From: a virus
Virus record (IMG/VR): IMGVR_UViG_3300010397_000088
Span: 1 to 23,915 of that record
Strand: one strand, 5' to 3'
DNA length: 23,915 nucleotides
Shown here: positions 1 to 23,915 of the stretch, one piece after another
Numbering within the stretch: position 1 is the first letter of the stretch
How the letters are laid out: the number at the start of each line of letters is the position of its first letter
Made by a program: the position numbers and the translations under genes
The notes under the pieces: model-generated
The model's input: the letters and a program-made list of their open reading frames with translations, nothing else
Databases searched by the model: none
What the model was told of the DNA's origin: nothing

Positions 1-336
1 GGCTGGTTCCAGCCCGATTCCCAGCCGCCGTCGTGGTGGATGTTCGGCTGCACCATTCTCACCGCCGCCATCTCCGGCACCCCCGTTGTCGGAGACTTGG
101 TGGAAGCGCAGCTCTCGGTCAGCACCATCGACCAGGTCAGCGGCCTGTCCACTACCACGTACGGCACCCAGCGCAACGACGAGTCGAACAGCAACGGCGA
201 ATGGCTCAACGTGTTCGTCATCAAGTCGCTCTATCAGGGCACCGTCAGCGCCAACCTGGAGTTGTCCGGCAGCACGCAGAAAGCGATCTCCGCCGGGTCG
301 ACTTTCTGGGGCCTCTACCTGGGACCGGTGAGCTGA
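1..336 (+). CDS. Tail-module protein, C-terminal part (cut by window start)
   Basis: The reading frame is open from base 1 and stops at TGA 334-336, giving about 111 residues of a longer protein. The visible part is rich in Ser, Thr and Gly with alternating hydrophobic residues, as in beta-rich phage tail or baseplate proteins. The stop directly abuts the ATG of the next gene, so the two are co-translated. The place, just before a second Ser/Thr/Ala-rich protein and the lysis genes, fits a minor tail protein. Function is inferred from position; no catalytic motif is visible. Confidence 0.75.
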   Translation, partial: GWFQPDSQPPSWWMFGCTILTAAISGTPVVGDLVEAQLSVSTIDQVSGLSTTTYGTQRNDESNSNGEWLNVFVIKSLYQGTVSANLELSGSTQKAISAGSTFWGLYLGPVS

Positions 337-960
337 ATGGCGTTCATGCGTAAGACCCCGTACGAGCGGATTCGCTACCCGTGGGCCTCGGATGTGGTCT
401 CGGCTGCCGACGTGCAGTCGATGGCCAACGACATCGACCAGGCGCTGGTCGCTACGCAGAAGCTGGCCACCGACTTCTCCCGCTTCGCGTCGGTCGTGGC
501 CCGGCGTAACGCCGCCGTCAGCCTGGTCAAGAACACCCTGACGACGATCACCTTCGACTCGATCACGCTGAACAACGGGGCGAACAGCGCCCTGGCCAAC
601 GCGCCGTGGTGGGCCGCCGGTAACCCGACCCGGCTGACCGCGCCGACGGCGTGCCTGGTGCTGGCGTCGGCGTTCGGCGGCGTCAACCTCGGCTCGGCGC
701 TGGGGGCTAACGGTGTGATCCAGGTGGCGGTCGGGCTCAACGGCGCGACGACCTGGCAGCAGGGCCACAAGTTCTCCCCGATCAGCACGGTTGCCGGGCA
801 GGTGTGGGGGTCGGCGCTGACCATGTGGCCGCTGAACGCGGGCGACTACCTGGAACTGAAGCTGTACTGGAACGGCACCCCGGCCGGTCCGTTCAACACG
901 GACACGGTGATTCCGCCCCAGTTGTCGCTGTCGATGGTCGGCCTCAAGTCCGTCGCCTAA
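337..960 (+). CDS. Probable minor tail protein (207 aa)
   Basis: The ATG follows the upstream stop without a gap. The N terminus (RKTPYERIRYPWASDVVSAAD) precedes a helical stretch (residues about 25-60) and then a long beta-rich domain dense in Asn, Gly, Thr and Trp (residues about 70-200), as in receptor-binding or distal tail proteins. It is the last gene before the lysis genes, where many actinophages place minor tail genes. No enzyme motif is seen. The tail assignment rests on composition and neighbourhood. Confidence 0.75.
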   Translation: MAFMRKTPYERIRYPWASDVVSAADVQSMANDIDQALVATQKLATDFSRFASVVARRNAAVSLVKNTLTTITFDSITLNNGANSALANAPWWAAGNPTRLTAPTACLVLASAFGGVNLGSALGANGVIQVAVGLNGATTWQQGHKFSPISTVAGQVWGSALTMWPLNAGDYLELKLYWNGTPAGPFNTDTVIPPQLSLSMVGLKSVA

Positions 961-1021
961 AATGTCAGTCCTTTATGAAAGGATTAACGCCAGATATCTG
1001 GGCTGGTCAGAACGGGGCGAA

Positions 1022-1336
1022 ATGATACAAGTGAACGCGCAAAACCTGCCCTGGTTCCTGATCGGAGGCCTCTTCTCTGCGCTCGTCGCCGTGTTCTATG
1101 CGATGCTGCGAGGAAAGATTCTGGCGGCGAATGTCGCGGAGCAACTTCGTCTCGGGGCCGAGAAACGGGCGGAGATCGCCGAGGCGGGTATGGCGGCCAA
1201 CACCAAGAGCATCGAGTCGATGGTCGCGTCGCTGGCGAAGCTGCTGGTCCTCGCTGAGAACCAGGACAAGGTCCTGAAGGCCCTGCGCGAGCGAGCGGAC
1301 CGGGACCACAATCAGAGACGAGGTGGTTCCTCGTGA
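1022..1336 (+). CDS. Small membrane protein with C-terminal coiled coil
   Basis: From the chosen ATG the protein has 104 residues: a short N terminus, one membrane segment (about residues 9-29, LPWFLIGGLFSALVAVFYAML) and a charged helical tail typical of a coiled coil. I prefer 1022 because GGGGCGA lies just upstream and the membrane segment is then N-terminal. The frame is also open to an ATG at 962, which has no ribosome site. A 16-codon open frame (975-1025, starting MKGLTPD) ends in an ATGA overlap with this start and could couple translation. Role unknown; proximity to endolysin suggests lysis or envelope work. Confidence 0.65.
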   Translation: MIQVNAQNLPWFLIGGLFSALVAVFYAMLRGKILAANVAEQLRLGAEKRAEIAEAGMAANTKSIESMVASLAKLLVLAENQDKVLKALRERADRDHNQRRGGSS

Positions 1337-1542
1337 CGCGGAGACTATGGCGCAAGAAGGTGCAGCAGGTCGAGGAGGCGGTACGGGCGGCCGAAGAGCT
1401 ACGCGATGCTGCGGAGCGTCAGCAGCGCCGCGTCGAGTCTCTGGTGCCGCGCGTCGATGCTGTTACGGCGTCGTTGCGGAAGCTGCGGGCGGACAATCAT
1501 GTTGGTCCCATGATTGACGCGATTCTCCGAGGTGGCGAGTGA
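1333..1542 (+). CDS. Small coiled-coil protein (69 aa)
   Basis: GTG start in a GTGA overlap with the preceding stop. The protein is very rich in Arg, Glu and Ala in a heptad-like pattern (residues 5-50), predicting one long alpha helix or coiled coil, followed by a short tail (HVGPMIDAILRGGE). Similar short coiled-coil proteins sit beside lysis genes in many actinophages. It is tightly sandwiched between two small membrane proteins, suggesting that the three act together. No function can be assigned from sequence. Confidence 0.75.
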   Translation: MTRRLWRKKVQQVEEAVRAAEELRDAAERQQRRVESLVPRVDAVTASLRKLRADNHVGPMIDAILRGGE

Positions 1543-1883
1543 CCCCGTACCTGATAGGAACAATTGGCCTTTATGTCTCCGCAGTTATCGCATCGGCAGG
1601 GTTCGCCGGTTTCGCCGTGACCGCTCGTTTCTGGGAGTCCCGGGGTGGCTGGCACGTCTTCTGGTACATGCTCGTCATTGCCTGGATTCTCGACCTCACC
1701 ACGGTGGCGCACTTCGTCCATGACACCGCCTGGTTCATGTGGCTGCGGGTGCTGTCGCTGGCGTTCGGCCTTCCGGCCGTGCTCGCCTGGCGTTCCTGGA
1801 TCATTTTCGATCTTCAACTGCGCCGGAGGTGGCTGGCGTATCGTGGGGGCCGTCAAGGAGGAGGGAAGATGGAAGATGACTGA
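1539..1883 (+). CDS. Membrane protein with three or four spans (114 aa)
   Basis: GTG start in a GTGA overlap with the previous gene. Hydrophobic segments lie at about residues 4-28 (YLIGTIGLYVSAVIASAGFAGFAV), 41-60 (FWYMLVIAWILDLTTVAHFV) and 66-92 (WFMWLRVLSLAFGLPAVLAWRSWIIF), followed by a basic cytoplasmic tail. Its place directly before the endolysin, and overlapping it by 8 bases, suggests a holin, antiholin or other lysis-control protein. A second candidate holin follows the endolysin, so which of them forms the hole is unresolved. Confidence 0.75.
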   Translation: MTPYLIGTIGLYVSAVIASAGFAGFAVTARFWESRGGWHVFWYMLVIAWILDLTTVAHFVHDTAWFMWLRVLSLAFGLPAVLAWRSWIIFDLQLRRRWLAYRGGRQGGGKMEDD

Positions 1884-2694
1884 CTGGATCTTGATCCCGA
1901 GTCTCAAGCAGTTGTTCGCCGAGTTCGACTTCATCGCCCCCGGCCGCGACCACGCCTCGGACGGCTCCATCGGCAACGCCGCCCACCAGACCGAGGTGTC
2001 GGACCACAACCCGGACGACACGGCAGGCAGCAAGGCCGCCTACAACGACCGCGACGGCAAGCACGAGGTCCGTGCGATCGACGTGGACAACACGCTGCGG
2101 ATCGCCGTCGAAGGGTTCAGCGACCCCATGGAGGGGGTCGTCCAGTACCTGCTGAAGCGCTGCCGCTCCGGCGCGGAGCAGCGCCTCGAATACATCATCT
2201 ACTTCCGCCGGATCTGGTCCCGGTCGTCCGGCTGGGTGCAGAAGACCTACACCGGCGCGAGCCCGCACACCGAGCACGCCCACTTCTCCGGGCGGCACAA
2301 CGGCTCGTACGACACCAAGACGCAATCCTGGACGCTGGAGGACATCGCCGTGGCACTCACCGCCGCCGACAAGACCTGGCTCACGAACACGATCGCCGCG
2401 CAGGTGAAGGCGCAGGTCACCCCCCTGCTCGCCGCCGACACCAACCTGAACGCCTCGGGCTGGTCCTCGGGCTACCCGGGCCGGACCACCGCCCAGCACC
2501 AGGACGACATGCAGGTGCAGCGCAACTTCCTGCACGGCACCCCCGACAAAGACAAGGACGGCAAGCCTCTCGGCCAGCAGGTCCCGGCCACCTCGCCGCT
2601 GGCCCGGATCGCCCAGGCCGCCGAGCTGATCATCGGCATGCACTCGGTGCCGTCCAGCGCGTCCGCCGTACCGCCCGCCGAGGAGGGTGCGTGA
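1876..2694 (+). CDS. Endolysin, peptidase M15 (D,D/L,D-peptidase) type
   Basis: Peptidoglycan peptidase of 272 residues for host lysis. The start is fixed by an AAGGAGGAGGG ribosome site 10 bases upstream of ATG 1876; the frame is open further upstream but that part is out of phase with the preceding gene. Zinc-peptidase signatures are clear: SDHNPDD with H44, EVRAIDVDN with D69, and SPHTEHAHFSG with H134 and H136. These match the H...D...HxH ligand pattern of M15 enzymes. The C-terminal 120 residues, with a QDDMQVQRNFLHGT segment, probably bind the wall or tether the enzyme. No signal peptide, so release depends on the holin. Confidence 0.88.
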   Translation: MTDWILIPSLKQLFAEFDFIAPGRDHASDGSIGNAAHQTEVSDHNPDDTAGSKAAYNDRDGKHEVRAIDVDNTLRIAVEGFSDPMEGVVQYLLKRCRSGAEQRLEYIIYFRRIWSRSSGWVQKTYTGASPHTEHAHFSGRHNGSYDTKTQSWTLEDIAVALTAADKTWLTNTIAAQVKAQVTPLLAADTNLNASGWSSGYPGRTTAQHQDDMQVQRNFLHGTPDKDKDGKPLGQQVPATSPLARIAQAAELIIGMHSVPSSASAVPPAEEGA

Positions 2695-2969
2695 ACACCT
2701 TCAAGAAGGCCCCCATCGCCACTCTGGTGACCTGGGGGGCGCTGGTCCTGGGTGTGCTGGTGGTGTTGCAGGGATCGGGCGTCCTGCACGGCTCAGCGGC
2801 CCGGTGGGCGGACGCGGCGGCGGGGGCGCTCCAGCTCATCCTGACCGCGTACGCCCGGCAGCACGTGACGCCGGTCGTCGACCCGAGGGACAACCTGGGC
2901 CGGGAGCTGGTCCCGGCCGCGCTGATCCCTCCGGCTGACCCTCGCGCGCAGCGGTTCGGTAACTCCTGA
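2691..2969 (+). CDS. Putative holin (92 aa)
   Basis: GTG start overlapping the endolysin stop. One clear membrane span (about residues 9-33, ATLVTWGALVLGVLVVLQGSGVL) is followed by an amphipathic, weakly hydrophobic segment (AARWADAAAGALQLILTAYARQ) and a polar tail (VTPVVDPRDNLGRELVPAALIPP). This architecture and the place immediately behind an endolysin are typical of actinophage holins. Translational coupling to the endolysin fits joint late expression. The holin call is by size, topology and context. Confidence 0.75.
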   Translation: MNTFKKAPIATLVTWGALVLGVLVVLQGSGVLHGSAARWADAAAGALQLILTAYARQHVTPVVDPRDNLGRELVPAALIPPADPRAQRFGNS

Positions 2970-2970
2970 C

Positions 2971-3180
2971 ATGACCATGCCGGTCCGGCAGCCGGACGAC
3001 CCGCTGGCTGTGGTCGTTGTCGACGACGACGGCGTGCACCGGTATCTGTCGACCGGCTGCCTGCACGGCGATCACGAGTACTGCAAGGTGGAGGCCCGCC
3101 GGTACGACGGGAGCATCAAGACGGCGGCGACGTGCAAGTTCTGCGGGTCGCCGTGCGTCTGCTGGTGCCATTCGGCGTAG
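2971..3180 (+). CDS. Cys/His-rich probable zinc-binding protein (69 aa)
   Basis: Starts one base after the holin stop. The C-terminal half carries CLHGDHEYC and CKFCGSPCVCWCH, enough Cys and His ligands for one or two zinc sites. Proteins of this pattern (TGCLHGDHxYC ... CKFCxxPCxCxCH) recur in Streptomyces phages and mobile elements with no known function. It is the last gene of the rightward late operon; a strong terminator begins 9 bases after its stop. Confidence 0.8.
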   Translation: MTMPVRQPDDPLAVVVVDDDGVHRYLSTGCLHGDHEYCKVEARRYDGSIKTAATCKFCGSPCVCWCHSA

Positions 3181-3188
3181 CCCCCCAA

Positions 3189-3229
3189 ACAGGAAAGCCC
3201 CCGGCCTTTCGGCTCGGGGGCTTTCCTGT
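3189..3229. terminator. Bidirectional intrinsic terminator
   Basis: A perfect 15-bp inverted repeat (ACAGGAAAGCCCCCG / CGGGGGCTTTCCTGT) with an 11-base loop lies between the convergent genes ending at 3180 and 3237. There is no long U run, but the stem contains A/T-rich ends on both sides, so it can act in both directions. Confidence 0.85.
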
Positions 3230-3236
3230 CGGCTGG

Positions 3237-3395
3237 TCAGGCGATCTCGGTGAGGCTGGCGGTTGCCTCCCGGCCGTCGGCGGCCTTGATGGCGAACAGC
3301 CACGGGAACTTGGGGTAGTGGCCGGTGACGGTGACCGTCAGGCCGCAGGTGAGGGTGACGGTCGAGCCGACGGCGGGTCGCGTGGTGGTGGTCAT
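3237..3395 (-). CDS. Small protein of unknown function (52 aa)
   Basis: Reads MTTTTRPAVGS and ends ...ASLTEIA. I chose the ATG at 3393-3395 because GAGGAGGA lies 4-5 bases upstream; two upstream in-frame ATGs (3428 and 3422) lie in or at the -10 element of the promoter. The sequence alternates short beta strands (TVTLTCGLTVTVTGHYPKFPWLFAIKAADGREATASL), suggesting a small beta barrel. No family is recognised. It is the last gene of the leftward early region, with its own promoter and the terminator at 3189-3229. Confidence 0.7.
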   Translation of the reverse strand: MTTTTRPAVGSTVTLTCGLTVTVTGHYPKFPWLFAIKAADGREATASLTEIA

Positions 3396-3423
3396 GGGGT
3401 CCTCCTCGTCGTTGTCTGCCATA

Positions 3424-3453
3424 AGCATACAGCAGGGTTGACAGGAGTGTCAA
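3424..3453 (-). promoter_or_regulatory. Promoter with inverted-repeat operator
   Basis: On the minus strand TTGACA (3448-3453), an 18-base spacer and TATGCT (3424-3429) precede the 52-aa gene. The -35 box is one arm of a perfect inverted repeat TTGACA-4 bases-TGTCAA (3438-3453), a likely operator. The same layout recurs at 20968-20997. Confidence 0.7.
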
Positions 3454-3614
3454 GCGTTGGGGTTGCGGTGCCACGGGGACGCCACCGGCAGCCCCCACGA
3501 GAAGGCGAAGTGCAGGCCGAGGAAGGCCAGACCGAACAGCAGCATGTTGATCGGGCCGAGCCCTACTCCAAACGCGGCGAGGAACCAGACGATCGCTGCA
3601 ACCAGGGCAAACAT
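3450..3614 (-). CDS. Small two-span membrane protein (54 aa)
   Basis: Starts ATG 3612-3614 with AGGAT 6 bases upstream. The protein is almost wholly hydrophobic: FALVAAIVWFLAAFGVGL, a GPIN turn, and MLLFGLAFLGLHFAFSWGL, then a short polar tail. Similar two-span proteins of about 50 residues are frequent in actinophage early regions; function unknown. Its stop overlaps the -35 box of the next leftward promoter. The long upstream extension of this frame is antisense to the 3660 gene and is not believed. Confidence 0.65.
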   Translation of the reverse strand: MFALVAAIVWFLAAFGVGLGPINMLLFGLAFLGLHFAFSWGLPVASPWHRNPNA

Positions 3615-3659
3615 GCGATCCTGATACCCACTAGAAACGCTACTCGAAACGAGGGCAGC

Positions 3660-4010
3660 ATGGCCGGTCGTACCGCACTCCCCGTCACCAGCGTGACCCG
3701 TACCGCGCTGGTCGCCTTCCCGACGCCGACGACGGGCGGGGACGTGGCCAACGGGAACGTCACCCCGAACGACGGGGCCACGATCCTTGCGGTGGTGTCC
3801 GGTGACGCCAGTACGCACGGCCTTACCGTGACGGTGGTGTCGGGGGTTGACGGGCTGACGGCCGGGCCCCGCTCGTACACGGTCCCGGCCGCGGCCAGCG
3901 GTGTGCAGATCGTCGGGCCGTTCCCGCTCCAGTACTACGGCTCACAGCTCCTGTGGAACGCTGACTCCGCCCAGGTCAAGGCCGCTGCGTACTCGCTTCT
4001 TGGCCCGTAG
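3660..4010 (+). CDS. Putative virion (head-decoration-like) protein, isolated on plus strand
   Basis: ATG 3660 has GAGGG 5 bases upstream; 116 residues. The sequence is beta-rich with many Thr, Val, Gly and Asn (ALVAFPTPTTGGDVANGNVTPNDGATILAVVSGD, then TVTVVSGVDGLTAG and a C-terminal QLLWNADSAQVKAAAYSLLGP). This look is like phage head-decoration or small virion proteins, but no specific family is recognised. It stands alone between leftward genes, and its last 69 bases overlap the convergent gene ending at 3942, suggesting independent acquisition (a moron). Confidence 0.65.
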   Translation: MAGRTALPVTSVTRTALVAFPTPTTGGDVANGNVTPNDGATILAVVSGDASTHGLTVTVVSGVDGLTAGPRSYTVPAAASGVQIVGPFPLQYYGSQLLWNADSAQVKAAAYSLLGP

Positions 4011-4199
4011 GGGCGCGACGCTGGCGGGGTCGTTGAAGATGTTCAACTCGTAAGCCTCACGGATACCCGCCTGCTGGGCGCATTCGCCCTTGCAGACATC
4101 CCAGGCCTGGCCGTCGGTGTCGCGGGCGCACTCCTCGGGCGTCAGGCTGCAGAAGCAGATCTCGCACATGAGTCCGAACTGCGGATGGTCGACGGTCAC
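3942..4199 (-). CDS. Cys-rich probable zinc-finger protein (85 aa)
   Basis: GTG start in a GTGA overlap with the upstream 48-aa gene. The N-terminal half carries CEICFCSLTPEEC and WDVCKGECAQQAG, a zinc-finger-like array typical of small Streptomyces phage proteins. The last about 23 residues (LRAKKRVRSGLDLGGVSVPQEL) are encoded by the complement of the 3660-4010 gene and are basic and low-complexity, so the natural C terminus may have been altered when that gene arrived. Function unknown. Confidence 0.7.
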   Translation of the reverse strand: MTVDHPQFGLMCEICFCSLTPEECARDTDGQAWDVCKGECAQQAGIREAYELNIFNDPASVAPLRAKKRVRSGLDLGGVSVPQEL

Positions 4200-4449
4200 T
4201 TGCTCTTGCCCTTCTTCGGCTTGATCGCCTTGACCATCTTCTTGTCGCCGTAGACCGGCTTCTGCCTCTGCATGGGCGGGGTCTTCGCCTTGCTGGCCTT
4301 CTCGCCGGTGATGACGTTGCGCATGCTCTCGAAGAAACCCATCGTCTACTCCCCTCGTTTTTGATCTTGGCTCCTGCGCAGTCGTAGCAGACCGGCCAGC
4401 CGCACCAGCGCCTCCGGGTCGGCTGGCCGCAGGTGATGCACCGGTTCAC
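4057..4449 (-). CDS. Zinc-ribbon ORF lacking its expected stop
   Basis: GTG start 2 bases after the upstream stop. The first about 36 residues (MNRCITCGQPTRRRWCGWPVCYDCAGAKIKN) contain two CxxC pairs and look like a genuine zinc ribbon. Beyond about 4342 the frame becomes Arg/Pro-rich, typical of out-of-phase reading, and passes through the 48-aa and 85-aa genes in another frame to 4057. The real protein may therefore end near 4340, by frameshift, or the gene has lost its stop. Coordinates give the whole open frame. Confidence 0.4.
   Translation of the reverse strand: MNRCITCGQPTRRRWCGWPVCYDCAGAKIKNEGSRRWVSSRACATSSPARRPARRRPRPCRGRSRSTATRRWSRRSSRRRARASDRRPSAVRTHVRDLLLQPDARGVRPRHRRPGLGCLQGRMRPAGGYP
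4196..4342 (-). CDS. Small basic protein (48 aa)
   Basis: ATG 4340-4342 preceded by GAGGGGAG at 6-bp spacing. It begins MGFFESMRNVITGEKASKAK and ends in a Lys-rich tail (KKMVKAIKPKKGKSK). High Lys content suggests nucleic-acid or membrane-surface binding. It overlaps the following zinc-finger gene by 4 bases. It is shorter than a usual ORF cut-off, but the ribosome site and tight spacing make it credible. Confidence 0.65.
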   Translation of the reverse strand: MGFFESMRNVITGEKASKAKTPPMQRQKPVYGDKKMVKAIKPKKGKSK

Positions 4450-4451
4450 GA

Positions 4452-4574
4452 TCAGCCCTTCTTGCGCTTCTTCGGGCGGTACGAGCGCTGTAGTTCGAGA
4501 CGCTTACGCCGCTCGGCCTTCTCCTCCCGGCGCTGCGCCGCCCGGCGTTGCGTGCGACGGCCCCGGCTGTTCAC
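4452..4574 (-). CDS. Small, very basic protein (40 aa)
   Basis: GTG start in a GTGA overlap with the HNH gene stop. Over half of the residues are Arg, Lys or Gln (RGRRTQRRAAQRREEKAERRKRLE and RPKKRKKG), predicting a charged helix that could bind nucleic acid. The HNH/zinc-ribbon operon is continuous on both sides, which supports expression. Function unknown. Confidence 0.6.
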   Translation of the reverse strand: MNSRGRRTQRRAAQRREEKAERRKRLELQRSYRPKKRKKG

Positions 4575-4969
4575 CCCTCGACCTCGTAGCTGATCCGGTA
4601 GCCGTCTTGAACGTTCAACACGTCGTCCCAGCGGTAGCCGCCGTCCTCGGTGAGATGCCACCAGCCTCGGCCGTTGACGGTCCAGATGTACGCGGGCACC
4701 TCAAGCGGGTCGACGCCAGCCCGGCGCTCCACGACCCAGCCCAGGCCGATGCACGTGGCCGCGTCCGAGAGGGTCCGGTCGTGACAGGGGCGGCACAGCA
4801 TGAGGATGTTGCGGACGTCGTTAGAGACGGCGCTAGCGGCCCCGTGAACGCCCCCTGAGCCTCGGGTCATCCGGTGGTGCGGGTCGAGGCGTCCGGGAAT
4901 GCGGCAGCCCTCGCACAGCCCGTACGAGCGGGCGGACGCGAGGGCTTTTGCGACGTCGAAGCTGGTCAC
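4571..4969 (-). CDS. HNH endonuclease
   Basis: GTG start in a GTGA overlap with the preceding gene; 132 residues. The HNH motif is complete: C19xxC22, DPHH (residues 29-32), N54 in NDVRNILMLC and C59xxCH (59-63), a zinc-stabilised beta-beta-alpha metal nuclease core. The C-terminal part (AYIWTVNGRGWWHLTEDGGYRWDD) is less conserved. Such small HNH enzymes often assist terminase or DNA processing, but this copy lies in the early region far from terL, so a free-standing or homing-type role is also possible. Confidence 0.85.
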   Translation of the reverse strand: MTSFDVAKALASARSYGLCEGCRIPGRLDPHHRMTRGSGGVHGAASAVSNDVRNILMLCRPCHDRTLSDAATCIGLGWVVERRAGVDPLEVPAYIWTVNGRGWWHLTEDGGYRWDDVLNVQDGYRISYEVEG

Positions 4970-5175
4970 GGGACCGGGCAGACGTCGAAGTAGTCGAAGG
5001 TGGCGTCGGCCTCGCCGGTGCAGCCTTCGGCGCGCGAGCAGTAGACCGGGAAGGGGTTGCCCTTGTCCAGGTCGTCCGGGTGGCCGGGGCAGTCTGGGCT
5101 GGGGCCGGTGTCGGTCAGCGCCTCGTGGTCGGTGAGGTCGGCGGCGGTCATGTAGCCCTGCGAGGTGTACGGCAT
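4966..5175 (-). CDS. Small acidic Cys-containing protein (69 aa)
   Basis: Start chosen at MPYTSQGY because GGAGGAG sits 3-5 bases upstream; an in-frame ATG four codons earlier overlaps that ribosome site. Sequence is acidic with four Cys (DCPGHPDD, YCSRAEGC, DVCPVP) that could bind one metal. It is the first gene of the HNH operon, behind the promoter at 5202-5230. No family recognised. Confidence 0.7.
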   Translation of the reverse strand: MPYTSQGYMTAADLTDHEALTDTGPSPDCPGHPDDLDKGNPFPVYCSRAEGCTGEADATFDYFDVCPVP

Positions 5176-5201
5176 GCGCTCCTCCATCTCTGTATGTCAT
5201 A

Positions 5202-5230
5202 AGCATACACCATGGAGGCTAGCAGGGGCA
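5202..5230 (-). promoter_or_regulatory. Promoter, TATGCT family, weak -35
   Basis: Minus-strand TATGCT at 5202-5207 preceded by GTG, 26 bases before the 4966-5175 start. The hexamer 17 bases upstream is TGCCCC (5225-5230), a poor -35, so this member may need an activator or rely on its -10 region. Confidence 0.5.
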
Positions 5231-5509
5231 GTGCTTTGTCTTGGAGTGTTGCGGGTTCGGCCAGTGGCCAGTCGCCCGCTTCTCCAGATTCGCGCAGTGA
5301 CCGTCCAGCTTGTTGCCGTGGATGTACTTACCCAGGCGCTCCTTGCAGCGGCAGAACGCGCACGGCTCCTGCCAGCGGATCTTCGCCGCGCCCGCGCCTG
5401 CGGTCCAGTACGAGTCCAGCCGCTCCTCCCCCGCTGCGCCCTTGGGCGTGACGGCGAAGGAGCGGCTGATCGCGTATCCCAGGTCAGCGGCGAGCTGTCC
5501 GAGCTTCAT
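5219..5509 (-). CDS. Cys-rich hypothetical protein (96 aa)
   Basis: ATG 5507-5509 lies 17 bases after the upstream stop with only a weak ribosome site. The middle holds CAFCRCKERLG and the end HCANLEKRATGH and HSKTKHCPC, a likely metal-binding array. The N-terminal part (MKLGQLAADLGYAISRSF) predicts a helix. No family is recognised. The ordinary amino acid mix, unlike a shadow frame, supports it as a real gene. Confidence 0.55.
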   Translation of the reverse strand: MKLGQLAADLGYAISRSFAVTPKGAAGEERLDSYWTAGAGAAKIRWQEPCAFCRCKERLGKYIHGNKLDGHCANLEKRATGHWPNPQHSKTKHCPC

Positions 5510-5526
5510 GCCGACCAGGGTAACGG

Positions 5527-5610
5527 TCAGTGCCCGAAGATGGAGATAACGACGACGGCGAGGACGACCACGATGAGCACCGCCGCTTCCGGCCAGCCGA
5601 GCTTGTCCAT
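5527..5610 (-). CDS. 27-aa single-span membrane peptide
   Basis: ATG 5608-5610 shares a base with the upstream stop (TGATG). The peptide MDKLGWPEAAVLIVVVLAVVVISIFGH is one membrane span with a short acidic N terminus. Translational coupling to the lipoprotein genes suggests a shared envelope role, such as lysis timing or superinfection exclusion. Too short for firm calling, but it fills the operon exactly. Confidence 0.55.
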   Translation of the reverse strand: MDKLGWPEAAVLIVVVLAVVVISIFGH

Positions 5611-5831
5611 CAGGACCACCCGCCGGGCGGCGGCACGCAGTTGTATTCGGACTTCCCGTTCCGGCGGGTGATGACCGGGGTTCCGCCCTTGAGGCGGCAG
5701 GTGTTCTTGAACTGCTGCTCGCTGCTGGCGGGCTTCGGGGTGGGCTTCGGCTTGGTGGACCCGTGGTTCGGGTCGCACCCCGCCGTGGCGATGGCAGCCG
5801 CCACGGCGAGGGCGATCAGGAGGCGCTTCAC
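5610..5831 (-). CDS. Small lipoprotein (73 aa)
   Basis: GTG start in a GTGA overlap. The N terminus KRLLIALAVAAAIATAGC is a classic lipoprotein signal with lipobox TAGC; Cys at about residue 19 would be lipidated and exported. The mature part is short, with a Pro/Lys linker (STKPKPTPKP) and two further Cys (TC, NC) that could form a disulfide. Second of two tandem lipoproteins; both likely display small domains outside the membrane. Confidence 0.75.
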   Translation of the reverse strand: MKRLLIALAVAAAIATAGCDPNHGSTKPKPTPKPASSEQQFKNTCRLKGGTPVITRRNGKSEYNCVPPPGGWS

Positions 5832-6094
5832 TTGTTCGTGCAGCGCGGGTCGTCCGCGACGACCGCGATACTCGGGGGCAGCGAGTCGTCGGCCCCGGCG
5901 GAGCCGCTGTAGACCATGTTCGGGCCGTCGCACTTGTACGCGACGTTCCGGAAGCCGTACGGGAACTGGACGATCGTGGCGGGGCCGGTCGGCTGCACGA
6001 CGCTCTTGTTGTTGCTGGCGTGGTTGCCCCAGCAGCCGGTGAGGCTGATCAGGGCCATGCCGCCGACGGCGGCGAGGGCGAGGGTGCGCTTCAT
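5828..6094 (-). CDS. Lipoprotein (88 aa)
   Basis: ATG with GGAGGAG 8 bases upstream. Signal peptide MKRTLALAAVGGMALISLTGC ends in lipobox LTGC (Cys 21). The mature domain holds VQFPYGFRNVAYKCDGPNMVYSG and ends with ADDPRC, a pattern common in small Streptomyces phage proteins; the two Cys probably pair. Prophage- and phage-encoded lipoproteins often block superinfecting phages, which is a hypothesis here. Confidence 0.8.
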   Translation of the reverse strand: MKRTLALAAVGGMALISLTGCWGNHASNNKSVVQPTGPATIVQFPYGFRNVAYKCDGPNMVYSGSAGADDSLPPSIAVVADDPRCTNK

Positions 6095-6112
6095 GGGGGT
6101 TTCTCCTCCTGG

Positions 6113-6346
6113 TCAGGCGATGCGCGCCTGGATGGTTACGGGAAGGTTGACGATGCGGAAGTCCCCGGGCTCGGTGCCCTGGATGGTCGCGGTGAGGACG
6201 ACGCGCATGGTGTCGCCGCTCATGATCAAAAACGATTGCGGGAGGATCAGGGCCTCGTGCTGGCTGATGAGGAGCTGGACTCGCCCGCGCGGGCGCGGAG
6301 CCGGAGTGCGGACCACCCGGCGACGCCACCGGTATCGGCGACTCAC
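6113..6346 (-). CDS. Hypothetical protein (77 aa)
   Basis: GTG start in a GTGA overlap with the upstream zinc-finger gene. The N terminus is strongly basic (SRRYRWRRRVVRTPAPRPRGR), followed by a beta-rich part (VQLLISQHEALILPQSFLIMSGDTMRVVLTATIQGTEPGDFRIVNLPVTIQARIA). An internal ATG at 6221-6223 gives a 36-aa form without the basic head, but has no ribosome site. A GATCAAAAACGA motif lies in the coding sequence. Function unknown. Confidence 0.6.
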   Translation of the reverse strand: MSRRYRWRRRVVRTPAPRPRGRVQLLISQHEALILPQSFLIMSGDTMRVVLTATIQGTEPGDFRIVNLPVTIQARIA

Positions 6347-6609
6347 GAGCACCCGCAGGAGCCATTGGACGCCGGGATCTGGAAGCACCGGTCGCACCGG
6401 TCCCCGGCGGTCCGGCCGCGCGGCATCACCTTGTCGGCCGGGGCGGTCAGCGCCTCAGCGCCGCGTACCGCGTTCCGGTCGTCGTCCAGGCCGCAGCACT
6501 CCTGGCCGTTGAGGCTGTCATCGGCGTCGTAGTAGACCTCAGCCCCGGGCGCGAACGGCTCGCCGCAGTTCCCGCACCGGCCCGCGTACGCGGCGGAGAA
6601 GGTAGCCAT
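6343..6609 (-). CDS. Zinc-ribbon protein (88 aa)
   Basis: ATG shares a base with the upstream stop. The N-terminal CGNCGEPFAPGAEVYYDADD and the C-terminal CDRCFQIPASNGSCGC each offer zinc ligands; this CxxC-FxxGxxVYYD arrangement is frequent in small Streptomyces phage proteins. It follows a recombination-context gene. Role unknown; such ribbons often bind DNA or partner proteins. Confidence 0.75.
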   Translation of the reverse strand: MATFSAAYAGRCGNCGEPFAPGAEVYYDADDSLNGQECCGLDDDRNAVRGAEALTAPADKVMPRGRTAGDRCDRCFQIPASNGSCGCS

Positions 6610-7148
6610 CAGCGGTACCCGCCGCTCTCCAGCCGGTCAGCGAAGTCCGGGTCGTACGCGGGCTTCGGCCCCTCCAGCATCCCGGCGAAGCCGTGCGCCA
6701 GGGACGTCATCGTCGAGACACCCTCGGTGGTGGTGGTGATCGTGACGTACGGGGAGCCCTGCACCACCTCGATGAAGGACAGCTCCTCGCCGGTCACAGG
6801 GTCGATTCCGTGTTCGCCGACGGCATGGACCCGAGCAGCGAAGTCGACAAGCACCTTCAGGTATCCCGGGTTGACGGTCTTCACGATCTCGTCCGGATGC
6901 TGCTTCTCGCACCAGCGCAACGCGGCGGCGGGGTCGGTGACCTTGGCGCTCTTCTTGCCGCCTGAGCGGCTGACGGACGCCATCTTGGTGCCGTCGGGCA
7001 GGTACGCGCCGACCTTCTCGACGTGCCGCTTGCCCATGTCCTTCTCGACTGCCGTGCGGAGGTCTCTCTCCATGGCGGTCAGCACTTTGATGTAGGTGCC
7101 GAGCGCGGCCAGCTTCTCCGCGTCGGTCAGCTCCGGGATGTCGGTCAT
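6609..7148 (-). CDS. Recombination-operon protein of unknown function (179 aa)
   Basis: ATG with AGGAGAAAG about 7 bases upstream, overlapping the HicA-like gene by 4 bases. The protein starts with an acidic helical stretch (DAEKLAALGTYIKVLTAMERDLRTAVEKDMGKRHVEKVGAYLPDGTKMASVSRSGGKKSAKVTDPAAALRWCEKQHPDEIVK). It is widespread in this place next to annealing proteins in actinophages, suggesting an accessory to DNA recombination or nuclease control. No catalytic motif was recognised, so this is context inference. Confidence 0.75.
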   Translation of the reverse strand: MTDIPELTDAEKLAALGTYIKVLTAMERDLRTAVEKDMGKRHVEKVGAYLPDGTKMASVSRSGGKKSAKVTDPAAALRWCEKQHPDEIVKTVNPGYLKVLVDFAARVHAVGEHGIDPVTGEELSFIEVVQGSPYVTITTTTEGVSTMTSLAHGFAGMLEGPKPAYDPDFADRLESGGYR

Positions 7149-7357
7149 GCTGCTTTCTCCTGCCGGGGTTTGCACGCGCGGAGCGTGCGGGCGATCTCTG
7201 CGCGGGCGTTGGTGTCGCCTCGCCCGCCGGGCCGGGAACTGGTGATGGTGACCCTGCCGTGGCCGCAGGGGCATCCCCAGATCTGGTGCTTGTTGGATCG
7301 GATGAGGTGGAACCCGGCGCTCACCAGGTCGTTGGTGAGCGCCGGGTTCCGGTTCAT
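7145..7357 (-). CDS. HicA-like (YcfA-fold) protein without antitoxin partner
   Basis: 70 residues; ATG overlaps the upstream stop (TAATG). The pattern NDLVSAGFHLIRSNKHQIWGCPCGHGRVTITSSRPGGRGDTNARAEIARTLRACK fits the HicA mRNA-interferase fold: GF-x-hydrophobic-R, then KH-Q with the catalytic-type His, a VTI strand and a final helix with R...L. No HicB-like gene lies beside it; the neighbours are ERF and a recombination-context protein. It may be a double-stranded-RNA-binding-fold protein adapted for recombination rather than a toxin. Confidence 0.6.
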   Translation of the reverse strand: MNRNPALTNDLVSAGFHLIRSNKHQIWGCPCGHGRVTITSSRPGGRGDTNARAEIARTLRACKPRQEKAA

Positions 7358-8259
7358 TAGTCGCCGGTCCCCTGCATCGCGGCCTGCGCCGACCCGTCGT
7401 CGCCGCTGGCGGGCGACTGGAGGGTGTCGCGGGCCAGGTCCAGCTCTTCGCCGAGGGTGGTGGAGTCGGACACCGGTGTGCCGAGCAGGCCCCGGTCCTC
7501 GGCGTTGGCGCGGATGAGGGCGATGGCACGCAGGTCGGCCTCGGAATGGGCGGCGAGGTCGGCGAGGCGGAACGCCAGAACCTGGGTTGCGGTCAGCACG
7601 TCTCCGGTCGGGTAGTGGACCTCCCGGTCGTGCAGGCCCATGCTGGCCATCCAGTCGTAGCCCTTGACGGCCAGGGTCACATCGGACTGGGTGATCTTCT
7701 GCTGGTAGGCGTAGACCTCCTCGTCGGTCCACGCCGTCTTCGGTGGTGCCGGGGGCGCGGAGACGGGCCTGGCCTGCTGCGGCCGGGCGCTGTCCCACCG
7801 TTCCTGCTGGGCGTAACTCTGGGCCTTCGCGCCGTCGTCGTCCTCGCCGCCCGGGTAGGTGCCGGTCAGCGCGAGGGTCAGGTACCGGCGGCCGTAGGTC
7901 ATGGCGGAGCCGATGTCCTGCGGGCCGGACCGGCGCGGGTCCGGCAGCGGCCAGACGGCCGTGCGCTCCCCGTCGCCGCTCTCGTGCATCAGCGTCACCT
8001 CCAGGACGAAGCTGTCGCCGATGAAGACGGTTCCCGAGGTGATCGACAGGCCGTGCTTGCCCAGGACGGGAAGTACGGCCTCGACGACCTGGCCGAGGTC
8101 GGCGTACCCGTAGGAGCGGTCGTACTGGCGGCCGTCCTTTGTCTGACCCTTAACGGTGGCCTTCTCGTCCTTGGTGAGTTTGGGCAGCTCGGCTTGGAAC
8201 GCGGCGAGCGCTCCGGCGAGGCTGGCGTGGGGCGGGTTGGCCACTTCGACTGTTGCCAT
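7357..8259 (-). CDS. erf: ERF-family single-strand annealing protein
   Basis: Start at MATVEVANPP, 5 bases after GGAGG, gives 300 residues. The ERF core is clear: an N-terminal helix (LAGALAAFQAELPKLTKDEKATVKGQ), YGYADLGQVVEAVLPVLGKHGLSI and GSAMTYGRRYLTLALTGTYPGGEDDDG around residues 30-150. ERF proteins anneal complementary single strands for phage recombination and circularisation. The rest is a Pro-rich linker and a helical tail (about 190-300) that may bind partners. It is first in its operon, under the promoter at 8290-8317. Confidence 0.85.
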   Translation of the reverse strand: MATVEVANPPHASLAGALAAFQAELPKLTKDEKATVKGQTKDGRQYDRSYGYADLGQVVEAVLPVLGKHGLSITSGTVFIGDSFVLEVTLMHESGDGERTAVWPLPDPRRSGPQDIGSAMTYGRRYLTLALTGTYPGGEDDDGAKAQSYAQQERWDSARPQQARPVSAPPAPPKTAWTDEEVYAYQQKITQSDVTLAVKGYDWMASMGLHDREVHYPTGDVLTATQVLAFRLADLAAHSEADLRAIALIRANAEDRGLLGTPVSDSTTLGEELDLARDTLQSPASGDDGSAQAAMQGTGD

Positions 8260-8289
8260 GTGTACCTCCGTGAGTAACTGTCTGCCCAC

Positions 8290-8317
8290 AGCATACACTA
8301 CCTGCGCCAGGTGTCAA
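8290..8317 (-). promoter_or_regulatory. Promoter for ERF operon
   Basis: Minus-strand TTGACA (8312-8317), 16-base spacer and TATGCT (8290-8295), 31 bases before the erf start. The -35 box overlaps the stop codon of the upstream helicase-loader-like gene, so replication and recombination genes are transcribed both jointly and separately. Confidence 0.7.
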
Positions 8318-8862
8318 TCGGCCTGCCACCAGTGCTGAGGGTCGCCGCACGGAGACTCCGGACGGCACGTCGAGTTGCACCACTGCTGCGCGGGCTTGTA
8401 GTTCGGGTTCGGCTCCCCGTCCCGCACCCGCAGGTACGCCTGGTGTTCCCTCTCCCATGCCACCGTGCGCGGCATCAGCGCCTCCCTGGAGCCCTCGCGC
8501 AGATGCACGCCCATGGACGCCAGCAGCTCCCGTACCGGGCGCGTCAGGACACTCTCATCGACCGGGCCGGTGATCTCCGGCATCGCCTGGTCCTTCGGCA
8601 CCCCGGCCTGGCCGGGGGCCCAGCCGGTCGCACGGGCCGCCCGCTCCCGTTCCCGCTGCATCCGCTCGGTGGCCCGGCGCACGTGCGCGGGCATCATCCA
8701 GTCGGTCTGGTCCGCGTACCACTCGCGGACGGCCAGAAGGGCATCGTCGAAGGCGACGTCGGCCAGCACCGACTGCCACGCGGCGACGTCCATGTCACCG
8801 ACGGTCCGCCGGTCGAAGGCCGCCATCGCGCCCAGCAGCTTCGCGGTCTGAGAAAGATTCAC
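8314..8862 (-). CDS. Helicase-loader-like protein (182 aa)
   Basis: GTG start in a GTGA overlap with the initiator gene; GAGGAGCAGGG lies upstream. The N-terminal 65 residues (LSQTAKLLGAMAAFDRRTVGDMDVAAWQSVLADVAFDDALLAVREWYADQTDWMMPAHVRRA) match the G39P-type helicase-loader/inhibitor pattern: helical, with conserved W, DALLAV and P-A-R. The C-terminal half has CNSTCRPESPCGDPQH, a possible zinc site. Coupling to the initiator supports a role in loading host replicative helicase at the phage origin. Confidence 0.7.
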   Translation of the reverse strand: MNLSQTAKLLGAMAAFDRRTVGDMDVAAWQSVLADVAFDDALLAVREWYADQTDWMMPAHVRRATERMQRERERAARATGWAPGQAGVPKDQAMPEITGPVDESVLTRPVRELLASMGVHLREGSREALMPRTVAWEREHQAYLRVRDGEPNPNYKPAQQWCNSTCRPESPCGDPQHWWQAD

Positions 8863-9701
8863 AATCCCTGCTCCTCGTACTTGGCGGCGAGGGCCATGGC
8901 CTGGCCGACGCGCTGATCGGTGGTGCTCGGCCTGTACGGCACGCCTATGGGGTCGAGGGCATTGGGCCGCCCGGAGGGGGGCATGAGGGCGGTTCCGGGG
9001 CGGCGTTCCGCGCGCTCGGCGGCGTTGCGCATCCAGTTGCGCCACGTGGCAGGCCAGTCGGTCTTGCGGCCCTTGATGCCGGGCGCGGCCCGGAAGTAAT
9101 CCATGAACTTCTCGTGCTCGGTCTTGCCGTTGATCACGTCACCGAGGCAGTTCTCGTCGAACCAGGCCCGCATCTTCTCGTCAGGCCAGAAGTTGTCAGG
9201 CACCCGGGTCGCTGTCGCCGGGCGCGCAGCGCGGCCCTTAACAACGGGTGCTTCTTCCTTAGGTGCTTCTGTATAAGGAAAGCCCTCCACCTGGGAGAGG
9301 GTCCCCCCTCCACCAGGGAGACCCCCCCCTCCACCTGGGAGAGGGTCCCCCTGCTCTGTTGGAGAGGGGGTGTCGGCGCAGCGCTGACGGACGTCGGCCC
9401 AGTCTTCGGCGTCCGGTTCGGGGGTGTCGACGCCCTCCGCGAGCACCTGATAGCGGTTGGTGCGGCGCGCTCCGTTGGAGTGGTAACGCTCGTAGACCCG
9501 GACCAGGCCCTTCTCGATCAGGCTCATCAAGGCCTTGCGGACGGCGCTGTCGCTGAGGTCCGTCTCGTCGGCGATAAGCCTGGTCTTCAAGTAGCAGGAG
9601 TGGTCCTGGCCCGCGTGGTCGGCGAGCACCCGTAGAACGGAGCGCTGAACAGGGCTGCCGGTCTTCTGGGTGCGGACCCAGATCAACGTCTCGAAAGACA
9701 A
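8859..9701 (-). CDS. Replication initiator with winged-helix domain
   Basis: A TTG start (9699-9701) is preferred because GAAAGAGG lies 6 bases upstream and gives MSFETLIWVRTQ; the frame also opens from GTG 9731 without a ribosome site. Residues about 10-90 form a winged helix (VQRSVLRVLADHAG... RLIADETDLSDSAVRKALMSLIEKGLVRVYERY), as in phage initiators. A Gly/Pro linker (LPGGGGGLPGGGG) follows, encoded by the iteron-like repeats, then a C-terminal domain (WPDEKMRAWFDENCLGDVINGKTEHEKFMDYFRAAPGIKGRKTDWPATWRNWMRNA) typical of helicase-loading partners. The repeats inside its gene suggest a lambda O-like, self-contained origin. Confidence 0.8.
   Translation of the reverse strand: MSFETLIWVRTQKTGSPVQRSVLRVLADHAGQDHSCYLKTRLIADETDLSDSAVRKALMSLIEKGLVRVYERYHSNGARRTNRYQVLAEGVDTPEPDAEDWADVRQRCADTPSPTEQGDPLPGGGGGLPGGGGTLSQVEGFPYTEAPKEEAPVVKGRAARPATATRVPDNFWPDEKMRAWFDENCLGDVINGKTEHEKFMDYFRAAPGIKGRKTDWPATWRNWMRNAAERAERRPGTALMPPSGRPNALDPIGVPYRPSTTDQRVGQAMALAAKYEEQGL
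9283..9351. repeat. Iteron-like repeats inside initiator gene; candidate origin
   Basis: Two identical 25-base copies (9283-9307 and 9327-9351; both contain CTGGGAGAGGG) flank a third, diverged copy (about 9307-9328) with a period of 21-23 bases, two DNA turns. A degenerate fourth may follow to about 9371. They encode the Gly/Pro linker of the initiator. Lambda and many phages keep the origin as iterons inside the initiator gene, which is the basis for the origin call. Confidence 0.6.
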
Positions 9702-9801
9702 AGGTGCCTCTTTCAGATAGGGCACCCTCACGAGTTGTCCCGGCTGTATGCCTTGGGTAGACTCGGGGATGCAGATAAAAGTGAGGGTCGCAGAACCTTG
9801 A

Positions 9802-9832
9802 AGCGCCTCGGTCTTTGCCGGACCGGGGCGCT
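9802..9832. terminator. Hairpin between DNA-binding gene and initiator operon
   Basis: AGCGCCTCGGTC / GACCGGGGCGCT form a 12-bp stem (one G-U pair) with a 7-base loop, in the 148-bp gap between the genes ending at 9850 and starting at 9701 on the minus strand. On the plus side it is followed by GCTTTATTG. A terminator or transcript-end element is likely. Confidence 0.55.
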
Positions 9833-9849
9833 GCTTTATTGTGCACCCG

Positions 9850-10200
9850 TCATGCGGCGGGCGACAGCAGCTCTTCCATGTCGTCGTACCAGACCCGCCG
9901 GGTCGGCTTGACGAACTTCTCGACGATGGTGGACGCGTACCACAGGGGTTCGCTGATGTCGGGGAAGTCGACGGGCGGCAGCAGACCGCGCTGACGCCAC
10001 TGCTGTGGGGTGTACCGGTTGACCCGCATGTGCTGGGCGATCCCGGCGAGGTCGACGATCTGCCGGGTGCGCTCGATCTCGCGGGCCTTCTCGTCGGGGC
10101 TGGCGTCGATGACGGCGCGCAGCCGCTGGACCTCCGCCCACAGCTGCTCGGTCTTCTGCTTCTCCTCCTGCCACAAGGTCTTGTAGCTGGTACTGGTCAT
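9850..10200 (-). CDS. Excisionase/MerR-like DNA-binding protein
   Basis: 116 residues; ATG with AAGGA 5 bases upstream. An N-terminal coiled coil (LWQEEKQKTEQLWAEVQRLRAVIDA) leads into a winged-helix or MerR/Xis-like helix-turn-helix (DLAGIAQHMRVNRYTPQQWRQRGLLPPVDFPDISEPLWYASTIVEKF): a helix, HMRVNRYTPQQWRQRG recognition helix and a wing. It is the first leftward gene next to the divergent control region, so it is a candidate regulator of the early promoters. No integrase is visible, so an excision role is doubtful. Confidence 0.75.
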   Translation of the reverse strand: MTSTSYKTLWQEEKQKTEQLWAEVQRLRAVIDASPDEKAREIERTRQIVDLAGIAQHMRVNRYTPQQWRQRGLLPPVDFPDISEPLWYASTIVEKFVKPTRRVWYDDMEELLSPAA

Positions 10201-10241
10201 ATTGGTCCTTAGGGGTGCCGGGGGGGGTTGCGTTAGCCACG

Positions 10242-10270
10242 AGCATACAGGACGGGGATCTCCCGGGACA
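10242..10270 (-). promoter_or_regulatory. Leftward promoter, TATGCT family
   Basis: Minus-strand TATGCT (10242-10247), 41 bases before the 9850-10200 start, with TGTCCC (10265-10270) at 17-base spacing. The -35 is weak. It faces away from the rightward promoter region at 10309. Confidence 0.5.
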
Positions 10271-10283
10271 GCGGTGAAGATCT

Positions 10284-10326
10284 TCCGGTCCGCTCTGTAC
10301 TGCTAGGGTTGACAGGGCGGACCGGA
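10284..10326. promoter_or_regulatory. Large inverted repeat around a rightward -35 box
   Basis: A 15-base inverted repeat (TCCGGTCCGCTCTGT at 10284-10298 and ACAGGGCGGACCGGA at 10312-10326; one G-U/mismatch) with a 13-base centre. The rightward TTGACA (10309-10314) lies across centre and right arm. As DNA it is a good operator; as RNA it could be a hairpin. It sits in the only divergent gap of the early region. Confidence 0.65.
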
Positions 10327-10337
10327 TAGTGCACGAT
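10309..10337 (+). promoter_or_regulatory. Rightward promoter for parB-terL operon
   Basis: TTGACA (10309-10314), 17 bases, then CACGAT (10332-10337), a weak -10. The upstream bases CTGCTAGGG-TTGACAG match the promoter at 16734. It is 30 bases before the first plus gene. Confidence 0.5.
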
Positions 10338-10366
10338 GGCCGTCAACACCACCTGAGGAGGCCCCG

Positions 10367-10708
10367 ATGACCGACCCCACCGCCGCTCTGGCGGTCGCCG
10401 CCACCACCGCCGTGCTCGCCGTGCTCGCCGCCCTGGTCGTGATGCTGCTGCGCTCCGAGAGCACCGGCACCCACGAGCTGACCGGCACCGACGACGCCTA
10501 CCGGCCGCGCCCCTACAACCAGGTGATCCTCGGCGAGGCGTACATCAGCATCCCGCTGCCTGATGCGGGGGACCTTCCGCCGGACTTCCCGCAGCCCAAG
10601 CCGGACCCTGTGCCGCAGCCGACGGTCGAGGAGGACCCGATCGACGAGCTGGACCCCCGCTGGGACTGGCGCGCCTACGCCGCCGAGCACGAGCTGGCCG
10701 CCGCCTGA
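10367..10708 (+). CDS. Membrane protein with acidic/Pro-rich tail (113 aa)
   Basis: ATG preceded by GAGGAGG. One N-terminal membrane span (AALAVAATTAVLAVLAALVVMLL, residues about 5-28) is followed by a Pro/Asp-rich soluble tail (LPDAGDLPPDFPQPKPDPVPQPTVEEDPIDEL). It opens the rightward operon and its stop shares a base with the ParB-like gene start. Function unknown; a single-span anchor for a cytoplasmic partner is one reading. Confidence 0.75.
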   Translation: MTDPTAALAVAATTAVLAVLAALVVMLLRSESTGTHELTGTDDAYRPRPYNQVILGEAYISIPLPDAGDLPPDFPQPKPDPVPQPTVEEDPIDELDPRWDWRAYAAEHELAAA

Positions 10709-11586
10709 TGGAAGAGGTCCTGATCCGCTGCGAATCGGTCCGCACCCATCCTGTCCGCGCCAAGGTCGGCAGCCTGTCACCCCTGGTCAAGAGCATCCAG
10801 ACCGAAGGCCTACACCGGCCGATCACCGTCTGGTCCGACGGCAGCCTCATCTCCGGCTCCCGCCGCCTCACCGCGCACTACGCCCTCGGCCGCGAGTCCG
10901 TCCCCGCCGTGTTCGTCCACACCATCGAGGACGCCGCGAAGCGGCTGATCGGCGACATCGAGGACGAAACCTGCGCCAAGAAGATGTCCTGGTCCGAGGT
11001 GTGCACCCTCTGGCATCTGCTGCGCACCCTCGACGCACCAGCGGCTGCGAGACGCGCCGACGACGCCCGCCGTCGAGGCGTCGAGCTGCGCAAGCAGACC
11101 CAAGCAGGGTTGCGGCCCCCCGGCCGCAAGAGCCGCAACAGCGAGGACTACGCCCTCGGCGTCATCTGCGAACCGTTCGGCATCTCCGTCCAGACCGCCC
11201 GCCGGGTCGAAATCATCTGGCAGACCGCCAACGGCCACATCCAGATCGACCCGCAGCGGCGCGCCCAGGCGAAGCAGATCATGGCCGACGTCGACACCGG
11301 CGAATCCATCTGGTCCGGCCACCAGAAGCTGATGGGCCTCGCCCCCCGCGTACGGGACCGGAAGAAGAAGCCCGACACCACCCCACCCGCCGAAGCCGCC
11401 AGGCAGCTCGCCGCGTGGGAGAAGTCCCTGCCCATCCTCGAAGGGCTGATCGTCGGCCTCGTCGAGCTGGGCCCGCCGAACCCCGAACTGGCCTGGGAAC
11501 AGGTCGGCCCGGTCCACGCCCGGTTGTCCGCCGTGCGCCGCACCCTCGAACAGAAGATCAAGCAGATGAAAGAGGTTAGCCAGTGA
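10708..11586 (+). CDS. ParB-like protein with N-terminal ParB/Srx domain
   Basis: 292 residues; ATG overlaps the upstream stop (TGATG). The ParB/sulfiredoxin-like N domain is clear: VRTHPVRAKVGSLSPLVKSIQTEGLHRPITVWSDGSLISGSRRLTAHYALGRESVPAVFV (about 11-70), with the GSRRLTAH signature of this fold. A central helix-turn-helix follows (EPFGISVQTARRVEIIW, about 155-171), then a charged C-terminal domain. Phage ParB-like proteins act as CTPases, nucleases or regulators. It is coupled to a second ParB-like gene. Confidence 0.8.
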   Translation: MEEVLIRCESVRTHPVRAKVGSLSPLVKSIQTEGLHRPITVWSDGSLISGSRRLTAHYALGRESVPAVFVHTIEDAAKRLIGDIEDETCAKKMSWSEVCTLWHLLRTLDAPAAARRADDARRRGVELRKQTQAGLRPPGRKSRNSEDYALGVICEPFGISVQTARRVEIIWQTANGHIQIDPQRRAQAKQIMADVDTGESIWSGHQKLMGLAPRVRDRKKKPDTTPPAEAARQLAAWEKSLPILEGLIVGLVELGPPNPELAWEQVGPVHARLSAVRRTLEQKIKQMKEVSQ

Positions 11587-12362
11587 GCAACCCCAAGACC
11601 CCGACGTTCAAGATGGTCGAGCGCAAGGTCGGCGACCTCTGGGTCGACCCCGAGGTGCAGCGGTCGCTGAACAAGCACCGCGTGCAGACCCTGATCCCCG
11701 TGTTCGACCCCGCCGCCATCGGCGTCCTGACCACCTCGTACCGCTCGGCCAAGCGCATCCACACCGTGGACGGCCAGCACCGCTACCGGCTGATGGAAGC
11801 CGTCAAGTACGGCGGCACGTTCATGACGATGGAGTACCACGACCTCACCCTTCTGGAAGAGGCCGCGCTGTTCCGGAAGCTGAACACCGCGCAGAAGCCG
11901 TCCCGCGTCGATCACTTCCTGGTCGCCTGCATCGAAGAAGACCCCGCCGTGCTGCACATGCGCGACATCCTGGCGGGCAACGGCTGGCAGATCAGCCCCT
12001 ACACCGGCGAGGGCCGCCTGACCGCCGTCGCCGCCCTCGAACGGGTCTACGGCTTCGGCCCGGACGCCCTCAAGCGCACCATCCACGTCATCACCCACGC
12101 GTGGGGCCACCAGGGCGACGGCGTGCAGGCGTCGATCCTGCTGGGTGTCGGCCGGATCATGGCCCGGTACGGCGCGGAGATGGACCTCGACGACCTGGTC
12201 GTCCGGCTCGGCAAGTTCCCCGGCGGCCCGAACGGGCTGATCGGCAACGCCCGGGGCCAGAAGGCCACCAGCACCGGCGACCTCTCCACTCAGGTCGCCC
12301 GGATCGTCGTCGCCCTGTACAACCAGCGCCGCCGCTCCACCCAGGTCCCCCGCTGGGAGTAG
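11583..12362 (+). CDS. DGQHR/ParB-like protein (259 aa)
   Basis: GTG start in an overlap with the first ParB-like gene. The N domain has VGDLWVDPEVQRSLNKHRVQTLIPVFDPAAIGVLTTSYRSAKRIHTVDGQHRYRLMEAV; the DGQHR motif (residues about 63-67) is the hallmark of the ParB-like/DGQHR fold. The rest is mainly helical. The gene is followed by a hairpin at 12372. Two adjacent ParB-fold genes may form a hetero-complex. In other phages such proteins accompany DNA modification or segregation, but neither is shown here. Confidence 0.75.
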   Translation: MSNPKTPTFKMVERKVGDLWVDPEVQRSLNKHRVQTLIPVFDPAAIGVLTTSYRSAKRIHTVDGQHRYRLMEAVKYGGTFMTMEYHDLTLLEEAALFRKLNTAQKPSRVDHFLVACIEEDPAVLHMRDILAGNGWQISPYTGEGRLTAVAALERVYGFGPDALKRTIHVITHAWGHQGDGVQASILLGVGRIMARYGAEMDLDDLVVRLGKFPGGPNGLIGNARGQKATSTGDLSTQVARIVVALYNQRRRSTQVPRWE

Positions 12363-12371
12363 CCCCCATCC

Positions 12372-12419
12372 GCCAGCCCCCGGCACGGTTGACCAATCAG
12401 GTCCCGGCCGGGGGCTGGC
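12372..12419 (+). terminator. Hairpin after ParB-like pair
   Basis: GCCAGCCCCCGGC / GCCGGGGGCTGGC form a perfect 13-bp stem with a 22-base loop, starting 10 bases after the stop. No U run follows, so it may be an attenuator or mRNA-stability element as well as a terminator. Confidence 0.6.
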
Positions 12420-12439
12420 CTGTCCCTGAGGGATGACCC

Positions 12440-12772
12440 ATGCCGAGCCGTACCCCGAAGCCTGACGAGTCCGTGCACTGGCCGGTCTGCACGAAGTGCG
12501 GCCACAAGCACCACCCCGACGCCGCGTGCCCGCAGAAGCACTCCTGGGGCGTCGTATGGACGATCAGGCCGATGCCCGACGGCCAGTGGCCGCCCGACGA
12601 GCGGGCCCCGCGAGACGACTCGTTCTCCTGGCTGGTCCGCTCGCACTGTGGGCACAAGGGCAAGCTGTGGGCGTTCTACAAGCAGGAGGACGCCGGGCAG
12701 TACGAGGGGATCTTCCGCGGGAATCCCTGCCACTTCACCCAATGCCAAGATCAAAAACGACGTAGGAGATGA
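12440..12772 (+). CDS. Zinc-finger-containing small protein (110 aa)
   Basis: ATG preceded by GAGGGATGA. Metal-binding CTKCGHKHHPDAACPQKH (residues about 17-34) and SHCGHKGKLW (about 68-77) suggest one or two zinc sites. The rest is Pro/Trp-rich with no known motif. The C terminus (QDQKRRRR) is encoded over the 12745-12760 motif. Function unknown. Confidence 0.7.
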   Translation: MPSRTPKPDESVHWPVCTKCGHKHHPDAACPQKHSWGVVWTIRPMPDGQWPPDERAPRDDSFSWLVRSHCGHKGKLWAFYKQEDAGQYEGIFRGNPCHFTQCQDQKRRRR

Positions 12773-12774
12773 GC

Positions 12775-12909
12775 ATGCGCTGGAAAATCAAGCACTGGGA
12801 GCTGAGGATCGGCCGATGGCGTCTGTCCCGGTGGTGCTACGGCGCACCATGCGGATACGTGAAGGAAGCTCGCCATCCGATCAGGATCTGGCGGGCTCTC
12901 CGTGGCTAA
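12775..12909 (+). CDS. Small basic Trp-rich protein (44 aa)
   Basis: Too short for most gene lists, but ATG 12775 has GGAG 7 bases upstream and the frame ends at TAA 12907-12909, overlapping the next start. It is rich in Trp, Arg and Lys with two Cys (MRWKIKHWELRIGRWRLSRWCYGAPCGYVK...), the composition of small membrane- or nucleic-acid-binding peptides. Tight packing and a ribosome site support it. Confidence 0.55.
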   Translation: MRWKIKHWELRIGRWRLSRWCYGAPCGYVKEARHPIRIWRALRG

Positions 12910-13273
12910 CTGGGCATGGCCGCATACCCCGTCCAGCAACTGGGCTCGTCTCCGTCTCGTCGGCGGACCGTTCGACGGCGAGGAGGTCGCCTTCGTTCCG
13001 CCCGACATCGCCGCCCCCGTACAGATCGTCTGGTCGGCTTGGCTCTCCGGCGGGTTCGTTGCGTACCTGTACGAGTGGCACGGCGAGACGACCATGGACC
13101 GGGGCCGCACCGACGCCCTCGTCTACCGGCCCACCGGTCGCACTCTGCCACCCGGCGAGATCCCCCCGCTGATCTCCGACGATGCCGAGCTGTGGGCCAA
13201 CGCCTCGGCGGTATGGGCTGAGGCGATGAGCGCCGTCGACATTCCCGCCGATCTGCTCTGGCCCGGCGTCTAG
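12902..13273 (+). CDS. Conserved small phage protein (123 aa)
   Basis: GTG start overlapping the 44-aa gene. The N-terminal WARLRLVGGPFDGEEVAFV is a pattern seen in many short Streptomyces phage proteins. Then come a hydrophobic stretch (VQIVWSAWLSGGFVAYLYEW) and a Pro-rich C-terminal half. Function unknown. The 13277-13292 motif lies between its stop and the next ribosome site. Confidence 0.7.
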   Translation: MANWAWPHTPSSNWARLRLVGGPFDGEEVAFVPPDIAAPVQIVWSAWLSGGFVAYLYEWHGETTMDRGRTDALVYRPTGRTLPPGEIPPLISDDAELWANASAVWAEAMSAVDIPADLLWPGV

Positions 13274-13299
13274 CATTCGTTTTAGATCTTGGAGGAATG

Positions 13300-13482
13300 A
13301 TGCCCCGTCCCCGCTTCATCGCCGCCGTCGACCGCTTCGCCGCCGCCGTCGCCCTGGAACGCGCCCGGCAGGTCATCCGCGAGCACACCCGCTACGGCTT
13401 CCCCGTCACCCGCCAGCACCTCGCCGCCGTCCAGGCCGCCGAGTCCTGGTACGACCGCACCACCGCGTTCCTGATCCCCTGA
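13300..13482 (+). CDS. Small helical protein (60 aa)
   Basis: Two ATGs lie after GGAGG; I use 13300 because the first (13297) is only one base from the ribosome site. The protein (PRPRFIAAVDRFAAAVALERARQVIREHTRYGFPVTRQHLAAVQAAESWYDRTTAFLIP) is almost all helix, and its place before the small terminase gene suggests a packaging or early role. No family assigned. Confidence 0.7.
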   Translation: MPRPRFIAAVDRFAAAVALERARQVIREHTRYGFPVTRQHLAAVQAAESWYDRTTAFLIP

Positions 13483-13488
13483 CCGGTA

Positions 13489-13517
13489 GGGTGGGCTCCA
13501 GCAGGAGGAGCCCACCC
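13489..13517 (+). promoter_or_regulatory. RNA hairpin covering the terS ribosome site
   Basis: A perfect 11-bp inverted repeat (GGGTGGGCTCC / GGAGCCCACCC) with a 7-base loop ends exactly one base before ATG 13518. The AGGAGG ribosome site (13503-13508) is partly in loop and partly in stem, so the fold could hide it and control small-terminase translation. Confidence 0.65.
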
Positions 13518-14252
13518 ATGACCCGACGTGAGCGCAAGAGCAACGACCACACCAGGTCCCCCGAGATCCTGGACGCCCTTGAGCGGCGCGCCCTTGAGCT
13601 GAACCCCGGCATCGACGTGTGGGAACAGCAGCCCGCCGAGACCAACCGCAACTACGGCCTGTTCCAGATGTACCGCGACCACGGGCGTATCCGCTCTGTC
13701 GCCCAGGTCGCCACCATGGTCGACTACACGTACGCGACCGTCGCCCGGATCGCCCGGTACAACAAGTGGGTCGAACGTGCAGGCCGGTGGGACGCCGAAC
13801 AGGACCGCATCACCGCCATCCGCCTCCAGGGCAAGCGCGAAGAGATGGCCATCAAGCACGCCCAGGCCGCCCAGACGCTGATGAAGAAGGCCCTGGAGCG
13901 CCTGGAGACCCTGGACATCAACTCGATCTCCCCGCACGCGCTGATCCTGATGATGGACACCGCCGCGAGGATCGAACGCGCCGCCCTGGGCCTGGAGACG
14001 ATGAAGGGCGGGGCCGCCCCCGCGCCGACCGTCACGGTCACGTCCACCACCTCCGCCGCCGACGGCGGCAAGGCGCAGATGCGTGTTGAGGTCGGCGTGC
14101 AGCACGAGCGCATCATGCAGACCCTCGACGCCATGGTCGGCCGGATGACTCCCGAGCAGCTGGCCGCCGGGTACGAGGAGCTGACCGCGAGCGCAGAGGA
14201 GGCGACTCGCGCACTGGACGCCGCCCTTCCTGCAACTCCTCCTCCGCAGTGA
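13518..14252 (+). CDS. terS: Terminase small subunit
   Basis: 244 residues; start fixed by AGGAGG 9 bases upstream. The sequence NYGLFQMYRDHGRIRSVAQVATMVDYTYATVARIARYNKWVERAGRWDAEQDR (about 45-97) is the helix-turn-helix plus W-ERAxxWD pattern of small terminases, which recognise packaging-site DNA. A coiled-coil stretch (ITAIRLQGKREEMAIKHAQAAQTLMKKALERLETL) supports oligomer formation. A gene for a 78-aa protein separates it from terL. The long upstream extension of the frame is not needed. Confidence 0.8.
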   Translation: MTRRERKSNDHTRSPEILDALERRALELNPGIDVWEQQPAETNRNYGLFQMYRDHGRIRSVAQVATMVDYTYATVARIARYNKWVERAGRWDAEQDRITAIRLQGKREEMAIKHAQAAQTLMKKALERLETLDINSISPHALILMMDTAARIERAALGLETMKGGAAPAPTVTVTSTTSAADGGKAQMRVEVGVQHERIMQTLDAMVGRMTPEQLAAGYEELTASAEEATRALDAALPATPPPQ

Positions 14253-14266
14253 AGGCGCTGGCGCGG

Positions 14267-14307
14267 GAGGGGGTCGTCCGTGTGCCGGGCGGCCGGGCGA
14301 CCCCCTC
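14267..14307 (+). terminator. Hairpin in terS-terL gap
   Basis: GAGGGGGTCG / CGACCCCCTC form a perfect 10-bp stem in the 100-bp gap after terS. A second arm pair CGCACCG / CGGTGCG follows at 14312-14338. Both could attenuate transcription between terS and the downstream genes. Confidence 0.5.
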
Positions 14308-14352
14308 TGACCGCACCGGACAAGACCGGACGGTGCGACGTTCTACCGAGGT

Positions 14353-14589
14353 ATGCAGACTCAGCGGTTCTACCTTGTCCTCGCCACCGACGGCGACGTG
14401 TCGCAGACCGAGATCGTGGACGCCCTGGACGCCCTCGGCTATCACGGCGTCATGGTCCTCAATGAGCCCGTGCAGGATCATGAGCACCCGTGCCCGTCGT
14501 CCGGGTGCATCGACGGGCTGCGCCGGGAAGGCCACCTCATCCCCGAAGACGCGGACTGCTGTGTCTGCTGGGGCCGCATCTCGGGATAG
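14353..14589 (+). CDS. Small Cys-containing protein (78 aa)
   Basis: ATG with a weak CCGAGG ribosome site. MQTQRFYLVLATDGDVSQTEIVDALDALGYHGVMVLNEPVQDHEHPCPSSGCIDGLRREGHLIPEDADCCVCWGRISG has a beta-alpha N-terminal part and Cys pairs at the end (CPSSGC, CCVC). The look resembles a small ferredoxin-like fold carrying a metal site. It sits between the terminase subunits. Role unknown. Confidence 0.7.
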   Translation: MQTQRFYLVLATDGDVSQTEIVDALDALGYHGVMVLNEPVQDHEHPCPSSGCIDGLRREGHLIPEDADCCVCWGRISG

Positions 14590-14598
14590 TTTTCGATC

Positions 14599-16041
14599 AT
14601 GAGTCTGTCCGCCGCCCAGAAGCTGGCCCTGCTCCCGGCCGCCCTGCGCAGCGCCTGGCTCAAGCAGCAGTCCCGCGACACCCTGGAAGAAATCCAGAAG
14701 GGCGCGTGGTGGTGGGTCGGCCGCCCCGAGCAGTTCAAGCCCCCCGGCGACTGGCTGGTCTGGCTGATCCTGTCCGGCCGAGGCTGGGGCAAGACCCGCA
14801 CCGGCGCTGAAGACCTCCTCGACCGCGTCTTCAAGCACCCCATCGACGTGTTCGGGCAGCGCACCGAGTGGCTGGTCATCGCCGAAACCCTCAACGACTG
14901 CCGCACCGCGTGCATCGAGGGCAACTCCGGCATCCTGTCGGTGCTGACCAGGATGGGCTACACGAAGCGGCCAGCGGCGGCCGTACTGAAGGACAAGGAG
15001 TACCACTACTGGAAGTCCCCGAAGCTGATGATCGAGTTCGCCTCCGGGCAGATCATCTACTTCGAGGGCGCGGACAACGCCGACGTCGGGCGTGGCTACA
15101 ACGCTGCTGGGCTGTGGGCCGACGAGCTGGCCAAGTGGCGCTACACGTGGAATGCCTGGTACGAGGGCATCCTGCCGTCGCTTCGGGCCCCGCTGATCGA
15201 CGACCACCCGCGCGCGGTCATCACCACCACCCCGAAGCCGATCAAGCTGCTGATCGAGTGGAAGCACAAGACCGACGGCACGGTCGTCATCACCACCGGG
15301 TCGATCTTCGACAACATCATGAACCTGTCGAAGCACGTGGTGGAGGAGCTGAAGAAGCTCTACGAGGGCACCCGCGCCGGGCTGCAGGAGCTGTACGGCC
15401 ACCTGATCGAGGAGGTCGAGGGCGCACTCTGGGAGCGCCCCATGATCGAAAACAATCGGGTGAAGCCCCGTGAGCTGCCTGAACTGAAGCAGATCGTCGT
15501 CTCCATGGACCCCGGCGCAACCGGCTCCGGAGACGAGACCGGCCTCATCGTCGCCGGTCGCGACTACAACGGCCAGGACTACGTCCTCGCCGACGGCACC
15601 AAGAAGATCGTCGGGCACGCCGCCGCACGGCTAGCCTGGGAAACCTTCCGCACCTGGGGCGCGACCTGGCTGATCATCGAGACGAACATGGGCAAGAAGT
15701 GGCTCATGCAGGTCGTCACCGACGCGTACAAGGAGATGCAAGGCGAAGGCCTGTTCGAGCCTGGGCCGCCGCCGGTCAAGGAAGTCACCTCGCTGGCAGG
15801 CAAGAAGCTGCGCGCCGAGCCGGTCGCCTCGCGCTACGAGCAGAACCGCTGGCACCACGCTGGCACGTTCATCGAGCTGGAAGACCAGATGTGCACGTGG
15901 GTGCCCGAGGACGCCGCCTCCCCCGACCGGATCGACGCCTTGGTCCAGGCTGGGCTGTACCTGATGGGCCACGAGAACAAGCTGATCCGCATCTCCGCCC
16001 CCGCAAACGTGGTGATGCCTGTCAGCTCCCCGTACGGCTAG
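14599..16041 (+). CDS. terL: Terminase large subunit
   Basis: 480 residues, full length. Walker A is SGRGWGKT (residues 59-66), Walker B is GLWADE (171-176), and the nuclease domain starts with SMDPGATGSGDETG (about 305). IIETNMGKKW and SPDRIDALVQAGLYL (about 451) supply further acidic positions. It cuts and translocates DNA into the capsid. Only a weak ribosome site precedes ATG 14599; GTTTTCGATC lies immediately in front. Portal is 6 kb downstream, not adjacent as usual. Confidence 0.93.
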   Translation: MSLSAAQKLALLPAALRSAWLKQQSRDTLEEIQKGAWWWVGRPEQFKPPGDWLVWLILSGRGWGKTRTGAEDLLDRVFKHPIDVFGQRTEWLVIAETLNDCRTACIEGNSGILSVLTRMGYTKRPAAAVLKDKEYHYWKSPKLMIEFASGQIIYFEGADNADVGRGYNAAGLWADELAKWRYTWNAWYEGILPSLRAPLIDDHPRAVITTTPKPIKLLIEWKHKTDGTVVITTGSIFDNIMNLSKHVVEELKKLYEGTRAGLQELYGHLIEEVEGALWERPMIENNRVKPRELPELKQIVVSMDPGATGSGDETGLIVAGRDYNGQDYVLADGTKKIVGHAAARLAWETFRTWGATWLIIETNMGKKWLMQVVTDAYKEMQGEGLFEPGPPPVKEVTSLAGKKLRAEPVASRYEQNRWHHAGTFIELEDQMCTWVPEDAASPDRIDALVQAGLYLMGHENKLIRISAPANVVMPVSSPYG

Positions 16042-16125
16042 ACTCCCGGCCATAGGACGCCGCCGGGCTCACCGCCTCCGGTCGCGGTCTGTGGGATGAA
16101 TCGCGGCAGTGCTGCGACACTAAAA
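16042..16125. other. Non-coding gap after terL, no gene seen
   Basis: I see no open frame with a ribosome site and no obvious repeat in these 84 bases after the terL stop; the wider non-coding stretch runs to 16359 and holds the two hairpins listed separately and palindromes such as CCCGTACGGG near 16301. Confidence 0.5.
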
Positions 16126-16164
16126 ACGGCCGGACTACCCCGAATCGCCAGGGGCTCCGGCCGT
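16126..16164 (-). terminator. Intrinsic terminator for leftward gene
   Basis: ACGGCCGGA / TCCGGCCGT form a 9-bp stem, with an inner CCCC / GGGG stem. Read on the minus strand it is followed by TTTTTA, a classical U run, so it ends transcription from the 16360-16635 gene. Confidence 0.8.
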
Positions 16165-16182
16165 CCCCATATCCGGACATGA

Positions 16183-16222
16183 GTCAGGCCCGGCCCCTGG
16201 TGAAAAGGGGGCCGGGCCTGAC
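16183..16222. terminator. Strong hairpin terminator after terL
   Basis: A perfect 15-bp repeat (GTCAGGCCCGGCCCC / GGGGCCGGGCCTGAC) with a 10-base loop. Its place between convergent genes and its great stability point to a bidirectional terminator. Confidence 0.85.
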
Positions 16223-16359
16223 TTGGAACCGAGAACGTTTTAGCTGGCCGACTTACGCCCTTACCTGTCCCGGCCGGGCGGACCCGGCAGACCCAGCTCC
16301 CGTACGGGGGTAAAGGAGGCTGCCGCCCTAGACGGAGGACCCGAAACCGGGCTCGGCCA

Positions 16360-16635
16360 TCAGCGCCTCGATGCTACGCCCCGCCCCCGCCGCCGCGCAC
16401 GCCGAAGACGTGCCAGCCGGGCCTGCCGGACCCCGGCGAGCCGGTCGATCAGCTCGGACATGCCGCCCGAGTCCATGACGTCGAAGGTGCGGATGGTCCG
16501 GACGCGCTCGGCGTACGGCAGCTCGGAACGGCACAGGTCGGTTGCGTAGGCGATCTGGTCCCGTGTCGGCTTGTAGGTGCGCCGCCACGAGTCGATGACC
16601 GGGTTCTCGATCGTGTCCTTCTCCAGCGTCTCCAT
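16360..16635 (-). CDS. Conserved actinophage/actinobacterial small protein (91 aa)
   Basis: Single leftward gene between terL and the tRNA region. ATG with GGAGG 8 bases upstream. The core YKPTRDQIAYATDLCRSELPYAERVRTIRTFDVMDSGGMSELIDRL is a recurring pattern in Streptomyces and its phages, ending in an Arg-rich tail (LRRARRRGRGVASRR). Function unknown. It has its own terminator at 16126-16164. A second frame (ending 16328) overlaps and is not believed. Confidence 0.7.
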   Translation of the reverse strand: METLEKDTIENPVIDSWRRTYKPTRDQIAYATDLCRSELPYAERVRTIRTFDVMDSGGMSELIDRLAGVRQARLARLRRARRRGRGVASRR

Positions 16636-16733
16636 CGCTGCTACCTCCGTCCTTCCTGCGGGGGTTTCTCCTTCAAGGGTGACGCATGCCCGGCAGATGT
16701 CAAGGCAAAACTGACGAAGTTGTCTGCTAGGGG

Positions 16734-16762
16734 TTGACAGTGCCCTCGGCCCCGACTAACGT
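16734..16762 (+). promoter_or_regulatory. Rightward promoter for small-gene/tRNA operon
   Basis: TTGACA (16734-16739), 17 bases, TAACGT (16757-16762). The upstream CTGCTAGGGGTTGACAG resembles that at 10300-10315. A minus-strand TTGACA (16698-16703) faces the other way, perhaps serving the 16360-16635 gene, but its -10 is unclear. Confidence 0.7.
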
Positions 16763-16794
16763 GGAACACGACAGACCGGAACGAGGAGGAACCC

Positions 16795-17145
16795 ATGGAC
16801 GCCGGAATCGCCGACACGATCAACCGTCTCGTCGCCCACCGCATCGCCAGCCAGCTCGACCTGACCGACTGGTTCGCAGGAGCCGTAGGCGCAGGCCGCG
16901 ACGCCTGGCACTATGGGCCGATGTCGCAGACGCTGATGGGCGAGAACGACGCGGACAACAGCGACCGAGCCTGGCTCGTCGGCGCGCTGGCCGAGAAAAC
17001 CCACGACGTCGAAGTCGACAGCATCCCCGCCGACTTCGACTGGGAGAACCTGTTCAGCCACCTGCGGGCCGAGGTCCAGGCCCGCCGAGCCCGTGGCCCG
17101 CAAACCCCTCCCGTACAGGATCAGCCCCTGTGCGAGATGGTGTAG
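16795..17145 (+). CDS. Hypothetical protein (116 aa)
   Basis: ATG with GAGGAGGAA 4-5 bases upstream and the promoter at 16734 just before. MDAGIADTINRLVAHRIASQLDLTDWFAGAVGAGRDAWHYGPMSQTLMG and DADNSDRAWLVGALAEKTHDVEVDSIPADFDWENLFSHLRAEV read as a helical, acidic soluble protein; no known family. It heads the small-gene/tRNA region. Function unknown. Confidence 0.7.
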   Translation: MDAGIADTINRLVAHRIASQLDLTDWFAGAVGAGRDAWHYGPMSQTLMGENDADNSDRAWLVGALAEKTHDVEVDSIPADFDWENLFSHLRAEVQARRARGPQTPPVQDQPLCEMV

Positions 17146-17159
17146 GGTCACGAGATACA

Positions 17160-17264
17160 GGGAGGGACCGGGGCAGGCTCACGCCTCCTCGGTCTGTCAA
17201 CCCCGGACGCGATGCTTGCCCCCGTAGGCCGCGTCCGGGAGGTTAGGGCCGCCCGGTCCCTCCC
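17160..17264 (+). ncRNA. Structured RNA candidate between small genes
   Basis: A perfect 13-bp outer stem (GGGAGGGACCGGG 17160-17172 / CCCGGTCCCTCCC 17252-17264) encloses a small hairpin (AGGC/GCCT) and a perfect 10-bp stem (CCCGGACGCG 17202-17211 / CGCGTCCGGG 17230-17239) with an 18-base loop. An alternative CCGGGG / CCCCGG pairing (17168-17173 / 17201-17206) excludes the others, so it could switch. It might also be only a strong terminator; a tRNA is unlikely, as no TTCRA loop exists. Confidence 0.5.
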
Positions 17265-17303
17265 GCACCGCCCGAACACATCCACACCCTGAGGAGAACC
17301 CCT

Positions 17304-17522
17304 GTGGAGCTGACCCTGTACGTCGCCGACGAGGACGGCATGCTCAACCTGGCCGGGATCGTCCCGCCGGGCACTCACTACACTGCCGCCCGCAACGTGG
17401 CCACTGGCGTCGTACGGCTCACCCCCGTCAAGGTGGCCACCACCACCCCCAAGACGGCCGAGCCCGCCGAGCCCGCCGAGCCGGACGGCGGCACGGCGTG
17501 GGACCAGGCCCCGCAGGGCTGA
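17304..17522 (+). CDS. Small acidic protein with AEP repeat (72 aa)
   Basis: GTG start with GAGGAG 6-7 bases upstream. The first 40 residues (ELTLYVADEDGMLNLAGIVPPGTHYTAARNVATGVVRLTPVKV) are beta-rich; the tail carries KTAEPAEPAEPDGG, a tripeptide repeat that is probably flexible. It follows the structured RNA segment, which could control it. No family recognised. Confidence 0.7.
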   Translation: MELTLYVADEDGMLNLAGIVPPGTHYTAARNVATGVVRLTPVKVATTTPKTAEPAEPAEPDGGTAWDQAPQG

Positions 17523-17752
17523 CCAAGACCAGCAAACGCCCGTGAGCTAGTTGTGCACACCCGCCGGGGTGTTGACGGAGACGAAAACCGGGCAAGTCAG
17601 GTGGCGTCCGCGAGACGAACCGGTAAGCCGCCTGATGCACGACCGCCATGAGCAGGGGACCGCTCCTGTAACGCCGGAGGTGATGGCACCGGTGCACCGC
17701 CGAGGGACAGTGGCAGCACCAGCGGGGTGTATCCCGGCGCTGTCCCTCACCT
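17523..17752 (+). other. Structured spacer before first tRNA-like gene
   Basis: No credible open frame. Two strong stems are visible: TCAGGTGGC / GCCGCCTGA (17597-17605 / 17627-17635, one G-U) and GAGGGACAG / CTGTCCCTC (17702-17710 / 17740-17748, perfect 9 bp). They may be RNA processing elements or remnants of further tRNA genes. Confidence 0.5.
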
Positions 17753-17825
17753 GGGGAGGTAGCCCAATTGGCAGAGGCTAAGGGGTAGACCCGGAAAAGT
17801 GCAGGTTCAAGTCCTGCTCTCCCCT
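17753..17825 (+). tRNA. tRNA-like gene, anticodon arm abnormal (perhaps Leu TAG)
   Basis: 73 bases. Acceptor GGGGAGG / TCTCCCC (one G-U), D arm AGCCCAATTGGCAGAGGC, and T arm GCAGG-TTCAAGT-CCTGC are good. The anticodon region (17779-17800) does not form a 5-bp stem with 7-base loop; the best fold is GGG / CCC with 5-base loop GTAGA and A-G mismatches below. If TAG is the anticodon it would read CUA (Leu). No CCA is encoded. Function as a decoding tRNA is doubtful. Confidence 0.6.
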
Positions 17826-17852
17826 CGACAGACCCGACCATGAGGAGGAACC

Positions 17853-18110
17853 ATGCCCGGCACCATCACCCTGTACCAGGTCGTCCAAGGCCGGGTGCAC
17901 GAGGCGGTCACCAGCACCGAGCTGTACTTCACCATCACCGCCCCCGACGGCAGCATCTCCCTGCACCCCCTGCGCGCCGTCATCGACGCCGAGATCGAAC
18001 GCGTCCGCCAGGCCGCCATCGCCGCCTACCAGCAGCAGGACAAGCAGGAGGAGCAGACCGACGAACTGGCCCTCCTGCTCATCGACGACCCGCAGCCCAA
18101 GACCAACTGA
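17853..18110 (+). CDS. Small protein between tRNA-like genes (85 aa)
   Basis: ATG with GAGGAGGAA 4-5 bases upstream. MPGTITLYQVVQGRVHEAVTSTELYFTITAPDGSISLHPLRAVIDAEIERVRQAAIAAYQQQDKQEEQTDE has a beta-rich start and a helical, Gln/Glu-rich C-terminal half. No known family. It lies only 6 bases before the next tRNA-like gene, so messenger and tRNA-like RNAs are made from one transcript and must be processed. Confidence 0.7.
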   Translation: MPGTITLYQVVQGRVHEAVTSTELYFTITAPDGSISLHPLRAVIDAEIERVRQAAIAAYQQQDKQEEQTDELALLLIDDPQPKTN

Positions 18111-18115
18111 ACAAC

Positions 18116-18176
18116 GGGGAAGGCAGGGAGCGCAGGGCCGAAAGCCCTGGCCCGGGTTCGACGCCCGGCTTCCCCT
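18116..18176 (+). tRNA. Shortened tRNA-like gene, Phe(GAA)-like, D arm nearly absent
   Basis: 61 bases. Acceptor GGGGAAG / CTTCCCC is perfect; T arm CCGGG-TTCGACG-CCCGG is perfect. Between them are only 10 bases (18123-18132) where the D arm should be, then CAGGGC-CGAAA-GCCCTG, a 6-bp stem with a 5-base loop; a normal Phe loop CTGAAAA lacks two bases here, including U33. The variable region is 2 bases. Compare D-armless mitochondrial tRNAs; probably not a normal decoder. Confidence 0.5.
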
Positions 18177-18283
18177 CGCGAAGGAACACCAGGTGTCATC
18201 GACTAGCGGCCGACAGGCTCGGCGGGACTCGACGACTGCTCAGCCTGGTGCCAACCGATGCCGCCGGACCCGAGCACCCGGCG
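18177..18283 (+). other. Structured spacer
   Basis: No gene seen. CACCAGG (18187-18193) and CCTGGTG (18244-18250) form a perfect 7-bp outer stem with shorter pairings inside (GCCGAC / region of GGCGGG). Confidence 0.4.
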
Positions 18284-18391
18284 GACCCTGTAGCTCAGCA
18301 GCGCCCCGGAGCCCGTTTAAGGGATCACAGGGGCCGGATAGAGCACCTGCCTCACGGCAGGAGGTCGGCGGTTCAAATCCGTCCAGGGTCA
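18284..18391 (+). tRNA. tRNA-like gene, Val(CAC)-like, with 36-base D-loop insertion
   Basis: 108 bases. Acceptor GACCCTG / CAGGGTC perfect; T arm GGCGG-TTCAAAT-CCGTC (one G-U). D arm reads AGCTCAGC, then a 36-base insertion (18300-18335) folding as GCCCC...GGGGC, then GGATAGAGC; removing it restores a standard D arm. The anticodon stem CCTGC / GCAGG is perfect but its loop is only 6 bases (CTCACG), shortened further to TCAC if C-G pairs. The 5-base variable loop AGGTC is normal. Confidence 0.75.
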
Positions 18392-18613
18392 CGAGGTGAC
18401 CACCGTGTTCGTACGTGAGGGGACCGGGAGCAAAAGCGGCTAGTACCGCCGGTAAAGCTCGGCACGACGTACGGGACGGGGCTGGCGCTTCCCGAAGGTC
18501 CGGCCCACCACAACGGGCCTGGTAACAGGAACGGCCAGGAAGGACCCACCGCCCGGACACGGGAAGCACGGTGAGCTGGGGGCATGCCCCGGAGACCCTG
18601 ATAGGCCAAGTAC
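18392..18613 (+). other. Structured spacer
   Basis: No gene seen in 222 bases. Several stems: GCGG-ctagta-CCGC (about 18438-18457) inside a GAGC / GCTC pair, CGTACGT...CGTACG, GGCCC / GGGCC and CCTGG / CCAGG. These look like folded RNA rather than coding sequence. Confidence 0.4.
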
Positions 18614-18684
18614 CGCCGCGTAGCTCAAATGGCAGAGCTGGGGCCCAAAGCCCTGGGTTGGAGGTTCGAGTCCTCCCGTGGCAC
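18614..18684 (+). tRNA. tRNA-like gene with 5-base anticodon loop and initiator-like marks
   Basis: 71 bases. D arm AGCTCAAATGGCAGAGC and T arm GGAGG-TTCGAGT-CCTCC are normal, and the 5-base variable loop GGGTT resembles Trp tRNAs. Acceptor CGCCGCG / CGTGGCA pairs six of seven with C1 opposite A72, a mark of initiator tRNA. The anticodon stem GGGGC / GCCCT has a 5-base loop CCAAA (Trp loop CTCCAAA minus CT), or alternatively a 7-base loop CCCAAAG without U33. It keeps elongator-type C11-G24. Confidence 0.7.
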
Positions 18685-18685
18685 T

Positions 18686-18763
18686 GGTCCAGGGGCACCG
18701 TCAAGGTCAGCGGAATCGCCGTGCACAGCGTGGCTGAAACCAGACGGAGACTGGCCCTGGACC
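18686..18763 (+). other. Stem-loop spacer between tRNA-like genes
   Basis: Perfect 9-bp stem GGTCCAGGG (18686-18694) / CCCTGGACC (18755-18763) encloses inner pairs such as CAGC / GCTG. It fills the gap between two tRNA-like genes almost exactly and might be a processing element or a further, more divergent tRNA-like unit. Confidence 0.4.
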
Positions 18764-18772
18764 GCCCAGCAA

Positions 18773-18855
18773 GGCGACGTAGCTCAGCGGTAGAGCAGCG
18801 CGTGCCGGAGTACTACGACACGCGAAGGCCGGAGGTTCAAGTCCTCCCGTCGCCA
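18773..18855 (+). tRNA. tRNA-like gene with 14-base anticodon loop
   Basis: 83 bases. Acceptor GGCGACG / CGTCGCC perfect, D arm AGCTCAGCGGTAGAGC standard, T arm GGAGG-TTCAAGT-CCTCC perfect. The anticodon stem CGCGTG / CACGCG (6 bp, perfect) closes a 14-base loop (18805-18818: CCGGAGTACTACGA), twice normal. The variable region AAGGCC is 6 bases. A 7-8 base loop insertion or intron is possible; the isotype cannot be fixed. Confidence 0.65.
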
Positions 18856-19055
18856 CGGATGCACGCACCAGGTAGGCCAGCGCCAGTGAGCGGGGCCCAT
18901 GATCCGGGACGTGCTGTCGACCGGGGAAACCCGCAGGCATGCGGCATGCCGTTGTACCGGTCGGCGGGTCGCCAGACGACGCGATCAAAAATCCCCGTGG
19001 CCACGGCGTGGTTTTGTCGTCTGGCGACCTACCACGCGTCCTAAGAGGAGGCAAA
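18856..19055 (+). other. Structured spacer leading to 19056 gene
   Basis: No gene seen. It holds the perfect 14-bp hairpin listed at 18967-19029 and a GGCATG-CG-GCATGCC palindrome near 18935-18950, then the ribosome site AGAGGAGG. Confidence 0.5.
18967..19029 (+). ncRNA. Long hairpin RNA (14-bp perfect stem)
   Basis: GGTCGCCAGACGAC (18967-18980) and GTCGTCTGGCGACC (19016-19029) are perfectly complementary. The 35-base inside has AAAA / TTTT pairing, a CCGTGGCCACGG core and a GATCAAAA motif. It ends 26 bases before ATG 19056, so it could be a 5' control element, a processing hairpin or a terminator. Confidence 0.55.
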
Positions 19056-19244
19056 ATGGCTGACCAGAAGCCCGCGAAGAACGTGCGGAAACTCATCGCC
19101 GACAAGACGAAGCAGCAGCCGAAGCCGAAGCGGATGCCGACCGTCGCGAAGGAGTTGCGCATGCGCAAGAAGCCCAAGCCGAAGCAGCAGCCCGCCAACG
19201 TGTTGAAGCTGATCACCGACGCGCTCCGCCGGAAGGGGGAATGA
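19056..19244 (+). CDS. Small Lys-rich protein (62 aa)
   Basis: ATG with AGAGGAGG 4-5 bases upstream. MADQKPAKNVRKLIADKTKQQPKPKRMPTVAKELRMRKKPKPKQQPANVLKLITDALRRKGE is strongly basic with repeated KPK/KQQP segments and a repeated helix (NVRKLIADK / NVLKLITDA), suggesting an internal duplication. RNA or DNA binding is plausible given its place inside a tRNA-like cluster. The frame extends upstream but without a ribosome site. Confidence 0.7.
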   Translation: MADQKPAKNVRKLIADKTKQQPKPKRMPTVAKELRMRKKPKPKQQPANVLKLITDALRRKGE

Positions 19245-19483
19245 TGCCGAACGCCTACGACCCGCCGAAGTGGGAGCCTCCGCCTCGCGCCGGGGATGAG
19301 GGGCCGATCCAGCTCGGCGAGGCTGTCGGTGTTGCGCTCGCCGCTGTGCACACCTGCGGGAACGACGTTGGCGAGGTCTGCGAGTGGCTGATGGCCTACC
19401 TCAGCGACTGGGCCGACGAGATCCGCCGTGAGGCGAACGAGGCCACCGCCGCGAAGCTGGTAGCGAAGGAGCGCTGGCAGTGA
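19241..19483 (+). CDS. Small acidic protein (80 aa)
   Basis: ATG 19241 overlaps the previous stop (ATGA); an ATG at 19244 is also possible. GGAAGGGGGA is the ribosome site. PNAYDPPKWEPPPRAGDEGPIQLGEAVGVALAAVHTCGNDVGEVCEWLMAYLSDWADEIRREANEATAAKLVAKE is helical and acidic after a Pro-rich head, opposite in charge to its neighbour, so they might bind each other. Function unknown. Confidence 0.7.
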   Translation: MMPNAYDPPKWEPPPRAGDEGPIQLGEAVGVALAAVHTCGNDVGEVCEWLMAYLSDWADEIRREANEATAAKLVAKERWQ

Positions 19484-19692
19484 CCGTCGCGCTTGAGGCC
19501 CCGCCCCGGTTTGTGCGTCTCGGCCCGAATAGCGTGGTGCGGGTCGGTGCGCTCGCCGGTACCGACACCCCGCACCGGCACGCCGCCGATAAGGGGACCG
19601 GGTCGTCGTGTCTGGCCTGCTTCGGGTGGGCCGACGATGTCCGGCACTTGGTGCGTGTTCCGCGCGTACGCCGGAAATCGGCCCCGAATTAG
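19480..19692 (+). CDS. Conserved small phage protein (70 aa)
   Basis: GTG start in a GTGA overlap. The C-terminal part has GTGSSCLACFGWADDVRHLVRV, a CxxCFGW-DDxRHLVR pattern common in Streptomyces phage early proteins; the CxxC may bind metal. Function unknown. It is the last gene before the second part of the tRNA-like cluster. Confidence 0.7.
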   Translation: MTVALEAPPRFVRLGPNSVVRVGALAGTDTPHRHAADKGTGSSCLACFGWADDVRHLVRVPRVRRKSAPN

Positions 19693-19763
19693 GTTACTGG
19701 CGGGTACGGGTGCCAGAAAACACGGGGAAACACCCCGCAGGATACGATCAAAATAGAACAAAG

Positions 19764-19864
19764 GCCCCGACGGTAAGTGGATCGAGCGCTCGCCCTGCGC
19801 GCCGTCACCTGGCAAAGCCGCCCCACCGAGGGGAGGCGAGGTGGTTCGAGTCCACCATGGGGCA
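19764..19864 (+). tRNA. Aberrant tRNA-like element, very large anticodon-loop region
   Basis: 101 bases, the weakest member. Acceptor GCCCCGA / ATGGGGC pairs six of seven (one G-U, one A-A); T arm GGTGG-TTCGAGT-CCACC is perfect. The D-like part ACGGTAAGTGGATCGAGC aligns to a normal D arm but pairs poorly. A CTCGCC / GGCGAG stem encloses about 40 bases with a CCCC-accga-GGGG hairpin where a 7-base loop is expected, leaving no variable loop. Confidence 0.45.
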
Positions 19865-20032
19865 CTTCTCCCAGCGCCCTGGACGCGAGTCCCTGGGGGA
19901 TATGACTGGCCCCTACGGTCGAACGGCTCTTCTATTTCGGGCGTCAGGTCCGGGAGCCGGAGTGAGGAGGTCCCGGTGGAGATCACGGGCTTGAAGCCGG
20001 GCCGGTAGCAAACCTCCCCGTAGGGGAACCAT
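19865..20032 (+). other. Structured spacer between the last two tRNA-like genes
   Basis: No gene seen. CGGCTC / GAGCCG (19924-19929 / 19954-19959) and a GGAGGT...ACCTCC pairing around 19967-20016 with GGC-ttgaa-GCC inside suggest folded RNA. CCCC-gtag-GGG lies just before the last tRNA-like gene. Confidence 0.4.
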
Positions 20033-20132
20033 GGCGAGGTAGCTCAATGCCAGCGGAGTGACGTCCGAGGCTGGTAGGTAGAGCGCCGGAGCATATTCCG
20101 GAACGATGCAGGTTCAAGTCCTGCCCTCGCCG
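20033..20132 (+). tRNA. tRNA-like gene, Met(CAT)-like, with 28-base D-loop insertion
   Basis: 100 bases. Acceptor GGCGAGG / CCTCGCC perfect; T arm GCAGG-TTCAAGT-CCTGC perfect. D arm AGCTCAAT is interrupted by a 28-base insertion (20049-20076) with CCAGC / GCTGG hairpin, then GGTAGAGC; without it the arm is standard. Anticodon stem CCGGA / TCCGG is perfect, loop GCATAT has 6 bases and lacks U33. The promoter -35 box begins 2 bases after its end. Confidence 0.75.
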
Positions 20133-20133
20133 C

Positions 20134-20162
20134 TTGCACCACTCGTCAAGCACGTGTATGCT
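20134..20162 (+). promoter_or_regulatory. Promoter, TATGCT family
   Basis: TTGCAC (20134-20139), 17 bases, TATGCT (20157-20162), 37 bases before the 20199 start. It starts right after the last tRNA-like gene. Confidence 0.65.
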
Positions 20163-20198
20163 GACGGCAGACAGAACCAACCGGAGGAGGACTCCAGC

Positions 20199-20945
20199 AT
20201 GGACATCGACAGCAGCGACAAGGACGCCTACACCGAGGCCGTCATCGCCGACGAGCTGCGCAAGAAGATCACCGCCTGGACCGCCAAGGCCGTCGCGGCG
20301 GGCATCGACCGCGACTGGGCCAACGCCTGGCTGCGCACCCTCGGCGCGGAGCAGGTCACCGGCTCCAGCACCTACCGCATGAACGTCCCCATCACCGGCG
20401 TCTTCGGCAAGACCGTCGAGGCCAGCACCCGCGCCGAGGCCGCCGAGAAGTTCCTGGAGCACGTGCAGCGCATCGCCGCCGCCGGGCAGATCACCGACCA
20501 CGGCCACTGCGACAACGTCTACGAGGTCAAGTTCCACCAGGACCCGCCGGTGACCGCCGCCGACATCACCTTCTACGCCGGGCCCGAGGACCCCGAGCCG
20601 AACACCGAGCCGGTGCCCGACCTGGGCGCGTTCAAGGACGCGGCCCGCAAGATGCTCATCGAGGGCGTCTCGGCGCAGGGCTGGTCCTACCTGTACGCCA
20701 AGAAGGCCGTCACCGACCTGGGCCTGGAGGAGCTGCCCGCGCTCCAGTACCGCACTCTCCAGGTCCCGGTGTCGGGCACCTACCAGGTGCAGGTCCGCGT
20801 GTTCGAGGGCTCCGACGACGCCGTCGTGCAGCGGGCCGCCGCGTCGCAGGTCCGGCGGGCCGGTGCTGTGGTGATCAAGCCGGAGGAGATGGGCGACGCC
20901 GTGGCTGCGCCCGCCGACCAGGACGAGGATTCCGTCAGCTTCTGA
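20199..20945 (+). CDS. Hypothetical protein with two similar halves (248 aa)
   Basis: ATG with GGAGGAGG 8 bases upstream. The N-terminal half has DRDWANAWLRTLGAEQVTGSSTYRMNVPITGVFGKTVEASTRAEAAEKFLEHVQR; the C-terminal half repeats the theme (LPALQYRTLQVPVSGTYQVQVRVFEGSDDAVVQRAAASQV). Each is a beta pair with V-x-V-P-x-x-G followed by a helix, suggesting an internal duplication. Acidic overall. No family recognised. Strong promoter and ribosome site suggest abundant early expression. Confidence 0.75.
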   Translation: MDIDSSDKDAYTEAVIADELRKKITAWTAKAVAAGIDRDWANAWLRTLGAEQVTGSSTYRMNVPITGVFGKTVEASTRAEAAEKFLEHVQRIAAAGQITDHGHCDNVYEVKFHQDPPVTAADITFYAGPEDPEPNTEPVPDLGAFKDAARKMLIEGVSAQGWSYLYAKKAVTDLGLEELPALQYRTLQVPVSGTYQVQVRVFEGSDDAVVQRAAASQVRRAGAVVIKPEEMGDAVAAPADQDEDSVSF

Positions 20946-20955
20946 CCCGCCCTCT

Positions 20956-20997
20956 CATACAGCCCGCTTGACAGAGTTGTCAGGCGGGCTGTATGCT
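20956..20997 (+). promoter_or_regulatory. Promoter embedded in an 18-bp palindrome
   Basis: TTGACA (20968-20973), 18 bases, TATGCT (20992-20997). CATACAGCCCGCTTGACA (20956-20973) and its near complement (20978-20995) form an 18-base inverted repeat with one G-U and a 4-base centre, covering the -35 box, spacer and most of the -10. It probably serves as both terminator of the 20199 gene and operator. Confidence 0.75.
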
Positions 20998-21024
20998 GTA
21001 CACAGACAGATCGAGGAGGACACC

Positions 21025-21252
21025 ATGAACAACAAAGACCGGATGAACGCCTACTACCGCCTCACCCGCGAGATCCGCTCCATGCACCACACCGAGCGGA
21101 CCGCCCTGGACAACTCGGCCGACTACCTCGCCGCCCTCACCGCCGTCCACGAGGGGCGCGACTCCGACGCCATCACCCTGACCGACAACCTGATGACCGA
21201 AGCAGGCGACGCCTGGCGCGCCAAGCAGGACATCACCAGCCGGACCAACTGA
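21025..21252 (+). CDS. Small helical protein (75 aa)
   Basis: ATG with GAGGAGGA 4-5 bases upstream, 28 bases after the promoter's -10. MNNKDRMNAYYRLTREIRSMHHTERTALDNSADYLAALTAVHEGRDSDAITLTDNLMTEAGDAWRAKQD is acidic and helical; no family recognised. First of three coupled early genes. Confidence 0.75.
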   Translation: MNNKDRMNAYYRLTREIRSMHHTERTALDNSADYLAALTAVHEGRDSDAITLTDNLMTEAGDAWRAKQDITSRTN

Positions 21253-21452
21253 TGATCACCATCGACACCGTCCGCGTAGGCCGCAAGTGGAACGGCCGCA
21301 AGCTCTACCGCGTCACTCTCGACTCCCGAGTCGGCACAGTGGTCTTCCACAACCAGACGCGCCGCGAAACCTGGCATACCCTGCGCGACCTCGCCGTCAA
21401 GCTGATCGTCGAGGACCGCCCCTACAAGATCACCGGCATCAAGGTTCTCTAG
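21252..21452 (+). CDS. Small basic beta-rich protein (66 aa)
   Basis: ATG shares a base with the upstream stop (TGATG). MITIDTVRVGRKWNGRKLYRVTLDSRVGTVVFHNQTRRETWHTLRDLAVKLIVEDRPYKITGIKVL is basic, with beta strands then a helix; the layout resembles small nucleic-acid-binding barrels, but no motif proves it. Confidence 0.7.
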   Translation: MITIDTVRVGRKWNGRKLYRVTLDSRVGTVVFHNQTRRETWHTLRDLAVKLIVEDRPYKITGIKVL

Positions 21453-21463
21453 GAGGCAACGCC

Positions 21464-21769
21464 ATGAAGCTTGCGATCATCTTCGAGGTACCTGACGGCC
21501 AGGCCGACGCGTACGCCGGAGTAGCCGCCCGCATGGTCCAGCACCACAAGTTCTCCGAGCAGCAGGGCATCAGGCACTGGTCGTTCGACCAGGAGATGCG
21601 CCCTGTGGCCGCCGCCCTGATCCCTGACGGCATTGCCCAGGCTGCTCAGATGGCGCGCAGGGAAGTCGACCAGGAGCACCCGTGGGTGCCTGGTGCCGCC
21701 TTTGCGCGCCACCCCGGCATGAAGCCAGCGCTGCTTGCGTTCCTCGACGCACTGCTGCTGGAGAGCTGA
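21464..21769 (+). CDS. Hypothetical protein (101 aa)
   Basis: ATG with AGGAGG 6 bases upstream. MKLAIIFEVPDGQADAYAGVAARMVQHHKFSEQQGIRHWSFDQEMRPVAAALIPDGIAQAAQMARREVDQEHPWVPGAAFARHPGMKPALLAFLDALLLES looks soluble, with a beta-alpha start. No family recognised. It ends the early plus operon; a hairpin at 21826 follows. Confidence 0.7.
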   Translation: MKLAIIFEVPDGQADAYAGVAARMVQHHKFSEQQGIRHWSFDQEMRPVAAALIPDGIAQAAQMARREVDQEHPWVPGAAFARHPGMKPALLAFLDALLLES

Positions 21770-21825
21770 CCTCCCCTCGCATGGCCTGTCAGGCGGAGGG
21801 ATGCGCTGGCTGACTACCAGCGCAG

Positions 21826-21867
21826 GAGCCGGGCATGACCACCTACGATGGTGGCCATGCCCGGCTC
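21826..21867 (+). terminator. Hairpin between early genes and portal module
   Basis: GAGCCGGGCATG / CATGCCCGGCTC (12 bp perfect) plus inner CCACC / GGTGG, followed by TTCC. It ends the early operon and overlaps the possible start codons of the next gene. Confidence 0.7.
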
Positions 21868-22156
21868 TTCCATGCTGTACGCCATCTACCTGCTCGCCTT
21901 CGCGCGGACCGTCCTGCTCGTCACCTCCGACGTCATCACCCGCACCCCCCGCCAGCGCCTCATCGACGCGCTGGAGGAGCGCGGCCACGAGCTGATCGCC
22001 TACCTGGTCGCATGCCCTTGGTGCGTGTCGATCTGGCTGGCCCTCCCCGCCGCCCCGATCATCTACGCTTACGGCCATCACTGGTGGCTGTTCGTGCCCG
22101 CCCTCGTCCTGGCGCTCTCGGGTGCTGCCGGTGCTCTCGCCCGCGTGAAGGGATAG
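21857..22156 (+). CDS. Membrane protein, DUF1360-like
   Basis: About 99 residues from ATG 21857; in-frame ATGs at 21848 and 21872 are alternatives and none has a good ribosome site. TACGAT (21844-21849) could be a -10 box giving a nearly leaderless message. Spans: MLYAIYLLAFARTVLLV, then ELIAYLVACPWCVSIWLALPAAPIIYAYG and WWLFVPALVLALSGAAGAL. The CPWCxSIW motif is typical of DUF1360 proteins, known in actinophages and Bacillus. Role unknown. Confidence 0.7.
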   Translation: MPGSSMLYAIYLLAFARTVLLVTSDVITRTPRQRLIDALEERGHELIAYLVACPWCVSIWLALPAAPIIYAYGHHWWLFVPALVLALSGAAGALARVKG

Positions 22157-22161
22157 ACGGA

Positions 22162-23915
22162 GTGGGGCTGCTGAAGCGCAAGACCGTTCCGGCCGGAGGG
22201 ATCGACGGCCCCGGCACGCGCCCGGCGGCCCTCACCGCCGCCGCCGTCCCCATCAACCTCGGCGACGCCACCTCCTGGCAGATGTTCAAACTCGGCGACC
22301 ACCGCTGGCAGTGGGAGTCATGGAGGCACTACGACATCTGCGGCGAGCTGCGCTTTGTCGTAAACTGGATCGGCAACGCCGTCTCTCGCTGCCGCCTGTA
22401 CGCCGCTGACGTCTCCGACGACGGCACCGTAGGTGATGAGACCAGCGACCTCCAGGCCAAGCTGATCGCCGAGACGATGTTCGGCTCACCTGCCGCGAAG
22501 GCGCAGGCGCAACGCCTGATGGGCGTGAACATGATGGTCGCCGGGGACGTGTTCATCGTCGCCGAGGGCTACCAGAACACCGGCCAGGACGGCACCGCCG
22601 ACACCGACAAGTGGTACGTGTGCTCCTCGTCCGAGGTGTTCCGCCGGGGCGACGACATCATGGTCCGCCGGTCGATCACCCACGGCGGCGGCACGTACCG
22701 GCTGGACCCGAAGAAGGACCTGCTGATCCGGGCGTGGAACCCGCACCCGCGCCGCCACGACGCCGCCGACTCCACCACCCGGGCGATCCTGCCGGTACTG
22801 CGGGAGCTGGAGCAGTGCACCAAGCGGGTGTTCGCCGAGCTGGACTCCCGGCTCGCCGGTGCGGGCATGCTGCTGCTGCCCGACAACATCGACTTCCCCC
22901 GGCAGCCGGACGACCCGACCGGCATCGAGGGTCTGACGGCTGTGCTGACCCGGACGATGGCGACGTCGTTGCAGCAGCGCGACAGCGCCGCCGCGCTGGT
23001 GCCGATCATGTTGCAGGCGTCCGTCGAGGCCCTGGACAAGATCAAGCATCTGACGTTCGACTCGCAGATCTCCGAGCACATCACGGCGATGCGCGAGGCG
23101 GCCGTCAAGCGGATGGCGATGTCGCTGGACATTCCGCCCGAGGTGCTGACCGGTATGGGCGGCACCAATCACTGGTCGGGGTGGCAGATCGAGGAATCCT
23201 CGATCAAGATCCACATCGAGCCGCTGCTCATCCAGCTCGCCGACGCCCTCAACGTCGGCTACTTCCAGCCCGCCCTCAAAGCAGCAGGCGTCAAGAACCC
23301 CGAGAAGAAGACCCTCTGGTTCGACATCGCCGCCCTCACCGTCCGCCCCAACCGCTCCGACCAGGCACTCCAGTTCCAAGAGAAGCAGATCATCAGCAAG
23401 AAGGCCGCCCGCGACAACGCCGCCTTCAACGACGACGACGCCCCCGACGACAAGGAATTGCAGTACGACCTCGTCAAGGCCCTCGTCCTCGCGCAGCCTG
23501 CCTACGCAGGCGACCCCGCCGTGCAGAAAATCCTCGGCCTGCCGAAGATCGCCCTGCCTGCACCGCCAGCCCCTCCGCAGCCCGAAGGCGGAGACATGCT
23601 CAACCCGGGCGACCCCGGCTACGACACGGCAGGCACCGAACCGGCCGACGCCGGGAACCGGCCACTGCCCGGCCTCCCGTCGGTTGCCGAGGCTGAGGCC
23701 GGTGGTGCACCGGCGAAGAAGGGCCAGAAGCTGGGGCAGCTCGCCGCCTCAGCCGTGTACGTGCACGAGCCCTTGTTCTACGCCGCCGACAGCGCCGTAC
23801 GCCGCGCCCTCGAACTGGCCGGTGGCCGCCTGGTGCCCGGTCCTCAGCGCGCCCGCTACGCCGTCCCCAAGCACGAGTTGCACACCATGGTCGTCCCCAC
23901 CGACAACCGGGTACC
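22162..23915 (+). CDS. Portal protein (C terminus beyond window)
   Basis: The GTG start at 22162 (ACGGAG just before) opens a frame to the last base, about 584 codons. Portal features: SWQMFKLGDHRWQWESWRHYDICGELRFVVNWIGNAVSRCRLY near the N terminus, AGDVFIVAEG, RAWNPHPRRHDAADSTTRAILPVLRELEQCTKRVFAELDSRL and MREAAVKRMAMSLDIPPEVLTGMGGTNHWSGWQIEESSIKIHIEPLL. These fit actinophage portals (12-mer ring at the head vertex). A long low-complexity C-terminal region begins near residue 470 (PAPPAPPQPEGGDMLNPGDPG), longer than in typical portals. Confidence 0.88.
   Translation, partial: MGLLKRKTVPAGGIDGPGTRPAALTAAAVPINLGDATSWQMFKLGDHRWQWESWRHYDICGELRFVVNWIGNAVSRCRLYAADVSDDGTVGDETSDLQAKLIAETMFGSPAAKAQAQRLMGVNMMVAGDVFIVAEGYQNTGQDGTADTDKWYVCSSSEVFRRGDDIMVRRSITHGGGTYRLDPKKDLLIRAWNPHPRRHDAADSTTRAILPVLRELEQCTKRVFAELDSRLAGAGMLLLPDNIDFPRQPDDPTGIEGLTAVLTRTMATSLQQRDSAAALVPIMLQASVEALDKIKHLTFDSQISEHITAMREAAVKRMAMSLDIPPEVLTGMGGTNHWSGWQIEESSIKIHIEPLLIQLADALNVGYFQPALKAAGVKNPEKKTLWFDIAALTVRPNRSDQALQFQEKQIISKKAARDNAAFNDDDAPDDKELQYDLVKALVLAQPAYAGDPAVQKILGLPKIALPAPPAPPQPEGGDMLNPGDPGYDTAGTEPADAGNRPLPGLPSVAEAEAGGAPAKKGQKLGQLAASAVYVHEPLFYAADSAVRRALELAGGRLVPGPQRARYAVPKHELHTMVVPTDNRV

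Follow-up and report, generated by a model that had tools for sequence, protein, structure and literature searches.

The 23,915-nt stretch of phage DNA analysed here (the window) carries seven tRNA-like elements, T1–T7, and comparison of their sequences with those of related phages supports the view that the tRNA body is selected and decoding is not. In this comparison, conservation and covariation extend over the acceptor, D and T arms, and so over the elbow and upper half of the L, whereas the anticodon arm is free. We suggest that these phage genes may encode small structured RNAs built on the tRNA body and not designed to decode, which would act in trans as tRNA mimics on host factors, plausibly as anti-defence decoys; this is the reading we favour, with a confidence that stops somewhat short of even.

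Genomic location of the array

Relatives of the window were collected via the gene of the large terminase subunit (14599..16041, plus strand; Terminase_6N/6C). The T1–T7 array lies 1.7–4.1 kb downstream of this gene and before the portal gene (22162..23913, plus strand), which is incomplete at the window end and forms the downstream border of the array region. The portal gene was recognised as the counterpart of a portal-matching protein (L059:6518-8473), and its start was read from the sequence. The same array is present between terminase and portal in approximately 24 related IMG/VR phages, which make up a family of uncultured soil phages. The nearest match of the portal is Actinoplanes phage phiAsp2 (38% at the amino acid level), the genome of which has no tRNA-body array. 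A terminase profile search returned distant alphaproteobacterial-type terminases only, and a prophage search for the host revealed no close relative of the large terminase subunit in 84,980 bacterial and archaeal genomes. No defence gene linked to the array was found.

Structure of the seven elements

The seven sites of the original prediction all exist at the stated positions, each on the plus strand. T1 (17753..17825), the locus of which is syntenic and common to 23 phages, has a tRNA body (GGGGAGG...TCTCCCC; T arm GCAGG/CCTGC), and its anticodon region spans 22 nt, where the arm consists of 3 bp and GUAGA. T2 (18116..18175) is only 60 nt long and combines a 7-bp acceptor and a perfect T arm with the hairpin AGGGC-CGAAA-GCCCT, its CGAAA loop sitting on a 5–6-bp stem; it has no D arm and was detected by the structure scan and by folding. 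Since contigs of three other metagenomes (L001, L002 and L074) carry exactly the same T2 sequence, a single assembly error is excluded. T3 (18284..18390), a 107-nt tRNA body established by alignment, has orthologues in 19 phages (alignment A4) and carries a hairpin insert in the D loop; its anticodon-position hairpin, earlier read as a 6-nt loop CUCACG, is now resolved as 6 bp closed by UCAC. T4 (18614..18684) has a C1.A72 mismatch and the 5-nt loop CCAAA on 5 bp. T5 (18773..18855) possesses a 34-nt anticodon region forming a long arm in which 14 nt lie beyond an extended stem, while its counterparts in L002, L006, L017 and L019 have similar bodies but a 145–149-nt module. T7 (20033..20132) is a tRNA body with a D-loop hairpin and the 6-nt loop GCATAT (GCAUAU in the RNA) on 5 bp; its counterpart in L002 has no D-loop insert, and its loop is GATTTAAA.

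T6 (19764..19864) is divergent, with a perfect T arm (GGTGG/CCACC), a 5–6-bp acceptor and no standard D or anticodon arm. It is 88% conserved in L002 over 177 nt and was missed by the Rfam tRNA model. T6 is the weaker case, being only marginally tRNA-like, while T1–T5 and T7 clearly have a tRNA body and depart from the standard in the anticodon arm; the D-loop inserts of T3 and T7 had been overlooked.

The Rfam tRNA model (gathering score 29) gave 57 bits for T5, 43.6 for T7, 42.6 for T4 and 35.1 for T1, and ARAGORN called three of the seven elements (T1, T4 and T5; the “anticodon” assigned to T5 has 4 bases). The structure-based scan recovered T1–T5 and T7 in the window, and across 25 loci it detected 92 elements at a score of at least 30 versus none in 3-mer-shuffled copies. 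Full cloverleaf folds were obtained for T3 (z −4.1), T5 (z −3.1) and T7 (z −4.4); z ranged from −1.6 to −2.0 for T1, T2, T4 and T6 (T6, −2.0). A 7-bp acceptor stem, a D arm and a T arm with TTCRA are present in T1, T3, T4, T5 and T7. Rfam families other than tRNA had no match in the window at E ≤ 1, including intron families and RNAs of the GOLLD type, and neither ARAGORN nor Rfam found a tmRNA.

Conservation of the tRNA body

Both the acceptor (counted as present at ≥6 of 7 pairs) and the T arm accompany 75 of the 85 D-arm motifs in the phage family, compared with 21 of 26 in ordinary phage tRNAs, so that retention is equally frequent in the two sets. At the T1 locus in 23 phages, the median identity of the body is 0.84 and that of the anticodon-arm region 0.45, equal to shuffled sequence, with arm lengths of 9–101 nt and about 13 distinct inserts. 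Compensatory changes occur in 8 of 22 pairs of the T3 family, and 11 of 36 pairs covary in the T5-locus family. These data, together with the scarcity of U33 described below, bear out the prediction that acceptor and T arms are selected and decoding is not. The relatives have no ordinary 7-nt loops at these loci, nor do their acceptor and T stems show equal decay.

It is highly improbable that the elements are decaying remnants of a formerly ordinary phage tRNA array. Nearly all anticodon loops are indeed altered, and a few near-canonical members persist, as such decay would leave them, but the acceptor, T and D arms are not decaying, their stems show compensatory changes, the orthologues are stable across 19–23 phages, and the arms have received conserved modules, not random indels.

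In 52 family bodies, the N73-C74-G75 trailer has C74 in 46 and G75 in 32, and CCA is rarely encoded. G3.U70 occurs in 2 of the 52; there is no common 3:70 identity element, and therefore no single synthetase is implied.

Decoding capacity

Three ordinary phage tRNA arrays (mycobacteriophage Alice and Streptomyces phages JustBecause and Stigma) likewise consist of clustered phage-encoded tRNA bodies, but they have a three-base anticodon in 58 of 58 cases and U33 in 56 of 58, and are therefore able to translate. Among the 75 ARAGORN calls in the family, a three-base anticodon was assigned in 39 and U33 is present in 13, and most elements cannot translate. None of the seven window elements combines a 5-bp stem with a 7-nt anticodon loop that has U33; under a strict parse, 2 of 97 family elements do. 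The claim that all elements lack a normal anticodon loop holds for the window, but it is slightly too strong for the family, in which the arm of L001:9733 is canonical (loop UUCCUAA), a Cys-like class carries the loop GUGCAAA on a 6–7-bp stem, and one large module contains a displaced 7-nt loop CUGAUCA. The recognisable loops of the last two would not be needed by a pure elbow decoy, which speaks against that reading.

The same Cys-like class, together with some 6- and 8-nt loops and recognisable anticodons, would suit unusual working tRNAs (frameshift suppressors, expanded-loop tRNAs or tRNAs with a spliced insert), an explanation that we consider very unlikely for most elements. No known mechanism would allow 5-nt-loop, tetraloop or armless forms to decode; a missing arm or a 5-nt loop could not be restored by splicing, and the window matches no intron family. 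Decay, assembly error and decoding are all unlikely causes for most of the elements.

Armless elements

The anticodon arm in the family is a hairpin capped by 3–6 nt, a structured insert of 30–150 nt, or missing, and armless versions of 57–59 nt occur in L012, L016 and L020. In addition, we collected 53 non-redundant armless elements of 53–65 nt from diverse unrelated phage contigs (GC 27–69%); cultured phages with armless elements include Lactobacillus brevis phage LBR48 and 3-SAC12. They keep the D-loop GG in 52 cases, and 38 have no ordinary tRNA within 3 kb, which we read as a sign that the body alone may suffice without the arm. Their occurrence as common bacterial genes was rejected (0 of 298 Hyphomicrobiales genomes). 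A link to packaging RNA was also rejected: their neighbours are mixed in function, with a few portal or terminase genes and no clear enrichment. Alanine identity or tmRNA mimicry was discarded as well, G3.U70 being rare both here (4 of 53) and in the family bodies. We offer as a tentative possibility that armless tRNA-body RNAs form a virosphere-wide class directed against host tRNA-based immunity, which in one actinophage-like family would have expanded into scaffolds with cassettes in the anticodon and D-loop positions.

Exchangeable inserts

The same inserts recur on different bodies and loci within the phage family: L003 and L014 carry module M1 at the T1 locus, L001 carries it on another body, and M3 occurs on two different bodies. 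GNRA/UNCG/UNAC-type tetraloops cap 10 arms versus 2.4 ± 1.6 in shuffles. A scan for long inserts in unrelated phages was set aside as evidence, since its results were mixed and included normal-loop tRNAs with long variable arms.

The inserts could themselves be the working part, with the body providing only maturation and nuclease resistance for aptamer-like modules that inhibit host proteins or pair with targets. The conserved modules M1–M9, common to several phages and moved between bodies, agree with this idea, as do the greater folding stability of the inserts relative to shuffled sequence (mean z −1.13; 55% below −1), the covarying three-way junction of the 145–149-nt module and the D-loop inserts (T3, T7 and the T3-family alignment), which give a second variable display site. 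We nevertheless find it somewhat doubtful, because cassette-free armless forms occur in the family and often outside it, many arms are merely short capped hairpins, and the modules were found in this phage family only.

The exchange of conserved cassettes also bears on a role in cis, in which tRNA bodies would serve as RNase P/RNase Z cutting signals in the late terminase–portal polycistronic transcript and the anticodon arm would be dispensable. RNase P requires the acceptor–T domain for substrate recognition, and this proposal accounts for body conservation almost as well as the decoy reading does; the single orientation of the elements between small ORFs, the conserved C74 and the mostly intergenic position of armless elements outside the family (42 of 53) are also in its favour. 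We still regard it as unlikely: besides the exchanged cassettes, T2–T5 follow one another through non-coding DNA and are not separated by any ORF, up to eight tRNA-body elements occur per locus, and opposite-strand copies are located elsewhere in the genomes of L008, L011, L016, L019 and L025.

Possible function and known systems

The tRNA parts conserved here are those that RNase P, the CCA-adding enzyme and tRNA 3′-end enzymes recognise, which makes it probable that the RNAs are excised from the late transcript and become stable. Under the favoured decoy reading, the host tRNA-maturation pathway would, judging from tRNA biology, yield stable tRNA-like RNAs, which would then occupy or mislead host factors that bind the tRNA elbow and acceptor end. 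The likeliest targets would be tRNA-targeting defence or toxin proteins; in an arms race with these, exchanging the arms would serve to adjust or vary binding. If a turnover enzyme were the target, the decoy would have to be highly abundant, which counts against this explanation.

The role of phage tRNA genes has long been debated, the leading ideas being codon compensation and, more recently, escape from immune systems that cleave tRNA. Since most elements here are unable to aid translation, they provide a direct test of whether phages use tRNA bodies for other ends: RNAs that keep all but the decoding arm separate the two ideas. The MHV68 TMERs of an animal herpesvirus are likewise virus-encoded, non-decoding tRNA-like RNAs that use host tRNA processing, but their cargo hairpin lies 3′ of the tRNA and not at the anticodon-arm position, and the viruses are unrelated. 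The tRNA-like domain of tmRNA, which is processed by RNase P, also combines an acceptor with a T arm and has no anticodon arm; unlike it, the elements described here have no mRNA-like domain, keep a canonical D stem and rarely carry G3.U70. The Bacillus cereus pseudo-tRNA tRNAOther, which keeps a Trp anticodon (PMC3399842), and the S. aureus non-proteogenic tRNA-Gly are also tRNA-like with extra-translational roles, and one lies beside mobile DNA, but they are single bacterial genes with no scaffold–cassette exchange. GOLLD and ROOL are also structured non-coding phage RNAs, large and ornate and often beside tRNA genes (PMC12286853), but they are much larger single RNAs. Loop-mutated phage tRNAs that evade defence are known (van den Berg 2023, PMC10264068).

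In the literature we covered, which did not extend to bioRxiv and many subscription papers, no description of such RNAs was found. Our data point to non-translating tRNA-body RNAs as a little-noticed viral RNA class. If functional, they would be natural tRNA scaffolds with interchangeable RNA modules. Most such elements escape annotation pipelines, as the three ARAGORN calls in the window illustrate. One Lactobacillus phage record annotates the armless type as a pseudo “tRNA-OTHER”.

tRNA-like sites and related phages

Seven tRNA-like sites (T1–T7, starting at 17753, 18116, 18284, 18614, 18773, 19764 and 20033) lie downstream of the large terminase gene (TerL, 14599–16041) in this 23.9-kb IMG/VR virus fragment. 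About 24 IMG/VR contigs, all of them metagenomic, are related to it through TerL (76–89% identity); cultured phages give only distant TerL matches, below 60%. The tRNA model gives matches in every relative; the majority fall in the corresponding region, 2–6 kb after TerL, and some elsewhere, on the opposite strand.

The original prediction of seven tRNA-like genes lacking a normal anticodon loop was examined with the Rfam tRNA model, ARAGORN and a structure scanner for which the T arm and acceptor pairing are obligatory, the D arm adding to the score. T1, T4, T5 and T7 exceed the Rfam gathering score, and only T1, T4 and T5 are reported by ARAGORN. The scanner recovers T1–T5 and T7, and across 25 loci it detects 92 elements at a score of at least 30 versus none in shuffled copies. 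T6 has a perfect T arm and 5 or 6 acceptor pairs, but neither its D arm nor its anticodon arm is of standard form; the related contig L002 shows 88% conservation of this element. T3, T5 and T7 fold as cloverleaves (z below −3), and T3 and T7 possess an extra hairpin within the D loop, a feature absent from the prediction.

The T2–T3 and T3–T4 spacers (18176–18283 and 18391–18519) appear structured and are approximately 80–91% conserved with relatives L001 and L002 over the aligned stretch; the spacers among T2, T3 and T4 may represent further non-coding RNAs. A leader, GGCCGGTAGCRAACCTYCCCG..AGGG..CCATG (19998–20032), is conserved upstream of T7, and likewise ahead of the counterpart elements of L002, L006, L008 and L016.

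Decoding features and conservation of the body

In the phages Alice, JustBecause and Stigma, ARAGORN detects 58 ordinary tRNAs, all with a 3-base anticodon and 56 with U33, whereas among 75 calls in the phage family these features occur in 39 and 13, respectively. The family counts are this low despite ARAGORN's bias towards standard forms. Under a stricter parse, a 5-bp stem with a 7-nt loop and U33 was found in 2 of 97 family elements. Decoding is unlikely for most elements.

A Cys-like class keeps the loop GUGCAAA, on a 6–7 bp anticodon stem, across different bodies (L001:9574, L002:14727, L004:13751, L016:1349 on the minus strand, and L053:4159). An initiator-tRNA-like C1.A72 mismatch recurs in T4 (18614), L004:13964, L007:13628 and L017:9216.

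Conservation of the body (acceptor stem, D arm and T arm) was counted starting from D-arm motifs, so that the presence of a T arm or acceptor was not presupposed. An acceptor with at least 6 of 7 pairs together with a T arm accompanies 75/85 motifs in the family versus 21/26 in ordinary phage arrays. The equal decay of acceptor and T stems that would speak against the non-decoding RNAs proposed originally was therefore not observed, and decay is an unlikely explanation for most elements. Judged from the sequences compared, selection maintains the acceptor–T–D body, not decoding.

Variation of the anticodon arm

The T1 locus was compared in 23 phages: median identity is 84% for the body and 45%, the level of shuffled sequences, for the anticodon region, which is shortest in L016 (9 nt, no arm), longest in L003 (101 nt) and includes about 13 different inserts. 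The same stem is capped by a plain GCAA tetraloop in L072 and carries a 44-nt elaboration in L002. In 19 T3 orthologues the anticodon loop is replaced by a 6-bp hairpin with a 3–5 nt loop, with compensatory change in 8 of 22 pairs. A 145–149 nt module at the T5 locus of L002, L006, L017 and L019, taken together with two shorter relatives, shows a three-way junction and compensatory change in 11/36 pairs. Ten hairpins of the anticodon regions have GNRA/UNCG/UNAC-type tetraloop caps, versus 2.4 ± 1.6 in shuffles. Modules shift between bodies: L003 and L014 have M1 on the T1 body, L001 on a different one. Five phages have M3 on the T1 body, L008 on a different one. The possibility that the bodies are scaffolds for RNA cassettes is a live rival to the trans-acting mimic considered below.

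Armless tRNA bodies in other viruses

A pattern for bodies without an anticodon arm, with D and T arm letters fixed and the acceptor left free, gave at least 121 matches in IMG/VR, at least 87 of which have an acceptor of 6/7 pairs or more and a perfect T stem; by our estimate, roughly 1–2% would pair so by chance. Among the matches listed, these 87 merge into at least 53 distinct elements, in contigs of 27–69% GC. In these 53, 6–15 nt separate the D arm from the T stem, pair types vary at each acceptor position, 52 have the D-loop GG, and 38 lack an ordinary tRNA in the surrounding 3 kb. Among cultured phages, LBR48, Lb and 3-SAC12 of Lactobacillus brevis provide examples; the element of 3-SAC12 is annotated as a pseudo "tRNA-OTHER". 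The pattern was found in none of 298 Hyphomicrobiales genomes, although the viral counts are lower bounds and the rates are not exactly comparable. Neighbours of armless elements (L160–L279) include two TnpB-like proteins (Cas12f1-like TNB/OrfB_IS605) and one Tad2-like Thoeris anti-defence protein.

Possible function

The acceptor–T–D body corresponds to the part of tRNA targeted by RNase P, the CCA enzyme and some defence nucleases. Since the conserved parts are those which the first two enzymes read, the elements would be matured by both. Cis-processing punctuation is also a live rival. With moderate confidence, we favour a putative role in trans, in which the elements mimic tRNA and engage the host factors that bind it, plausibly serving as anti-defence decoys.

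The phage family also encodes NADAR, ADP-ribosylglycohydrolase, ADP-ribosyltransferase, NUDIX and DUF1810 domain proteins (L059–L062; complete relatives G020 and G010), a set that suggests counter-defence around NAD or ADP-ribose chemistry. In another phage contig (L319:10274–10768), three tRNA-like elements of about 115 nt, two of them directly adjacent, sit next to a permuted tmRNA and some 30 tRNAs of the ordinary type; inserts of a similar kind (CGTAAAA...ACAGCA) occur in L289, L355, L337 and others. Unrelated contigs (L298, L302, L341, L352, L363, L374, L381, L384 and L390) repeatedly contain phage tRNAs that combine a long variable arm with a CTTATAM loop, whose anticodon, judged by position, is UAU.
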